Part shown: in pieces, positions 1 through 64,000 of the stretch
Position numbering within the stretch: position 1 is the stretch's first letter
Layout: each line of letters begins with the position of its first letter
Assembly (NCBI GenBank): GCA_030603695.1
Contig: JAUVXF010000005.1
Coordinates: 62,001 to 126,000 of the forward strand
Origin: Natronohydrobacter sp.
GTDB taxonomy: Bacteria > Pseudomonadota > Alphaproteobacteria > Rhodobacterales > Rhodobacteraceae
Length of the DNA: 64,000 nucleotides
Reading direction: 5' to 3'
Position numbers and translations under genes: made by a program
The notes under the pieces: model-generated
What the model was told of the DNA's origin: nothing
The model's database searches: none
The model's input: the letters and a program-made list of their open reading frames with translations, nothing else

Positions 1-2
1 AA

Positions 3-95
3 CGGCTGACCCGCGAAGTGGCCGCAGTGGCGGGTGGGGATGAAGCGGTGGCGCAAAAGCAGGTGAATGACATGCTGGTGTCACGCGCAGCCTAA
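3..95 (+). CDS. C-terminal fragment of an unidentified protein
   Basis: An open frame enters from the left edge and ends at TAA (93-95), giving about 30 residues that finish VNDMLVSRAA. It is followed by a strong rho-independent terminator, which supports a real gene end. Too little is visible to assign a family. Confidence 0.5.
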   Translation, partial: RLTREVAAVAGGDEAVAQKQVNDMLVSRAA

Positions 96-116
96 GCCCC
101 TTGCGCAATGAACACA

Positions 117-141
117 AAAGCCCGCGCAAGCGGGCTTTTTT
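117..141 (+). terminator. Rho-independent terminator
   Basis: An AAAAGCCCGC / GCGGGCTTTT stem with a GCAA loop runs directly into a T tract. It closes the gene that enters from the left edge and separates it from yebC. Confidence 0.85.
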
Positions 142-233
142 CATGGCACAAAGGCCGATCAAGGGCTTGCCCAAGGGCTTTGGGCTGGTCTAAACACGCG
201 GCCACAGCGCTTTCAGCACGCTAGGGGGTTATC

Positions 234-974
234 ATGGCAGGCCACTCAAAATGGGCCAATATTCAGCATCGCAAAGGCCGTCAGGACAAGTTGCGCGCGA
301 AGCTGTTTTCAAAACTTTCCAAGGAAATTACGGTTGCCGCAAAGATGGGCGATCCTGATCCCGACAAGAACCCGCGCTTGCGCCTGGCGGTGAAGGAAGC
401 CAAAGCGGTTTCCATGCCCAAGGAAAACATCGAACGCGCGATCAAGAAATCCCAAGGTGGCGATGCCGAAAGCTATGACGAAATCCGCTATGAGGGGTAT
501 GGCCCCAGTGGCGTGGCCGTGATTGTCGAGGCGATGACGGATAACCGCAATCGCACGGCATCCAATGTGCGCTCGATCTTCTCGAAGAATGGCGGCAATC
601 TGGGCGAGACAGGCTCTGTCGCGTTCATGTTCGATCGTAAGGGGCAGGTGGTCTATCCGGCCCGCGTGGGGGATGCAGATACGATCATGCTGGCTGCGAT
701 CGATGCAGGCGCGGAAGATGTGGAAAGCTCTGAAGAGGAGCATGTGATCTGGTGTGCGGATACTGATCTGGGCGCCGTGGCTGCCGCATTGGAAGCCGCG
801 CTTGGGGATGCAGACAGCACCAAACTGGTTTGGAAACCCCAAACCACGTCAGAGCTTGATCTGGACAGCGCACGCGCCCTGATGAAACTGATTGATGCTT
901 TGGAAGATGACGATGATGTGCAGAATGTTACTGCCAATTTCGAAGTGTCCGATGCGGTGATGGCCGAACTGTAA
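234..974 (+). CDS. yebC: YebC/PmpR (TACO1) family regulator
   Basis: This 246-residue protein has the usual YebC length and opens with the family signature [17 protein letters not shown]. Members have been described as DNA-binding transcriptional regulators (PmpR) and as ribosome-associated factors that relieve stalling, like mitochondrial TACO1. The charged N-terminal helical domain, the central [21 protein letters not shown] segment (split here as GYGPSGVAV and [10 protein letters not shown]) and the acidic C-terminal lobe are all present. The ATG lies after a purine-rich stretch (ctaggggg). The gene appears monocistronic, with a terminator before it and a convergent hairpin after it. Cytoplasmic; which of the two roles applies here cannot be told from sequence. 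Confidence 0.93.
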
Positions 975-981
975 GACATAT

Positions 982-1010
982 ATCGCCTGCCGCGCTTTGT
1001 GGCGGGCGAT
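982..1010. terminator. Convergent stem-loop between yebC and the DMT transporter
   Basis: ATCGCCTGCC pairs with GGCGGGCGAT (10 bp, one G-T wobble). It lies immediately after the yebC stop and touches the stop of the facing transporter gene. There is no long T tract on either side, so it is a probable but weak bidirectional terminator. Confidence 0.55.
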
Positions 1011-1906
1011 TATATCACGGGCTGCGCCGCGGGGGTCTGTTTGCGCAACACCGCCTCGCGCCATGTGATGAACACAACCGATCCCATGATCACCACACCG
1101 CCCAGAATGACAAAGGCATCCGCAGGCTCTCCGAATGCGACTGCGCCCAGGATTACGGCCCAGACAAGCTGCAAAAAGGTGACAGGCTGCGTGACGGTGA
1201 CAGGGGCCGCCGCGAAAGCCAGGGTCATGGTATAATGGCCTGCCGTGGCGAAAGCTGCGACCAGAAACAGCCAGAAAATCTGGCTTGCCGTAGGGGGAAC
1301 CCAGACTGCCCAGGCAAAAGGTGCAAGGCAGATTGTGACTGTGATGGACAGCATCGCCACCACCAGTGACGGCGCCATCTGGCCCGACATGACCTTGGCT
1401 ATCAGATACGATGCGGCAAAGAAAATGGCTGTGCCGATCATGGCGATATGGCCGGGCGATATCTCTCGCAGGCCAGGGCGCAAGATGATCAGCGCCCCAA
1501 GAAAGGCTATCAGCACCGCAATTACTCGCCGCGCCGCCAGCCTTTCGCCCAGAAAAAGCGCTGCCCCCAAGGTGATATAAATGGGCGAGAGGTAATTCAT
1601 CGCCGTGACCTCTGCCATCGGGATTTGGGTCATGGCATAAAACCACAAGATCACGCCAAGGGCGTGGATCATCCCACGCAGGCCCAACAGGGCCAAAGTG
1701 GGACGGCTGAAAACTTCGCGCCGCAGCGCAGAGATAAGGGGCAGCAGAAAGACCAGCCCCAGCAGATAGCGCAAAAAGGCGGATTGCGCGGCGGGCATGT
1801 CATCGCCCAGATATTTCACAAGGGCGGTGACGGCAACAAAGCAAAACCCGGTCAAAACCATCCAGAAAATGCCCAGAAGCGGGCGATGGGGCGATTTGCT
1901 TATCAT
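1010..1906 (-). CDS. EamA/DMT family permease
   Basis: Integral inner-membrane transporter of the drug/metabolite superfamily with about ten hydrophobic helices in two tandem EamA repeats. Repeat one begins near LLGIFWMVLTGFCFVAVTAL and repeat two near HIAMIGTAIFFAASYLIAK. The start chosen is the ATG at 1906 (MISKSPHRP), giving 298 residues, the normal size; upstream in-frame codons would add a non-hydrophobic tail unlike the family. Substrate is unknown. RhtA/SAM-type exporters share this fold. It lies just downstream of cckA on the same strand with about 50 bp between, so some read-through is possible. Confidence 0.85.
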   Translation of the reverse strand: MISKSPHRPLLGIFWMVLTGFCFVAVTALVKYLGDDMPAAQSAFLRYLLGLVFLLPLISALRREVFSRPTLALLGLRGMIHALGVILWFYAMTQIPMAEVTAMNYLSPIYITLGAALFLGERLAARRVIAVLIAFLGALIILRPGLREISPGHIAMIGTAIFFAASYLIAKVMSGQMAPSLVVAMLSITVTICLAPFAWAVWVPPTASQIFWLFLVAAFATAGHYTMTLAFAAAPVTVTQPVTFLQLVWAVILGAVAFGEPADAFVILGGVVIMGSVVFITWREAVLRKQTPAAQPVI

Positions 1907-1958
1907 GTGCAGTATTTCGCATGTCTTGCCGTGTTCGGCAAGCCAAAGCATCTGCCCT

Positions 1959-4298
1959 CTATGCGGCCTCGTGTCGTTTGCGCAGTTGCGCATTCACGGC
2001 ATCGGTAAACTCCACCAGTGAAAAGGGCTTGCCCAAAAAGGCCGCGTTACCGATTCTGGCTTGCGCGGCAATGTGGCTGTCTTCGGCATATCCCGACATG
2101 AACAGCACAGGCGTATCGGCAAAGCGTTCGCGGATTTCCATAATCCAGCCGGGGCCATCAAGGCCGGGCATGATAACATCTGTCACAAAGCAATCGGGCC
2201 GGATTTTGGGATCGCGCAGGATTTCCAGCGCAGCCTCACCGCTTTCGGCGGCAAGCACCCTGTGGCCTTGCAATTCCAAGGCGCGGGCGGCGAAAGACCG
2301 CACAGGCGCTTCATCTTCCACCAGCAGGATCAGCGCTTGCGGTGTGGCGCGCACAGATTTTTGCAACAAGGCAGGCGTCTGCATGTCTGCCTGTTTGGCA
2401 CCGCGCGGTTGCGCTGCAAAATACAGGGTAAAGGTCGTGCCCACCCCTTCCTCGCTATCCACAAAAATATAGCCGCCAGACTGTTTGACAATGCCGTAAA
2501 CCGTGGACAGCCCAAGCCCTGTGCCTTCGCCTTGGCGCTTGGTGGTAAAGAAGGGGTCGAAAATCTTGGTCAACAGCGCCTGTGGAATCCCTGTTCCATC
2601 ATCACTGATCTTGATTTGTGTGTAATCGCCGGGGGGCAGTTCTGCCCTGTCGCGCTCTAACCCGTTGGGCAACGGGCAGGCGCGCGTTTCGATCCGGATT
2701 TCGCCCCCCATGGGCAGGGCATCGCGCGCATTGACCACCAGGTTCATCAGCACTTGTTCAAATTGGCGCTTGTCAGAGCGGATGGGCGCGACGCCTGCGC
2801 CATGGCGCAGGCTGAGTGTAATTTTCTCGCCGACCAGACGGTTTAACAGATGGATGACATCATCCATCGTTTCTTGCAGATCAAGTGTGACAAATTGCAG
2901 GCTTTGCTTGCGTGATAGCGCAAGTAACTGGCGCACAAGGGCGGCGGCACGGTTGCAGTTTTGCTGAATTTGCATCAGGTCGGGATAATCCGGGTCGTGG
3001 CGGTCATGGCGCAGCATCAACAGATCACAATGACCTGCAATCGCGGTAAGAAGATTGTTGAAATCATGTGCCACGCCCCCGGCAAGCTGGCCAATCGCCT
3101 GCATTTTCTGGCTTTGGGTAAATTTCGCTTCCAAAGATTTGAACTCTGTCACATCCGACAGGACAGCCACAAGCCCTGTGGTCGCGCTTTGGTCTGTCAG
3201 GCACAGGCTGACCTTCAAGTAGGTTTCGCTTGCGTTGCGGCTGAGGCGCAGGATTTCGGTTGCGCGCGCCACGCGGCGGGTAGAGATATCGCCAATCCAT
3301 TCGGTGACAGGCCGCCCCAACCCTTCCAGCACATCGCTGAGCAGGGGCAGTTCGTCTTGCCGCAGATGCAGCAGGCGCCGCGCCTCCTCGTTCAGGGAAA
3401 GCAACTGCCCATCGGCATCCAGATGGGCAATGCCGATGGGCAGGTTTTGCGGCTGTATGGCGCCGGGGGAACGTGGGGTGCTATCTGCTTTGGGTTTGGG
3501 AAGAAACAGAAATACTTCCGCATCGCGGGCGGCGGTTTGCAGGCGGATAACCTGTTGCGGGATTGGCAGATGCGGAGTGTCCAGCCATGTCGCAACCCCA
3601 ACTTCCGGCAGTTTGCGCGCAAAGAGCATATCCAACCGAAAGGGCATATCCCCAAGGCGCATGCGCAAATCCGGGCTGGCATAGCTTAGCCGCCCATCGG
3701 CTGCGAAATGCAGTATCTGGAAGGGCAGGGAATCGCGCCAATCTGTGACGCGCGGCAGGGTGATGCGCCATAAAAGCTGATCGGGGCCAAATCCCTCAAC
3801 GTGATAGATGCGTTGGTGTCCGGGCAGATCGTGGCTATGGCTGGCGCTTCCAGCTTCCTGGGCGCGGGCTTGCAATGCCTGAACAAAGCTTTCGGGTTCC
3901 GTGTGCCAATCCGCAAGCGCAAGCGTTAGCCGATCACCAGCTTGCATTGCACAGCGTTCGGCTGCTGTGGCGTTGCACCATAAAATAACGCTATCATCCG
4001 CCCCGACCAGCGCACAGGCTTGCGGGTTTTGCCCCAAAAGCTGGTCGAGTAGCGCGCTATCGCGTGCCGCCAGCCAGCGCGCATGGCCCCCCACTGCAAG
4101 GCCGAGTGCCGCCAGCAGCATAACAGACACACCCGCCAAAAGCGCCGTCATTCCTATCACCGGGGCAAGTGGCAAAAAAGCGGCCATACCGCAGGAAACC
4201 AGCCCTGCAAGCCCTGTCACCCAAAGGCTGGTGCTGTTCATGCTGCCAAGATAGGCACCAGTATCGTGCCAGAACGCCCTGAAATCGTAAATTGCCAC
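1959..4298 (-). CDS. cckA: Cell-cycle hybrid histidine kinase CckA
   Basis: A 779-residue hybrid kinase. Two membrane helices lie at about residues 24-70, followed by two PAS-like regions (about 85-250 and 280-385). The HisKA domain contains the phospho-accepting His411 in GGVAHDFNNLLTAI, followed by HATPase motifs (NLVVNARDAL, DDGTGI, GTGLGLS). A C-terminal receiver has Asp707 in VTDVIMPGLDG. The combination of KMQAIGQLAGGVAHDFNN with a GHCDLLM segment is characteristic of CckA. In alphaproteobacteria CckA passes phosphate through ChpT to CtrA (and CpdR), and acts as a phosphatase when it binds c-di-GMP. A perfect CtrA box lies 44 bp upstream of the start, suggesting feedback from its own output. 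Confidence 0.93.
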   Translation of the reverse strand: MAIYDFRAFWHDTGAYLGSMNSTSLWVTGLAGLVSCGMAAFLPLAPVIGMTALLAGVSVMLLAALGLAVGGHARWLAARDSALLDQLLGQNPQACALVGADDSVILWCNATAAERCAMQAGDRLTLALADWHTEPESFVQALQARAQEAGSASHSHDLPGHQRIYHVEGFGPDQLLWRITLPRVTDWRDSLPFQILHFAADGRLSYASPDLRMRLGDMPFRLDMLFARKLPEVGVATWLDTPHLPIPQQVIRLQTAARDAEVFLFLPKPKADSTPRSPGAIQPQNLPIGIAHLDADGQLLSLNEEARRLLHLRQDELPLLSDVLEGLGRPVTEWIGDISTRRVARATEILRLSRNASETYLKVSLCLTDQSATTGLVAVLSDVTEFKSLEAKFTQSQKMQAIGQLAGGVAHDFNNLLTAIAGHCDLLMLRHDRHDPDYPDLMQIQQNCNRAAALVRQLLALSRKQSLQFVTLDLQETMDDVIHLLNRLVGEKITLSLRHGAGVAPIRSDKRQFEQVLMNLVVNARDALPMGGEIRIETRACPLPNGLERDRAELPPGDYTQIKISDDGTGIPQALLTKIFDPFFTTKRQGEGTGLGLSTVYGIVKQSGGYIFVDSEEGVGTTFTLYFAAQPRGAKQADMQTPALLQKSVRATPQALILLVEDEAPVRSFAARALELQGHRVLAAESGEAALEILRDPKIRPDCFVTDVIMPGLDGPGWIMEIRERFADTPVLFMSGYAEDSHIAAQARIGNAAFLGKPFSLVEFTDAVNAQLRKRHEAA

Positions 4299-4341
4299 CT
4301 ATCCACCCTGTGAAACGCGCTTTTATCAAATCAAACAGTGC

Positions 4342-4356
4342 TTAAATAAGTATTAA
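4342..4356. promoter_or_regulatory. CtrA box upstream of cckA
   Basis: TTAA-ATAAGTA-TTAA is an exact match to the alphaproteobacterial CtrA consensus TTAA-N7-TTAA. It is 44-58 bp upstream of the cckA start, within the 97-bp AT-rich gap between rsmB and cckA. Binding is inferred. Confidence 0.7.
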
Positions 4357-4395
4357 GATACAGAGGGTCGGGAAGGATGGCAATCTGGCAGCAAT

Positions 4396-5559
4396 TCAGC
4401 GATTGGCCGAGGTTTCGCGCAGCACGGCCAGATAAAACCCGTCGCCGCCATCACGCGGCGTCAGGCGCAGTTCGGTTTCCAGCACAAATTCCGGTGCGCT
4501 GCGCAGGAATTGGGCAATCTGAAGGCCATTCTCGCAGGCCAGAAGCGAGCAGGTGACATAGGCCAAAGCGCCCGCAGGTGCGACATGGTGACGGGCCTTT
4601 TGCAAAATATCGGCCTGTATGTGTTGCAATTCTTCCAGCCGGGTGGGGGTAAGCCGCCATTTGGCATCCGGGCTGCGCCGCCAGCTGCCAGAGCCGGAAC
4701 AGGGCACATCTGTCAGCACAAGATCAAATTTGCCGCGTGGCGTTTCAGCAAGCGTAATGGCTGCGCCAGCGCGCGCCGCGCGTGCAGGCAGATCACGCAT
4801 GCGCGCCGGTGCCGCGTCATGCGCCGTGACAGAGGCCCCAAGCGCTGCCATCGCCAGCGACTTGCCCCCGCCACCCGCACAGTAATCCAGCACACGCGCC
4901 CCGCGCAGCGACGGCAAGGCCATGATAACGGCTTGCGAGGCCACATCCTGCAAATCTGCCAGCCCGTCCAGATAGGCCGCGCTGGATTGCACCGCGCGGG
5001 CATTCGCCATCACTTCCAGCGCAGTGGCGGCAAGGGGGTGCGGCCGGGTTTCGATACCTTGCGCGGCAAGCGCGACTTGCAACGCGTCAGCCGTTATGCG
5101 CGCGGTATTTGCGCGCAAAAACACAGGCGCGCGCTGGCGCAAGGCTTGCATGACAGGGGCGAAATCCTCGCCAAGGCTTGTGCGCAACTCTGGTTCCAGC
5201 CAGTCGGGGCAGTCCAGCGCTGTGTTTTCAGGCAGAAGGGGCGCGACAAAACCAGCTTCTTGCGGTGAGAGCGGCGCAGGGGCATGGCCTATGCCTGTAA
5301 AAAATTCCTCCGGCGCATGGCCCGCAGCGCGCAGGCCCCCCAAGATCAGCCCGCGCCCTGTTTCCGCCCCGCCCAGATGCGCGAAGGAGCGTTTGCAGCG
5401 CAAGGCGTCAAAGACCAGATCACGGATTGCCGCGCGATCTTTGGAACCCGCAAAGCGGCTGGCGCGCGCCCAGGATGTGAGCGCCTGCTCAGCTGCGCTG
5501 CCAGAGAGGATGCGATCCAGGATGTCGATGGCGGCCTGGTGGCGGGCGGCAGGGGTCAT
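4396..5559 (-). CDS. rsmB: RsmB/NOP-family rRNA cytosine-C5 methyltransferase
   Basis: A 387-residue SAM-dependent RNA m5C methyltransferase. The N-terminal NusB-like helical region (MTPAARHQAAIDILDRIL and following) precedes a Rossmann domain with the SAM motif LDYCAGGGGKS. Motif IV is DVPCSGSGSWRR and motif VI is YVTCSLLACENG; these hold the two catalytic cysteines. RsmB modifies C967 of 16S rRNA in E. coli; the target here is inferred. The ATG at 5559 is chosen because the upstream extension is Pro/Ala-rich low-complexity translation of a very GC-rich spacer. The gene lies upstream of cckA on the same strand. Confidence 0.88.
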   Translation of the reverse strand: MTPAARHQAAIDILDRILSGSAAEQALTSWARASRFAGSKDRAAIRDLVFDALRCKRSFAHLGGAETGRGLILGGLRAAGHAPEEFFTGIGHAPAPLSPQEAGFVAPLLPENTALDCPDWLEPELRTSLGEDFAPVMQALRQRAPVFLRANTARITADALQVALAAQGIETRPHPLAATALEVMANARAVQSSAAYLDGLADLQDVASQAVIMALPSLRGARVLDYCAGGGGKSLAMAALGASVTAHDAAPARMRDLPARAARAGAAITLAETPRGKFDLVLTDVPCSGSGSWRRSPDAKWRLTPTRLEELQHIQADILQKARHHVAPAGALAYVTCSLLACENGLQIAQFLRSAPEFVLETELRLTPRDGGDGFYLAVLRETSANR

Positions 5560-5718
5560 GCGGTGTCTTTCCGGTCTGGTGTGCTGGCGCTGCTCTACCA
5601 GCTTGGGCGCGCCGGGGGAAGCCGGGGCCGCCCGCAGGGGCGCCCACCCACCCACCCTGTCGGGGCCGCGCTGCGCGCGCCCCCTCGCGCCCCCGCAGGC
5701 GGCCCCTTGCGCGCGGAT

Positions 5719-6135
5719 CTAGCGTTCTGGCGGGATGGAATAGGTCAGCGAGGCGCGCGCAACAGGTTTGTCATTGCCCTCTGAGAAGATCAGGCATTCG
5801 CCGACAGCCAGCGCGCGCCCCAGCTTCAACAACCGTGTTTCGCAGATCAGATCCACCCCGGCGGCAGGTTTGCGCATGAAATCTATCGCGCAATTTGTGG
5901 TCACACTGAGCGCCTTTGGCCCGATCATCGCCAGAATCGCCAGATAGACCGAAACATCGGCAAGGGCGAACATGGCCGGGCCAGAAACTGTGCCGCCGGG
6001 GCGCAGGTGGCGTTCATCCTGCACCAGCCGAACAGTAAGCTGCATGGGAGCGGCAGCCTCGATAGTGAACATTCCTGCCACTTGCGGGAATTCTGCTGCA
6101 AGAAAGGCTTCAAGCGCCTTACGATCCATTTGCAT
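5719..6135 (-). CDS. PaaI-family hotdog thioesterase
   Basis: A 138-residue single hotdog domain, the normal PaaI length. The segment RPGGTVSGPAMFALADVSVY is the conserved helix and active-site region, and TTNCAIDFMRKP is the following strand. Such enzymes hydrolyse acyl-CoA thioesters, often aryl-acyl-CoA; the substrate is unknown. GGAGAC precedes the ATG at 6135 by six bases; a second ATG two codons later is possible. It is divergent from the enoyl-CoA hydratase-like gene, which suggests a shared acyl-CoA theme but does not prove it. Confidence 0.82.
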   Translation of the reverse strand: MQMDRKALEAFLAAEFPQVAGMFTIEAAAPMQLTVRLVQDERHLRPGGTVSGPAMFALADVSVYLAILAMIGPKALSVTTNCAIDFMRKPAAGVDLICETRLLKLGRALAVGECLIFSEGNDKPVARASLTYSIPPER

Positions 6136-6210
6136 TGGCGTCTCCGGGATTGGGCTTTTCCTGAACTTGTTATCATCTTACATTCAGGCGAACAGGGGAG
6201 GGTTTGCAAG

Positions 6211-7002
6211 ATGGATACGGATATTCTGACATGTGACGTGACGGCAGGGGTAGCGCGGCTGGTGATGAACCGCCCCGCCAAGCTGAATGCGCTGTCGGAC
6301 GCGATGCTGGCCGCGCTCAAGGCCCGGTTGCAGGCCATCGCCTTGGATGACACGATCAAAGTGGTGATCCTTGCAGGGGCGGGAAAGGCATTTTGTGCCG
6401 GCCATGATCTGTCGGAAATGCAGGCCGGGCGCGCACAGCCCGACAAGGGCGCCGCCTATTTCGCCGATCTCTTCGGGCGCTGCGCCGAGGTGATGCAGAT
6501 GATCCCGGCCTTGCCCCAGCCCGTGATTGCCCAAGTGCATGGCATTGCCACGGCGGCAGGCTGCCAGTTGGTCGCGTCTTGCGATATGGCGGTGGCGGCC
6601 GAGGGCACGCGTTTTGGGGTGAATGGTGTGAATATCGGGTTGTTCTGTTCCACGCCCATGGTGGCGCTGTCGCGCAATATCCCGCGCAAGATGGCGTTTG
6701 AAATGCTGACAACCGGGCAGTTCATCTCTGCCAACCGGGCCGAGGCGTTGGGGCTGGTCAACCGCGTTGTTGCCCCAGAGGCTTTGCACGACGAGACAGA
6801 GGCATTGGCCCGGATGGTGGCCGAGAAACTGTCTGCGGCCGTACGTATTGGCAAATCGGCCTTTTATGCGCAAACCGAAATGGGGCTTGCAGAGGCTTAT
6901 GATTATGCCGGGGCCGTGATGGTGGAAAACATGCTGTGGCGCGATACGAATGAAGGGATTGCGGCCTTTCTGGACAAGCGCAAGCCCGATTGGGCGCAGT
7001 AG
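6211..7002 (+). CDS. Enoyl-CoA hydratase/isomerase family protein
   Basis: A 263-residue crotonase-fold protein, the usual size. The oxyanion-hole motif is GAGKAFCAGHDLSEM, and the second conserved region is AQVHGIATAAGCQLVASCD. The FGVNGVNIGLFCSTPMVALS region (written in part) resembles the ECHDC3 subgroup rather than FadB-type hydratases. The ATG at 6211 (MDTDILTCDV) follows the purine-rich AGGGGAGGG; the in-frame extension upstream would overlap the divergent thioesterase. Likely cytoplasmic acyl-CoA metabolism; the precise reaction is not determinable. Confidence 0.85.
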   Translation: MDTDILTCDVTAGVARLVMNRPAKLNALSDAMLAALKARLQAIALDDTIKVVILAGAGKAFCAGHDLSEMQAGRAQPDKGAAYFADLFGRCAEVMQMIPALPQPVIAQVHGIATAAGCQLVASCDMAVAAEGTRFGVNGVNIGLFCSTPMVALSRNIPRKMAFEMLTTGQFISANRAEALGLVNRVVAPEALHDETEALARMVAEKLSAAVRIGKSAFYAQTEMGLAEAYDYAGAVMVENMLWRDTNEGIAAFLDKRKPDWAQ

Positions 7003-7032
7003 GGCAGCAGCCTTGGGGCAAGGGGGCTTTGG

Positions 7033-8088
7033 TTATTCGCGCCGCTCTGCCCGCGCCACGCGCTGGCGCGCACCCAGTGCGGCAATGACAGAGGCGCGCG
7101 AGATTTGCCCGATGATCTGGCCCGCTTCGCGCACGGCGAGAGCATCTGTCTGGCCATCGAACATTTCCATCGCCGTGCGGATGGGCATATCCCATGCCAC
7201 CTCTGGCGCAGGCGCAGGGGTGCTGGCAGGTTCCAGCGCATCGCGCGCGCGCAGCACGCCCAGCGGGTTCATATTGGCCACGAAATCGGCCACATACTCT
7301 GTGGCCGGATGGGCGAATATCTCTGAGGGTGTGCCGCATTGGATAAGCCGCCCCCCTTCCAGAATGGCGATGCGATTGCCCAGCTTGAACGCCTCATCCA
7401 GATCATGGCTGACAAAGATGATTGTGCGCTTCAGCCGCGCCTGCAACTCCAGCAATTCTTCTTGCAGGCGTGTGCGGATAAGGGGATCAAGTGCCGAGAA
7501 GGGTTCATCCATAAGCAAGATCGGCGCTTCGGTGGCGAAGGCGCGCGCCAGCCCGACACGCTGTTGCATCCCCCCCGACAAGGCGCTGACAGGCTGATCG
7601 GCCCATTGCGCCAGCCCCACAAGCTCTAGCTGCGCCTCTACCTTGGCGCGCCGCTCTGCCCGGCCCAGCCCTGCCAGTTCCAGCCCAAGCCCCACATTCT
7701 CGCGCACCGAACGCCACGGCAACAGGCCGAATTGCTGAAACACCATGGCCACGGTTTTCAGCCGCAGATCGCGCAGCTTGGCGCGGCTGGCCTTGGGCAC
7801 AGAGACAAGCCCCGCGCCATCATTCACCAGCACATCCCCCCGCGCGATGGGGTTCAGCCCATTGACCGCGCGCAGCAAAGTGGATTTGCCAGAACCCGAC
7901 AGGCCCATCAGCACCACGATTTCGCCCTCGGCCACATCAAGGCTGCAATCATGCACCCCCAACACCTGCCCCGTGGCGCGCTTTATCTCTTCGCGGCTTT
8001 GGCCTGCATCCATCAGGCTTAGTGCGCGGGCAGGGTTGCGGCCAAAGACGATAGAGACATTTTCAAACCGGACAGCGGGTGTGCTCAT
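7033..8088 (-). CDS. choV: Choline ABC transporter ATP-binding protein ChoV
   Basis: A 351-residue ATPase of the glycine betaine/choline (OTCN) type. It has Walker A GLSGSGKSTLL, Q-loop VFQQFGLLPW, signature LSGGMQQRVGLARA and Walker B ILLMDEPFSALD. The C terminus carries a CBS-like region (MPIRTAMEMFDGQTDALAV), as in ProV-type ATPases. The N-terminal insertion LSLMDAGQSREEI before the P-loop is typical of this subgroup. It overlaps choW by 4 bp (ATGA), indicating translational coupling, and is the last gene of choX-choW-choV. Confidence 0.92.
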   Translation of the reverse strand: MSTPAVRFENVSIVFGRNPARALSLMDAGQSREEIKRATGQVLGVHDCSLDVAEGEIVVLMGLSGSGKSTLLRAVNGLNPIARGDVLVNDGAGLVSVPKASRAKLRDLRLKTVAMVFQQFGLLPWRSVRENVGLGLELAGLGRAERRAKVEAQLELVGLAQWADQPVSALSGGMQQRVGLARAFATEAPILLMDEPFSALDPLIRTRLQEELLELQARLKRTIIFVSHDLDEAFKLGNRIAILEGGRLIQCGTPSEIFAHPATEYVADFVANMNPLGVLRARDALEPASTPAPAPEVAWDMPIRTAMEMFDGQTDALAVREAGQIIGQISRASVIAALGARQRVARAERRE

Positions 8089-8945
8089 CGTTTCACCTCT
8101 ACCCGAAGCATGCGATCCAGCATGATGGCCACAGCCACAATCACCGCCCCCGCTTCAAAGCCCAAGCCCGCATTCACAGTGTTCAGCGCCCGCACGATAG
8201 AGACGCCCAAACCCGGCGCGCCCACCAGCCCCGCAATTACCACCATCGAAAGCGAGAGCATGATGGTCTGGTTCAGCCCCGCCATGATCTGCGGAAAGGC
8301 ATAGGGCAATTCGACCTTCAGGATGCGTTGCGCGGTGGTCGCGCCAAAGGATGTGGCGGCCTCTGACAGCGCTTTGGGGGTAGAGCGGATGCCAAGCTCT
8401 GTCAGCCTGATCGCGGCGGGCATGGCAAATATCACCGTGGCCACCAGCCCCGGAACCATGCCCAAGCCAAACAGAACCAGCACGGGTATCAGATAGACAA
8501 AGACAGGCAATGTCTGCATCAGATCAAGAACAGGTGTCAGCGCCCGGTAAAAGCGCGGGTGATGCGCCGCATATATCCCCAACGGCACGCCAACCCCCAT
8601 GCACACAACGCAAGCGGCAAGAACCAGTGTCAGGGTTTGCATGGTCAGCATCCAATAGCCCTGATTCAGCGCAAAGAGCAGACACAGCGCGACAATGACA
8701 ACCGGGGCTATCTTGCGCTGCAAAAGCCATGTGACCCCGCAAAACACAGCAATCACGGCAAAGGGATGGGGTGTTTGCAGCGCAGCCCCCAATAGCCCGA
8801 TCATACCGCGCAGGCTGGCTTCGATCCCGTCAAAGGCGGTGATGAACGTATCTTGCAGCCAGTCAAAGCCATTGGCTACAACACGCCCGACCGGGATTTT
8901 TGCGTCAAGAACGGCTTGTGTGAAACGGTCAGACACGGTGCGCAC
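8085..8945 (-). CDS. choW: Choline ABC transporter permease ChoW
   Basis: A 286-residue inner-membrane permease with about six to seven hydrophobic helices. The EAA-like cytoplasmic loop is EAATSFGATTAQRILKVELP, where the ATPase docks. Length and sequence style match ProW/ChoW single-permease systems. It is separated from choX by a 15-bp perfect hairpin and coupled to choV by a 4-bp overlap. Choline specificity is inferred from the choX and bet genes next door. Confidence 0.9.
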   Translation of the reverse strand: MRTVSDRFTQAVLDAKIPVGRVVANGFDWLQDTFITAFDGIEASLRGMIGLLGAALQTPHPFAVIAVFCGVTWLLQRKIAPVVIVALCLLFALNQGYWMLTMQTLTLVLAACVVCMGVGVPLGIYAAHHPRFYRALTPVLDLMQTLPVFVYLIPVLVLFGLGMVPGLVATVIFAMPAAIRLTELGIRSTPKALSEAATSFGATTAQRILKVELPYAFPQIMAGLNQTIMLSLSMVVIAGLVGAPGLGVSIVRALNTVNAGLGFEAGAVIVAVAIMLDRMLRVEVKR

Positions 8946-8958
8946 CCCTTGCCAAAGC

Positions 8959-8993
8959 TGCCCCGGCCCCGCACCATTTGCGGGGCCGGGGCA
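8959..8993 (-). other. Strong intercistronic stem-loop between choX and choW
   Basis: TGCCCCGGCCCCGCA pairs perfectly with TGCGGGGCCGGGGCA across a 5-nt loop. It lies directly after the choX stop and has no T tract. Position and lack of a U run suggest mRNA 3'-end protection of choX, giving more binding protein than permease, rather than full termination. Confidence 0.75.
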
Positions 8994-9001
8994 CGATGCT
9001 G

Positions 9002-9925
9002 TCAGTCAAGTGAGGCAAGCACGGCATCCAGTGCCGCGCCGCCATCGCGGGTGGTCACACCCTCCAACCACGGCCCAAGCGCGTCACGATTGGCCGCAAG
9101 CCATGTTTGCGCGGCCACTTCCGGGGCAATGCCATCATCAAGGATCGCCCCCATGATCTCATTTTCCATCTCCAGCGTGAATTCCAGATTGCTCAGGAAC
9201 ACGCCCAGATTGGGGCATTCTGCCACCAGCCCCGCACGGGTGTTGGTATAAACTTCGGCGCCCCCGAAATCGGGGCCAAACCAGTCATCCCCGCCAGCAA
9301 GATATGTCATCTCGAAGCTGGCATTCATCGGGTGGGGTGCCCAGCCCAGAAAGATAACAGGCTCTCCGCGGCGCTCTGATCGGGCAATCTGCGCCAGCAT
9401 CCCTTGTTCAGAGCTTTCGACAACCTCGAACCCTGCCAGCCCAAAGGCATCGGCTTCGATCATGTCAAGGATCAGTCGGTTGCCATCATTGCCCGGCTCT
9501 ATGCCGTAAATGCGGTTTTCCAAGGCATCCGCATGGGTGGCGATATCTGCGAAATCAGCAATCCCAAGCGCTGCGCCATGGCTGTTGGTGGCCAGCGTGT
9601 ATTTCGCGCCCGCAAGGTTGCGGCGCACCACATCTACAGTGCCGGCCTCGCGGTAGGGGGCGATATCGGCCTCCATCGTTGGCATCCAATTGCCCAGAAA
9701 CACATCCACATCCCCATTGGCCATGGAAGTATAGGTCACAGGCACGGACAGCACCAAGGTTGTCGTCTGATAGCCCAAAGCGTCCAGAATCGTGGTGGCG
9801 ACCGCGGTTGTAGCGGTGATATCTGTCCAGCCCACATCCGAGAATGTCACAGCATCGCAATTGGCAAATGCAGGCGCGGCAGCAAGGCTGGCGACCAAAG
9901 CCAGCGGGGTAAAGCGTAGGGTCAT
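9002..9925 (-). CDS. choX: Choline-binding periplasmic protein ChoX
   Basis: A 307-residue OpuAC-type solute-binding protein. It begins with a Sec signal peptide (MTLRFTPLALVASLAAAPAFA, then NCDAV) and continues with the family hallmarks DVFLGNWMPTMEADI and EPVIFLGWAPHPMN; Trp residues in these regions build the aromatic box for the trimethylammonium group. The ATG at 9925 is chosen because upstream in-frame codons cross the BetI operator and add non-signal sequence. First gene of choXWV, divergent from betIBA. Confidence 0.92.
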   Translation of the reverse strand: MTLRFTPLALVASLAAAPAFANCDAVTFSDVGWTDITATTAVATTILDALGYQTTTLVLSVPVTYTSMANGDVDVFLGNWMPTMEADIAPYREAGTVDVVRRNLAGAKYTLATNSHGAALGIADFADIATHADALENRIYGIEPGNDGNRLILDMIEADAFGLAGFEVVESSEQGMLAQIARSERRGEPVIFLGWAPHPMNASFEMTYLAGGDDWFGPDFGGAEVYTNTRAGLVAECPNLGVFLSNLEFTLEMENEIMGAILDDGIAPEVAAQTWLAANRDALGPWLEGVTTRDGGAALDAVLASLD

Positions 9926-9952
9926 TGTCTCTGTCTCCCGGTTATGGTCATT

Positions 9953-9976
9953 TTTATTGATTGACCAATCAATAAA
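9953..9976. promoter_or_regulatory. BetI operator palindrome
   Basis: TTTATTGATTG and CAATCAATAAA form a perfect 11-bp inverted repeat around AC. The core TTGATTG-N-CAATCAA matches the known TetR-type BetI operator pattern. It is 28 bp upstream of choX and 53 bp upstream of betI, so one site can control both directions. BetI normally releases DNA when choline is present. Confidence 0.85.
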
Positions 9977-10029
9977 CAATCGGCTAGTCATCGCGCAACG
10001 AAAAACTCACGTCCCGGTGCGAGGTGGCA

Positions 10030-10614
10030 ATGCCAAAGCTTGGAATGGAACCTATCAGGCGTGACGCATTGATCAAGGCCGCGATTGTCGAGATCGGGCA
10101 AGTGGGGTCTTTGGATGTCACAGTCAGCCGGATTGCCAAGCGCGCTGGCATGTCCTCGGCGCTTGCGCATCACTATTTCGGATCGAAAGAACAGATGTTT
10201 CTGGCGGCCATGCGCCATGTGCTGTCTGTCTATGGCGCAGAGGTGCGCGGGGCATTGCTGGCGGCGGAAAGCCCGCGCGCGCGGTTGCGTGCGTTGGTGC
10301 TGGTGTCTTTCTCTGGCAGCAATTTCCGGCGCGAGGTGGTGGCGGCATGGCTGAATTTTTATGTCATGGCGCAGCGCCAGCCCGATGCCGCGCGGCTGTT
10401 GCGGCTGTATCAGGCGCGGTTGCGCAGCAATCTGCGCCATGCGCTGCGCGGGCTTGGGGCCATACAGGCCGCAGGATTGGCCGAAGGGATCGCGGCGATG
10501 ATTGACGGGGTTTACCTGCACGAGGCCCTTGGCACGGGCGAGCCGGATGGCAAACGCGCGGCCCAACAGGTTTTGGGCTGGATCGAGGCCGCATTGGATG
10601 AGGGGCAGACATGA
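10030..10614 (+). CDS. betI: TetR-family choline-responsive repressor BetI
   Basis: A 194-residue repressor. The N-terminal helix-turn-helix ([38 protein letters not shown]) is nearly identical to known BetI proteins. The C-terminal part is the ligand-binding and dimerisation domain ([20 protein letters not shown]). The ATG at 10030 is preferred over the GTG two codons earlier because it matches the family start MPKxGMEPIRR and has GAGG nine bases upstream. The stop overlaps the betB start (ATGA). Confidence 0.93.
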
Positions 10615-12062
10615 GAGCACAACCGCAAGCCAGCCATTTCATTGGCGGCGCGTATGTCGAAGATCGCGGCGGAGAAAGCTTTGAAAGCCGCTATCCGGCG
10701 ACGGGAGAGGTGATCGCACAGTTGCATGCGGCCACGCCGAAGGTGATTGACCACGCGCTGGAGGCGGCGCAGGCGGCCCAAGCCGAATGGGCGGCGCGCC
10801 CCCCTGTAGAGCGCGGGCGCATCTTGCAGCGTGCCGCTGCCCTTATGCGGGCACGCAACCGCGATCTGTCAGAGCTGGAGACGCTGGATACTGGCAAGCC
10901 CTTGCAGGAAACACTTGTGGCCGATGCGGCCTCTGGCGCGGATGCGTTGGAATATTTCGCAGGTTTTGCCGCCACAGTGACAGGCCAGACCATCCCGCTT
11001 GGGCGCGACATGGCCTATACACAGCGCCTGCCTTTGGGCCTGTGCGCAGGGATTGGCGCGTGGAATTACCCCATTCAGATCGCCTGCTGGAAGGCCGCCC
11101 CTGCGCTGGCCTTTGGCAATGCCATGGTGTTCAAACCATCGGAACTTACCCCGCTTTCTGCACTTGCGCTGGCCGAAATCCTGACAGAGGCGGGCTTGCC
11201 TGACGGGCTGTTCAATGTGGTGCAGGGCATGGGCGAGGTGGGGGCGGCGCTGGCCAGCGATCGGCGCGTGGCGAAAGTGTCGCTGACGGGTTCGGTTCCC
11301 ACCGGGCGCAAAGTCTATGCCGCTGCGGGCGCGGGGCTGAAAGCGGTGACGATGGAATTGGGCGGCAAATCCCCCCTCATCATCTTTGAGGACGCCGATA
11401 TTGAAAACGCCGTGGGTGCGGCGATGCTGGCGAATTTCTATTCTTCCGGGCAAATCTGTTCCAATGGCACACGGGTTTTCGTGCATCGTGCGATCAAAGC
11501 GGCGTTTCTGGAGCGCTTGGCCGCGCGCACAAGCAAGATCGTGCTGGGCGACCCGCTGGACGAGGCCACACAAATGGGGCCGCTGGTAAGTGCGGCGCAG
11601 ATGGAAAAGGTGCTGGGCTATATCAACGCGGGCAAAGCCAGCGGCGCCCGGTTGGTTTACGGGGGCGCGCGTGTGGGTGTGCAGGGCAATTTCGTGCAAC
11701 CCACCATTTTTGCCGATGTGCATGATGATATGATCATCGCGCGCGAGGAAATCTTTGGCCCGGTGATGGCCGTGCTGGATTTCGAGGATGAGGGCGAAGT
11801 GATCGCGCGCGCCAATGCCACGGAATACGGGCTTGCGGCCGGGGTGTTTACCCGCGATTTCGCCCGTGCCCACCGGGTGATCGGCCAGTTGCGGGCGGGG
11901 ACATGCTGGATAAACGCTTATAACCTGACACCTGTGGAAATGCCCTTTGGCGGCGTCAAAGCCTCTGGCGTCGGGCGCGAGAACGGGCATGCGGCGCTGG
12001 AGCATTATACGCAGTTGAAATCCGTTTATCTGGGGCTTGGCGATGTCGAGGCGCCTTACTGA
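10611..12062 (+). CDS. betB: Betaine aldehyde dehydrogenase BetB
   Basis: A 483-residue NAD(P)-dependent aldehyde dehydrogenase that oxidises betaine aldehyde to glycine betaine. Visible motifs are the cofactor-binding [19 protein letters not shown] with KPSELTP, the catalytic Glu in [10 protein letters not shown], and the nucleophilic Cys in [16 protein letters not shown]. The C-terminal [19 protein letters not shown] block is typical of BetB. Translationally coupled to betI. No betC (choline sulfatase) lies between betI and betB, unlike rhizobial betICBA. Confidence 0.94.
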
Positions 12063-12081
12063 ACAGGCGTAATCCAGCGGC

Positions 12082-12133
12082 CGCGCCCCTATGGGGCGCG
12101 AAGAGATACATTTGGCGTGGCGTGCCGCCACGC
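12082..12133 (+). other. Two tandem GC-rich hairpins between betB and betA
   Basis: Hairpin one: CGCGCCCC (12082-12089), TAT loop, GGGGCGCG (12093-12100). Hairpin two: GCGTGGCG (12115-12122), TGC loop, CGCCACGC (12126-12133). Both have 8-bp perfect stems and neither has a T tract. They fill most of the 108-bp gap and may set the relative levels or stability of the two messages. Confidence 0.6.
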
Positions 12134-12170
12134 GGCGCGCAATCCAAAGCGCAGTGTCAGTAGGGTGAAG

Positions 12171-13814
12171 ATGCAAGAGGCCGATTACATCATCGTGGGC
12201 GCAGGCTCTGGCGGCTGTGCAGTGGCCTACAGGCTGGCCGAGGCCGGGCATTCCGTGATCGTGCTGGAAGCCGGGGGCAGCGATTTTGGCCCCTTCATCC
12301 AGATGCCCGGTGCGCTGTCATACCCCATGAACATGCGCCGCTACGATTGGGGCTTTCAGACAGAACCCGAACCACATCTGGGCGGGCGGGTGCTGGCCTG
12401 TCCGCGCGGGCGGGTGATTGGCGGGTCTTCCAGCATCAATGGAATGGTCTATGTGCGCGGCCATGCCCGCGATTATGACCATTGGGCCGAGGCGGGCGCG
12501 CAAGGCTGGGCCTATGCCGATGTCCTGCCCTATTTCCAGCGCATGGAAAACTGGCATGGTGGCGCTGCGTCCGAATGGCGGGGGCAGGGCGGCCCTGTGC
12601 ATGTCAGCCGGGGTGCCCGCGACAACCCGCTATTTGATGCCTTTATCGCTGCGGGCGCGCAGGCAGGATACCCTGTCACGCCAGATTACAATGGCGCGCA
12701 GCAAGAAGGCTTTGGCGCGATGGAGGCCACGATTTTCGAGGGCCAGCGCTGGTCTGCCGCGCGCGCATATCTGCGCCCCGCCTTGGCCACGAAACGCGCC
12801 CGGCTGGTGCACGGAGAGGCCGCGCACGTCATATTCGATGATGCACACCGCGCCATTGGCGTGGCGCTGACAGACGGGCGCATCTTGCGCGCGCGCGCCG
12901 AGGTGGTGCTTGCGGCATCGTCCATCAATACGCCCAAGATTTTGATGCTGTCAGGTATCGGGCCGGGGGCGCATCTGGCGGAACATGGGCTTGCAGTGCG
13001 CGCGGATCGCGCCGGTGTCGGGCAGAACCTACAGGATCATCTGGAACTGTATCTGCAATATGCGGCAAGCCAGCCCATCACGCTATATAAATACTGGAAC
13101 CTGCCGGGCAAAGCGTGGGTGGGCGCACAATGGCTGTTGGCGCGCAAGGGGCCGGGCGCATCCAACCAGTTTGAAGCCTGCGCGTTCATCCGCTCGCGCG
13201 CCGGTGTGGATTATCCCGATATCCAATATCACTTCCTGCCCATTGCAGTGCGCTATGATGGCCGCGCGGTCGCTGACGGGCACGGGTTTCAGACCCATGT
13301 CGGGCCAATGCGTTCCAAAAGCCGGGGCTGGGTGAAGCTGCGCTCCAACCGGGCCGAAGATGCGCCGCGGATATGCTTCAACTACATGAGTGACCCGGAA
13401 GATTGGCAGGATTTCCGCGCCTGTATCCGGCTTACGCGCGAGATCATGGGGCAGGCGGCCTTTGCCCCTTATCTGCGCCATGAAATCCAGCCGGGGCCGG
13501 GCGTGCAAGATGATCCGGCGCTGGATAATTTCATTCGCGCCCATGTGGAAAGCGCCTATCACCCCTGTGGAACGGCGCGCATGGGGCGGCGCGATGATCC
13601 TTTGGCGGTGGTCGATCCAGAGGGCCGCGTCATTGGCGTAGAGGGGCTGCGCGTGGCCGACAGCTCTCTCTTTCCGCGCATCACCAATGGCAACCTGAAT
13701 GCGCCATCCATCATGGCGGGCGAGAAGATTTCGGATCATATTCTGGGCCGCCACTTGCCCGCCGCAAATTTGGAACCGTGGTTGCATCCAGACTGGGCAC
13801 AGGCACAGCGGTAA
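12171..13814 (+). CDS. betA: Choline dehydrogenase BetA (GMC oxidoreductase)
   Basis: A 547-residue FAD-dependent GMC oxidoreductase that oxidises choline to betaine aldehyde, membrane-associated and linked to the respiratory chain. The ADP-binding fold is [19 protein letters not shown] with VLEAGGS. GMC signature one is [20 protein letters not shown], and signature two covers [18 protein letters not shown]. The catalytic His/Asn region is [14 protein letters not shown] and the C-terminal [14 protein letters not shown]. The ATG at 12171 ([10 protein letters not shown]) sits immediately before the FAD fold, as in family members; longer frames only read through the hairpin spacer. Confidence 0.93.
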
Positions 13815-13836
13815 CATTTTCGCAAAGCGCCGTCGC

Positions 13837-13859
13837 AAATGCCCTGCGGGTGCATTTTT
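13837..13859 (+). terminator. Probable terminator after betA
   Basis: AAATGCCC, loop TGC, GGG-TGCATTTTT forms an imperfect stem ending in a T run, 23 bp past the betA stop. The stem has a mismatch, so strength is uncertain. Confidence 0.45.
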
Positions 13860-13950
13860 CCAAGCGTGGGTGGAATTTTTTGTGTGAATTGACGTTTTTT
13901 TAGCTTCCAGCCTGCAATTTGACCCTCGGGCAGTGCGGGATTGCGTTTTA

Positions 13951-15888
13951 ATGGCTGGGTATGAAACCTTGAACACGGAACTGGTGTCATGGATTACAAC
14001 GATCCTGATGCTTGGAACGCTGATCCTTGCTGTGAACATGCGTGCGCGCGCGCGCGATCCCTGCACATTCAAGGGGCTTGCCTATATCCTGGCAGCAAAC
14101 CTGATCCTTTTCTTTTCTTCAATCACGCCTGCGTTTGACAGCTTTCTGTCGGATTTTGTTTTCAAGCTTAGTCTTGCCATCGGAATGCACGCGGTGATCG
14201 TGTTGGGATTTGCGGGAATTTTGCGCGGTATGGGCCGGGCGGTTTCGCTGTTGTGGATACTGCCTGTTTCGACGGTGATTATCGGATTGCAGATCGGCGC
14301 GGCGCATGCACAAGCACTGCCCCAGACCCATGTTCTGATCGCTGCGCTTGGCAATGGGATATTGGCTGCGATATTTGCGGTGCTTCTGGCCCGCGCGGTT
14401 GCCTCTTTCAGCCGTGAACTGATCTTGCTGGTTGCGATGCCCTTCGTGACAATCAGCCTTGTTTATGCGCTTCGTCTGGGCAGTGTGGTGCTGGCATTGC
14501 CAAACCATTTATTGGCATTCGGGATTCTGTTCACCGGGCTTGTTCTGACATTCGCGCTGATGGTCTGGTGCTTTACCTTGCAGACATTTGGCAATGTCCG
14601 ATTGGCGCAAAGCTTGTCGGCAGAGCGCGCGCGCGCGCAAGAGGCCAACAAGATGAAATCACGCTTTCTGGCCAATATGAGCCATGAAATCCGCACGCCG
14701 CTCAACGGCGTTTTGGGTATGGCGCAGGTTCTGGATGATGGGCGATTGGAAAATGACCAACGTGAAATGGTGCGCATCATCATAGATAGTGGCGAGACGC
14801 TGTTGAAATTGTTGGATGATATCCTCGACCTTTCGAAAGTAGAGGCGGGCAAGCTGGAATTGGAACAGGTGCCCTTCGTCCCGCGCGAGCTGATCCGGGG
14901 TTGCGCCAAATTGCATGCATTGCGCGCCAAGGCGCAGGGAATTACCCTAACTGTGGAACTTGGCACCGGGTTGAATGGTGTGTGGCTGGGCGACAGGCAC
15001 AGATTGACCCAGGTTCTGAACAATCTTTTGAACAATGCTATAAAATTTACACCAGAAGGCGAGGTGCGGATTGTTGCGGATATAACGCCAAGGCCCGCGC
15101 AATCGGAGCAGGCGGATAGCCAAGGCTGGATGCTGGAAATCTCTGTTACAGATACAGGGATCGGGATGCACCCCGACCAAGTTTCGCGTATATTCGCAGA
15201 CTTTACCCAAGCAAACGAGACGATTTCGCGCCAGTTCGGCGGCACGGGACTCGGCCTGTCGATCAGCCATAAACTGCTGGAACTTATGGGAGGGGGCGTG
15301 CGCGTCGAAAGCCGCGAGGGCGAAGGCTCCAGCTTTCATATCTGGCTGCCTACACAGCGCTGGACAGAACCTGTGGCCAAGCTGTTGGGGACTGAGATGG
15401 CCGAACACGCTGACCTCGAAACTGCGGCACGTCCTCCCAATGACATGCCCCAGCCTGAATTGGCAGGGCTGCGGATACTTCTGGCAGAGGATAACAAGAC
15501 GAATCAGAGGGTTATCGCGGCTATGCTGCGCAAGACGGGCGTTGAACTGGTTATCGTGGATAATGGCCGTCATGCGGTAGAATTAGATGCCGCCATTGCT
15601 GCCGGCGCGCTGCCCGATTTCGATATCTTTCTATTTGATATCCAGATGCCGGAAATGGACGGGCCGGATGCTTTCGCGGTGATCCAGAAAAACCGCCACG
15701 CCCAAGGCCGCCCGCTTGCCCGCGCTGCGGCGCTGACGGCAAATGCGCTGCCAGAACAGCGTGCAGAATACTTGCAGGCCGGGTTCGTAGAATGCCTGAG
15801 CAAACCCATTCAAAACAAAAGGCTGGTTGCCTTTCTGAAACAGTTTGTTCGTTCGTCAGCAAGGAATGCCAGTTCCGGGGAAATGTGA
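13951..15888 (+). CDS. 7TM hybrid sensor histidine kinase/response regulator
   Basis: About 645 residues. Seven hydrophobic segments fill roughly residues 10-210, followed by a short Arg/Ala-rich helical linker. The HisKA domain has phospho-accepting His245 in NMSHEIRTPLNGVLGMAQ, and the HATPase domain has NNLLNNAIKFTPEG, DTGIGM and GGTGLGLSI. A C-terminal receiver has acceptor Asp563 in FLFDIQMPEMDG and Lys in CLSKPI. No Hpt domain is present, so a separate phosphotransferase is probably needed. The ATG at 13951 is preferred over the GTG at 13933. The sensor ligand is unknown, and no partner regulator is adjacent. Confidence 0.85.
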   Translation: MAGYETLNTELVSWITTILMLGTLILAVNMRARARDPCTFKGLAYILAANLILFFSSITPAFDSFLSDFVFKLSLAIGMHAVIVLGFAGILRGMGRAVSLLWILPVSTVIIGLQIGAAHAQALPQTHVLIAALGNGILAAIFAVLLARAVASFSRELILLVAMPFVTISLVYALRLGSVVLALPNHLLAFGILFTGLVLTFALMVWCFTLQTFGNVRLAQSLSAERARAQEANKMKSRFLANMSHEIRTPLNGVLGMAQVLDDGRLENDQREMVRIIIDSGETLLKLLDDILDLSKVEAGKLELEQVPFVPRELIRGCAKLHALRAKAQGITLTVELGTGLNGVWLGDRHRLTQVLNNLLNNAIKFTPEGEVRIVADITPRPAQSEQADSQGWMLEISVTDTGIGMHPDQVSRIFADFTQANETISRQFGGTGLGLSISHKLLELMGGGVRVESREGEGSSFHIWLPTQRWTEPVAKLLGTEMAEHADLETAARPPNDMPQPELAGLRILLAEDNKTNQRVIAAMLRKTGVELVIVDNGRHAVELDAAIAAGALPDFDIFLFDIQMPEMDGPDAFAVIQKNRHAQGRPLARAAALTANALPEQRAEYLQAGFVECLSKPIQNKRLVAFLKQFVRSSARNASSGEM

Positions 15889-16030
15889 AAAAGCCTTAGG
15901 GGCAAGCTATTCATGATCATCTGTGCAGGCGCAGTTTTGGCCTTCAGGGCGAGAGGGTTCTGATCGCCCGTGTGCCAGTTACCCGGCCCCAGTTCAATCA
16001 GAGTCGGAAAATTCGGCAAATCCAGAGCAG
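15889..16030. other. Spacer with no recognised gene
   Basis: The stretch between the hybrid kinase stop and the rpsU terminator. I see no convincing ORF with a start signal, no tRNA fold and no strong repeat. Confidence 0.4.
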
Positions 16031-16062
16031 AAAAAACCCCCGCAGGCCAAGCCTTTCGGGGG
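16031..16062 (-). terminator. Rho-independent terminator of rpsU
   Basis: Read on the minus strand, CCCCC..AGGC pairs with GCCT..GGGGG and runs into TTTTTT (the A run at 16031-16036). A second perfect hairpin, GGCGGGG / CCCCGCC at 16074-16091, lies between this terminator and the rpsU stop. Confidence 0.85.
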
Positions 16063-16110
16063 TTAATTCATCCGGCGGGGCACGCCCCGCCGTCTTTCGG
16101 CCCAGTCAAA

Positions 16111-16317
16111 TCAGACCATACCTTCGCGTTGCGCCTTTTTGCGCGCCAGTTTGCGCGCACGGCGGATCGCTTCAGCCTTCTCGCGCGCCTTCTTCTCGGA
16201 GGGCTTCTCGAAATGCTGCTTGAGCTTCATTTCACGAAACACACCTTCACGCTGGAGCTTCTTCTTCAGCGCACGAAGGGCCTGATCGACATTGTTGTCA
16301 CGAACCGATACCTGCAT
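16111..16317 (-). CDS. rpsU: 30S ribosomal protein S21
   Basis: A 68-residue basic protein beginning [20 protein letters not shown], a standard S21 N terminus; the Arg/Lys-rich C-terminal helix ends [12 protein letters not shown]21 binds the 30S platform near the anti-Shine-Dalgarno helix. A strong AAGGTGGTG ribosome-binding site precedes the ATG. Monocistronic, with its own terminator and divergent from coq9. Confidence 0.97.
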
Positions 16318-16436
16318 GTGGTTTTCACCACCTTTCTAGGTTAAAGTTGATCGAATAGCAGGAAGCGCTCGCTTATCAGACGTCCGGCGCTATGTCTAGG
16401 GGCACCGCCATAGCCCAAAGTAAAACGGAGAGTGCG

Positions 16437-17132
16437 ATGACAGACCAGAGCGACGCAATATTGGACGCGGCCCTTTTGCATGTGCCATTCGATGGCTGGA
16501 GCGATGCGGCCCTGAAAGCGGCTGCGGCGGATTGCGGGATTGATCTGGCCACAGCTCGCACAGTCTTTCCGCGTGGCGGGGTTGATCTGGCGCTTGCCTA
16601 TCATCGGCGCGGCGATGCGGCCATGGCTGCGCGGCTATTGGCCGAGGATCTGGGCCAATTTCGCTTTCGTGACCGGATCGCCCTGGCGGTGCGCTACCGG
16701 CTGGAAGCGGCAGAGGATCGCGAGCTGGTGCGCCGGGGAACCACCCTTTTTGCGCTGCCGCCCTATGCGGCGGACGGTGCGCGCGCCATCTGGGGCACAG
16801 CAGATCTGATCTGGAACACCCTTGGCGATACATCGCAAGATTACAACTGGTACACCAAACGCGCCACGCTGGCGGCGGTGTATTCGTCTGCGGTTCTGTT
16901 CTGGCTGGGCGATGACAGCCCGGGCGCACAGGCAACATGGTCATTTCTGGATCGCCGCATAGACGGGGTGATGCAGTTTGAGCGGATAAAAGGCGCGTTG
17001 GCCAAAAACCCGCTTGCCCGCGCGGCCTTCGCAGGGCCGCGTGCGGTGCTCTCTTGTCTGAAGGCGCCAGCGCGCGCAGCCCAAACCGATCTGCCCGGTT
17101 ATCTGCACCCAAAGACACCCCAACAGGGTTGA
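16437..17132 (+). CDS. coq9: COQ9 family ubiquinone biosynthesis protein
   Basis: A 231-residue protein with a TetR-like helical fold, found in alphaproteobacteria and mitochondria. It binds lipid or isoprene and supports the COQ7 hydroxylation step of ubiquinone synthesis. Recognisable segments are GWSDAALKAAAADCGID, FPRGGVDLALAYHRRGD and DTSQDYNWYTKRATLAAVYS; the last is the most conserved COQ9 patch. The ATG at 16437 follows GGAGAGTGCG. No other ubiquinone genes are adjacent. Confidence 0.9.
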   Translation: MTDQSDAILDAALLHVPFDGWSDAALKAAAADCGIDLATARTVFPRGGVDLALAYHRRGDAAMAARLLAEDLGQFRFRDRIALAVRYRLEAAEDRELVRRGTTLFALPPYAADGARAIWGTADLIWNTLGDTSQDYNWYTKRATLAAVYSSAVLFWLGDDSPGAQATWSFLDRRIDGVMQFERIKGALAKNPLARAAFAGPRAVLSCLKAPARAAQTDLPGYLHPKTPQQG

Positions 17133-17192
17133 CGCGCCCGCAATCTCGCCGCAGGTTGCGCCGCAATGCGAACAGGCGAAAAGGGGCAGGCC

Positions 17193-18053
17193 ATGGCGGT
17201 AGGGGCAGAAGTTGTCACATGGTATCAAGGGCAGTGGCACAAGGGCAATGCCCCGATCATCGGTGCGGCAGATCACGCCGCTTGGCTTGGCTCTCAGGTA
17301 TTCGATGGCGCGCGGCAATTTGAAGGCTGCCGCCCCGATCTGGATTTGCATTCGGCGCGCATTATCCGCTCTGCCCAAGCCATGGGGATGATCCCGCCTG
17401 TGGATGCCGAAACCGTGCAAGGGTTGCTGGAAGAGGGCTGCAAATTATTTGCCCCCGATGCCGCCCTTTACCTGCGCCCGATGATGTGGGCGCGCGAATC
17501 CACCCCCGGCATTATAGATGCCGTGGCCGACAGCACCGGCTTTGCCATCTGTATAGAATCCTTGCCCATGCCAGTGCCCGGCGCCTTTTCGCTAACGGTT
17601 TCGCCCTTTTGCCGCCCCCGCCCCGACATGGCCCTGACAGAGGCCAAGGCGGCCTCTCTTTATGCCAATAACGCGCGCATCATGGCCGATGCCCGCGCGC
17701 GCGGTTTTTCCAATGCGCTGTCTTTGGATGTGAATGGGCATGTGGCCGAAACGGCCTCTACCAATGTGTTCATGCAGCGTGACGGGGTGGTGTTTACGCC
17801 TGTGCCAAATGGGATGTTTCTGAACGGGATAACGCGCCAGCGTGTTATCGGGCTGTTGCGCGCCGATGGGGTTGAGGTGATCGAAACATCACTGACGCTA
17901 GAGGATTTTGACGCGGCAGAGGAAATTTTCGTGACGGGCAATATTGCCAAGGTCATGCCGGTTTCGCGCTACAAGGAACGCGATCTGGGCACGCCTAAAA
18001 TCGGTGCGCGGGCGCGCGCGCTGTATTGGGATTATGCGCTGTCGGCCTGCTGA
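17193..18053 (+). CDS. Class IV aminotransferase, branched-chain amino acid type
   Basis: A 286-residue PLP-dependent fold type IV enzyme related to IlvE and D-amino acid aminotransferase. The segment GSQVFDGARQFEG near the N terminus and the Lys in LTEAKAASLYANN (Schiff-base region) are visible. The LDVNGHVAETASTNVFM segment binds the cofactor phosphate. The ATG at 17193 (MAVGAEVV) has GGGGCAGG just upstream; an ATG nine codons earlier is possible. Exact substrate is uncertain, and branched-chain amino acid/2-oxoglutarate transamination is the likely reaction. It is followed after about 20 bp by an oxidoreductase gene on the same strand. Confidence 0.82.
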   Translation: MAVGAEVVTWYQGQWHKGNAPIIGAADHAAWLGSQVFDGARQFEGCRPDLDLHSARIIRSAQAMGMIPPVDAETVQGLLEEGCKLFAPDAALYLRPMMWARESTPGIIDAVADSTGFAICIESLPMPVPGAFSLTVSPFCRPRPDMALTEAKAASLYANNARIMADARARGFSNALSLDVNGHVAETASTNVFMQRDGVVFTPVPNGMFLNGITRQRVIGLLRADGVEVIETSLTLEDFDAAEEIFVTGNIAKVMPVSRYKERDLGTPKIGARARALYWDYALSAC

Positions 18054-18073
18054 GATTGCAAAGGGGAAAGCCA

Positions 18074-19066
18074 ATGAATTTGCCAGACACAATGCGCGCG
18101 ATAGAGATTTCGCAACCCGGCGGGCCAGAGGTTTTGCGTGAAACCACGCGCCCTGTGCCGGTGCCGGGTGCGGGGCAAGTGGTGATCCGTCTGGCCTATG
18201 CGGGTGTAAACCGGCCCGATGCACTGCAACGCGCGGGCGCCTATGATCCCCCCCCCGGCGCAAGCGATCTGCCGGGGCTGGAAGGGGCGGGCACGATTGT
18301 GGCCCTTGGCGCTGGTGTCACGCGCTGGCAAATCGGCGATCAGGTTTGCGCACTCTTTCCCGGCGGGGCCTATGCGGAACATGCGCTGACAGATGCAGGC
18401 CAAGTGCTGCCTGTGCCCGAAGGAATGGGCCTGCGCGAGGCCGCCTGCCTGCCAGAGACCTTTTTTACAGTCTGGTCAAATGTGTTCATGCGCGGGGGCT
18501 TGCACGCGGGAGAGCGGTTTTTGGTGCATGGCGGATCTTCCGGCATTGGGACAACTGCCATCCAGCTGGCACATCTTTTTGGCGCGCGGGTGTTCACCAC
18601 TGCCGGATCGGCCGAGAAATGCGCGGCCTGCGTGGCCTTGGGGGCAGAGCGCGCCATAAATTACCGGGACGCCGATTTTGTGGACGTGATGCAAGCAGAG
18701 GGTGGCGCAAATCTTATCCTTGATATGGTAGGGGGGGATTACCTGCCGCGCAACCTGCGCGCCTTGGCCGAAGATGGGCGCTTGGTGCAGATTGCGTTTT
18801 TGCAAGGCCCGAAAGTGGCAGTCAATTTCGCCCCCCTGATGATGCGGCGCTTGAGTATCACAGGCTCTACCCTGCGGCCCCAGTCTGATGCGGCAAAGGC
18901 AGCCATTGCCACCCAGTTAGAGCAGAATGTCTGGCCGCATTTGGCGGCAGGGCGTGTGGCCCCGGTAATGGATAGCGAATTTTCGCTTGCCGATGTGGTG
19001 AAGGCGCATGAGCGACTGGAAAGCTCTGCCCATATTGGTAAAATTGTGCTGGCCGTTGCGCCGTGA
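18074..19066 (+). CDS. NAD(P)H quinone oxidoreductase (PIG3-like MDR family)
   Basis: A 330-residue zinc-independent medium-chain dehydrogenase/reductase of the TP53I3/PIG3 quinone oxidoreductase group. N-terminal GroES-like domain: GAGQVVIRLAYAGVNRPDAL. Nucleotide-binding domain: FLVHGGSSGIGTTAIQLAHL, then FTTAGSAEKCAACVALGAE. The NADPH-type pattern (Ala-Gly-Ser after the second strand) favours NADP(H). The ATG at 18074 follows AAGGGGAAAG. Likely cytoplasmic reduction of quinones or enones; the physiological substrate is unknown. Confidence 0.85.
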   Translation: MNLPDTMRAIEISQPGGPEVLRETTRPVPVPGAGQVVIRLAYAGVNRPDALQRAGAYDPPPGASDLPGLEGAGTIVALGAGVTRWQIGDQVCALFPGGAYAEHALTDAGQVLPVPEGMGLREAACLPETFFTVWSNVFMRGGLHAGERFLVHGGSSGIGTTAIQLAHLFGARVFTTAGSAEKCAACVALGAERAINYRDADFVDVMQAEGGANLILDMVGGDYLPRNLRALAEDGRLVQIAFLQGPKVAVNFAPLMMRRLSITGSTLRPQSDAAKAAIATQLEQNVWPHLAAGRVAPVMDSEFSLADVVKAHERLESSAHIGKIVLAVAP

Positions 19067-19243
19067 GATGCAGGGCAGGGGCCAATTTTTTCAGCAAGCG
19101 CCACGAAATTGATTAAATTTAAAGCGTAAATTTGAGAAGCGGTCTTGCCAAAGCACTGCTTTATCTTGTCGTATAACCACTGTGAGCGCATTTGGCGGTA
19201 GGAATGGCACCAAAGCAACCTTCGCCCAACAAGGGAGAATGAA

Positions 19244-20338
19244 ATGACAAAACATGGCCCTAAACTTCTGGTGCTTGGCAGCATGTTTGCGCTGCAAGCC
19301 GGGATGGCCCATGCGAATAGCATCAATGTGTTTAACTGGTCGGATTACATCGCGCCCGATACGGTTGAAAAATTTACCGCCGCGACTGGGATTGCCGTCA
19401 ATTATGATGTGTTCGATTCGAACGAGACACTGGAAGCGCGCATGCTGGCAGGCTCTTCCGGGTTCGATATCGTCGTTCCGACTTCGGATTACATGCAGCG
19501 CCAGATCATGGCCGGGGTGTATCAGCCGCTGAACCGCGATCTTCTGCCCAATCTGGAAAATATGGATGCGGATCTGATGGCCCTTGCTGCGGCCTTTGAT
19601 CCGGGTAACGAGCATTCGGTCATCTATCTGTGGGGCACAACCGGGATCGGTTATAATACCGAAGCCGTTGCCGAGCGTCTGGGCGCGGATTATGAGGTCG
19701 ATAGCTGGTCATTGATGTTCGATCCTGAAAAAGCGGCTCTTTTCCAAGATTGCGGCATCGCGTGGCTGGACACGGAAAAAGAAATCATCCCTGTCGCTAT
19801 GCGGTATCTTGGCCTCGATCCCACATCCACCAGCGAAGATGATTTCAACGCCGCAGTTGAATTGATAATGACGGTGCGCCCCTATGTGCGCTACTTCCAT
19901 TCGTCGCAATACATTTCCGATCTGGCCAATGGTGAAATCTGTCTGGCCATTGGCTGGTCGGGCGATGTGTTGCAGGCCGCTGATCGTGCAAGCGAAACAA
20001 ACCAATCCTTCGAGGTGGGCTATGCCATCCCTGATGAAGGCGCGCATCTGTGGTTTGACATGCTGGTCATCCCTGCTGATGCACCCAACCCTGAAGGGGC
20101 GCATGCTTTCATCAACTTCCTGATGGATGCGCAAGTGGCGGCCGATATCACCAATTATGTGATGTTCCCCAATGCCAATGCAGCCTCTACCCCACTTGTT
20201 GACGAAGCTGTGCTGAATGATCCAACCATCTATCCCACAGCCGAAGCGAAGGCAGGGTTCTGGACATTGCAGCCCTATGACAACCGCACAGAGCGTATGA
20301 GCACACGCCTCTGGACGCGGGTGCGTACAGGCCAGTAA
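19244..20338 (+). CDS. potF: Polyamine ABC transporter substrate-binding protein (PotD/PotF family)
   Basis: A 364-residue periplasmic binding protein with an N-terminal signal peptide ending near AHANS. The mature start SINVFNWSDYIAPDTVEKFT is a PotD/PotF hallmark. The hinge and polyamine site regions SSGFDIVVPTSDYM, VIYLWGTTGIGYN and AIGWSGDVLQAADRA are conserved. First gene of a four-gene importer. A 13-bp palindrome AAAGCA-C-TGCTTT (19150-19162) lies about 80 bp upstream and could be an operator. A hairpin after the stop separates it from the ATPase gene. Putrescine versus spermidine cannot be fixed from the sequence. Confidence 0.9.
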   Translation: MTKHGPKLLVLGSMFALQAGMAHANSINVFNWSDYIAPDTVEKFTAATGIAVNYDVFDSNETLEARMLAGSSGFDIVVPTSDYMQRQIMAGVYQPLNRDLLPNLENMDADLMALAAAFDPGNEHSVIYLWGTTGIGYNTEAVAERLGADYEVDSWSLMFDPEKAALFQDCGIAWLDTEKEIIPVAMRYLGLDPTSTSEDDFNAAVELIMTVRPYVRYFHSSQYISDLANGEICLAIGWSGDVLQAADRASETNQSFEVGYAIPDEGAHLWFDMLVIPADAPNPEGAHAFINFLMDAQVAADITNYVMFPNANAASTPLVDEAVLNDPTIYPTAEAKAGFWTLQPYDNRTERMSTRLWTRVRTGQ

Positions 20339-20346
20339 GATTGGTG

Positions 20347-20381
20347 CACCCCTGTAGCATTGTTTGCAGGGGTGTTTCTTT
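20347..20381 (+). other. Stem-loop between potF and potG (partial terminator)
   Basis: CACCCCTG pairs with CAGGGGTG across a 12-nt loop and is followed by TTTCTTT. It lies 9 bp after the potF stop and before the ATPase gene. This looks like a leaky terminator or 3'-end stabiliser that raises binding-protein output. Confidence 0.65.
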
Positions 20382-20405
20382 GAAGTTTGGGCAAAAGGGG
20401 CGCCG

Positions 20406-21539
20406 ATGGCACAGCCAGCAACTGCTTGCGAAACGAAGCCTTGGCGCAGCGAGGCCGCCAAACCCTTCATATCTGTGCGCAATATCGTGAAGCGGTTTGA
20501 CGATTTCACAGCCGTTTCAAATGTGGATCTTGATATCTACAAAGGCGAGTTGTTTTGCCTGCTGGGGGAATCGGGGTGCGGTAAATCCACCCTGTTGCGC
20601 ATGCTGGCGGGGTTTGAACAGCCAACAAGCGGCACGATTACCATTGATGGCGAAGATATGGCCCGCGTGCCGCCGGATCGCCGCCCCACCAATATGATGT
20701 TTCAATCTTACGCGCTTTTTCCGCATATGAGCGTGGAAAAAAATGTGGCTTACGGCCTGCTGCGTGAAGGCTTGCCCAAAGCCGAAGCTTATGCCCGCGT
20801 GGCCGAGATGCTGCGCATGGTGAAGCTGGAGAAACTGGCGCGGCGCAAGCCCGACCAACTGTCGGGCGGCCAGCGTCAGCGTGTTGCTTTGGCGCGGGCG
20901 TTGGTGAAAAAGCCCAAACTTTTGCTGCTGGACGAACCCTTGGGCGCGCTGGACAAGAAATTGCGCGAAGAAACGCAGTTCGAGTTGATCAAAATTCAGG
21001 AAAGCTTGGGGGTGACATTCATTGTTGTCACCCATGACCAAGATGAGGCCATGACCCTTGCCACCCGGATTGGGGTGATGAAAGACGGGGTGATTGAACA
21101 GATCGGAGAGCCGCGCGAGATTTACGAGGCCCCGAATTCGCGCTTTGTGGCGGATTTCATCGGCTCTGTGAACCTTTTTGAGGGCAAGGTTGATGCCGCT
21201 GCCCCTGATCTGATGCGGATTGAAACTGAAGAACTGGGCGCAGTGCTGCTGCCGCCGCAATCCGGGCTGACATTTGGCCAGCCTGTTTGGGGCGCTGTGC
21301 GGCCAGAGCGCTTTGCCCTGTCGCGCAGCAAGCCAGAGAATACCCCGAACGCCTGGCAAGGCGTGGTGGAAGAAATGGGCTATATCGGCCATATGTCGCA
21401 TTATCGCATCAGGCTGGATACGGGCGTTCTGATCCGCGCCAGCCAATCCAACCGCCTGCGTGATGAAGACCCGATTTCATGGGATGAGAAGGTCTGGATT
21501 TCCTTGCAGCCTTCGGCTTTTCGGGTGCTGACCCGATGA
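20406..21539 (+). CDS. potG: Polyamine ABC transporter ATP-binding protein
   Basis: A 377-residue ATPase of the PotA/PotG type. Walker A is LLGESGCGKSTLLRMLAGFE, signature LSGGQRQRVALARAL, Walker B LLLLDEPLGALD, and the switch His is in VVTHDQDEA. The C-terminal TOBE domain includes FGQPVWGAVRPERFALS. The ATG at 20406 follows AAAAGGGGC. It overlaps the next permease gene by 4 bp (ATGA). Confidence 0.92.
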   Translation: MAQPATACETKPWRSEAAKPFISVRNIVKRFDDFTAVSNVDLDIYKGELFCLLGESGCGKSTLLRMLAGFEQPTSGTITIDGEDMARVPPDRRPTNMMFQSYALFPHMSVEKNVAYGLLREGLPKAEAYARVAEMLRMVKLEKLARRKPDQLSGGQRQRVALARALVKKPKLLLLDEPLGALDKKLREETQFELIKIQESLGVTFIVVTHDQDEAMTLATRIGVMKDGVIEQIGEPREIYEAPNSRFVADFIGSVNLFEGKVDAAAPDLMRIETEELGAVLLPPQSGLTFGQPVWGAVRPERFALSRSKPENTPNAWQGVVEEMGYIGHMSHYRIRLDTGVLIRASQSNRLRDEDPISWDEKVWISLQPSAFRVLTR

Positions 21540-22483
21540 GCGGGGGCAATGCGCTTACCCGCTCTGCGCCGTGGCGCGGCACGGCTTGGGCCATAGGCAA
21601 GCTTGGTATTTCTGGCAGGACACTTGTTATCGCCATCCCGATGCTCTGGCTTTTGGTGTTTTTCCTTGCGCCGTTTTTCGTGCTGGGCCGCATCTCTTTG
21701 GCCGAAGCGATCATTGCCCGCCCCCCCTATACGCCGCTATTTGAACGCGGGCCGGATGGCAGCTTTGAAATCATCGCGAGTCTGGAAAATTACCGTTTTC
21801 TTCTGGAAGATGCGCTGTATCGCAATGCCTATCTCTCTTCGATCTGGATCGCGTTGGTCTCTACCATCTTTGCGCTGCTGATCGGCTATCCGATCGCCTA
21901 TTACATCGCCCGCGCGCCCGAACCCAAGCGCTCGCTTCTGCTTTTGATGGTGATCTTGCCGTTCTGGACAAGCTTTCTGTTGCGCGTTTATGCGTGGATG
22001 GGTTTTTTGCGCTCTAACGGGGTGATCAATAACACGCTGATGTCGCTGGGCCTGATAGATAGCCCGATCCAGATGATGCAGACGGATTTCGCCGTTTATA
22101 TCGGGATTGTATATACGTATCTGCCCTTCATGATCCTGCCACTATATGCCAATCTGACAAAGCTGGATGGCGCCTTGCTAGAGGCTGCGGCGGATTTGGG
22201 CGCCTCGCCCATGGTGACGTTTTTCACCGTTACCTTGCCCCTGTCTTTGCCCGGCATTGTGGCGGGTTCCATGCTGGTCTTCATTCCGGCCATCGGGGAA
22301 TATGTGATCCCGGCGCTTTTGGGCGGGCCGGATACGCTGATGATAGGGCGTGTGCTGTGGGATGAGTTTTTTGGCAGCCGCGATTGGCCGGTGGCCTCTG
22401 CGGTGGCGATTGTGATGCTCTTTCTGGTCGTTGCGCCCATCATGTGGCTGCAATCGGTGCAAAACAAGCGGGAGGAAGGCTGA
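21536..22483 (+). CDS. potH: Polyamine ABC transporter permease (PotH type)
   Basis: A 315-residue inner-membrane permease with six main helices, beginning with LVIAIPMLWLLVFFLAPFFV. The cytoplasmic EAA loop is LLEAAADLGASPMVTFFTVT, preceding LPLSLPGIVAGSMLVF. It overlaps potG by 4 bp and potI by one base (TGATG), so the four genes are tightly coupled. Confidence 0.92.
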   Translation: MSGGNALTRSAPWRGTAWAIGKLGISGRTLVIAIPMLWLLVFFLAPFFVLGRISLAEAIIARPPYTPLFERGPDGSFEIIASLENYRFLLEDALYRNAYLSSIWIALVSTIFALLIGYPIAYYIARAPEPKRSLLLLMVILPFWTSFLLRVYAWMGFLRSNGVINNTLMSLGLIDSPIQMMQTDFAVYIGIVYTYLPFMILPLYANLTKLDGALLEAAADLGASPMVTFFTVTLPLSLPGIVAGSMLVFIPAIGEYVIPALLGGPDTLMIGRVLWDEFFGSRDWPVASAVAIVMLFLVVAPIMWLQSVQNKREEG

Positions 22484-23283
22484 TGCGCGGCTGGTTCCTG
22501 CCTCTGGCCGTGGTGTTCGGCTTTGTGTTTCTGTATGCGCCCATCGTCTCGCTGGTGGTGTTTTCCTTCAATGACAGCCGGCTTGTGACAGTCTGGGGCG
22601 GATTTTCTACCCGCTGGTATGGTGAATTGCTGCGCGATCGTCAGATCATAAGCGCCGCATGGATAAGTCTGAAAGTGGCGTTTTTCAGTGCCACTTTGGC
22701 CACGATCATCGGCACCCTTGGCGCTTTTGTTCTGACACGGTTCAGCAAATTCACCGGGCGGCTGATTTTGACAGCCATGATCACCGCGCCCTTGGTCATG
22801 CCAGAGGTGATTACGGGCCTGTCGCTTTTGCTGCTCTTTGTCTCAATGGAGCAGATGGTGGGCTGGCCTGCGGGGCGGGGGATGATAACGGTGATTATCG
22901 CCCATACCACATTTTGCGCGGCCTTTGTGGCGGTTATCGCGCAATCACGGCTGCGCAGCATGGACGATTCGCTGGAAGAGGCCGCGCGCGATCTGGGGGC
23001 GGGGCCGGTGCGGGTGTTTTTTGATGTTACCTTGCCTGTGATTGCGCCTGCGCTGGTGGCCGGGTGGCTTTTGGCCTTTACCCTCTCGCTGGATGATCTG
23101 GTGATTGCCAGCTTTGTCTCTGGCCCCGGTGCATCTACGCTGCCGATGGTGATCTTTTCCAAAATCCGGCTGGGGGTTAGCCCGGATGTGAATGCACTGG
23201 CCACAATCATTATCGGCTTTGTTTTGGTTGCTGTGGCGATTGCGGGCTGGCTGATGCGGCGTGCCATGCGCAAGGAGCTATGA
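22483..23283 (+). CDS. potI: Polyamine ABC transporter permease (PotI type)
   Basis: A 266-residue permease with six hydrophobic helices. EAA loop: SLEEAARDLGAGPVRVFFDV. The C-terminal signature SLDDLVIASFVSGPGASTLP is typical of PotC/PotI. The ATG at 22483 shares a base with the potH stop; a ribosome-binding site GGGAGGAAGG lies just before it inside the end of potH. Last gene of the operon. Confidence 0.92.
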   Translation: MRGWFLPLAVVFGFVFLYAPIVSLVVFSFNDSRLVTVWGGFSTRWYGELLRDRQIISAAWISLKVAFFSATLATIIGTLGAFVLTRFSKFTGRLILTAMITAPLVMPEVITGLSLLLLFVSMEQMVGWPAGRGMITVIIAHTTFCAAFVAVIAQSRLRSMDDSLEEAARDLGAGPVRVFFDVTLPVIAPALVAGWLLAFTLSLDDLVIASFVSGPGASTLPMVIFSKIRLGVSPDVNALATIIIGFVLVAVAIAGWLMRRAMRKEL

Positions 23284-23319
23284 GCTTGGCATAAGAAAAG
23301 CTGATCGGTAAAATAAGAA

Positions 23320-23343
23320 AAAGCAACTTAACCTGATTGCTTT
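23320..23343. promoter_or_regulatory. Inverted repeat upstream of katG
   Basis: AAAGCAA and TTGCTTT are separated by 10 bp, centred about 55 bp upstream of the katG start in an AT-rich stretch. This spacing suits a dimeric regulator. It does not match the OxyR ATAG-N7-CTAT pattern. Regulator unknown. Confidence 0.4.
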
Positions 23344-23353
23344 GAGCTGTTAG

Positions 23354-25552
<2,199 letters not shown>

Positions 25553-25574
25553 TGGCCTGATCTACGGCAACAGG

Positions 25575-25604
25575 CGGCCCGCTTTCTGGCGGGCCGTTTT
25601 TTTT
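25575..25604 (+). terminator. Rho-independent terminator of katG
   Basis: CGGCCCGC, TTTCTG loop, GCGGGCCG, then eight T residues. It lies 22 bp beyond the katG stop and just before the end of the convergent kinase-like gene. Confidence 0.92.
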
Positions 25605-25607
25605 GGC

Positions 25608-26354
25608 TCAGGCTGACAGGATAAGCGCCCGCGTGGCCCCGACAGCCGCAAATTCACAGCCCTGTGTTTTCCCGCGCCATTTCCGCAGCCATTTGCCGGG
25701 CGCGGCCAGCACTTCCAGCCACCACAGCTGGCGCGCAAGTCGCTGCGCGGCCTGCCATTGGGCCAAGGGGGCGGCGCTGCGATAGCCGCACAGAATGGTG
25801 CGCGCTGTCTGCTCTCCCGGCCGTTCTTGCACAAAGGCTGAATGCAGCAGCAAATACACATCCCGCGCCTGATCACGCGGCGCGGCATCCAGCCGCGCGC
25901 CGGCCTCCAGATCCAGAAATGTCAGTCTGGCACCATCCCAGCATATGTCGCGCAGGCTTGGGCGCCCATGTGTCAGGCCAAGCGCATGGAGATGCGCCAG
26001 CGCCGCTCCCGCCGCTTGCAGCAGCTCTGGATCGGCCCGCCCGCTGCCCAGCAGATCCGCCAGATTTGGCCCATGATCGGCCAGAATGACGCAGCCCGCC
26101 TCTTCGGCCAGAATAGCGGGCACAGCAGCGCCTTTGGCGGCAAAGGCGTGGATCAATGCCACCTCGCGCGCGAATGCGCGCTTTGGCTCGCCTTTCTGTA
26201 ACCGCCAGCGCAAAGACGCGTGCGCCTCTGGTCGCTTGACAAAATAACGCTTGCCCGAAAGCTCGATTCGGGCCAGACGCTGATCAGGCACAGACCGCGC
26301 CGCCGCAAGAAGCGCTTCGGCAGACGGGGGCGGCAAAGGGGATGACAGGTTCAT
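25608..26354 (-). CDS. Protein-kinase-fold protein, LPS/Kdo-kinase-like
   Basis: A 248-residue cytoplasmic protein with a small kinase fold of the Bud32/RfaP/InaA type. Candidate ATP-binding Lys40 is in GKRYFVKRPE, helix-C Glu64 in FAREVALIH, and metal-binding Asp148 in LTFLDLEAG. The catalytic loop reads THGRPSLRDICWDG, so the canonical HxD aspartate is Arg131, while Asp136 sits where Asn is usual. It may phosphorylate a lipopolysaccharide core sugar, or be a degenerate or divergent kinase. The ATG at 26354 is followed by typical sequence; the longer frame would run into the crcB leader. Divergent from crcB and convergent with katG. Confidence 0.6.
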   Translation of the reverse strand: MNLSSPLPPPSAEALLAAARSVPDQRLARIELSGKRYFVKRPEAHASLRWRLQKGEPKRAFAREVALIHAFAAKGAAVPAILAEEAGCVILADHGPNLADLLGSGRADPELLQAAGAALAHLHALGLTHGRPSLRDICWDGARLTFLDLEAGARLDAAPRDQARDVYLLLHSAFVQERPGEQTARTILCGYRSAAPLAQWQAAQRLARQLWWLEVLAAPGKWLRKWRGKTQGCEFAAVGATRALILSA

Positions 26355-26404
26355 GCCGCCTGCTAATCCGCACGGGGCAGGCGTGTCAACCATCGGAGAG
26401 AGGC

Positions 26405-26812
26405 TTGCAGGCTCAGGTTTCCATCACAGGGCTGGATTTTTTGCTTATCTGCCTTGGCGGGGGCTTGGGCAGTATCCTGCGCGCCGTGATGATCGCGCGC
26501 TTTGCCCCCTCCGTCTCGGTGGCGGGGGCCACTTTGGTGATAAACCTGTCAGGCAGTTTTCTGATTGGGCTTGCTCTGGCGGTCAGCTTTGCCCCCAGCC
26601 CCGTTCTGGGGGGCATGGGGCTTGTCTTAGTTACGACCGGGGTTTTGGGCGGTTTTACAACTGTTTCGGGCTTTGCACTGCAAGTTCTGGATATGGCACG
26701 CGCAGGGCGCAAGGGCAGGGCAGGGGCGCTTGCCTGTGGCACGCTTGTGGGCTGTGTTTTGGTGGCCTTTGCCGGGCTGCATCTTGGCCGTATATTTCTG
26801 GGGGGCGTCTGA
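26405..26812 (+). CDS. crcB: CrcB/Fluc fluoride channel subunit 1
   Basis: A small four-helix membrane protein of about 135 residues. The start chosen is TTG at 26405, six bases after GGAG; no ATG or GTG gives a plausible Fluc N terminus. Conserved features are GGGLGSILRA, the pore Asn in ATLVINLSGSFLIG, and the TM3 break motif LGGFTTVSGF. In that motif the first of the two pore phenylalanines is Val87 while the second, Phe90, is kept. Fluc channels export fluoride. The stop overlaps the next crcB start (TGATG), implying the two are made together as a heterodimer. Confidence 0.8.
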   Translation: MQAQVSITGLDFLLICLGGGLGSILRAVMIARFAPSVSVAGATLVINLSGSFLIGLALAVSFAPSPVLGGMGLVLVTTGVLGGFTTVSGFALQVLDMARAGRKGRAGALACGTLVGCVLVAFAGLHLGRIFLGGV

Positions 26813-27183
26813 TGGTCGGGCGCGGTGGTGTTCTGGGCCTGATCGGTTTGGGCGGGGCGCTGGGGACAGGCACGCGCTTGGCGCTTAGCGTGCTTGGGCT
26901 GGCCTATTCAGGCGATTTGGCCCTTCTCGCCACGCTTGCGGCCAATTGCCTGGGGGCCGGGCTGATCGGCTATCTGGCTGCGCGCCCCTTGTCACCGCAC
27001 GCACAGGCGCTTTGGATGACAGGATTTTGCGGTGGGTTCACCACATTTTCGATGGTGTCTCTCGAACTGGTGCTTTTGGCGCAAAGCGCCTGGGCTACGG
27101 CGCTGGCCTATGGCGCGCTATCGCTTGCGCTCTGGCTTGCTTTTGCCGTTGCAGGTGCAAGGCTTGGCAGAAATGCGCGCTGA
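26812..27183 (+). CDS. crcB: CrcB/Fluc fluoride channel subunit 2
   Basis: A 123-residue four-helix membrane protein. Conserved features are LGGALGTGTRLALS, pore Asn in TLAANCLGAGLIG, and the TM3 break TGFCGGFTTFSMVS. Here the first pore phenylalanine is kept (Phe79) and the second is Val82, the reverse of the upstream partner. Coupled to the first subunit by TGATG. The pair fits a heterodimeric Fluc with one working pore. Confidence 0.85.
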   Translation: MVGRGGVLGLIGLGGALGTGTRLALSVLGLAYSGDLALLATLAANCLGAGLIGYLAARPLSPHAQALWMTGFCGGFTTFSMVSLELVLLAQSAWATALAYGALSLALWLAFAVAGARLGRNAR

Positions 27184-27194
27184 TCTGCGCAATT

Positions 27195-27270
27195 CACCTT
27201 GCTCAAATATCCCCAGGGGGGTGAATTGCGGCTTGCCGCAAGAGGGGGGCGCGGGCGCCCCCCTTTGCCC
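27195..27270. repeat. Two-hairpin dispersed intergenic repeat, copy 1
   Basis: The segment matches 47982-48058 along its whole length, including the shared core CTCAAATATCC and CAGGGGGGTGAATTG. It holds hairpin A (TTGCGGC, tt, GCCGCAA, 27226-27241) and hairpin B (GGGGGGCGC, GG, GCGCCCCCC, 27244-27263). It fills the gap between the convergent ends of crcB2 and fabI and may act as a bidirectional terminator. Confidence 0.8.
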
Positions 27271-27296
27271 CGCGTGCAAAGCACACAAGGCTCAGG

Positions 27297-28085
27297 TCAG
27301 ATATTCTCCACCTGCGGCATGCCCATCACATGATAGCCGCCATCGACATGGATGATTTCGCCTGTGGTATAGGCCCCATATTCTGACGCCAGATAAACAG
27401 CCGTGCCCCCCACGCTTTCAAGTGTCGCATTGCTGCGCAGGGGCGCATTGGCCTCTGCATGGCGAAAGGTTTTGCGCGCGCCGCCAATCGCGGCCCCGGC
27501 CAAGGTTTTCATCGGCCCGGGGCTGATGGCGTTTACCCGAATGCCTTCCGGCCCCAGATCACTGGCCAGATATCGCACCGAAGATTCAAGCGCCGCCTTG
27601 GCCACGCCCATGACATTGTAAAACGGCGTCACCTTGTTTGAACCCTGAAATGTCAGCGTCAGCAGCGTGCCGCCATTTGGCATCAATTCAGACGCACGGC
27701 GGCCAAGATCGATAAAGCTATAGCAAGAGATTTCCAGAGAATGCTTGAAATTCGCGCGGCTTGTATCGCGAAAGCGTCCTGTCAGTTCGGCTTTGTCGGA
27801 AAAGGCTATGGCGTGCACCAAAAAATCCATCGCCCCCCAGCGCGCTTTCAATGCCGCGAATGCCGCATCCAGCGAGGCTTCATTGGTCACATCCACATCC
27901 AGCAACAGATCCGATCCGACAGAGGCCGCCAGCGGTTCCACCCGCTTGCCAAACGCCTCGCCCTGATAGCTGAAGGCAAGCTCTGCGCCCTGATCCGCCA
28001 TCGCCTGCGCTATTCCCCAAGCGATAGAGCGTTCATTGGCAACGCCCATGATCAACCCGCGTTTGCCTGCCATCAAGCCTGTCAT
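27297..28085 (-). CDS. fabI: Enoyl-[acyl-carrier-protein] reductase FabI
   Basis: A 262-residue SDR-family enzyme that performs the last, NADH-dependent step of each fatty acid elongation cycle. N terminus: MAGKRGLIMGVANERSIAWG, the FabI cofactor site. The Tyr-x6-Lys catalytic pair is in FYNVMGVAKAALES, and ISPGPMKTLAGAAIGG is the flexible substrate loop. Ten bp downstream of fabB on the same strand, so the two form an operon. Target class of triclosan-type inhibitors. Confidence 0.95.
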   Translation of the reverse strand: MTGLMAGKRGLIMGVANERSIAWGIAQAMADQGAELAFSYQGEAFGKRVEPLAASVGSDLLLDVDVTNEASLDAAFAALKARWGAMDFLVHAIAFSDKAELTGRFRDTSRANFKHSLEISCYSFIDLGRRASELMPNGGTLLTLTFQGSNKVTPFYNVMGVAKAALESSVRYLASDLGPEGIRVNAISPGPMKTLAGAAIGGARKTFRHAEANAPLRSNATLESVGGTAVYLASEYGAYTTGEIIHVDGGYHVMGMPQVENI

Positions 28086-28095
28086 TATCGTCCCC

Positions 28096-29325
28096 TTAGC
28101 CGCGATAGGCGCTCATGATGAGCGTCGCATTGGTTCCGCCAAAGCCGAAACTGTTGGAAAGAACCGAATCCAGTTCCACATTCTCGACCAGCGCTGTCGC
28201 GATTTCACCGGGGCGGATGGCAGGGTCAAGCTCGCGCACATTGGCAGAGGCCGCGATGAAATTGCCTTGCATCATCAGCAGCGAATAAATCGCCTCTTGC
28301 ACGCCCGTTGCGCCAAGGCTGTGGCCTGTCAGCGATTTTGTGGAAGAGATGGGGGGCACATTGCCTTCTCCGAAAATCCGCCGGATCGCTTCCACTTCGG
28401 TCACATCGCCTGCGGGGGTAGAGGTGCCATGCGCGTTGATATAGCTTACCTTGCGCCCCTCTGGCAGCGTCTCCAGTGCCAGCCGCATAGACCGCTCGCC
28501 ACCCTCTCCCGAAGGGGCCACCATGTCATGCCCGTCAGATGTTGCGCCATAGCCTGTCACTTCGGCATAGATTTTCGCGCCGCGTGCTTTGGCATGCTCC
28601 AACTCTTCCAGCACCAGCACGCCGCCACCGCCGCCAATCACGAACCCGTCGCGCGTGGCATCAAAGGCGCGGGCCGCGGTTTCCGGTGTGTCATTGTATT
28701 TCGAGGACATCGCGCCCATTGCATCAAACAGGCAAGACAGCGTCCAATCCAGTTCCTCGCCACCACCTGCAAAGACAATATCCTGTTTGCCCATCTGGAT
28801 TTGCTCTACGCCATTGCCAATGCAATGTGCACTGGTGGAACAGGCCGAGGTGATGGAATAGTTCACGCCCTTGATCTTGAAGGGCGTTGCCAGACAGGCA
28901 GAGTTTGTGGAGGACATGCAGCGCGTCACCATGAACGGCCCCATGCGCTTGGGGCTGCCCTTTTCGATCACAATCTGATGGGCCTGAAACAGGTTCGAGG
29001 TGGATGGCCCGCCAGACCCCATGATCAGGCCCGTGCGTGGGTTGGACACATCGCTTTCTTCCAGCCCGGAATCGGCAATAGCCTGTTCCATGGACAGGAA
29101 GTTATAGGCCGCACCTGGCCCCATGAAGCGCAGGTTGCGCTTGTCGATATGGTCTTCCAGCACGATTTGCGGCTTGCCATGCACCTGGCTGCGAAAACCG
29201 TGCTCGGCATATTCTGGCGAAAACACAATCCCCGAACGCCCGGCGCGCAGGCTTTGTGCCACTTCTGCGGCAGAATTTCCGATGGGCGAGATGATCCCCA
29301 GCCCGGTAATGACAACACGACGCAT
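28096..29325 (-). CDS. fabB: Beta-ketoacyl-ACP synthase I (FabB)
   Basis: A 409-residue ketoacyl synthase that elongates acyl-ACP, with FabB needed for unsaturated chains. The Cys nucleophile is in [16 protein letters not shown]; catalytic histidines are in [11 protein letters not shown] and [11 protein letters not shown]. The N terminus [17 protein letters not shown] fits the ATG at 29325; a preceding in-frame ATG one codon earlier is equivalent. It leads fabB-fabI. The usual partner fabA is not next to it; gltX occupies the upstream position. Confidence 0.93.
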
Positions 29326-29376
29326 CATGCCCCCCCAATAACTTTAATTGTGCCTGTCTAGGACAGCGCGGTGTTT

Positions 29377-29398
29377 GGGGCAAGCCTTGGCGTGCCCC
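29377..29398 (-). terminator. Weak stem-loop after gltX
   Basis: GGGGCA..TGCCCC flanking an imperfect inner stem, 11 bp past the gltX stop and 50 bp before the fabB start. No T run is present. Confidence 0.35.
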
Positions 29399-29408
29399 GG
29401 TTCAGCCC

Positions 29409-30743
29409 TCAGCGCCCCTCGCGCGCGGGAATGCGCTGCAAGAGCGGCATGAGGGCGGCCATTTCCGGCCCATGGGCCTGCCCTGTCAGGGCCTTGCGCA
29501 GCGGCATGAACAGCCCCTTGCCCTTGCGCCCGGTCGCGGCTTTGACTGCCGTTGTCCATTCGGCCCAGGCATCCGGCCCATAGGGCGGGGGCGGCAGCAG
29601 TTGCAGCGCCTCGGCCACGAAATCGTCATCCTCTGGCGCGATATCGGGGGTTGCACCATCGCGGCACAAGTCCCACCAGCCTGCCAGATCATCCAGTTTC
29701 GTGATATTCTCGCGCGCCACATCCCAGAAGGCTGGCGCCAGATCAGCCGGCACGCCAAGGCGCGCGATATCGTCCTGAACCGCACTGAAGGGACGCGATT
29801 GCAGATCGGCGCGTGTCAGAGGCCACAGGTCTTCGGGATCAAATTTCGTGGGGGCCGCGCCGAATTGCGACAGATCAAATCCCTCTGCAATCTCGTCCAG
29901 TGTCAGGCGCAATTCAACCGGCTGGTTGGAGCCAAGCCGCGCCATAAGCGAAAGCAGCGCCGCTGGCGTTACCCCCTGCGCGCGCAGATCGCGCAGTGAC
30001 AGCGTGCCCAGACGCTTGGACAGCGCCTCTCCCTGCGCACCTGTCAGAAGCGAGTGATGGGCAAAACCGGGGGCCGTGCCGCCCAGGGCTTCGATGATCT
30101 GGATTTGTGTTGCCGTGTTTGTCACATGGTCAGACCCGCGCACAATATGCGTGACGCCCATATCCATATCATCCACGACCGAGGCGAGGGTATAAAGAAC
30201 CTGCCCATCGGCGCGGATAAGCACCGGATCAGAGACGCTGGCCGCATCTATCGACAGCGCACCCAGAATGCCATCTTCCCACTCTATCCGCGTCTGGTTC
30301 AGCAAAAAGCGCCAATAGCCCGCACGATCAGCGCGCAAGGCGATCTTGGCCGCATCATCCAAATTCAGCGCCGCGCGATCATATACCGGGGGGCGGCCCA
30401 TATTCAGCTGTTTCTTGCGCTTGAGATCCAACTCGCCCGGCGTTTCGAAACACTCGTAAAACCGCCCATCCGCGCGCAGCGTATCTGCGGCGGCGTTATA
30501 GCGATCCAGCCGCTTGGATTGCTGTTCTATCCTGTCCCATGTCAGGCCCAGCCATTCCAGATCATGCTGGATGGCATCAATATATTCCTGTTTAGAGCGT
30601 TCCTGATCTGTATCATCCAGCCGTAAAATGAATTGCCCACCCGATTTGCGCGCAATCAGGTAGTTGAACAGCGCGGTGCGCAGATTGCCAATATGCAGAT
30701 AGCCTGTTGGCGAGGGCGCAAAGCGGGTAACGATGCTGGACAT
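29409..30743 (-). CDS. gltX: Glutamyl-tRNA synthetase
   Basis: A 444-residue class I synthetase that charges tRNA(Glu), or also tRNA(Gln) in organisms using GatCAB. The HIGH-type motif is FAPSPTGYLHIGNLRTALFN and the KMSKS-type motif is ALSKRLGTLSLRD. The ATG at 30743 (MSSIVTRFAPSPTG) fits the family; upstream in-frame sequence reads through a promoter-like region. Alphaproteobacteria often carry two GluRS genes, so a paralogue may exist elsewhere. Confidence 0.93.
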   Translation of the reverse strand: MSSIVTRFAPSPTGYLHIGNLRTALFNYLIARKSGGQFILRLDDTDQERSKQEYIDAIQHDLEWLGLTWDRIEQQSKRLDRYNAAADTLRADGRFYECFETPGELDLKRKKQLNMGRPPVYDRAALNLDDAAKIALRADRAGYWRFLLNQTRIEWEDGILGALSIDAASVSDPVLIRADGQVLYTLASVVDDMDMGVTHIVRGSDHVTNTATQIQIIEALGGTAPGFAHHSLLTGAQGEALSKRLGTLSLRDLRAQGVTPAALLSLMARLGSNQPVELRLTLDEIAEGFDLSQFGAAPTKFDPEDLWPLTRADLQSRPFSAVQDDIARLGVPADLAPAFWDVARENITKLDDLAGWWDLCRDGATPDIAPEDDDFVAEALQLLPPPPYGPDAWAEWTTAVKAATGRKGKGLFMPLRKALTGQAHGPEMAALMPLLQRIPAREGR

Positions 30744-30936
30744 GTCAGAAAACCTCTGGAAAACCAGCCTTTCTCTTTCACAAGCCCCGCCGCAGTGCAA
30801 GGGCCGCGCTGCATTCCCGATAGGCTCACAGTTGCGCCAGCGGGTTAAAATGCGGATTTTTGCCCAAGACATATGGGGCTTGGGGCGCTAGACTCCAACC
30901 AGCGCGCCGCGTGGAACAACCGTGTCGGAGGGGAAT

Positions 30937-32925
30937 ATGCGTCTGATCAAAGCATTTGTCGCCATGCTGTTGGGTGTGATTGTGCTGGTCGTTGCGGCAA
31001 TGTTGCTGATGCCCGCAGATCGGATTGCCCAGATCGCGGCACAGCAATTTCAGGCCAATACAGGGCGCAGCTTGCACATTGGCGGCGAGGTGCGGCCGAG
31101 TTTCTACCCTGTTATCGGGGCAACCGCGTTCGATGTGGAAATCGGCAATCCCGATTGGGCCGGGGAGGGGCCTATGCTCAGCGCCGAGGGCATGGATATC
31201 GGGCTGGATATGACCGCACTGTTTCGCGGCGATATCTTGATAGAGCGGATTGTCCTGCAAGCGCCCAGAGTGCATCTGATCCGTGATGCGCAAGGGCGTG
31301 CGAATTGGGATTTCACGCAACAGGCCCGCCCGGCCGCAGCAGGAACCGACGCGCCAGCAGGGCAAGCCGAAGCGCGCCAGATATCCTTGGCGGCAGCGCG
31401 CATTGCCAATGGCAGCCTGCGCTTTGACGATGCGCAAAGCAACACCGCCTTTGTGCTGGAAGGGTTGAACGCCAGCCTGGCCATGCCCGCGCTGGAAGGG
31501 CCTGCCGATCTGACGGCCGCCGGGGTTTTGAATGGTCAGCCGTTTGAGATAAGCGCCCAAACCGAAGATGCCGCGCGCCTGCTATCTGGCGCGGTTGCTC
31601 CTGTTACGCTGGAAGGTTCAGCCGCGGGGGGGCGGCTGTCTTTTGCAGGGCGCTTCGGCTTGGGCAATCTGGAGTTTGATGGCCAGCTTGCTGCCGAACT
31701 GCCTGCTTTGCGCCCGGTATTGCAACTGGCAGGGCAAACGGGCGATGAATTGGCGCGCAGCTATTTGCCACTTGGGCTAAGCGGGCGGATCACCCGCACC
31801 GCCGATGGCGGCATTTACACGCGCGAGGCGCAATTCCGGGCTGGTGCCGTGCGCCTGTCCGGTGGGCTTGATCTCTTGCCGGGGGGCGAGCGGCCGCGCC
31901 TGACAGGCCAGCTTGCTGGCGATGTGCTGGATTTGCGCAGCGCCAGCACCGGGCAAAGCAGCGCAGCCCAGACGCAGGCGGCCAATGCGGGCTGGTCACG
32001 CGCGCCAATAGATGCCAGCGCGCTGGGGCTGGTAGATGCTGAAATCTCGCTCTCTCTCAATGGGTTGCAAACTGATTTTACAACATTTGGCCGCACGCGC
32101 CTTGGGCTGAGCATTGACCGCGCCCGCGCTGTGGTGGCGTTTCGCGAGGTGGCGCTATTTGGCGGGCAGATGACGGGCGAATTTGTTGTCAATAACCGCG
32201 CGGGCCTGTCTGTGGGCGGCAATCTGCGCCTGCGCGAGATCAACTTGTTGCCGTTGCTGACTGAATTGGCCGATTATCGGCGTATCCAAGGCCCGGCCGA
32301 TCTGGATGTGCAGTTTCTGGGCGTGGGCAATACATTGCATGCCATCATGAACAGCCTGCGCGGCGAGGGGCGCTTGGCGCTTGGCGCGGGCGAATTGCTG
32401 GGCTTTGATCTGGCAGGCATGCTGCGCAATCTGGACATGTCCTATATGGGCGAGGGGCGGCGCACGGTATATCAATCCGTGACTGGCAGTTTCACCATGG
32501 CCGAGGGTGTGTTGCGCAATGAGGATCTGCGGCTGGAGGCCACGAGTTTTTCTGTCACCGGGCGCGGGCAAGTGGGGTTGGGCGCGCGCAATCTGGATTA
32601 CCGGATTGTGCCCGCCGCCCTGCGCAATGAAGATAGCCTGCGCGTGCCGCTGATGATTACCGGGCCATGGGATGCGCCGCGCTTCCGGCTGGATATGGAG
32701 GCACTCGCGCGTGAACAGTTGCAAGCCGAACAAGAGCGGCTGGAAGAGCTTGCCCGCCAAGAGGCGCAGCGTCTGGAAGAACGCGCGCGCTCCGAGGCCG
32801 TGCAGCGGATAGAGCGCGAACTTGGCGTGGAAGCGCAACAGGGCGAGAGTGTGCAAGACACGATCCGGCGCGGGGTGGAAGAAGAATTGGGCCGCCGCTT
32901 GCGTGGCCTGATGGGGGGGAACTAG
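30937..32925 (+). CDS. AsmA family inner-membrane-anchored protein
   Basis: A 662-residue AsmA-like protein. One N-terminal membrane helix (FVAMLLGVIVLVVAAMLLM) is followed by a large periplasmic beta-rich region with the AsmA start QFQANTGRSLHIGGEVRPSF. The C-terminal AsmA_2 part includes LLGFDLAGMLRNLDMSYMG, followed by an Arg/Glu-rich coiled tail (about residues 590-650). Family members act in outer-membrane biogenesis and lipid transport between membranes. The ATG at 30937 follows GGAGGGGA. Divergent from gltX. Confidence 0.82.
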   Translation: MRLIKAFVAMLLGVIVLVVAAMLLMPADRIAQIAAQQFQANTGRSLHIGGEVRPSFYPVIGATAFDVEIGNPDWAGEGPMLSAEGMDIGLDMTALFRGDILIERIVLQAPRVHLIRDAQGRANWDFTQQARPAAAGTDAPAGQAEARQISLAAARIANGSLRFDDAQSNTAFVLEGLNASLAMPALEGPADLTAAGVLNGQPFEISAQTEDAARLLSGAVAPVTLEGSAAGGRLSFAGRFGLGNLEFDGQLAAELPALRPVLQLAGQTGDELARSYLPLGLSGRITRTADGGIYTREAQFRAGAVRLSGGLDLLPGGERPRLTGQLAGDVLDLRSASTGQSSAAQTQAANAGWSRAPIDASALGLVDAEISLSLNGLQTDFTTFGRTRLGLSIDRARAVVAFREVALFGGQMTGEFVVNNRAGLSVGGNLRLREINLLPLLTELADYRRIQGPADLDVQFLGVGNTLHAIMNSLRGEGRLALGAGELLGFDLAGMLRNLDMSYMGEGRRTVYQSVTGSFTMAEGVLRNEDLRLEATSFSVTGRGQVGLGARNLDYRIVPAALRNEDSLRVPLMITGPWDAPRFRLDMEALAREQLQAEQERLEELARQEAQRLEERARSEAVQRIERELGVEAQQGESVQDTIRRGVEEELGRRLRGLMGGN

Positions 32926-33125
32926 GCGCCCCGCTCTGCCTGCGCCATACGCGGCCCGCTCGATCATGCTTTGGGGGGTAGCAAAGGCGCGATTGGATAA
33001 ATGTCGCGCCCAGCACGTTTTCCCGCGTTTCAGGGCTGGAAGTTTTGAAAAACCCGCGACATACTCCACTCAGGGAGACGAGGCTCTCTGCGTAAACCAA
33101 ACACGCCCAACAAAAAGGCAAACGC

Positions 33126-33359
33126 ATGGCCAGTGAAAAACAAAACCTGCAAGACGCATTTCTCAATCATGTTCGCAAGAACAAGGTTCCGGTGACTGTA
33201 TTCCTGATCAATGGGGTCAAGCTGCAAGGCGTGATCACATGGTTCGACAATTTCTGTGTGCTGCTGCGGCGCGATGGGCAAAGTCAGCTTGTCTACAAGC
33301 ACGCGATTTCAACCATCATGCCCGGACAGCCAATTTCCCTGTATGAGGGAGAAAGCTGA
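33126..33359 (+). CDS. hfq: RNA chaperone Hfq
   Basis: A 77-residue Sm-like RNA chaperone. Sm1 spans [21 protein letters not shown]-type sequence, including [17 protein letters not shown] and Phe-Asp in TWFDNF. Sm2 is [12 protein letters not shown]. It forms a hexamer that pairs small RNAs with mRNAs. It is short, with almost no C-terminal tail, as in other alphaproteobacteria. hflX follows after 8 bp, the widespread hfq-hflX pair. Confidence 0.97.
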
Positions 33360-33367
33360 TCTCGCAC

Positions 33368-34666
33368 ATGGCGGCAGAAGCAAGCGAGACAGGCAAAGAA
33401 ACACGAACAGGCCCGACGCGGGCCTTCGTAATTCATCCTGAGATAAAGTCGCAACATTCCTCGCGCGCGCCCGAACTTGCACTGGCCGAAGCGGTGGCGC
33501 TTGCCCATGCCTTGCCGGGGCTGGACATTGTGGAGAGCACTGTGGTGCGCCTGCCAAAGGCGCAGCCCGGAATGCTGTTTGGTTCTGGCAAGGTGGAAGA
33601 ACTGCATGCCAGGATCGAAGAGGCCGAAGTCGAACTTGTGCTGATAGATGGCCCTGTAACCCCCGTGCAACAGCGCAACCTTGAACGCGCCTGGGGGGTC
33701 AAGCTGCTGGATCGCACCGGGCTTATTCTGGAAATCTTCGCCGATCGTGCGCGCACGCGCGAAGGGGTGTTGCAGGTGGAACTTGCGGCGCTGAGCTATC
33801 AGCGCACCCGCCTTGTGCGTGCCTGGACACATCTGGAGCGCCAGCGCGGTGGCCTTGGCTTTGTCGGCGGGCCGGGCGAAACCCAGATAGAGGCAGACCG
33901 CCGCGCGATTGATACCCAGATGGTGCGCCTGCGCCGCCAGTTGGAAAAAGTGGTGAAAACGCGCGAATTGCACCGCGCCGCAAGGCGCAAAGTGCCGTTT
34001 CCCGTGGTGGCGCTGGTGGGCTATACCAATGCGGGAAAATCCACGCTGTTCAACCGCCTGACAGGGGCAGAAGTGCTGGCCAAGGACATGCTGTTCGCCA
34101 CGCTTGATCCCACCATGCGCGCGGTGCGTCTGCCCACCGGCAAGGATGTGATTCTCTCTGATACCGTGGGCTTCATTTCCGATCTGCCCACGCAGCTTGT
34201 TGCCGCATTCCGTGCCACATTGGAAGAAGTGCTGGAGGCTGATCTTATCGTGCATGTGCGCGACATCTCGCACCCGGAAACGGAAGAGCAGGCGCGCAAT
34301 GTGCGCGATATTCTGTCTGATCTTGGCGTAAACACCCAAACCCGCCAGTTTGAATTGTGGAATAAGGCGGATCTTTTGCCCCCTGCCCAGCATGCGGCGC
34401 TTCTGGAACGTGCCCGCATGGAAGACACTGTTTTTCTGGGGTCTTCTGTCACGGGCGAAGGGCTTTCCGCCCTGTTTGATGCGCTGACAGAGCACTTGGA
34501 TGACACGCGGCACGCGGCAGAATTGCACCTGCCATTTGCGGCAGGCCGCGCGCGCGCATGGCTTTATGAACAGGGCGTGGTAACGTCCGAGCGCGAGGAT
34601 GAAGACGGGTATCTGGTGCAGGTGCAGTGGACAGACCGTCAGAAACGAGTGTTTCGCAGACTGTGA
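33368..34666 (+). CDS. hflX: Ribosome-associated GTPase HflX
   Basis: A 432-residue OBG-HflX GTPase that binds the 50S subunit and can split or rescue ribosomes under stress. The N-terminal HflX domain contains GMLFGSGKVEEL and a helical linker RLRRQLEKVVKTRELHR. The G domain has G1 LVGYTNAGKSTLFN, G3 DTVGFISDLP and G4 NKAD. The Arg-rich GLGFVGGPGETQIEADRR patch is conserved. Co-transcribed with hfq. Confidence 0.94.
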   Translation: MAAEASETGKETRTGPTRAFVIHPEIKSQHSSRAPELALAEAVALAHALPGLDIVESTVVRLPKAQPGMLFGSGKVEELHARIEEAEVELVLIDGPVTPVQQRNLERAWGVKLLDRTGLILEIFADRARTREGVLQVELAALSYQRTRLVRAWTHLERQRGGLGFVGGPGETQIEADRRAIDTQMVRLRRQLEKVVKTRELHRAARRKVPFPVVALVGYTNAGKSTLFNRLTGAEVLAKDMLFATLDPTMRAVRLPTGKDVILSDTVGFISDLPTQLVAAFRATLEEVLEADLIVHVRDISHPETEEQARNVRDILSDLGVNTQTRQFELWNKADLLPPAQHAALLERARMEDTVFLGSSVTGEGLSALFDALTEHLDDTRHAAELHLPFAAGRARAWLYEQGVVTSEREDEDGYLVQVQWTDRQKRVFRRL

Positions 34667-34733
34667 GATTTCTGGTGCGGCGCGCTTTGGAAAGTCACGA
34701 TGCGGCCCAGAATTTGCCACGATGGCTTCGTAG

Positions 34734-34748
34734 TTAAATTGTTATTAA
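34734..34748. promoter_or_regulatory. CtrA box upstream of the diguanylate cyclase
   Basis: TTAA-ATTGTTA-TTAA is an exact TTAA-N7-TTAA match, 53 bp upstream of the GGDEF gene start and about 67 bp after the hflX stop. CtrA binding is inferred. Confidence 0.7.
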
Positions 34749-34801
34749 GCATCAGTCTGGTTGGTCTGCCAGCAAGCGGTTTTTGAAAACAGGTTATCAC
34801 A

Positions 34802-35638
34802 ATGAATATGGCATTTGATTTTCCCGAACACTCCGCTCCGGCGCCCGAAGCATTTTCCGCACCCGATCCGATTGCAGAGCAATATGATACGATCCTCTAT
34901 CTTGTTCGCCAAACCACAGGCGCGCGCCATGTTGCCATTCAGTTTGATGGCGCGCCCCTGCCGCCAGCCCCCGCCGGTATGGCCAGCATTCAGGCGCCGA
35001 TTGTGCATCAGGGCCGCCGCATTGGCCTGCTGCGGGCCTATGCAAAGGAATTCGAATCCGGCGCGGGCCATCTTTTGGCCGGGTTTGCCGTGCTGGTGGC
35101 AGAGCATCACGCGCTTTGGTCTGTCTCGCATTGCGACATGCTGACAAAGGCACTGACGCGCCGCGCCTTCATGGCCGATCTTGGGCGCGCCATGTCCACA
35201 TGGCAGCGCAGCGGTATTCCCTGCTCGCTGGTGATGTTCGATCTGGATCACTTCAAGAAAATCAATGATACCCACGGCCATGCCGCCGGGGATGCGGTGT
35301 TGCGCGCCGTAGCCCATGTGGTGCAATCCGAATTGCGCCCCTGCGACCGTCTGGGCCGCTTGGGCGGCGAGGAGTTTGGCGTTCTTTTGCTGGCGGATGC
35401 TGATGCCGCGGTCGAGATTGCAGAGCGTTTGCGCCGCGTGATCGAAGGCACGATTGTCCGTGATTTTCCGCAGGTTGATTTCACGGCCAGTCTGGGTGTG
35501 GCAACCGCCTCGGCAGAGATAGAAACACGCGATGCGCTGATCGCAACGGCGGATGCGTATCTTTATGAGGCGAAATCTGCCGGGCGCAACCGCGTGCAAG
35601 CTTTGGTCAGTGTGCCTGTTTTGGACAGTTGGGAGTGA
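34802..35638 (+). CDS. Diguanylate cyclase (GGDEF)
   Basis: A 278-residue soluble protein. The N-terminal 105 residues form a small GAF-like region without a recognisable ligand motif. The GGDEF domain starts near SHCDMLTKALTRRAF; substrate loop FDLDHFKKINDTHGHAAGD; active site GGEEF (188-192). An RxxD inhibitory site (Arg179-Pro-Cys-Asp182) lies five residues before it, so product feedback is likely. It makes c-di-GMP from GTP. A CtrA box lies upstream. No transmembrane segment or EAL domain is present. Confidence 0.9.
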   Translation: MNMAFDFPEHSAPAPEAFSAPDPIAEQYDTILYLVRQTTGARHVAIQFDGAPLPPAPAGMASIQAPIVHQGRRIGLLRAYAKEFESGAGHLLAGFAVLVAEHHALWSVSHCDMLTKALTRRAFMADLGRAMSTWQRSGIPCSLVMFDLDHFKKINDTHGHAAGDAVLRAVAHVVQSELRPCDRLGRLGGEEFGVLLLADADAAVEIAERLRRVIEGTIVRDFPQVDFTASLGVATASAEIETRDALIATADAYLYEAKSAGRNRVQALVSVPVLDSWE

Positions 35639-35770
35639 AGAAACCCGCCGATCCAAACAGGAAATTGTCCCGATTCTTAATTTGGGGCTTTGAATGGGCC
35701 GCAAGACCCCATAAATGAGATGCGTAAGACTGTGCGGCAAAACGGGATCGCACAGCCAAGGGAGATACGC

Positions 35771-35995
35771 ATGCTGAACAATATTGGCCCCGCAGGCTTT
35801 ATCATCATCGCGGTTGTGGTGCTTGTGCTTTTTGGGCGCGGCAAGGTAAGTGCGCTGATGGGTGAGGTTGGCAAGGGCATAACCTCGTTCAAGAAGGGCC
35901 TGAAAGATGGTTCGGACGAGATTGAGAAATCCTCTGACGATGCCGCAAGAACCGCGCGTGACATCACCCCGGAGCATGACAAGGACAAAGCCTGA
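35771..35995 (+). CDS. tatA: Sec-independent translocase subunit TatA
   Basis: A 74-residue protein: one N-terminal membrane helix ([18 protein letters not shown]), the FG hinge, then an amphipathic helix and charged tail. The ATG at 35771 follows GGAGATACGC. TatA multimers form the pore for folded proteins. First gene of tatABC. The oppA-like protein at 61.6 kb carries a twin-arginine signal and is a possible client. Confidence 0.93.
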
Positions 35996-36106
35996 TCGCG
36001 GCTTTCGGCTGGGTCTGATACGGGTTTGTGCTGTTTTTTCCGCGCCTGAACCGGCCGGGACAGGGGTGTATTGCGCACCCGCCCTCACAGAGGCAAAGGG
36101 AATGTG

Positions 36107-36589
36107 ATGTTTGATATCGGCTGGACAGAGCTGATGGTGATCGGCATTGTGGCGCTGATCGTGGTAGGGCCAAAAGACCTGCCAAAAATGTTTCGCACCC
36201 TTGGTCAATTTACCGCAAAAGCCCGTGGGATGGCGCGTGAATTCCAGCGCGCCATGGATGACGCCGCAGATTCAAGCGGCGTGAAGGATGTGGCGCGCGA
36301 CTTGCGCAAGGCCACTGATACGCAGGGCATGGGGCTGGATGACCTGAATAAAATGCGCAACTGGGATCCGCTGAAAGACGATGGCGACGGCGCTAAAAAG
36401 ACGTCTGGCGGCAAGACGGTTGGCGGCAAATCCTCAGATGACGCTGCCGCAAAAGCCGAGGCGGAAGACGACGCCGCAATGGCGCGGATGTCAGACGAGA
36501 TGGACAAGCACAAGGCCGCAGCAGCAACCGCCGCGCCGAAAGGTGAAACGCCTTCGGGTGACACCGCCCAAGACAAGAGCAAGGCATGA
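36107..36589 (+). CDS. tatB: Sec-independent translocase subunit TatB
   Basis: A 160-residue protein beginning [20 protein letters not shown] with the conserved membrane helix and VGPKDLP. It continues as a long amphipathic helix and an Ala/Lys/Asp-rich tail. The ATG at 36107 matches the family N terminus. TatB with TatC recognises twin-arginine signals. The stop overlaps tatC by 4 bp (ATGA). Confidence 0.93.
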
Positions 36590-37458
36590 GCAGTTCCAGC
36601 CCGCAAAACGATATCGACGACAAAAGCGCGCCGCTGATTGAACATCTGGCAGAGCTGCGCACGCGGATCATAAAATCCGTGCTGGCCTTTGTGGTGGCGA
36701 TGGTGGCCTGTTTCGGGATTGCCACGCCGATCTTCAACTTCCTGACAGCGCCCCTGTGCGATGCTTTGGCCGCGCGCGGGCAGGATTGCGACCTGATTTT
36801 TATCAGCCCGCAAGAGGGGTTTTTCGTGGCCATCAAGGTTTCTGTCCTTGGCGGGTTCATGCTGTCTTTCCCGGTGATAGCCCATCAGATGTGGCGGTTT
36901 GTGGCACCTGGCCTTTATCGGTCAGAGAAAAACGCGTTTTTGCCATTTCTGGTGGCGTCGCCCTTCATGTTCTTTCTGGGGGCGTCTTTTGCCTTCTACG
37001 CGGTCACGCCGCTGGCCTATAATTTCTTCTTGGGGTTTCAGCAGTTCGGCATGGGCGGCGAAGTGGCAGAGGGGGCGACTGCGCCCTTGTCTGTGGTGTT
37101 CCAAGGCTCTGCCCAAGCCTATCTGAACCTGACCATCAAGTTTATCGTGGCTTTTGGCCTGTGCTTCCAGTTGCCGGTCTTGCTGACATTGATGGGCAAG
37201 GCGGGGCTTGTGTCCGCGGCCGGGCTGCGCGCGGGGCGCAAATGGGCGGTGGTGGGTATCCTGACGCTGGCAGCGCTTGTAACCCCTCCAGATGTCGTAA
37301 CCCAGATCATTCTGTTTGTAGTGGTCTATGGGCTTTATGAAATATCCATCCGGCTGGTGGCCATGGTAGAGCGCAAGCGCAATGAGGAATTGCGCCGCGC
37401 GGGCCTGTTGGATGACGATGATCCTGTCTTTGAAGACGAGCTGGAAGGCGAGAAATGA
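36586..37458 (+). CDS. tatC: Sec-independent translocase subunit TatC
   Basis: A 290-residue six-helix membrane protein and the receptor for twin-arginine signals. Conserved: [16 protein letters not shown], then [15 protein letters not shown], then [14 protein letters not shown], with the functionally important Glu. Overlaps tatB upstream and the DUF815 gene downstream by 4 bp each, so tatB-tatC-DUF815 form one coupled unit. Confidence 0.95.
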
Positions 37459-38327
37459 CCGATGCGCCAATGGCCGTGGCGCAAGAGGGCGACAGCCTGC
37501 GCCGGATTGCAGAGGCGTTGGAACGCCTCTCTCCGCGCTTGGCCCCCGCGCCCCGGATTGCCGAGGCCGATGCCTTTATCTGGCATGTCGCGCCAGACCG
37601 TTTGCAGCCTGTGCCTGAAGTAAACCGCGTTGCGCTGGATTTGCTGCTGGGCATAGGCCGGGCACGTGATACGCTTTTGGCGAATACTGTTCAATTTGCC
37701 CGCGGCCTGCCTGCGAATAACGCCCTGTTATGGGGCGCGCGGGGGATGGGGAAATCTTCGCTGGTGAAGGCCGTGCATGCGCGCGTGCTGGAGATGGTGC
37801 CAGACAGCGCCCTGAAACTGGTGGAAATCCAGCGCGAGGATTTGCCCACAATCGGGCGGTTGATGGGGCATTTGCGCCAAGCGCCCGCGCGGTTTGTGCT
37901 GTTTTGCGACGATCTGTCCTTTAGCCATGATGATCAGCATTACAAATCCCTCAAGGCCGTGCTGGATGGCGGAATAGAGGGGCGGCCAGAGAATGTGGTG
38001 CTTTATGCCACATCGAATCGCCGCCACCTGATGCCCCGTGACATGATCGAAAATGAACGCTCTTCCGCCATTACCCCATCCGAGGCGGTGGAAGAGAAAG
38101 TGTCGCTTTCTGACAGATTCGGGCTGTGGCTTGGCTTTCATCCCTGCGGGCAGGATGAGTTTTTGGCGATGATCGAAGGCTATTGTGCGGCCTATGGGAT
38201 GCAGATTGACCCTGCGCGCCTGCGCGCAGAGGCGATTGAGTGGCAGGCCACGCGTGGCAGCCGCTCTGGCCGTGTGGCATGGCAGTTTTTCACCGATCTT
38301 GCCGGGCGCGAGGGTGTGCGCCTGTAA
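37455..38327 (+). CDS. DUF815-family AAA ATPase
   Basis: A 290-residue P-loop ATPase. Walker A is [16 protein letters not shown], Walker [15 protein letters not shown], sensor-type [14 protein letters not shown], and an Arg-rich [10 protein letters not shown] follows. The C-terminal lid contains [21 protein letters not shown]815 proteins are common but have no firmly established function. Translational overlap with tatC suggests a role linked to Tat export or simply shared expression. Confidence 0.82.
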
Positions 38328-38362
38328 CGGGTCTGGGCGCAGTATTCCCAAGCCCGCACCGC

Positions 38363-38391
38363 TTGACACGCCGCCCGCTTTCCCCCATATC
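38363..38391 (+). promoter_or_regulatory. Candidate promoter for rplU-rpmA
   Basis: TTGACA, 17 bp, CATATC resembles a sigma-70 promoter, 138 bp upstream of rplU. The long leader could hold an L21-binding or other regulatory structure, but I see no clear fold. Confidence 0.45.
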
Positions 38392-38528
38392 ACAGCTTCC
38401 GTTCGGGCATGCGGCCCGCGCGGCATATGGCTATTGTCCGCATATGCGGGCACGCCGTCCGAGGCACAAAACATCTGTCCCAGAGGCAGAGGCCACAGGG
38501 CGCGGCAAAGAGAAGAAGGAACAGGCCG

Positions 38529-39056
38529 ATGTTTGCGGTCCTTAAAACTGGTGGCAAGCAATATCGCGTGCAGGCAGGTGATGTCCTGCGCGTAGAGCGT
38601 ATTGCCGCACAAGCTGGTGAAACAGTCCAGTTCAATGAAATTCTGATGCTTGGCGGCGATGCGCCTGTCATTGGTGCGCCCATGGTTGCGGGTGCCGGTG
38701 TTCAGGCAGAAGTGATTGACCAGATCAAAGCGGATAAGGTCATTCACTATGTCAAGCGCCGCCGCAAGCACAGCTCGCAGCGCACCAAAGGCCACCGCCA
38801 GAAGCTGACGCTGGTGCGCGTGACCGATATTCTGGCCACTGGCGCGGACGCGACTGGCGTAAAGGCTGCAATCGGCACTGGTTCTGTATCGGGCTTTGCT
38901 GTTGAAGCTGCTGCCCCTGCACCTGTTGCAACGGCAGAGGCCCCGGCAAAGAAAGCCACCCGCGCCAAAAAAGCGGCCCCCGCTGCCGAGGCAGCCGAGG
39001 CCCCGGCAAAACCGAAACGCGCTGCGAAAAAACCCGCAGCCACGACAGAGGAGTAA
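38529..39056 (+). CDS. rplU: 50S ribosomal protein L21 with C-terminal extension
   Basis: A 175-residue protein. The first roughly 100 residues are canonical L21 (MFAVLKTGGKQYRVQAGDVL at the start; RRRKHSSQRTKGHRQKLTLV near the 23S-binding end). They are followed by an unusual tail of about 70 residues rich in Ala, Lys and Pro (KKATRAKKAAPAAEAAEAPA). E. coli L21 has 103 residues. Extended tails occur in some Rhodobacteraceae. Six bp before rpmA, one operon. Confidence 0.95.
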   Translation: MFAVLKTGGKQYRVQAGDVLRVERIAAQAGETVQFNEILMLGGDAPVIGAPMVAGAGVQAEVIDQIKADKVIHYVKRRRKHSSQRTKGHRQKLTLVRVTDILATGADATGVKAAIGTGSVSGFAVEAAAPAPVATAEAPAKKATRAKKAAPAAEAAEAPAKPKRAAKKPAATTEE

Positions 39057-39062
39057 TCCCTC

Positions 39063-39332
39063 ATGGCACATAAAAAAGCTGGCGGTTCCTCCCGCAATGG
39101 CCGCGACTCAGCAGGTCGTCGCCTTGGTGTGAAACTCTATGGCGGGCAATACGCCATTCCGGGCAATATCATCGTGCGTCAGCGCGGTACAAAGCATTGG
39201 CCCGGTGCAGGCGTTGGCATTGGCCGCGACCACACACTCTTTGCCCTGACAGAAGGGCGCATTGTGTTCACCAAGGGTTTCAAAGGTCGCAGTTTCGTAT
39301 CGGTCATGCCGGTGGAGACTGCTGCGGAATAA
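39063..39332 (+). CDS. rpmA: 50S ribosomal protein L27
   Basis: An 89-residue protein: [20 protein letters not shown], whose N terminus reaches the peptidyl transferase centre, then [20 protein letters not shown] and [20 protein letters not shown]. Full length, no N-terminal cleavage extension. Follows rplU and ends at a terminator. Confidence 0.97.
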
Positions 39333-39358
39333 GCCGAACGTTTACATTTCGCGTGTAG

Positions 39359-39395
39359 AACAGGGTCGGCCATAGGGTCGGCCCTGTTTCTTTTT
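39359..39395 (+). terminator. Rho-independent terminator of rplU-rpmA
   Basis: AACAGGG and CCCTGTT enclose an inner GGCC/GGTC pairing and are followed by TCTTTTT. Located 26 bp past the L27 stop. Confidence 0.8.
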
Positions 39396-39487
39396 GTCGA
39401 TTCTGCCGGGAGGGGCAGAGGGGCAGGGAAGCAGTGCAGGCCATGATCTTGGGGGAAGGCTGCCACCGTGCAGCCGCAGGAGCAGTG

Positions 39488-40030
39488 ATGAACTACGATA
39501 ACGACATTCGGGCAGATCAGCCGATTCTGACATCGCCGCGTTTGGTTTTGCGCCCACTTCAGGCGGCGGATGCCAGCGCGCTGGCGCGCTATGCCGGCGA
39601 CAGGCGCGTGGCAGAGGGCACGCGCTCTATCCCGCATCCTTTGCCCGAAGGGGCGGCAGAGGGGTTTATTGCGCAGGCCCAATCCCCACAGCGGGAAGAA
39701 GATGTCTGGGTGCTGGATGGCTCTGTCGCGGGCTATGACAGTGTGATGGGGCTTTTGTCGCTGAAACCGCTGGATCGGCAGCAAAGCCAGGTGGGGTTCT
39801 GGGTTGCACCGGATTTCTGGAATGCGGGTTTTGCGTCAGAAGCTGTGCGCACGGTGATCAGCGCCAATCCCCACCGCTCGCGCACCCTGTTTGCGGAGGT
39901 GTTTCAGGATAACCCTGCTTCGGCTCATGTGCTGACAAATGCGGGGTTTGATTATCTGGGCGATGCAGAGGCGCAAAGTGTGGCGCGCGGCGCAATCGTG
40001 CCAACATGGACATATATTCGGCGCATGTAA
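39488..40030 (+). CDS. GNAT family N-acetyltransferase (RimJ/RimL-like)
   Basis: A 180-residue single GNAT domain. [20 protein letters not shown] is the RimJ/RimL-type start, [20 protein letters not shown] the acetyl-CoA region, and [20 protein letters not shown] the terminal motif. The ATG at 39488 fits the alignment better than upstream in-frame starts, which lie in low-complexity sequence. Substrate unknown. A GNAT gene commonly follows rpmA in this family of bacteria. Confidence 0.82.
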
Positions 40031-40155
40031 CTTGGCGGGCCTGAAAATAGGGGGATCGCCTATAATCTGGGCCGTTCGGGATAAAACCCCCTCTCGGCCC
40101 TCGACCTTTGCGCAGGCTTTGCTAGGATTGTGAAAGCGGGAATGCAGAGGTGCAC

Positions 40156-40929
40156 ATGCACAGACCAGTCATCGGGATCATTGGGAATTCGCATCTGATA
40201 AATGATGAATATCCGGCCCATGCCGGTGGGCGGATGAATTCCGAGGCTGTCTCGGAAGTGGCGCGTTGCCTGCCGCTGCTTATCCCCGCCGATCCGCGCC
40301 TTGTCTCTGTCGCGGAACTGCTGGAGGTGTGCGATGGGTTTTTGCTGACAGGTGGGCGGCCCAATGTTCACCCCGAAGAATATGGCGAAGATGAAACCCC
40401 GGCCCATGGCGCCTTTGACCGCGCGCGCGATGCCATTACCCTGCCCTTGGTGCGGGCCTGTGTGGCGCGTGGCCAGCCCTTTTTGGGGGTTTGCCGGGGC
40501 TTTCAGGAAGTGAATGTTGCCATGGGCGGCACGCTTTACCCCGAAATCCGCGATTTGCCGGGCAGGATGAATCACCGCATGCCCCCTGATGGGTCGCTAG
40601 AGGAAAAATTCGCCCTGCGCCATAAGGTGCAGTTTCAAGAGGGCGGGGTTTTCCACCGGCTGCTGGGCGCGGCGGAAGTGATGACAAACACCCTGCACGG
40701 GCAGGGCATAAAGACACCGGGCAAGGATATTGTGATTGATGGCCATGCCCCGGATGGCACCCCAGAGGCGCTGTATATTCGCGGCGCGCGGGGGTTCACG
40801 CTGTCTGTGCAGTGGCATCCCGAATGGCAGGCCGGGCAAGACCCTGTATCACGCCCGCTATTCGAGGGGTTCGGCGCGGCTGTGCGCGCGTGGGCCGCAC
40901 AGCGCCGGGGGTTTGCGCAAAGCGCCTGA
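40156..40929 (+). CDS. Gamma-glutamyl-gamma-aminobutyrate hydrolase family (peptidase C26)
   Basis: A 257-residue class I glutamine amidotransferase-like hydrolase related to PuuD. The nucleophile elbow is PFLGVCRGFQEVNVAMGG (Cys), and the catalytic His-x-Glu is in LSVQWHPEWQA. GFLLTGGRPNVHPEEYGE is the oxyanion-side loop. PuuD releases GABA from gamma-glutamyl-GABA in putrescine breakdown; the substrate here is inferred. The ATG at 40156 is preferred over a GTG two codons upstream. The stop codon lies in the loop of its own terminator. Confidence 0.87.
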   Translation: MHRPVIGIIGNSHLINDEYPAHAGGRMNSEAVSEVARCLPLLIPADPRLVSVAELLEVCDGFLLTGGRPNVHPEEYGEDETPAHGAFDRARDAITLPLVRACVARGQPFLGVCRGFQEVNVAMGGTLYPEIRDLPGRMNHRMPPDGSLEEKFALRHKVQFQEGGVFHRLLGAAEVMTNTLHGQGIKTPGKDIVIDGHAPDGTPEALYIRGARGFTLSVQWHPEWQAGQDPVSRPLFEGFGAAVRAWAAQRRGFAQSA

Positions 40930-40946
40930 GGGCGCTTTGCCTTTTT
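40917..40946 (+). terminator. Terminator overlapping the C26 stop codon
   Basis: GCAAAGCGCC, loop TGAG, GGCGCTTTGC, then CTTTTT. The UGA stop lies at the stem top, so translation would reach into the hairpin. Confidence 0.85.
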
Positions 40947-40956
40947 ACATCGGTTT

Positions 40957-41958
40957 TTAGCCCGCGCGGGCCATGGCGGCGGCTGTATCCAGCATGCGGT
41001 TGGAAAAGCCCCATTCATTGTCATACCATGACAAAACCCGCACCATCCGGCCTTCCAGCACTTTGGTTTGATCCAGATGGAAGATGGAAGAGCGCGGATC
41101 ATGGTTGAAATCCATCGAGACATTGGGCTGGTCTGTCATCCCCAGAATGCCCTTCAAAGGCCCCTCTGCCGCGGCGGCACAGATCGCGGCGTTGATTTCT
41201 TCCACAGTCACATCGCGCGCGGCTTCAAATGTCAGATCAACAACAGAGACATTGGGCGTGGGCACGCGGATTGCAACGCCGTCCAGCTTGCCCGCCAGTT
41301 CTGGCAGCACCAGACCCACGGCCTTTGCCGCGCCGGTAGAGGTGGGGATCATGCTCATCGCGGCGGCGCGGGCGCGATACATGTCTTTGTGCATTGCATC
41401 CAGCGTGGGTTGGTCGCCAGTATAGCTGTGGATCGTGGTCATGAACCCGCGCGAAATGCCAATGGCGTCATTAAGCACCTTGGCCACGGGGGCCAGACAG
41501 TTGGTGGTGCAAGACCCGTTTGAAACGATCTTGTCGGCCGCTGTCAGGCTGTCATGGTTCACGCCGTAAACCACAGTCTTATCCGCCCCTTTGGATGGCG
41601 CAGAGACAAGCACCTTGCCTGCGCGCGCCAGATGCACCTTTGCCTTGTCAGCATCGGTGAAAATGCCGGTGCATTCCAGCACGATGTCAATATCATCCCA
41701 AGGCAGGTTTGCGGGATCACGCTCTGCCGTCACAGTGATTGCGCGGCCCGCAACCGTGATGACATTGCCTGCGGTGCTTATGTCTGCGGGAAAGCGGCCA
41801 TGAACGGAATCAAAGCGCAGCAAATGCGCGATACTCTCTACCGGCCCCAGATCGTTGATGGCCACAATTTCCAGATCATCGCGGCCCTGTTCGACCAGCG
41901 CACGCAGCACCAGCCGCCCGATCCGGCCAAAGCCATTGATTGCAAGACGGGTTGTCAT
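40957..41958 (-). CDS. gap: Glyceraldehyde-3-phosphate dehydrogenase, NAD-type
   Basis: A 333-residue GAPDH. Rossmann start LAINGFGRIGRLVLRAL; catalytic Cys in SNGSCTTNCLAPVAKVLND; IPTSTGAAKAVGLVLPEL; C-terminal WYDNEWGFSNRM. Asp36 in AINDLG is the residue that selects NAD over NADP. The start at 41958 is chosen because AGGAG lies seven bases upstream; the ATG two codons earlier is too close to it. The operator-like TGTTAGCGCAAACG lies 25 bp upstream. The glycolytic paralogue of the pair, by inference. Confidence 0.94.
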   Translation of the reverse strand: MTTRLAINGFGRIGRLVLRALVEQGRDDLEIVAINDLGPVESIAHLLRFDSVHGRFPADISTAGNVITVAGRAITVTAERDPANLPWDDIDIVLECTGIFTDADKAKVHLARAGKVLVSAPSKGADKTVVYGVNHDSLTAADKIVSNGSCTTNCLAPVAKVLNDAIGISRGFMTTIHSYTGDQPTLDAMHKDMYRARAAAMSMIPTSTGAAKAVGLVLPELAGKLDGVAIRVPTPNVSVVDLTFEAARDVTVEEINAAICAAAAEGPLKGILGMTDQPNVSMDFNHDPRSSIFHLDQTKVLEGRMVRVLSWYDNEWGFSNRMLDTAAAMARAG

Positions 41959-41983
41959 GGGCATTCTCCTGATTTCGGTGTTG

Positions 41984-41997
41984 CGTTTGCGCTAACA
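41984..41997 (-). promoter_or_regulatory. Operator-like motif upstream of gap (copy A)
   Basis: On the minus strand TGTTAGCGCAAACG, an imperfect palindrome around GCGC. It resembles two motifs upstream of the second GAPDH gene and the general form of LacI-family operators, such as that of the carbon regulator CceR of Rhodobacter. The assignment to CceR is inference. Confidence 0.5.
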
Positions 41998-42044
41998 TAT
42001 GCGGTGCACCAAAATCAAGGGGCTTGCAGGGCAGGGGATGAAAA

Positions 42045-42458
42045 TCAGCAGATGGTGCAGCCCTGCGCGCGGGTGGGTTGCGCTGGCTGATACCCCTCGC
42101 GCAGCAAGCGGAACATGCCGCCGCCCAGATCAATAACCGGCGTATCCAGCGCGGGCGCAATGGCTTGCACGGCCTGTGCGGTGCGGCTGCCTGTGCGGCA
42201 GATCAGCGCTACGGGCTGGCCGGGTTGCAGATGCGGGGCGAGGGCATCCAGAAACTGTTCGGGGTTGTCAAAGGGCAGCAACAGCGCATTGGGCAGAACC
42301 CCTGTTTCCACCCATTCATGCGGCTGGCGGATATCAACCAGCAAAACCGGGCTTTCCAGCAATTGCGCCGCAGAGGGCTGGGCGGTGAAAACCTGCTGCG
42401 CGGCCAAAGGCTGGGTCAGCATCAGCGCGGCAAGTAGGGCAGCAAGATGGCGCGGCAT
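42045..42458 (-). CDS. Periplasmic rhodanese-like sulfurtransferase
   Basis: A 137-residue protein with a signal peptide (MPRHLAALLAALMLTQPLAA, then QQVF) and one rhodanese domain. VDIRQPHEWVETGVLPNALL is the first motif; the active-site loop CRTGSR follows PVALI. A CTIC pair ends the protein. Similar to PspE-type single-domain rhodaneses. It lies between two GAPDH genes on the same strand but has a terminator ahead of it, so it is probably a separate unit. Confidence 0.85.
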   Translation of the reverse strand: MPRHLAALLAALMLTQPLAAQQVFTAQPSAAQLLESPVLLVDIRQPHEWVETGVLPNALLLPFDNPEQFLDALAPHLQPGQPVALICRTGSRTAQAVQAIAPALDTPVIDLGGGMFRLLREGYQPAQPTRAQGCTIC

Positions 42459-42536
42459 GTCTATTCCCTTTCAGTTTTTTGAATATATAACCCAGTGTCG
42501 CGCCCCGGCAAAGGCGACAAAACACCACAACGCAAA

Positions 42537-42562
42537 CGGCCCGCCAAAACCTTGGCGGGCCG
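42537..42562 (-). terminator. Terminator of the second GAPDH gene
   Basis: CGGCCCGCCAA and TTGGCGGGCCG form an 11-bp perfect stem with a 4-nt loop, 24 bp past the gap2 stop. On the minus strand it runs into TTTGCGTTG, a modest T run. Confidence 0.8.
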
Positions 42563-42586
42563 CGTTGCGCAGGTTTCAAACCTATA

Positions 42587-43591
42587 TCAGTGAATCAAGC
42601 GGCCCATCGCTGCGGCCACATCGGCCATACGGCAGGAAAAGCCCCATTCATTGTCATACCATGCCAATACGCGCACCATGCGCTTGCCCACAACCTTTGT
42701 CTGATCAGGCGCAAAGATAGAGCTGTGGGGCGTATGGTTGAAATCAATAGAGACTTTGGGTTCTGGGTCATAAGACAGCACCGCGCCCATTGCCCCGCTT
42801 GCGGCCTCGCGCACGATCTCATTCACCTCTGCGGCGGTGACATCGCGCCCGGCATAAAAGGTCAGATCAACCGCGCTGACATTGGGGGTGGGCACGCGCA
42901 ACGCGGTTCCATCCAGCTTGCCTGCCAGTTCTGGCAGCACTTCGCCCAAGGCTTTTGCGGCCCCGGTAGAGGTGGGGATCATGGCCATGGCGGCGGCGCG
43001 CGCGCGATACAGGTCTTTGTGGCGGCGATCCAGCGTTGGCTGATCGCCAGTATAGCTGTGAACCGTGGTCATGATGCCAGATTCAATGCCAATCGTATCA
43101 TTCAGCACCTTCGCCAGCGGGGCGAGGCAATTTGTCGTGCAAGACCCGTTCGATACCACCAGATGATCGGCGCGCAGGCTACGGTGGTTCACACCGTAAA
43201 CAATGGTCGCATCGGCATTCTTGGCGGGTGCGGAAACCAGCACACGGCTTGCGCCGCGGCCAAGATGCACGGCAGCCTTGTCGCGCTCGTTGAATTTGCC
43301 GGTGCATTCCAGCACCACATCCACACCTTCCCAATCCAGTTCTGTCGGGTCATAGGTGGACATCACCTTGATCGGGCCGCGCCCCAGATCAATCTTGTCG
43401 CCATCCACGCGCACGGTGCCGGGAAAGCGGCCATGCACGGAGTCGTATTTCAACAGATGGGCATTGGTTTCGATCGGGCCAGTGGCGTTGATCTTGACAA
43501 CTTCCACATCATTGCGCGCACTTTCGGCGATATGGGCAAGGGTGCAGCGCCCAATGCGCCCAAAGCCATTGATTCCGATGGTGATGGTCAT
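42587..43591 (-). CDS. gap: Glyceraldehyde-3-phosphate dehydrogenase, possible NADP-type
   Basis: A 334-residue GAPDH paralogue. ITIGINGFGRIGRCTLAHIA; catalytic Cys in SNGSCTTNCLAPLAKVLND; WYDNEWGFSCRM. The position that carries NAD-selecting Asp36 in the neighbour is Ala36 here (VKINATG), as in the INAS sequence of NADP-preferring B. subtilis GapB. A gluconeogenic or dual-cofactor role is therefore likely but unproven. Two operator-like motifs lie upstream. Divergent from a small membrane protein gene. Confidence 0.92.
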   Translation of the reverse strand: MTITIGINGFGRIGRCTLAHIAESARNDVEVVKINATGPIETNAHLLKYDSVHGRFPGTVRVDGDKIDLGRGPIKVMSTYDPTELDWEGVDVVLECTGKFNERDKAAVHLGRGASRVLVSAPAKNADATIVYGVNHRSLRADHLVVSNGSCTTNCLAPLAKVLNDTIGIESGIMTTVHSYTGDQPTLDRRHKDLYRARAAAMAMIPTSTGAAKALGEVLPELAGKLDGTALRVPTPNVSAVDLTFYAGRDVTAAEVNEIVREAASGAMGAVLSYDPEPKVSIDFNHTPHSSIFAPDQTKVVGKRMVRVLAWYDNEWGFSCRMADVAAAMGRLIH

Positions 43592-43676
43592 ATCTGCTAC
43601 TCCGCGCTGTGCCTGTGGTTTGGGTATAGCCAGCGTAGCCTGTCGAAAAAAGGGCGAAAACTGTGCACAAAATGGT

Positions 43677-43710
43677 CGTTAGCGCAATCTTGGCCCTGAT
43701 AGCGCCAACG
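43677..43710. promoter_or_regulatory. Tandem operator-like motifs upstream of gap2 (copies B and C)
   Basis: CGTTAGCGCAATCT (43677-43690) and TGATAGCGCCAACG (43697-43710) start exactly 20 bp apart, about two helical turns. They share TAGCGC and flanks with the motif upstream of the first gap gene. Located 86-119 bp upstream of gap2 and about 100 bp upstream of the divergent membrane protein gene. Confidence 0.5.
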
Positions 43711-43812
43711 TGGCACAGGGCTTTGGTGCAGTTGGCCGGGTTTGGGTGCTTGCACTGCCTTGCACCGCGTTGCATGTAAGAGGGGCAGGCATAGCAGCAG
43801 GGCGCAGGCGCA

Positions 43813-44340
43813 TTGGCATTTCTGGACAATATCTTCAACTTCATCAACATGCGGTCTTTCTCCTCGGTCTGGTTCTGGATCGTGCTTGCGCTGTATTGGT
43901 CTTCGGTCAGTCAGGCCGTGCTGGGTGCGCCTTATGATGTGATCATCCGCGCCAGAAATGGCATGGCGCAGGATAAGGAAGATCTGGACAGGCTGGTCTA
44001 TATCCATTTGCGCCGCAGGCTGGCGCTGATGCGCCGCAGCGGGCATTGGGTTTTGGCTCTTGTTGTCGCGCTTTTGACCGCTATTTGCATTTTGGCATTC
44101 TCTTACCGGGTGGAATTTGCACAAGCGCTGTTTGTGTTGCTGGTGCCGATTACGCTTGTTCGGATGGCCGGGCTGCGGCTGTGTTTCCACATCGAGCGTG
44201 AGGGCATCGAAGGGGTCACTCTGGCGCGGGTTTTGCTGAAGCACCGTTTCTGGATGCAGGCCTTGGGTGTGCTTGCCATATTTGTGACAGCGGTTTGGGG
44301 CATGCTCTATGTGATGTCGCGCTCTGCGCTGGGGCTGTGA
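43813..44340 (+). CDS. Conserved four-helix membrane protein of unknown function
   Basis: A 175-residue protein with four predicted membrane helices (SVWFWIVLALYWSSVS; HWVLALVVALLTAICILAFS; ALFVLLVPITLVRMAGL; WMQALGVLAIFVTAVWGM). The opening DNIFNFINMRSFSSVWFW resembles Rhodobacteraceae proteins sometimes labelled component of SufBCD complex, a label with little support. The only start in a good position is TTG at 43813; an internal ATG at 43849 is the alternative. It precedes mfd by 32 bp on the same strand. Confidence 0.7.
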   Translation: MAFLDNIFNFINMRSFSSVWFWIVLALYWSSVSQAVLGAPYDVIIRARNGMAQDKEDLDRLVYIHLRRRLALMRRSGHWVLALVVALLTAICILAFSYRVEFAQALFVLLVPITLVRMAGLRLCFHIEREGIEGVTLARVLLKHRFWMQALGVLAIFVTAVWGMLYVMSRSALGL

Positions 44341-44372
44341 ACGCGCGTGATGCGTGAAAGGATGTAAAACAT

Positions 44373-47300
44373 ATGTCATCTGTGGCAGAAAAGATCATTC
44401 TGGGCGGTGCGCCAGAAGGGTATGACGCGCTGTTGCTGGCCAAAGAGGTGGCACGCAGTGACGGGCCAGTGATCCATGTCGCGCGCGATGACCGACGTTC
44501 TGAAGCCATGGCGCAGGCTTTGGCCTTTGTTGCCCCTGATCTGACAGTGCTGCGCTTTCCTGCATGGGATTGCCTGCCCTATGATCGTGTCTCGCCCAAT
44601 CCTGAAATCGCCTCTGCGCGCATGGCCACGCTGGCGGCACTGGCGCAAGGCGTGCCGGGGCCGTTTGTGCTGCTCACCACGCTCTCGGCGGCCCAGCAAC
44701 GTGTGCCCGCGCGCGATGTGGTGGCAGAGGCCTCTTTTCGCGCCACAGTCGGGCGGCGGATAGATGAGGGGGCCTTGCGGGGCTGGCTGGTGCGGATGGG
44801 GTTTTCGCAATCCCCCACAGTCACAGAGCCGGGCGATTTCGCCATTCGTGGCGGGATTTTCGATATCTACCCACCGGGAGAAGGCGGGCCAGTGCGGTTG
44901 GATCTGTTTGGCGATGTGCTGGATGGCGCGCGCCGCTTTGATCCCGCCAGCCAGCGCAGCCTTGAAAAATTGCAGGTCGTGGAATTCGCGCCTGTCTCCG
45001 AGATCATTCTGGACGAGGCCGCGATCACCCGGTTCCGGCAAAACTACCGGATCGAATTTGGCGCGGCAGGTAATGATGATCCGCTCTATGAGGCTGTCAG
45101 TGCGGGCCGCAAGCATCAGGGGATGGAGCATTGGTTGCCCTTCTTCCATGCCCGGCTGGATTTGCTGTTTGATTACCTGCCCTCTGCGCCCGTGCTGCTG
45201 GATGATCAATGCGATGCGGCCCGCCTGTCGCGCTGGGAGGGGATTGCCGATCAATATGATGCCCGGCGCGAGGCCATGCAGGCCAAGGGGCGGATGGACA
45301 GTGTGTATAAACCCTGCCCACCAGATTTGCTGTATCTCAATGATGCGGGCTGGAACGCGGCGCTTTCCGGGCGGCGGGTGATGAACCTTAGCCCCTTGCG
45401 CGCAGCACCAGGGCCGGGGGTGCTGGATGCGGGTGGGCGCACAGGGCGCAGCTTTGCGCCCGAACGGCAGGCGGGGGGCAATGTTTTTGATGCGCTTGTG
45501 GCCCATATCCGCGCGCGTCTGCCTTTGGGCACTGTGCTGATTGCCAGCCATAGCGAGGGCGCGCGCGAAAGGCTGTCTGGCCTGTTGGAAGATCATGGTG
45601 CGCCCCCGGCGCAGCCTGTCGCTCGCTTGCGCGAGATGGGGGAAGGGGGCCTGTATCTGACAGTCTGGCCCCTTGATAGCGGGTTTGAAGCCCCCGGCCT
45701 GACTGTCATTTCGGAACAGGATGTGCTGGGCGACAGGCTGGTTGCGCGCACGCGCCGCCGCAAACGGGCCGAAAACTTCCTGACAGAGGCGCAAAGCCTT
45801 TCGCCCGGTGATCTGGTGGTGCATGTTGATCACGGCGTGGGCCGCTATACCGGGCTGGAAATGATCACCGCCATGGGCGCGCCGCATGAATGTATCGCGC
45901 TGGAATATGCGGGCGGGGACAGGCTGTTTCTGCCTGTTGAAAACATCGAATTGCTCTCGCGCTTTGGCCATGAAGAGGGCTTGCTGGACAAATTGGGCGG
46001 GGGCGCATGGCAGGCCAAGAAAGCGCGTCTGAAGCAACGCATCCGAGAGATTGCGGATAAGCTGATCCGAATTGCCGCCGAACGCCAGTTGCGCAAGGCC
46101 CCCCAGTTTGAGGCGCCAGAGGGCATATGGGAAGAATTCCTTGCCCGCTTCCCCTATGCCGAGACGGATGACCAGCTGCGCGCCATCGAAGATGTGCTGG
46201 AAGATTTTGAAAGTGGCCGGCCTATGGACAGGCTGGTGGTGGGCGATGTGGGCTTTGGCAAAACCGAAGTGGCCATGCGTGCGGCCTTCATCGCGGCCAT
46301 GTCTGGCGTGCAAGTGGCTGTAATCGCGCCGACCACGCTGCTGGCGCGCCAGCATTACAAAACATTTGCCGAACGCTTCCGCGGCTTTCCGATCAATGTG
46401 CGCCCTTTGTCGCGCTTTGTGCCCGCCAAAGAGGCCAGCGCCACCCGCGAAGGGCTGGCCAAGGGAACAGTGGATATCTGCATCGGCACGCATGCGCTTT
46501 TGGCCAAGGGCGTAAGCTTTGCCAATCTGGGCCTGTTGGTGATCGATGAAGAGCAACATTTCGGCGTGAACCACAAAGAGCGCCTAAAAGAATTGCGCAG
46601 CGATATCCATGTGCTGACGCTCACGGCAACGCCCATCCCGCGCACGCTGCAACTCTCGCTTACGGGCGTGCGCGATCTCTCCATCATCCAGACCCCGCCA
46701 GTGGATCGTCTGGCCATCCGAACCTATGTCAGCGAGTTTGATACGCTTACCCTGCGCGAAGCGCTGTTGCGCGAGCGTTTTCGCGGGGGGCAATCGTTTT
46801 TCGTTGTGCCGCGCATTTCCGATCTGCCAGAGGTGGAAGAGTTTTTGCGCAGCCATGTTCCTGAAATCAGCTATATCATCGCCAATGGCCAGATGGCCGC
46901 AGGCGATCTGGACGCGCGGATGAACGCCTTTTACGATGGCAAATATGATGTGCTTGTCGCCACATCCATCGTCGAATCCGGTCTTGATATTCCGCGCGCC
47001 AATACGATGATCGTGCATCGCGCCGATATGTTCGGTCTGGCGCAGCTGTATCAGATCCGCGGGCGGGTGGGGCGCGCAAAAACCCGCGCCTATTGCTTCC
47101 TGACCACCAAACCGCGCAGCCCGCTAACGCCACAGGCGCAACGGCGGCTGAAATTGCTGGCCTCGCTGGATACGCTGGGCGCAGGGTTCAACCTTGCCAG
47201 CCATGACATGGATTTGCGCGGCGCAGGCAATATCCTGGGCGAGGAACAATCAGGCCATATCAAGGAAGTGGGGTATGAACTGTATCAGCAGATGCTGGAA

Positions 47301-47807
47301 GAGACGATTGCCAAACTCCGCTCTGGCGAGATTACCTCGATCGAGGATATGGACGGGCAATGGGCGCCCCAGATCAATCTGGGCGTGCCCGTGCTGATCC
47401 CGGAAGAGTATGTGCCCGATCTGGATGTGCGTCTGGGCCTGTATCGGCGCCTGTCGGGCCTGACCAGCAAGGTTGATCTCGAAGGCTTTGCAGCAGAGCT
47501 GATCGATCGTTTCGGCAAACTCCCGCGCGAGGTGAATACCCTCCTGGCCGTCATCCGCATCAAGGCCGAATGCAAACGCGCGGGCATTGCGAAATTCGAT
47601 GTCGGGCCAAAAGGGGCGACAGTGCAATTTCACAAAGATAAATTCGCCAACCCAGCCGGGCTGGTGGAATTTGTACAGGGCGAAAAGGGGCTTGCCAAAA
47701 TCCGCGACAACAAGATCGTGGTGCAGCGCGATTGGGCCACAGACAAAGACCGCCTGCGCGGGGCTTTCGCCATTGCGCGCGATCTGGCGGCAAAGGCGGC
47801 GGGCTAA
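44373..47807 (+). CDS. mfd: Transcription-repair coupling factor Mfd
   Basis: A 1144-residue SF2 translocase that removes RNA polymerase stalled at DNA damage and recruits UvrA. The N-terminal UvrB-homology region includes YDRVSPNPEIASARMATLA and GDFAIRGGIFDIYPPG. The RNAP-interacting domain has GDLVVHVDHGVGRYTGLEM. Helicase motif I is GDVGFGKTEVAMRA, II VIDEEQHFGV, III LTATPIPRTLQ, VI QIRGRVGRAKTRAY. The C-terminal TRCF domain is present. Full length. The ATG at 44373 lies after AAAGGATG. Confidence 0.96.
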   Translation: MSSVAEKIILGGAPEGYDALLLAKEVARSDGPVIHVARDDRRSEAMAQALAFVAPDLTVLRFPAWDCLPYDRVSPNPEIASARMATLAALAQGVPGPFVLLTTLSAAQQRVPARDVVAEASFRATVGRRIDEGALRGWLVRMGFSQSPTVTEPGDFAIRGGIFDIYPPGEGGPVRLDLFGDVLDGARRFDPASQRSLEKLQVVEFAPVSEIILDEAAITRFRQNYRIEFGAAGNDDPLYEAVSAGRKHQGMEHWLPFFHARLDLLFDYLPSAPVLLDDQCDAARLSRWEGIADQYDARREAMQAKGRMDSVYKPCPPDLLYLNDAGWNAALSGRRVMNLSPLRAAPGPGVLDAGGRTGRSFAPERQAGGNVFDALVAHIRARLPLGTVLIASHSEGARERLSGLLEDHGAPPAQPVARLREMGEGGLYLTVWPLDSGFEAPGLTVISEQDVLGDRLVARTRRRKRAENFLTEAQSLSPGDLVVHVDHGVGRYTGLEMITAMGAPHECIALEYAGGDRLFLPVENIELLSRFGHEEGLLDKLGGGAWQAKKARLKQRIREIADKLIRIAAERQLRKAPQFEAPEGIWEEFLARFPYAETDDQLRAIEDVLEDFESGRPMDRLVVGDVGFGKTEVAMRAAFIAAMSGVQVAVIAPTTLLARQHYKTFAERFRGFPINVRPLSRFVPAKEASATREGLAKGTVDICIGTHALLAKGVSFANLGLLVIDEEQHFGVNHKERLKELRSDIHVLTLTATPIPRTLQLSLTGVRDLSIIQTPPVDRLAIRTYVSEFDTLTLREALLRERFRGGQSFFVVPRISDLPEVEEFLRSHVPEISYIIANGQMAAGDLDARMNAFYDGKYDVLVATSIVESGLDIPRANTMIVHRADMFGLAQLYQIRGRVGRAKTRAYCFLTTKPRSPLTPQAQRRLKLLASLDTLGAGFNLASHDMDLRGAGNILGEEQSGHIKEVGYELYQQMLEETIAKLRSGEITSIEDMDGQWAPQINLGVPVLIPEEYVPDLDVRLGLYRRLSGLTSKVDLEGFAAELIDRFGKLPREVNTLLAVIRIKAECKRAGIAKFDVGPKGATVQFHKDKFANPAGLVEFVQGEKGLAKIRDNKIVVQRDWATDKDRLRGAFAIARDLAAKAAG

Positions 47808-47981
47808 GCAGGTTTTGCAACAAAACGCTTGCGCCATGTCGGGCAGTGGCCATCTCTCCCAAGCCTTCCCCCGACAGGGGCGCGCGGGCTTGGTTAAAAC
47901 CAATCGCCAGCACCTCGCCGCCGCATGGGATCAAAACTCTCGCGCCCCTTCCCCCGTCGGTGCATCGCGCCTTTTGGCATT
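47808..47981. other. Spacer after mfd without a recognised gene
   Basis: Between the mfd stop and the dispersed repeat. I see no convincing coding frame or strong hairpin. Together with 48059-48199 it makes up the unassigned part of a 445-bp gap before the convergent ftsH. Confidence 0.4.
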
Positions 47982-48058
47982 CATCTTGGCTCAAATATCC
48001 TCAGGGGGGTGAATTGGGCCAAAGGCCCAAGAGGGGGGCGCGAGCGCCCCCCTTGCCC
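47982..48058. repeat. Two-hairpin dispersed intergenic repeat, copy 2
   Basis: Matches 27195-27270. Hairpin A here is TTGGGCC, AAA, GGCCCAA (48014-48030); hairpin B is GGGGGGCGC, GA, GCGCCCCCC (48033-48052). The stem bases of hairpin A differ from copy 1 on both arms so that pairing is kept. Again between convergent genes (mfd and ftsH). Confidence 0.8.
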
Positions 48059-48199
48059 GGCCTATGTCATAGCGCCAGCACCAAAGCAGAGCGCAATCTA
48101 TCGGCGCTGTGTCACAGATGCGCCCTGTGCAATCCTCGCCTAACATAGGGCCGTCATTCTACTGCCCCCAGGCTTTTGGGCGCGGGGCGCGGGCAACGC

Positions 48200-48229
48200 A
48201 AACACCCCGGCACGCGGGCCGGGGTGTTT
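48200..48229 (-). terminator. Terminator of ftsH
   Basis: AAACACCCCGGC and GCCGGGGTGTTT form a 12-bp perfect stem with a 6-nt loop, 24 bp past the ftsH stop. The minus-strand side ends in GTGTTTGCGTT. Confidence 0.8.
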
Positions 48230-48252
48230 GTCTGCTTTCAAAGGCAAGGCCA

Positions 48253-50172
48253 TCAGGCGCTTGGTTCCGGCGCCATCCCGCCATCATCCTCGCCGCGCTT
48301 GCGGCCGCGTGTTTTCGGAATGGCTGCGACAGAGGGTGTGCCGCTCGTTGGCGTGTCCCCATCGTCATCGCCGCGCGCCAAGGGTTCGCCGCGCATCACG
48401 CGGCCAATCTCTGGCCCTGTGAGGGTTTCGTATTCCAGCAACCCTTGCGCAAGGTTCTCCAACTCCTGACGTTTTTCCGTCAGGATTGTTTTTGCGGTTT
48501 CATAGCCTTCCTGCACCAATTCGCGCACCTTGTCGTCAATCACCTTCTGGGTCATTGCCGAGTGGCTGGAGCCGCCGCCATAATTGCCCAGATAGCTTTG
48601 CTGCTCATTGGCGTAATCGACATAGCCCAATTCCGGGTCAAAGCCGAATTGCGTTACCATGGCGCGGGCAATCTTGGTCACTTGCTGGATATCGCTGGAC
48701 GCGCCAGAGGTGACAGCATCATGCCCGAAAACCAGCTCTTCGGCCACGCGCCCGCCCATCGCCATGGCGATTTTGGATTTATACTTGCGATAGCTGACCG
48801 ACAGTTGGTCGCGCTCCGGCAAGGACAGAACCAGCCCCAGGGCACGGCCACGCGGGATAATCGTGGCTTTGTGAATCGGGTCATGTTCCGGCACATGCAG
48901 GCCCACGACAGCATGCCCGGCCTCGTGATAGGCAGTCAGTTTCTTCTCATCCTCGGACATGACCATAGAGCGCCGCTCGGCCCCCATCATCACCTTGTCC
49001 TTGGCGCTTTCAAAATCTTCCATCGTCACGAAGCGGCGGTTAGAGCGTGCGGCCATCAGCGCGGCTTCATTCACCAGATTGGCCAGATCAGCCCCCGAAA
49101 AGCCCGGTGTCCCGCGCGCGATGATGCGCAAATCCACATTCGGCCCCAGCGGAACTTTGCGCGCATGCACGCCCAGAATACGCTCGCGCCCTTTGATATC
49201 GGGATTGGGCACTTGCACCTGACGGTCAAACCGGCCGGGGCGCAGAAGGGCAGGGTCAAGCACATCGGGGCGGTTGGTGGCCGCAACGATGATAATGCCC
49301 TCATTCGCCTCAAACCCGTCCATCTCCACCAGCAGCTGGTTCAGCGTCTGCTCGCGTTCATCATTGCCGCCGCCATAGCCCACACCACGCGACCGGCCCA
49401 CGGCGTCAATCTCGTCGATGAACACGATGCAGGGCGCATTTTTCTTGGCCTGCTCGAACATGTCGCGCACACGGCTTGCGCCCACGCCCACAAACATTTC
49501 CACAAAGTCAGAGCCGGAAATGGTGAAGAAGGGCACACCCGCTTCGCCCGCAATGGCACGCGCCAGCAGGGTTTTACCTGTGCCCGGAGGGCCAACAAGC
49601 AGCGCACCTTTGGGGATCTTGCCTCCAAGACGCGAGAATTTCTGCGGGTTGCGCAGGAATTCAACGATCTCTTCCAGCTCGTCCTTGGCCTCGTCAATGC
49701 CGGCAACATCATCGAATGTTACGCGGCCATGCTTTTCCGTCAGCAGCTTTGCTTTGGATTTGCCAAAGCCCATTGCGCCACCTTTGCCGCCGCCCTGCAT
49801 GCGGTTCATGAAATAAATCCAAACCCCGATCAGCAGCAGGAAAGGCAGCCACAGCATAAGCGTGGAGAGGAAGCCCGATTGTTGCTGTGGCCGCGCTTCA
49901 ACCGGGATATCGGCGGCCAGCAGGCGCTGAGTCAGTGTGGAATCATCTGGGCGGATGGTGGAATATTGCTGCCCATCGCGACCGACAAAGACAATCCGCT
50001 CGCCATCAATGGTCACGCGGCTGACATCGGCATTTTCAACGCGGGTAATGAACTCTGAATAGCCCACCGATCGGGCGGATGATGTGGACTGCCCGTTGCT
50101 GAACATGTTGAACAACATGATCATCAGCAAGAACAGCACTATCCAGAAAGCGAAATTCCGTGCATTGCCCAC
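48253..50172 (-). CDS. ftsH: ATP-dependent zinc metalloprotease FtsH
   Basis: A 639-residue membrane protease. Helices near residues 8-24 and 104-122 flank a small periplasmic domain. AAA module: Walker [14 protein letters not shown], Walker [12 protein letters not shown], pore motif [29 protein letters not shown]. Zinc site HEAGH with a downstream Glu. The Asp/Gly-rich C-terminal tail is typical of the family. It degrades misfolded membrane proteins and regulators. Follows tilS on the same strand with a 78-bp gap. Confidence 0.97.
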
Positions 50173-50250
50173 GGGCGTCTCCTCTAATCAACTGTGCAAG
50201 GCGCGACTGCGCGCTGGCTTCCCTCATACATAGCAATTATGAACGCGCAT

Positions 50251-51504
50251 TCAATGCGAATACGCCGCAGAACCCGCGCCCGTGTCGGTTTGGCACAGGC
50301 TTGCGTGCCAGTCTGGGGCCAGCCCGGCCAAGGGGGCAGCCACAAGCCGCGCGCCGTCCCATACTGCGGGACTGGCCAGAAGCGAGGGGCGTGGCAATAA
50401 CCATCCGGCCTGATCGGGGCATAGCGCAAGCCCGTTCTCGCCCAAGGCGGCAATGTGCAAATCTTGCGCGGGCAGGGTATCTGGGGGGGCGGTGATCTGC
50501 CAGCGCTTGTCCCAGATTTGGCCAAATGGCGCGCGCAGCCTTGCCACGGCCTGCGCCTCGCGGGTGATGCGCAAAACATCGCCCGCCCGTGTTATCAGGC
50601 AGCCATGCAGCGTGGCACGGTGCGCGCCAAGTGCCGCGCGCAGGGCCTTCATGCGCGGGCGGTAAGGGCTGGATGCGATTTCACACAGCGCGCGCGCAAA
50701 CAGGCGGTAGCGTGTATCTGCTGGCAGGGCATCAAGGCCCTTGGCATCAAACAGAATATCGCCATGCTGGTCTTGGCGCAGCTGCGCTTGCGCGGTGTCG
50801 GCGGCCAGTTCCAGCACATGCCGCGCCTCTGCCATGCGTGCGGCGGTTTCTGCCAGCCGGGTATCGCTTAGCCCAAGCGGCGCCAGAAGGGCGCGCAGTT
50901 GGCGGGCTTTCACACGGTCGAAATCGGTGTTTTCGTTGCTGGGGTCATCGGCCCAGTGCAGCCCTTGCGCCAAAAGCCAGTCGCGCAAATCTGCGCGCGC
51001 CATATCCAAGAGTGGGCGCAGCCATAGCAGCCCATGCGCGCCAAAGCGCGCAGGCATTGCCGCCAGCCCATCCACCCCAGAGCCGCGCGCAAGGCGCAGC
51101 AGCACGGTTTCCGCCTGATCGTCGCGGGTATGGCCCAAAAGCACGGCATCCAGTCCTTCAGACGCTGCCCATTGGGCCAAAAGACGCCGCCGCGCCTGCC
51201 GCGCGGCATCTTGCAGATTGCCGCGGCCTGACCAATCTTGCCAGTGCAGGGTGGCATGGGGCAGGCCCAAGCGCGCAGCGGCCTTGGCCACTGTTTGCGC
51301 CTCTGTTGCAGATTCGGGGCGCAATCCGTGATCGACAGTTGCAACCCATAGCTCTGCCCCGCCCCATCGCGCGGCCAAGGCCATCATCGCCATGCTGTCG
51401 CTGCCGCCAGACACTGCCAGCCCCAGCCGCCGTGCCCGGCTGTCAGGCATAAGCTGCGACAGGCTTTCGGCAAATTCTGCTGGCAGATCGGGCGCGCCCG
51501 CCAT
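50251..51504 (-). CDS. tilS: tRNA(Ile)-lysidine synthetase TilS
   Basis: A 417-residue N-type ATP pyrophosphatase that modifies C34 of tRNA(Ile)(CAU) to lysidine. The PP-loop is LAVSGGSDSMAMMALA; TVDHGLRPES and LLGHTRDDQAETVLLRLARG are conserved TilS blocks. The C-terminal substrate-binding part is more divergent. The ATG shares a base with the cpoB stop (TGATG), so tilS is coupled to the tol-pal operon; tilS-ftsH at the end of tol-pal is a recurring arrangement. Confidence 0.93.
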   Translation of the reverse strand: MAGAPDLPAEFAESLSQLMPDSRARRLGLAVSGGSDSMAMMALAARWGGAELWVATVDHGLRPESATEAQTVAKAAARLGLPHATLHWQDWSGRGNLQDAARQARRRLLAQWAASEGLDAVLLGHTRDDQAETVLLRLARGSGVDGLAAMPARFGAHGLLWLRPLLDMARADLRDWLLAQGLHWADDPSNENTDFDRVKARQLRALLAPLGLSDTRLAETAARMAEARHVLELAADTAQAQLRQDQHGDILFDAKGLDALPADTRYRLFARALCEIASSPYRPRMKALRAALGAHRATLHGCLITRAGDVLRITREAQAVARLRAPFGQIWDKRWQITAPPDTLPAQDLHIAALGENGLALCPDQAGWLLPRPSLLASPAVWDGARLVAAPLAGLAPDWHASLCQTDTGAGSAAYSH

Positions 51505-52307
51505 CAGGGGCAGGCAAGGCGCAGCCGCGCCGCTTCGGCCTCGGCGGCCTCTGGGCTGGTGGTGAAACGATTACGCAATTCGTCAAACATGACGCAAGCT
51601 TCGGAAATCTGTTCCAGCCGCCCCAGACTATCGCCCAAGGCCAGCAGGGCGCGGGGCGCATCCGGGCCATCGGGGGCAGAGAGATAGAGGTTCAGATAGG
51701 CACGCGCCGTCTCTGGCTCTGCCCCGCGGGCGCGGTGCATCTGGCCCAGAAGCAGGCTTGCATCTGCCCCAAGGGGGCTGCCGGGGTAGAATTCCAGAAA
51801 TTGCTGCAACGCCGCTGCGGCTGCCTCGAATTCGCCTGCATCTGCCATGGCGCGGGCAGCATCGAAGGCGACGCTTTCAGACGCCGCAAGTTGGGGCGTT
51901 TCAAACCCCGGTGCGGCAGAAGAGTTCCCGACAGCACCGCCCAAAGCACGCGGCGCGGCCAGATTGGTCACATCCCCGCCCTCAAGCTCTGTCAGGCGAA
52001 ATTCCAGATCGCCCAATCTGTTCGAAGCCTCGTCAATCGCGCGGCGAATGCGGAACTCCAGTTCCTCGGTGCGCCCGGTCAGGCGCGTTAGTTCCTCGCG
52101 GATGCGCTCTACCCTGTCAACCAGGCTGCCATCAAAACCCGGTTGCGCCGCGCCCGCGCCCGAAGACAGTTCCCGCGCCAGATCGGCAACAGCCGCGCTA
52201 AGCGCTGTCAACTCTGCGCGCAGGTCTGCGACCGTATCCGCCCGTGCCGGGGCCAGCACTGGCCCCGACAGAAAACACGCAAGCGCTATGATCCGCAGCA
52301 CGCGCAT
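51504..52307 (-). CDS. cpoB: Cell division coordinator CpoB (YbgF)
   Basis: A 267-residue periplasmic protein with a signal peptide (MRVLRIIALACFLSGPVL..ARA). An N-terminal coiled coil (about residues 25-110, DLRAELTALSAAVADLAREL) mediates trimerisation. C-terminal TPR repeats (FDAARAMADAGEFEAAAAAL and following) are present. CpoB links Tol-Pal to peptidoglycan synthesis by PBP1b in E. coli. Four bp after pal. Confidence 0.9.
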   Translation of the reverse strand: MRVLRIIALACFLSGPVLAPARADTVADLRAELTALSAAVADLARELSSGAGAAQPGFDGSLVDRVERIREELTRLTGRTEELEFRIRRAIDEASNRLGDLEFRLTELEGGDVTNLAAPRALGGAVGNSSAAPGFETPQLAASESVAFDAARAMADAGEFEAAAAALQQFLEFYPGSPLGADASLLLGQMHRARGAEPETARAYLNLYLSAPDGPDAPRALLALGDSLGRLEQISEACVMFDELRNRFTTSPEAAEAEAARLRLACP

Positions 52308-52311
52308 CAGA

Positions 52312-52848
52312 TCAGCTCGATACGCCGGAAATTGCCGTCACGCCGCGACGGTTGATATCCCAGCAGCGCTGCGCGGCGCAGGCTTCCACGGGGCGTTCTT
52401 TGCCATAGCTGACTGTGCGCAGACGGTTAGCAGACACACCTTGCCCAATCAGATATTGCAAGATTGCATTTGCCCGCCGCTCGCCCAAAGCCACGTTGTA
52501 TTCGCGCGTGCCGCGCTCATCTGCATGGCCCTCGATGATGATTGCAAATTGAGGATTGGAACGCAGCCACGCGGCTTGGGCATTCAGTGTTGCGCGGGCT
52601 TCCTCGCTCAGGCTGGAGCTGTCCACCGTGAAGAACACCCGATCCCCGATGCGCTGCTGGAAATGCGCGATGGAGGTAGGATCGTTTGGATCGCCCAGAT
52701 TGCCAGTGAAAATGCCACCGTCATTAAATCCGCCAGCGCCGCCAAAGCCATCGGCCCCGCCGCCGCCGAATGTGCCACCGCGCGGGTTGTTGCATGCCGC
52801 CAGCGCCAGGCCAGCCAGAATGAGAAGTGCTTTTGATGTCAGGTTCAT
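52312..52848 (-). CDS. pal: Peptidoglycan-associated lipoprotein Pal
   Basis: A 178-residue outer-membrane lipoprotein. Lipobox LALAAC (lipidated Cys19) after a short signal sequence; a Gly/Phe/Asp-rich linker (residues 22-50, GGTFGGGGADGFGGAGGF). The OmpA-like peptidoglycan-binding domain contains IEGHADERGTREYNVALGER. It anchors the outer membrane to the wall and is mobilised by TolB. Confidence 0.95.
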   Translation of the reverse strand: MNLTSKALLILAGLALAACNNPRGGTFGGGGADGFGGAGGFNDGGIFTGNLGDPNDPTSIAHFQQRIGDRVFFTVDSSSLSEEARATLNAQAAWLRSNPQFAIIIEGHADERGTREYNVALGERRANAILQYLIGQGVSANRLRTVSYGKERPVEACAAQRCWDINRRGVTAISGVSS

Positions 52849-52888
52849 GGAAGTCTATCCCTCGTGAGGTTGATTTTGTTGGGTCAGA

Positions 52889-54214
52889 TCAGGGCAAAAG
52901 CGGGCCCCATGCCGGGTCAGAGGCTGGCCCCGGCGTTGGAATGCGGCGCAGGTTGCGCCCCGTGATATCTACAGAAAACAGCGCTGGATCGCCCCCTTGT
53001 GCTTCCCGCGTGAACATGATGACGCGCCCATTTGGGGCCCAAGTGGGGCCTTCGTCAAGAAACGACGCTGTGAGCAGCCGCTCTTCCGAGCCATCCGTGC
53101 GCATGACGCCGATATGAAAGCGGCCTGCATTGGATTTGGTGAACGCAATCAGATCCCCGCGCGGAGACCAGACAGGCGTGGAATAGCGCCCCTGCCCAAA
53201 GCTGATCCGCCGTGCCTCGCCGCCATTGGCGGGCATGACATAGATCTGGCTTGTGCCAGAACGATCCGATTCAAAGGTAATGAACCGGCCATCGGGCGAG
53301 AAGCTGGGCGAGGTTGCGATAGAGGGCGAGGCGGTAAGCTGCTGCATCTGCCCTGACCCCAGATTAAGGCGGTACAAATCGGTATTACCCCCACGCGCCG
53401 CCGAAAACACCAACGACCCCCCATCGGGCGAAAAGCGCGGCGAGAAGGTTTGCGCGCCGGGAATATCGCCAACCAACTGGCGCTGGCCTGTCTGCGTATT
53501 CATCAGCGCAATACGGGGCGCGCCGGTTTCATAGGTGGTGTACAAAATGCGCTCGCCCCCTTGCGAGAAGCGCGGCGCAAGTGTCAGCGCGCGCCCATCT
53601 GTCAGGAATTGCACATTCTCGCCATCCTGATCCATGATCGCCAGACGCTTGCTACGATTGCCGCGCGGCCCGGATTCAGAGATGAATACAACGCGGCTGT
53701 CAAAATACCCGGCCTCGCCTGTAATCCGGGTATATACCGCGTCGGACACTTTATGTGCCATGCGCCGCCAGCTATCGGTTGTGCCTGCAAATTGCAGCCC
53801 TTGGCCAACTTGCTGGCCTGTCAGCACATCGAACAACCGGAATTTCACGGTCATTCGGTTGCCTGAAACCGAAACCGCTCCGGTAATCAGCGCCTGCACA
53901 TTGATCGCGCGCCAAGAGGCATAGCTTACGCCGGCATCAAAGCTGGTAATCCGCTCGATATGGGCTTGGGGCGGCACTTCGCGGAACAAGCCGGTATTCG
54001 AGAGGTTGGCCGCCACCACCCGCGCCAGCGCTTCGGCATATTGGCCGCCTGCACTGTTTTCGGGCACAAAGGCCGGCATGGCGAAGGGCATGGGTTCAAT
54101 CACGCCTTCGGTAATTTGCAGGCGCAAGGGCTGGGCCTGTGCGGGTGCGAATGCAGCCAATGCCGTGACAACGGCAAGGGCAAGGGCTGGCAGGGTGTTG
54201 AAAAGCCGGATCAT
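52889..54214 (-). CDS. tolB: Tol-Pal periplasmic protein TolB
   Basis: A 441-residue protein with a signal peptide (ending near FAPAQAQP). The N-terminal domain precedes a six-bladed WD40-like propeller with repeated PxFSPDGxxxxF motifs, for example [20 protein letters not shown] and [20 protein letters not shown]. TolB shuttles between Pal and TolA. Overlaps tolA by 4 bp (ATGA). Confidence 0.95.
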
Positions 54215-55458
54215 CTGAGTCTCATGCCTTCGGGGTTGAATGTGATCTCTATATCACGCCACGCGTCATATTTCTCTGGGGGTAGGCCATAACCATCGCC
54301 TTCACAGCGAATTATTGCGCGCCGGGCGGCCTCGAACGCCTGTTGCACGGCGGTTTCCGTGCCGCCAGAGGCGCTGACCACGCGAATCGAGCCTTGTTCA
54401 TGGCGCGCGGCTGGTGTCATGGAGAAGGCAACAGTTACAGTAACTTGCTGCGCATCTGTGGAAAGAACACCGATATTCCAGCACTGCTGGATCGCAAGGC
54501 GCAGGCTGTCGGCCTCTGACGCGCTCAGACCACCGGAACTGGAACCGATGGGGCTGCTGCCACTGCCGCCCAGTTGCTCTGACAGCGCCGCCGCCAAGGC
54601 TTCGGCAATCGCATCGCTGGGGTCGGGGGCGGGGGCAGGTGCTGGCGTTGGTGCGGGTGCCGGGGTGGGCGCGGGTGTTGGTGCCGGAGTAGGTGCCGGA
54701 GTGGGTGCCGGGGCTGCGGCTGTCTGGGTATCAGCCGCAGGCGCGGGCCGTTCTGGGCGCGTGCGGGGGCGGTCGCTGATGACAGGGGCCATCGCCGCGC
54801 GCTCGATCGAGGTTGTGTCTGTTTCCGTGGCCTCTGTCACAATCTCTGTCGTGGCCTCTGGTGGGGCCGTCTCTGTTTGTTCCTGCTCCGGCACGACAAC
54901 ATCTGCGGCAGCATCCGCCTGTGCGGCGGGGCGCGCGGTGATATCCACCTGTGCGCCCTCTGGCGGCGCCTCTGTCGGGGTGGGGGCCACGCGATCCACA
55001 GGGCGGGGGCGCGGGCGCTCTGACACGCCGGGCGCGGGAAGAGGTGAAAAGACCACGCCGGTAGATTGCTCTGCCGGTGGGGTTGGTTCTGCAACGGGTT
55101 CCGGTGCTGGCTGCGGCACAGGCGGCGGCGCAGGCGCAGGTGCAGGCTCTGGCGCAGGCTCTGGCGCAGGCGGCGGTGTTACGGGTTCTGGCGCGCGAAT
55201 TTCCGGCTCTGGCGCAGGCGGGGGCGCAGGTGTGGGTGCGGGTTCTGGTGCAGGCGCGGGCGCTTCGCGCGGGCCGCTGAGGGCTGCGAATTCTTCTGCC
55301 GAAATGATTGACACATCGGCAACGGGAATCTGAAGGCTGTTTTTCGGGGCTTGGAAAATGTCATTGAAGACAAGCCACAGGATCAGCCCAAGATGCACCG
55401 TACCCGAGACTTTCTGCCCCGTGTCCATCCGTTCCCATATGTCCCGTGCAACGGCCAT
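54211..55458 (-). CDS. tolA: TolA-like protein with Pro/Ala-rich spacer
   Basis: About 415 residues. One N-terminal membrane helix ([17 protein letters not shown]) is followed by a long periplasmic stretch of Pro-Ala-Glu/Thr repeats replacing the usual Ala/Lys helical domain. The C-terminal TolA/TonB-like domain contains [20 protein letters not shown] and [17 protein letters not shown]. It couples TolQR proton flow to TolB-Pal. The start is uncertain: ATG at 55458 or 55428, both with weak ribosome-binding sites; a TTG at 55503 overlaps tolR and is less likely. Confidence 0.88.
54637..54713 (-). repeat. Short tandem repeat coding for Pro-Ala units in tolA
   Basis: Reiterated variants of a 12-bp GGTGCCGGAGTG-type unit encode APTP-like repeats on the minus strand. 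A second Pro-rich stretch lies at about 55100-55270. Likely prone to length change by slippage. Confidence 0.65.
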
Positions 55459-55483
55459 GCGCTTGCGATACCCTGTGTTTCGC

Positions 55484-55954
55484 TCAGTTGCCCGACCCGT
55501 CAAAGCGTGGGCCGCCTTGTTCGGTCACAAGCCCGATATTGTTGAAGCCCCCTGCATTCAGCGCGCCCATCACTTGCACCACACGCTCATATGGGATTGC
55601 CCCATCTGCGCGCAGAAACACTTTATTGTCGCGCCGCTGCTCTGCGATGGCGCGCAATTGTGGGATCAGGGTATCTGGTTCAACCTGCGAAGACATAATC
55701 ATAACTGTGCCATCTGCCAGCAATGTGATTGCAAGCGGATCTTCCTGTTCGGCAGGCAAAGCCCCGGCAGAGGTGCGCGGCAATTCCACAGGCACACCCA
55801 GTGTCAGCATGGGCGCGGCCACCATGAAGATGATCAGCAGCACCAGCATCACATCCACAAAGGGCGTGACGTTCATTTCCGACATATGCCCCGCACCGCC
55901 GCGCCGCCTGCGCCGCCCCGTGCCATCACCTTTCTTGATGAATTGCGATCCCAT
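55484..55954 (-). CDS. tolR: Tol-Pal proton channel subunit TolR (ExbD family)
   Basis: A 156-residue protein. Arg-rich N terminus (GRRRRRGGAG), then MSEMNVTPFVDVMLVLLIIF with the proton-carrying Asp in the membrane helix, and a periplasmic domain with LPRTSAG and FLRADGAIPYERVVQVM. Three bp after tolQ. Confidence 0.95.
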   Translation of the reverse strand: MGSQFIKKGDGTGRRRRRGGAGHMSEMNVTPFVDVMLVLLIIFMVAAPMLTLGVPVELPRTSAGALPAEQEDPLAITLLADGTVMIMSSQVEPDTLIPQLRAIAEQRRDNKVFLRADGAIPYERVVQVMGALNAGGFNNIGLVTEQGGPRFDGSGN

Positions 55955-55957
55955 CTG

Positions 55958-56656
55958 TCAGCCAGCGTCCAATTGGCGCGACAGGATGGTGTTGAATTCA
56001 TCAGCAAAGGCTTCATAGCCCGAAATAATCTCGTCGCTGTCATCGGTCAGCTTGTTATAGGCGATTGTGGCAGGGATCGCGGCCAACAGGCCAAGCCCTG
56101 TGGCAAGCAGCGCCTCTGCAATGCCGGGTGCGACAACGGCCAGGTTGCTGGATTCTGCCATGGCGATTTCTTCAAACGCCGTCTTGATCCCCCAGACTGT
56201 GCCAAACAAGCCCACGAAGGGCGAGGCAGAGCCAACGGAGGCCAGAAATGTCAGGCCGCCCGTCAATTCGCGCGCTTCCTTGTTGATGGCCACATCCATA
56301 GAGCGGTCAATCCGTGCCACCGCACCGGGGATAAGCCGCCCATCGGGACGGTGAGAGCGCCGCCATTCTGTCATCCCGGCAGCAAATACCCGCTGCGGAG
56401 AGGTTTCGGGCGCAGGGCCGATATGGTCATACAACTCATCCAGCGGTTCGCCAGACCAGAAGGCAGCCTCAAACTCTGCCGCTTCGGCGCGCGCGCGGCG
56501 GTAGCGAAGTTGTTTCTGGATGATGATCGCCCAAGACCAGAAGGACGCGACGATCAGACCGATCATCACAAGCTGCACGATGAAAGAGGCCCGCGCAAAA
56601 AGCCCGATCAGCGAGAAATCGACATCCTGAACGGATGCCAGTGTGGTGGGTTCCAT
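55958..56656 (-). CDS. tolQ: Tol-Pal proton channel subunit TolQ (ExbB family)
   Basis: A 232-residue three-helix membrane protein. TM1 SFIVQLVMIGLIVASFWSWA; a long cytoplasmic loop; TM2-TM3 core VGSASPFVGLFGTVWGI and GIAEALLATGLGLLAAIPAT, the conserved channel region. The ATG at 56656 (MEPTTLASV) is preferred over a GTG four codons upstream. ybgC lies upstream with about a 100-bp gap. Confidence 0.95.
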   Translation of the reverse strand: MEPTTLASVQDVDFSLIGLFARASFIVQLVMIGLIVASFWSWAIIIQKQLRYRRARAEAAEFEAAFWSGEPLDELYDHIGPAPETSPQRVFAAGMTEWRRSHRPDGRLIPGAVARIDRSMDVAINKEARELTGGLTFLASVGSASPFVGLFGTVWGIKTAFEEIAMAESSNLAVVAPGIAEALLATGLGLLAAIPATIAYNKLTDDSDEIISGYEAFADEFNTILSRQLDAG

Positions 56657-56757
56657 GTGTCTGCTCACTCAAAAGCGCCGCTCTGTTCTGGCGGCTTTGC
56701 GGCAGATCATACAGCAAGACAAGCGCAACACCAACACAAGCGCGTTATACTTGCGTT

Positions 56758-57162
56758 TTATGTCACAGGTTTTTGCGGTAATTTGTGCAAAAGGGCGTCT
56801 GGAAGGGCCTGTGGTCGCCCAGTTTCGGCCAGACAGACCAGCGTGACTTCTGCCTCGAACAGAATCTGGCCCGCACGATACGCGCTTTGGTGCAACACCA
56901 GCCGCGCGGCGGAATGGGACAGATAGTTGGTGCGCATATCCAGCACATCATCAAACCGCGCGGGCGCGCGGTAATCGGCCACCACGCGGCGCACAGCAAA
57001 CACGCCTTGCCCTTGTGCTTTCATCGCGGCTTGATCAAAGCCCAGATCGCGCAGCCATTCAGAGCGCGCGCGCTCGATGAATTTCAGGTAATTCGCGTAA
57101 TACACGATACCTGCAAGATCGGTATCTTCGTAATAGACCCGAATGGGCAGGTGATGCGTCAT
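56758..57162 (-). CDS. ybgC: YbgC acyl-CoA thioesterase
   Basis: A 134-residue hotdog thioesterase that commonly heads the tol-pal cluster. The signature YYEDTDLAGIVYYANYLKFI contains the catalytic Asp; RARSEWLRDLG follows. It hydrolyses short acyl-CoA or acyl-ACP and interacts with phospholipid synthesis in E. coli. The ATG at 57162 fits the family N terminus (MTHHLPIRVYYEDTD). Seven bp after the hypothetical gene at 57170. Confidence 0.93.
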   Translation of the reverse strand: MTHHLPIRVYYEDTDLAGIVYYANYLKFIERARSEWLRDLGFDQAAMKAQGQGVFAVRRVVADYRAPARFDDVLDMRTNYLSHSAARLVLHQSAYRAGQILFEAEVTLVCLAETGRPQALPDALLHKLPQKPVT

Positions 57163-57169
57163 TTGGCCC

Positions 57170-57793
57170 TCAATTCGGCGCTGGCAGCCGTGCGGCCAGC
57201 CGCAGCGCATGGGCCGGGTCGCTGGCCACCGCTGGCAGAACCGGATCATAGGCCGCGCGGATCACACTGGCAATCTCTGGGCGCAGAACCGCCATGTCAC
57301 CTGCCAATGCCAGTGCGGGGCTGGTGGTGAAGGCCGTATCCGACCACAGCAAGATAACTTGCACGGCCTGTTGCAGGGCCAGCGCCTCTGCGGGCATATC
57401 CGAAAGCGCGCCATCCATGCGCAGAAAGACAAAGGCCGCCTTGATGGCATTTTGCGCGTCAAAGCGGAAAATGCGGTATTGGTTCGCCTCTGCCGCTTGC
57501 AGGCGCGCGACCAAGGGGCCAAGCCCCTCTACCAGCCGATCCAGATTGGGCACATCCAGCAATTCCGCCCAGTCGCGGAAGACGAACACCATCAGATTTA
57601 CACCAAGTTCCGGGTCTGTCTCGGCCATTTTATGGCCCGCCAGTGCCACCACGGCCTCTATCGCGCCTTTGAAGACGGGCAGGGTTTCTTCCGCCACACC
57701 AAAGACAACCGGCACGATGGGCCTGCCCCATCTGGCGCAAAGATACTGGCCATCGCTGCGGGTGAACAGGGCTTCAATTTCGGCTGGCTGCAT
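57170..57793 (-). CDS. Conserved hypothetical protein upstream of ybgC
   Basis: A 207-residue soluble protein with no signal peptide or membrane helix. It has no motif I recognise. Features are YLCARWGRPIVPVVFGVAEE near the N terminus, VNLMVFVFRDWAELLDVPNL in the middle and an Ala/Leu-rich helical C terminus. The 7-bp gap to ybgC places it at the head of the tol operon. It is probably a Rhodobacterales-restricted family, but I cannot name it. Confidence 0.7.
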   Translation of the reverse strand: MQPAEIEALFTRSDGQYLCARWGRPIVPVVFGVAEETLPVFKGAIEAVVALAGHKMAETDPELGVNLMVFVFRDWAELLDVPNLDRLVEGLGPLVARLQAAEANQYRIFRFDAQNAIKAAFVFLRMDGALSDMPAEALALQQAVQVILLWSDTAFTTSPALALAGDMAVLRPEIASVIRAAYDPVLPAVASDPAHALRLAARLPAPN

Positions 57794-58227
57794 CGGTGTT
57801 CCTCTCGCGCGCCCAGATAGGCCGTGGGCGCGCGCAATGCAAGTCTGCGCGGGGGGGCTGGTGCCGCTCCAAATCTGTCCCTGTCTTGGCTTTGTGCAAT
57901 GTTCAGGTGGTGGCCTTTGACACGAAGTCAGCCAAGGCAGGTTTGAGCGGTTGGGGGACGTTGGAGCTGAACACCAAGCGCGGAGTCAAGGCCGAAGGCC
58001 GCCGCGCATCGCCGGGCCGCCCCCCGGCACGGCGATTTGGCTGCAACCTGCGCATAGCTTCAGTTTCGTTCGGACTTTGCCGCAATAAAGCGCTTAGCCT
58101 CAAAGCCAGATCGCCGCACCGTGGCCCGACGCTGCGCGGCTTTGTGAATGCCCCCACCCCCCGCATACCGGCCGTTCGCAACTTTCAGCATGTGGAAGAT
58201 GGGAGGGGTTTGTCAGGTGGCGCGGCC
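57794..58227. other. 434-bp region with hairpin and doubtful ORF
   Basis: Contains a hairpin with ATCGCC (58008-58013) and GGCGAT (58031-58036) as outer arms and a GC-rich interior. One minus-strand frame (57903-58181, 92 codons) is open but reads Arg/Pro-rich sequence (RRLQPNRRAGGRPGDARRPS) with no family match and no good ribosome-binding site. It looks more like non-coding or repeat-derived DNA than a gene. Confidence 0.45.
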
Positions 58228-60375
58228 TTAGCCCGCAGCCTTCAATTCCAGCCTGCGCGCGTGCAGCACTGGCTCGGTATAACCAGAAGGCTGTTCGCGC
58301 CCTTTGAACACCAGATCACAGGCCGCCTGAAAGGCAATCCCGCTGAAATCCGGGGCCATGGGCCGATAGGCGGGGTCGCCTGCATTCTGGCGGTCAACCA
58401 CTTCGGCCATGCGCTTCATGGCATCCATCGCCTCTGCCTGCGAGACAACACCATGATGCAGCCAATTCGCGATATGCTGGCTGGAAATGCGGCAGGTTGC
58501 GCGGTCTTCCATCAGGCCCACATCATTTATATCGGGCACTTTGGAACAGCCCACCCCCTGATCGACCCAGCGCACTACATAGCCCAAAATCCCTTGGGCG
58601 TTGTTTTCCACTTCGCGGATGATCTGCTCTTTTGTCCATTTGCGGAAGCTGGCTTGTGGAATGTCCAGCAGCGCTTCCACATGCGCCCGCCGCCCGCCTT
58701 TGGCCAGCCTCTCTTGCACCGCGCGCACATTCACCTGATGATAATGCAGCGCATGCAAAGTGGCGGCGGTGGGGGATGGCACCCATGCTGTATTCGCCCC
58801 GGCCTTGGGGTGTTCGATCTTGGTTTCCAGCATGGCGGCCATCTGGTCGGGCATGGCCCACATGCCCTTGCCGATCTGCGCGCGCCCCATCAACCCGCAT
58901 TCCAGCCCGATATCGACGTTGCGATCCTCATAGGCTTTGATCCAGCCCTTGCGCTTGATGAAATCCTTGCGCGAGAAAGGCCCTGCTTCCATGCTTGTAT
59001 GAATCTCATCGCCTGTGCGATCCAGAAACCCCGTATTGATAAAGGCAACGCGGTGGCGTGCGGCATGGATGCATTGCTGAAGGTTTACCGAGGTGCGGCG
59101 CTCTTCATCCATGACGCCCATCTTGATCGTGTTGGGGGCAAGGCCCAGAACCTGTTCCACGCGGCTGAAAATCTCATCGGCGAAGGCCACTTCTTCCGGC
59201 CCGTGCATCTTGGGTTTCACGATGTAGACAGAGCCTTGCGCCGAATTGCGCGCCCCGTCGGTTTTGCGCAGATCATGCACCGCGCAAAGCGTGGTGATCA
59301 TGGCATCCATAAGCCCTTCGGGAATTTCCGCGCCATCCCGATCCAGAATCGCGGGGTTGGTCATCAGATGGCCCACATTGCGCACCCAAAGCAGCGCGCG
59401 GCCTTTCAGCAGCTTGGTGCTGCCATCGGGGGCCGTGATGGCGATATCTGGGTTCAGGCGGCGCGTCATGGTCTTGCCCCCCTTTTCCAGATCGGCGCTG
59501 AGATCGCCTTTCATCAGGCCCAGCCAGTTGGCATAGGCAAGGGTCTTGTCCTCGGCATCCACACAGGCCACCGAATCTTCGCAATCCATGATGGCCGACA
59601 GGGCTGATTCCAGCCGCACATCGGCCAGAGCGGCCTGATCGCGCCCGCCAATCAGATGGGCGCGGTTAAAGACCAGTTCCACATGCAGGCCGTTATTGAC
59701 CAGAAACACCGAGTCCGGCGCGCGGGGATCGCCGCGATAGCCTGCAAATTTTGAAGGCTCTTCCAGCGGTTTGCCATCCACCAAAAGCGCGCCGCCTTTG
59801 ACATGATACAGCCGTGCATCGGCGTGGCTGTGGCCCGCCAGCGGAAAGGCCGCATCCAGAAACACCCGCACCCGCGCCACAACCCGTGCGCCGCGCCCTT
59901 GTTCATACCCGCCCGCAGGTGGCTGGCTGCCCATGGCATCGGTGCCATAAAACGCATCATACAGGCTGCCCCAGCGCGCATTTGCGGCATTGAGCGCATA
60001 GCGCGCATTGGTGATGGGCACGACAAGTTGTGGCCCGGCTATGGTGGCGATTTCAGGATCGACATTTTGCGTATCAATCTGGAAGGGTGCGGCCTCTGGC
60101 AAAAGATAGCCGATCTGTTCCAGAAACGCCTTGTAGCCTTCGCGGTCATGCACCTGATTGCGCCGCGCAAGATGCCAGTCATCAATCTGACGCTGCAAAT
60201 CGGCGCGCTTGGCCAGCAGCGCGCGGTTTTTTGGGCTTAGGTCATGCACCAGCGCTGAAAAGCCCGCCCAGAAATGTTCTGGCGCGATCCCGGTTCCCGG
60301 CAGCGCGGCCTGTTCGATAAAGCTGCAAAGCTCTGCCTCTACCTCTAAGCCCGCGCGCATGTCCCGCTGTGCCAT
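58228..60375 (-). CDS. glcB: Malate synthase G
   Basis: A 715-residue single-chain malate synthase: acetyl-CoA plus glyoxylate to malate, the second enzyme of the glyoxylate shunt. Conserved: [91 protein letters not shown]. The C-terminal segment [20 protein letters not shown] carries the catalytic helix. No isocitrate lyase gene is adjacent. Divergent from a LuxR-type regulator. Confidence 0.96.
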
Positions 60376-60588
60376 ATCGTTTCCTTTTCACTCTTGTTGC
60401 GCACCCTTTGCGTGCCGCGGCATACAATAAACTTGTGGGCCGCGCGGGCAAGGTGCAAATCCTGATTTCCAAGCCAGATATGCGAATAGCATTTTCACGC
60501 TTTTCCTGAAGATATCGGCCCCGCATTTTGGCCGCGACGCCATTCATTGGCGCGCAATGGTCATAAGTGGCGTGCAAACTTGTGCTTG
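60376..60588. other. Divergent intergenic region between glcB and the LuxR gene
   Basis: Left part of a 309-bp AT-richer gap; it should hold the glcB promoter, but I cannot place one confidently. The right part holds the palindrome and CtrA-like site listed separately, and TTGACA at 60586-60591 as a possible -35 for the LuxR gene. Confidence 0.4.
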
Positions 60589-60612
60589 ACAATCTTACCG
60601 CGCTAGGATTGT
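60589..60612. promoter_or_regulatory. Imperfect 24-bp palindrome upstream of the LuxR-type gene
   Basis: ACAATC...GATTGT with inner TA/TA and CGCG; 10 of 12 position pairs are complementary. It overlaps the candidate -35 TTGACA (60586-60591), 73 bp before the start. It may bind the LuxR-type protein itself or another dimeric regulator. Confidence 0.45.
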
Positions 60613-60620
60613 TTCACATC

Positions 60621-60635
60621 TTAAATACATATTTA
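60621..60635. promoter_or_regulatory. CtrA-like site with one mismatch
   Basis: TTAA-ATACATA-TTTA, one base from the CtrA consensus, 50 bp upstream of the LuxR-type gene. Could be chance in AT-rich sequence. Confidence 0.3.
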
Positions 60636-60684
60636 TATGCTTTGTTTTTCATGTGCTTGACGACCGGCCTTTCGGCTATTTCCA

Positions 60685-61416
60685 ATGAATATCATGAGTG
60701 ATTGGGGGCAATCTCTGGCATTACATGCACTCAATTCCCTGCCTGATCCCGGACAGCATTACCATGATATGCTGGATCGGATTTGTGCTGAATTTGCTTT
60801 GGAATACGCCGCTTATATCGGGGTTTGGGGATATGACGCGCCCTTGGTTGGCATTGTCACTTATCCAGAGGCATGGATCGGCCATTATGCCAGCCAAGGG
60901 TTTCACAAGCTTGATCCTGCCTTTTTGACTGTCTCGCGTGCGGTGGGCGTGGTGGATTGGTCGCGGCTGCAAACGATAAACGCGTTTGAGCGTGTGTTTC
61001 GGGAAGCGGCCGATTTCGGAATTAGCGCAATCGGGCTTACCCTGCCGTTGCGAGGCCCGTTCGGGGATCGTGGCATGTTCAGTATCGTATTCAAGGCCCC
61101 GGAAGCGCGGGGTGATTTCCTGCATAATGACGCCCTATCGGTATTGCAGCAGCGCGCCGCGCTGTTTCATGATAAAATCATGCGGGCAACCGCTACGTTG
61201 AGTGTGGTGCAAAACCCTTGCTTGTCAGGGCGCGAGCGTGAAATCTTGCAATGGATAGCAGCAGGCAAGTCGCAGACGGATATTGCCAAGATCCTCGCCA
61301 TTTCCAACCGCACCGTCGAGGTGCATCTGCGTTCCACGCGCCACAAACTTGGGGCGCTGACAACGCCGCAAGCTGTTGCGCGCGCTATTGGATTTGGGAT
61401 CATCCACCCGAAATAG
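60685..61416 (+). CDS. LuxR-type transcriptional regulator with autoinducer-binding domain
   Basis: A 243-residue regulator. The N-terminal autoinducer domain keeps the Trp-x3-Tyr (AWIGHYASQGF), Asp-Pro (HKLDPAFLTV) and Trp (VVDWSRLQ) positions that contact acyl-homoserine lactones. The C-terminal GerE-type HTH is LSGREREILQWIAAGKSQTD with NRTVEVHLRSTRHKLGA. No luxI synthase is in view, so it may be a solo that senses foreign or distant signals. The start is ATG 60685 or 60694; neither has a strong ribosome-binding site. Confidence 0.87.
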   Translation: MNIMSDWGQSLALHALNSLPDPGQHYHDMLDRICAEFALEYAAYIGVWGYDAPLVGIVTYPEAWIGHYASQGFHKLDPAFLTVSRAVGVVDWSRLQTINAFERVFREAADFGISAIGLTLPLRGPFGDRGMFSIVFKAPEARGDFLHNDALSVLQQRAALFHDKIMRATATLSVVQNPCLSGREREILQWIAAGKSQTDIAKILAISNRTVEVHLRSTRHKLGALTTPQAVARAIGFGIIHPK

Positions 61417-61595
61417 ATGGCAGAATTTATATTGACTGGCGAGTCAACCAAATGCCTTGACGAGTTATTGTCTTTCCTCTCTTATCAATGGGGTTGGGCG
61501 TTTGTCGTTTTTCGATTACAACGCGTGCCTATAACCAGCGGCGCGGCAATTTGGCCGGGCATAAAAGCTGTTACGACCTCAACAGGGAGACGAAG

Positions 61596-63158
61596 ATGAC
61601 CAGACCAATTTCTCAGCAGAGCCTGACCCGGCGCAGCCTTCTGAAAGGGGCTACAGCGCTGGGCGCAGCAGGGCTGATCCTGCCTGCAAGCTATCGTGCG
61701 GCGCGGGCCGAACCCCAACGCGGCGGCACATTCCGCATCGGGCTTGGGCATGGCAATTCCACCGATGGCTATGACCCCGGCTTGTGGGATAACCTGTATG
61801 CGCAGGTTTTCGCGGCCTCGCGCCACAACCAGCTGATCGAAGTGGGCGCCGATGGGCAACTGACCCCGGAAATCGCCGAAAGCTGGGAATCGGCAGATGG
61901 TGCGACATGGGTGTTCCGTATCCGGCAGGGTGTCAGCTTCCATTCCGGCAAAGAGGTGACGGTCGAGGATGTGATCGCCTCTCTCAATCATCATCGCGGC
62001 GAAGATGCCACTTCGGCTGTGAAGCTGTTCTTCAACCCGGTGCAGGATATCCGCGCCGATGGGCAGAATGTGGTTATTACGCTGGACGCGCCCAATGGCG
62101 ATTTCCCTTATCTGATGTCGGATTACCATCTGGCCATCATGCCGGGAGCAGATGGCAAGATTGATCCCACCTCTACCGATGGCTGCGGCCCCTATGTGGT
62201 GGAAAGCTATGAGCCGGGCGTTCAAGCCAGCCTGACGCGCTTTCCGAATTACTGGAAGCCGGGCCGCGCGCATTTTGACCGTGTTGAAATCCTCTCCATC
62301 CTCGATTCTGCTGCGCGTCTGAATGCGCTGATGACAGGGCAGGTGGATCTTATTGACCAGATCGACCCCGCCACCATTGGCATGCTGGAAGCGCGCGGCG
62401 TGGCCAATATTCTGTCTATCCCCGGCAATGCGCATTATGTGTTCCCGATGGATAGCCGCGCTGCGCCTTTCTCGGACAATAATGTGCGTCTGGCGCTGAA
62501 ATATGCGATCGATCGTCAGGAAATGGTGGATAAAATCCTTGGCGGGCATGGGGCTGTTTCCAATGACAACCCAATCGGCCCTGCAAACCGCTATTTCCAC
62601 CGCGAGATGGAGGCCAAAACCTTTGATCCAGACCGCGCGCGCTACTACCTGCGTCAGGCGGGCATGGACAGCCTGAGCGTGGATTTGCATGTGGCCGATG
62701 CCGCGTTTTCGGGCGCTGTGGATGCAGGCGCGCTCTTTGCCGAAACGGCGGCGCAATGCGGGATCAACATCAACCTCGTGCGCGAACCCAATGACGGCTA
62801 TTGGGATAACGTCTGGATGAAGAAACCCTTTGTTGCCAGCTATTGGGGCGGGCGCGCGGTGGAAGATCACATGTTCACCAGCGGATATGCCTCTGGCGCA
62901 GCATGGAATGACAGTTTCTGGGAGCATGAGCGCTTCAACGAGTTGCTGGTCGCGGCGCGTTCGGAAATCAACGAGGAGTTGCGCCGCGAGATGTATCACG
63001 AGATGCAGCAGATCGTTTCGTTTGAAGGCTCTGTCATCATCCCGATGAACAATAACTATGTCATGGCAACGGCCCTGAACGTGGCAACGCCAGAGCAGAT
63101 TTCGGCCAACTGGAACCTTGATGGCTTCCGCTGCGTAGAACGGTGGTGGTTCGCCTGA
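61596..63158 (+). CDS. Peptide-type ABC transporter substrate-binding protein with Tat signal
   Basis: A 520-residue family 5 extracellular binding protein (DppA/OppA-like). The N terminus LTRRSLLKGATALGAAGLIL is a twin-arginine signal, cleaved near AARAEP. Family markers: RGGTFRIGLGHG, LTPEIAESWESADGATWVFR, VSFHSGKEVTVEDVIASLNH. The ligand could be a peptide, opine or other small molecule. The ATG at 61596 follows AGGGAGACGAAG. First gene of an importer that continues past the window, with a 10-bp hairpin after the stop. Confidence 0.88.
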   Translation: MTRPISQQSLTRRSLLKGATALGAAGLILPASYRAARAEPQRGGTFRIGLGHGNSTDGYDPGLWDNLYAQVFAASRHNQLIEVGADGQLTPEIAESWESADGATWVFRIRQGVSFHSGKEVTVEDVIASLNHHRGEDATSAVKLFFNPVQDIRADGQNVVITLDAPNGDFPYLMSDYHLAIMPGADGKIDPTSTDGCGPYVVESYEPGVQASLTRFPNYWKPGRAHFDRVEILSILDSAARLNALMTGQVDLIDQIDPATIGMLEARGVANILSIPGNAHYVFPMDSRAAPFSDNNVRLALKYAIDRQEMVDKILGGHGAVSNDNPIGPANRYFHREMEAKTFDPDRARYYLRQAGMDSLSVDLHVADAAFSGAVDAGALFAETAAQCGININLVREPNDGYWDNVWMKKPFVASYWGGRAVEDHMFTSGYASGAAWNDSFWEHERFNELLVAARSEINEELRREMYHEMQQIVSFEGSVIIPMNNNYVMATALNVATPEQISANWNLDGFRCVERWWFA

Positions 63159-63167
63159 TCTCTCTGT

Positions 63168-63193
63168 CCCCGCCCCCATCTCCGGGGGCGGGG
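63168..63193 (+). other. Strong stem-loop after the peptide-binding protein gene
   Basis: CCCCGCCCCC, loop ATCTCC, GGGGGCGGGG: a 10-bp perfect stem 9 bp after the stop, without a T tract. Probably protects the 3' end of the binding-protein message before the permease gene. Confidence 0.7.
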
Positions 63194-63240
63194 ATACGCT
63201 GGGCAAGACTGGCGCAAAAAACATATAAACAGGGGGGACG

Positions 63241-64000
63241 ATGCACGCTGTCCTCGTGATGATCTTACAGCGGCTGGCTTTGGGCGTGGTCACGCTTTTT
63301 GTGGTGTCGGTGGTGATTTTTGGCGCGACAGAGCTGTTGCCGGGCGATCTGGCATCCACGCTTCTGGGCCAATCGGCCACGCCGGAAACCGTGGCCGCGC
63401 TGCGCACGCAACTGGGCCTAGATCAACCCGCGCCGCTGCGCTATTGGGCTTGGGCCACGGGGGTGGTGCAGGGGGATTTTGGCGTCTCTCTCGCCACGCG
63501 CCGCCCGATTGCGGATATGCTCGCCATGCGGCTGGGCAATACGGTGTTTCTGGCGCTGTATGCGGCGGCACTCGCTGTGCCGCTGGCGCTGATCCTTGGC
63601 ATTCTGGCCGCGCTGTGGCGCAATTCCATCTTTGATCGCGTGGCCAATGCGGGCGCCCTTTCGGCCATATCTTTTCCCGAATTTTTCGTGGCTTACATTC
63701 TGATCTTCATCTTGGCGCAAAGCGGGTTTTTCCCCTCTATGGTGCGGCTTTCGCCCGATATGGCGCTGGGGGACAAACTTTATGCCACCTTCCTGCCTGC
63801 GCTGACGCTGACACTGGTTGTCACCGCCCATATGATGCGGATGACACGCGCGGCCATCATCAACCTCATGGCCAGCCCTTATATTGAAATGGCGCGGCTG
63901 AAGGGCCTGTCGCCCCTGCGCATTGTGCTGCGCCATGCGCTTCCCAATGCGCTTGCGCCCATCATCAATGTGATCGCGCTGAACCTTGCCTATCTGATTA
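63241..64000 (+). CDS. Peptide-type ABC transporter permease (DppB-like), partial
   Basis: An open frame of 253 codons running off the right edge. N terminus MHAVLVMILQRLALGVVTLF leads into TM1; TELLPGDLASTLLGQSATPE is the conserved segment after TM1 in DppB-type permeases; the EAA-like loop includes MARLKGLSPLRIVLRHALPN. GGGGGGACG precedes the ATG. The next genes should be a DppC-type permease and ATPases. Confidence 0.9.
   Translation, partial: MHAVLVMILQRLALGVVTLFVVSVVIFGATELLPGDLASTLLGQSATPETVAALRTQLGLDQPAPLRYWAWATGVVQGDFGVSLATRRPIADMLAMRLGNTVFLALYAAALAVPLALILGILAALWRNSIFDRVANAGALSAISFPEFFVAYILIFILAQSGFFPSMVRLSPDMALGDKLYATFLPALTLTLVVTAHMMRMTRAAIINLMASPYIEMARLKGLSPLRIVLRHALPNALAPIINVIALNLAYLI

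Follow-up and report, generated by a model that had tools for sequence, protein, structure and literature searches.

DNA uptake sequences of Neisseriaceae and Pasteurellaceae are short words that form lineage dialects and are sometimes located in terminators. REP elements accompanied by a RAYT are characterized by a conserved palindrome with a GTAG-type foot. For diversity-generating retroelements (DGRs), a hairpin located behind the VR has been described in BPP-1, in which the structure of the stem matters but not its sequence, and Guo et al. (2011) raise the speculation that DGRs were steered to gene ends with the help of stem-loops resembling terminators (both in PMC3240598); hairpin terms were not found in PMC8144416.

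Here we describe a real, widespread and structured gene-end element with lineage-specific words, two copies of which are located in a 64,000-nucleotide stretch of the Natronohydrobacter sp. genome (below referred to as the window). No description of it was found in a literature search covering titles and the beginnings of abstracts. The element shares features with each of the systems above as well as with intrinsic terminators. Like the latter it has, at the ends of genes and often where two genes converge, a GC-rich hairpin with a T-containing block behind it. However, its U-tract is weak, it comprises two hairpins with length-matched G/C runs and a nearly invariant, genome-specific word further downstream, and the hairpin found at gene 3’ ends in the Natronohydrobacter genome is missing in some genera. 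As in the DGR hairpin or cruciform of BPP-1 and others, the GC-rich stem keeps its pairing and not its sequence, and the unit Gn-TGAATTG-stem-CAAGA-Gn itself follows VR-like stretches in phage contigs. In contrast to DGR sites, copies are many, TATTT and the word are added, and the Natronohydrobacter genome, which has no reverse transcriptase match, does not show a stem-loop 3’ of a VR together with a cognate TR and reverse transcriptase. With REP/BIME repeats the element has in common that it is short, dispersed, structured, located at gene ends and lineage-specific in sequence; it differs in that the Natronohydrobacter genome has no Y1 transposase match, most sampled positions are kept in a close relative, and the invariant part is not the palindrome, with neither the REP palindrome nor the GTAG-type foot being found. 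Finally, its word has lineage dialects like those of uptake sequences, but in the Natronohydrobacter genome it is low in copy number and tightly coupled to one structure.

Anatomy of the element and its family in the Natronohydrobacter genome

We refer to the minus strand of the window as orientation T and to the opposite strand, which was used by the first-pass annotation, as orientation R. In orientation T the element consists of hairpin B (Gn-loop-Cn), TC, hairpin A, TTCA, a second C run, a short spacer, TATTT, two free bases and the word (Table 1). The first-pass annotation had described two repeats at 27.2 kb (copy 1) and 48.0 kb (copy 2), and both are present there. Its further description was also borne out: the stem of hairpin A is altered on both arms (TTGCGGC/GCCGCAA versus TTGGGCC/GGCCCAA), the difference in hairpin B is confined to the 2-nt loop (one base changed in 20), and both copies are located between convergent genes (CrcB>/<FabI and Mfd>/<FtsH). 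It missed that the conserved part extends past CTCAAATATCC into the word, GCCAAGATGAA on the minus strand. Copy 2 has a perfect core, and copy 1 is atypical with a degenerate word (GCAAGGTGAA). In the window, exact GGGGGGTGAATTG is located solely at 27216-27228 and 48004-48016, exact CTCAAATATCC solely at 27202-27212 and 47990-48000. When mismatches were allowed, the number of these linkers in the window alone was within chance, the count being reached in 53 of 100 shuffles for GGGGGGTGAATTG and in 12 of 100 for CTCAAATATCC. At 27190-27228 the degenerate word of copy 1 and the TTCA block are part of an inverted pair of 9 bp (CAATTCACC / GGTGAATTG), of which copy 2 has a shorter, imperfect version.

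Table 1. Coordinates of the element and its neighboring genes in the window.
Feature	Position	Strand	Evidence
Copy 1, hairpin B GGGGGG-CGCCCGCG-CCCCCC	27244..27263	-	sequence, alignment
Copy 1, hairpin A TTGCGGC-AA-GCCGCAA	27226..27241	-	sequence, alignment, covariation
Copy 1, TTCA before second C run	27222-27225	-	sequence, alignment
Copy 1, second C run	27216..27221	-	sequence, alignment
Copy 1, degenerate core GGATATTTGAGCAAGGTGAA	27193..27212	-	sequence; degenerate core also at fabI end of best named relative (L076)
CrcB-like gene, stop just 5’ of copy 1	26353..27183	+	Pfam PF02537, E 1.3e-18
FabI-like enoyl-ACP reductase, stop faces hairpin B of copy 1	27297..28085	-	Pfam PF13561, E 2.8e-85
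Copy 2, hairpin B GGGGGG-CGCTCGCG-CCCCCC (G run and first C run)	48033..48052	-	sequence, alignment, fold
Copy 2, TC joining hairpins B and A	48031-48032	-	sequence, alignment
Copy 2, hairpin A TTGGGCC-TTT-GGCCCAA	48014..48030	-	sequence, alignment, covariation
Copy 2, TTCA	48010-48013	-	
Copy 2, second C run, length matched to G run	48004..48009	-	run-length comparison
Copy 2, perfect core GGATATTT-GA-GCCAAGATGAA (U-rich block, two free bases, genome word)	47980..48000	-	one of the 49 perfect copies
Gene for an Mfd-like transcription-repair coupling factor, 5’ of copy 2	44373..47807	+	Pfam TRCF, CarD_TRCF_RID
FtsH-like protease gene, stop faces hairpin B of copy 2	48253..50172	-	Pfam Peptidase_M41, AAA, FtsH_ext

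The genome comprises 2.95 Mb in 40 contigs (99.97% complete); the best named match of the FabI in the window, at 98%, is from a Roseinatronobacter MAG (records of the same genome were possibly excluded). In line with the genome-wide family proposed by the first-pass annotation, the core TTCATCTTGGCNNAAATATCC (R) gave 58 matches at up to three mismatches, 49 of them perfect and 9 with 1–3 mismatches, and none for the reversed pattern. The 49 perfect copies are of the pattern GGATATTTNNGCCAAGATGAA (reversed pattern: 0), and CTCAAATATCC had 16 copies with zero matches of the reversed control. After removal of one chance match from 57 rows, 56 copies were read. The hairpins preceding the core fall by eye into several classes, one of which is that already described (hairpins B and A with TC and TTCA; 20 matches to this signature). 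Class I copies within one genome are very similar, and the same core also follows quite different hairpin classes. The 11-mer GCCAAGATGAA occurs 55 times, 49 times inside perfect full cores and just 4 times without a visible link to the element. An additional GCCAAGATGAA at 63706-63716 on the minus strand of the window (G000:C3:125706) lies within a listed ORF and is probably due to chance. A known Rfam family was not detected at gathering score in the window or in 15 viral loci; at E-values up to 10, region 47900-48150 gave nine sub-threshold matches, none of them credible.

Conservation of pairing, run lengths and word

Both the structure and the word are conserved, the latter being nearly invariant within and specific to lineages. 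For the structure we analyzed 28 aligned units (26 distinct). In hairpin A 92.5% of the cells are paired, and 5 of its 7 pairs show changes on both arms. Taking the structure as a whole, both sides changed in 32 cells versus 11.3 in shuffles, and sliding the pairing partners reduced pairing from 93% to 63% or less. Further pair types, one of five covariation measures, were not higher than in shuffles. Among the matches listed, pairing over 3 or more bases was seen in 77 of the 92 distinct interiors, in comparison to a mean of 10 and a maximum of 20 in 500 shuffles. The selection on paired structure which the first-pass annotation had read from two stems is supported across the family: copies are many, and the stems change in pairs. 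Stem sequence varies, and by eye the conserved core is not palindromic.

In 85 of 117 copies the G run and both C runs have the same length; the 117 are those of the 187 read copies having both features (L157 and L160 are counted under two set names). The correlation between the lengths of the G run and the second C run is weak in the Natronohydrobacter genome (rho 0.37), is 0.32 in a mixed set (p 0.31) and strong in four other genomes (rho 0.66–1.00). Since the run lengths match, the second C run would be able to pair with the G run. In seven folded sequences the favoured fold pairs the first C run, the helix with the second C run being about 4–7 kcal/mol weaker.

To assess the word, copies were compared with the close relative G675. 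Of 30 sampled G675 copies, 27 hold the same place in the Natronohydrobacter genome; one of these (L200) had two candidate partners and was dropped, leaving 26 orthologous site pairs. The 19 fixed core positions showed 4 changes in 494, all at one position, while the two free bases were changed in 21 of 52 cases and the next 10 nt in 75 of 260. This indicates that the core is held by selection and not by recent copying alone. Other lineages have other words. On the R strand, TTCATCTTTCC is the word in nearly all listed Palleronia copies, Paracoccus ferrooxidans has TTCTTCGTTCC or TTCTTCGTTGC, and Donghicola and Aliiroseovarius crassostreae have two main word forms each. On the T strand, CCCAAAGAAG follows 9 of 10 hairpin units in G474, AAAGGCAAAG 8 of 10 in G587 and AGAGATGAA 7 of 10 in G389; the ten units of G423 have mixed words. 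Among loci sampled across genera we found 18 orthologous site pairs, 12 of them with homologous genes on both sides, and in 8 of these 12 the word differs at the same place (the pairs share loci and are not independent).

Distribution in Rhodobacteraceae and in viral contigs

When searched without its TCC end, the exact core was present in only 2 of 385 genomes sampled from the class, the Natronohydrobacter genome and one with a single copy. Allowing one mismatch, it was found in 121 of 295 sampled family genomes with up to 120 copies (control: one match each in three genomes), and a looser pattern was present in 26 of 30 named relatives (three control matches in total). Independently of the core, the hairpin unit CCCCTCTTG-N(6-20)-AATTCACCCC was detected in 122 of the 295 genomes, with zero control matches in each; the highest number, 57 units, was found in G470, which is absent from the RVT_1 matches. 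At the fabI end, a generic core within 400 nt was present in 6 of 80 relatives, three per orientation (the degenerate core of L076 is missed by the generic pattern), and the fabI site is therefore not widely kept. The core pattern was not found in the R. pomeroyi megaplasmid, P. denitrificans plasmid 1, D. shibae pDSHI01 or a Rhodobacter sp. CZR27 replicon, so that in these replicons either the element is absent or the word is different. In A. crassostreae G699 (L284, L285), at least 5 inverted core pairs, each with 34 bp between the starts of its two cores, resemble a composite repeat, and similar spacers were seen in the two pairs that were read.

The hairpin unit is shared with phage DGR target sites. 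It was found in 76 IMG/VR contigs (reversed pattern: 0), and the GC content of the viral stretches read ranged from 27 to 74%. In 48 of the 76, the sequence in front of the unit (R) has a match immediately past it, and the TR-side base is A at 734 of the 974 mismatches between the two, which is the VR/TR signature of DGRs; some of the 48 alignments are not clean, with non-A bases at many mismatches. When eight neighboring viral ORFs were submitted to Pfam, RVT_1 was found in 5, namely all five tested as reverse transcriptase; two target proteins and one other viral ORF gave no Pfam match. A strict reverse transcriptase motif pair was present in 15 of the 76 contigs. At least 3 interior pairs are formed in 40 of the viral units and a G run is present in 62, whereas TATTT is located within 9 nt in just 6. 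Five viral contigs carry the core with the Natronohydrobacter word, and two of these (L186, L190) encode portal and head proteins. In 48 phage contigs (L397-L470) the order Gn-TGAATTG-stem-CAAGA-Gn-loop-Cn lies between VR and TR, with equal run lengths in 27. The half-unit AGGGGNNNNNCCCCTCTTG, searched in viral contigs, gave at least 76 matches in new loci, none of which had the second half; on its own it is therefore mostly a chance match.

Among the family genomes, 81 of 295 have RVT_1 matches. The RVT_1 profile had no match in the Natronohydrobacter genome; for the window, a resident DGR therefore lacks support. By eye, the hairpin A loops of this genome do not fit a GRNA loop in the sense strand, and those of the phage set are mixed. 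Common descent could account for the shared unit, and so could a common physical function.

Position at gene ends, proposed function and alternative readings

The element is located at gene ends and shows a moderate preference for direction T. Based on our own gene calls, the 56 Natronohydrobacter copies are located between convergent genes in 26 cases, in ++ arrangement in 16 (the upstream gene runs into hairpin B and the next gene runs the same way), in -- arrangement in 10, between divergent genes in 3, with one unknown. For comparison, among all 124 pairs of adjacent genes in these loci, with the gaps that hold the copies counted in, 28 are convergent and 8 divergent. Convergent gaps are thus enriched, while divergent gaps are no rarer than in the background. 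Where an upstream gene runs into the element, its stop codon lies 38–102 nt before TATTT in 33 of 42 copies, and facing stops are located 1–23 nt after the word in 19 of 36. The 27 copies on P. ferrooxidans pFER4 are distributed as ++ 11, +- 10, -- 5 and -+ 1; these are raw counts taken from the depositors’ annotation in the PLSDB gene table, which is incomplete. The preference for direction T is reflected in ++ versus --, with 16 versus 10 and 11 versus 5, respectively. In G667, 6 of 10 copies are located 9–44 nt before a called start. The orientation counts exclude the GC-rich genomes G683, G697 and G639, in which copies were called inside genes, and the smaller sets G699, G686 and “misc”.

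This location, together with hairpins that precede TATTT within 9 nt in 26 of 31 units found without use of the core, makes a structured terminator a plausible reading. Several observations stand against a plain intrinsic terminator. The U-tract is weak, with TATTTNN holding 4 T in 38 of 56 Natronohydrobacter copies, and a simple terminator scan did not report a terminator at either window copy. By eye, the 10 sampled G667 copies and most P. ferrooxidans copies have TATTT and the word without a G-run hairpin. Moreover, 4 of the 26 P. ferrooxidans copies read by eye (out of 27) follow an ordinary-looking hairpin and T-run terminator (two in L309, one each in L310 and L320), so that the core would lie beyond the end of the RNA there. 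A T run for the opposite direction is indicated by AAA directly before the G run in 10 of 49 Natronohydrobacter copies versus 1.9 expected; this excess was not seen in the five other genomes checked (0/15, 0/11, 1/11, 2/9 and 0/6).

We favour, with a probability of about 0.45, a terminator-like module at gene 3’ ends with a word that is read by a lineage-specific trans-acting factor. The RNA of the upstream gene would fold into the hairpins right before the short U-rich block (direction B, A, TATTT, word), and RNA polymerase would be released or halted at this block; the element would thereby end the transcript and insulate it from the facing gene. Competition between the two C runs for the G run is possible, with the second forming a helix beside the U-rich block, and hairpin B, where followed by a T run, could act in the opposite direction. 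The word after the U-rich block would be read by a protein or RNA, the specificity of which may have drifted between lineages; such a drift would lead to one word or a few per genome and to words that change in place between genera. The Y1 and RVT_1 profile searches yielded no candidate for this factor.

The first-pass annotation had suggested structured terminators or a REP-like element. The structured, genome-wide family and the enrichment in convergent gaps fit this proposal, but a RAYT-driven REP is not supported: the Y1 transposase profile (PF01797) had no match in the 99.97% complete Natronohydrobacter genome (5 of 14 control genomes were positive), and 27 of the 30 sampled G675 copies keep their place here. 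A REP/BIME-like repeat could instead be spread by a non-RAYT transposase or by gene conversion and be merely tolerated at gene ends. The similarity of Class I copies within a genome, the inverted core pairs of A. crassostreae with one fixed spacing, the enrichment in convergent gaps, words that differ by lineage as in REPs, and the limited site sharing between genera (18 pairs among the loci compared) all agree with such a repeat. Recent copying alone is, however, insufficient for an invariant core that encloses changing free bases, and one core is found behind quite different hairpin classes, which together with the missing Y1 match and the kept positions makes this explanation unlikely. We regard it as distinctly improbable that the element is a DGR-type target, left over or domesticated, in which word and hairpin correspond to the 3’ end of a VR (IMH) and a cruciform and act as a DNA cruciform or nicking site and not as RNA. 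The viral units with their A-biased VR-TR pairs and neighboring RVT_1 ORFs, and the structure-dependent hairpin of BPP-1, speak for such a target; the Natronohydrobacter genome lacks an RVT_1 match, the window copies are located behind ordinary genes instead of a target protein and template, and TATTT is rare near the viral units. A more elaborate version, for which the odds appear poor, is a domesticated DGR target site at Rhodobacteraceae gene ends: the length-matched Gn, Gn and Cn runs would form a hairpin module, possibly as a G.G-C triplex or two competing helices, and the genome word would take the role of the IMH and be read, by base pairing or binding, by a lineage-specific partner whose drift would rewrite dozens of sites per lineage.

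An uptake signal, with the word being enriched by biased uptake and recombination, would explain lineage-specific dialects and many perfect copies. It is nevertheless very unlikely, as nearly all copies of the 11-mer reside in perfect full cores and each genome has only tens of copies; the 11-mer counts of the Natronohydrobacter genome do not have the pattern of a free-standing uptake word that is also present in genes. We give hardly any credence to the element acting on the following gene as its promoter or as a 5’ regulatory element. The G667 copies ahead of called starts and one promoter-like match overlapping copy 2 on the plus strand point in this direction, but many copies are located in convergent gaps (26 of 56 Natronohydrobacter and 10 of 27 P. 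ferrooxidans copies) and few in divergent ones (3 of 56, which is near background, and 1 of 27).

If the terminator-like module with a factor-read word is correct, a large bacterial family ends many of its genes with a signal that is absent from the Rfam release searched, and the element would provide defined terminators for Rhodobacteraceae genetics. Because the word has dialects, its reader should be findable, as it is expected to change together with the word from genome to genome. The shared hairpin unit ties gene-end structures to DGR target sites. Between copy 2 and the ftsH stop we also noticed by eye a long inverted repeat with A/T ends at 48199-48230 (AAACACCCCGG...CCGGGGTGTTT); it is absent from the output of the terminator and promoter scan and is located nearer to the ftsH stop than the element, which speaks against the terminator-like reading.
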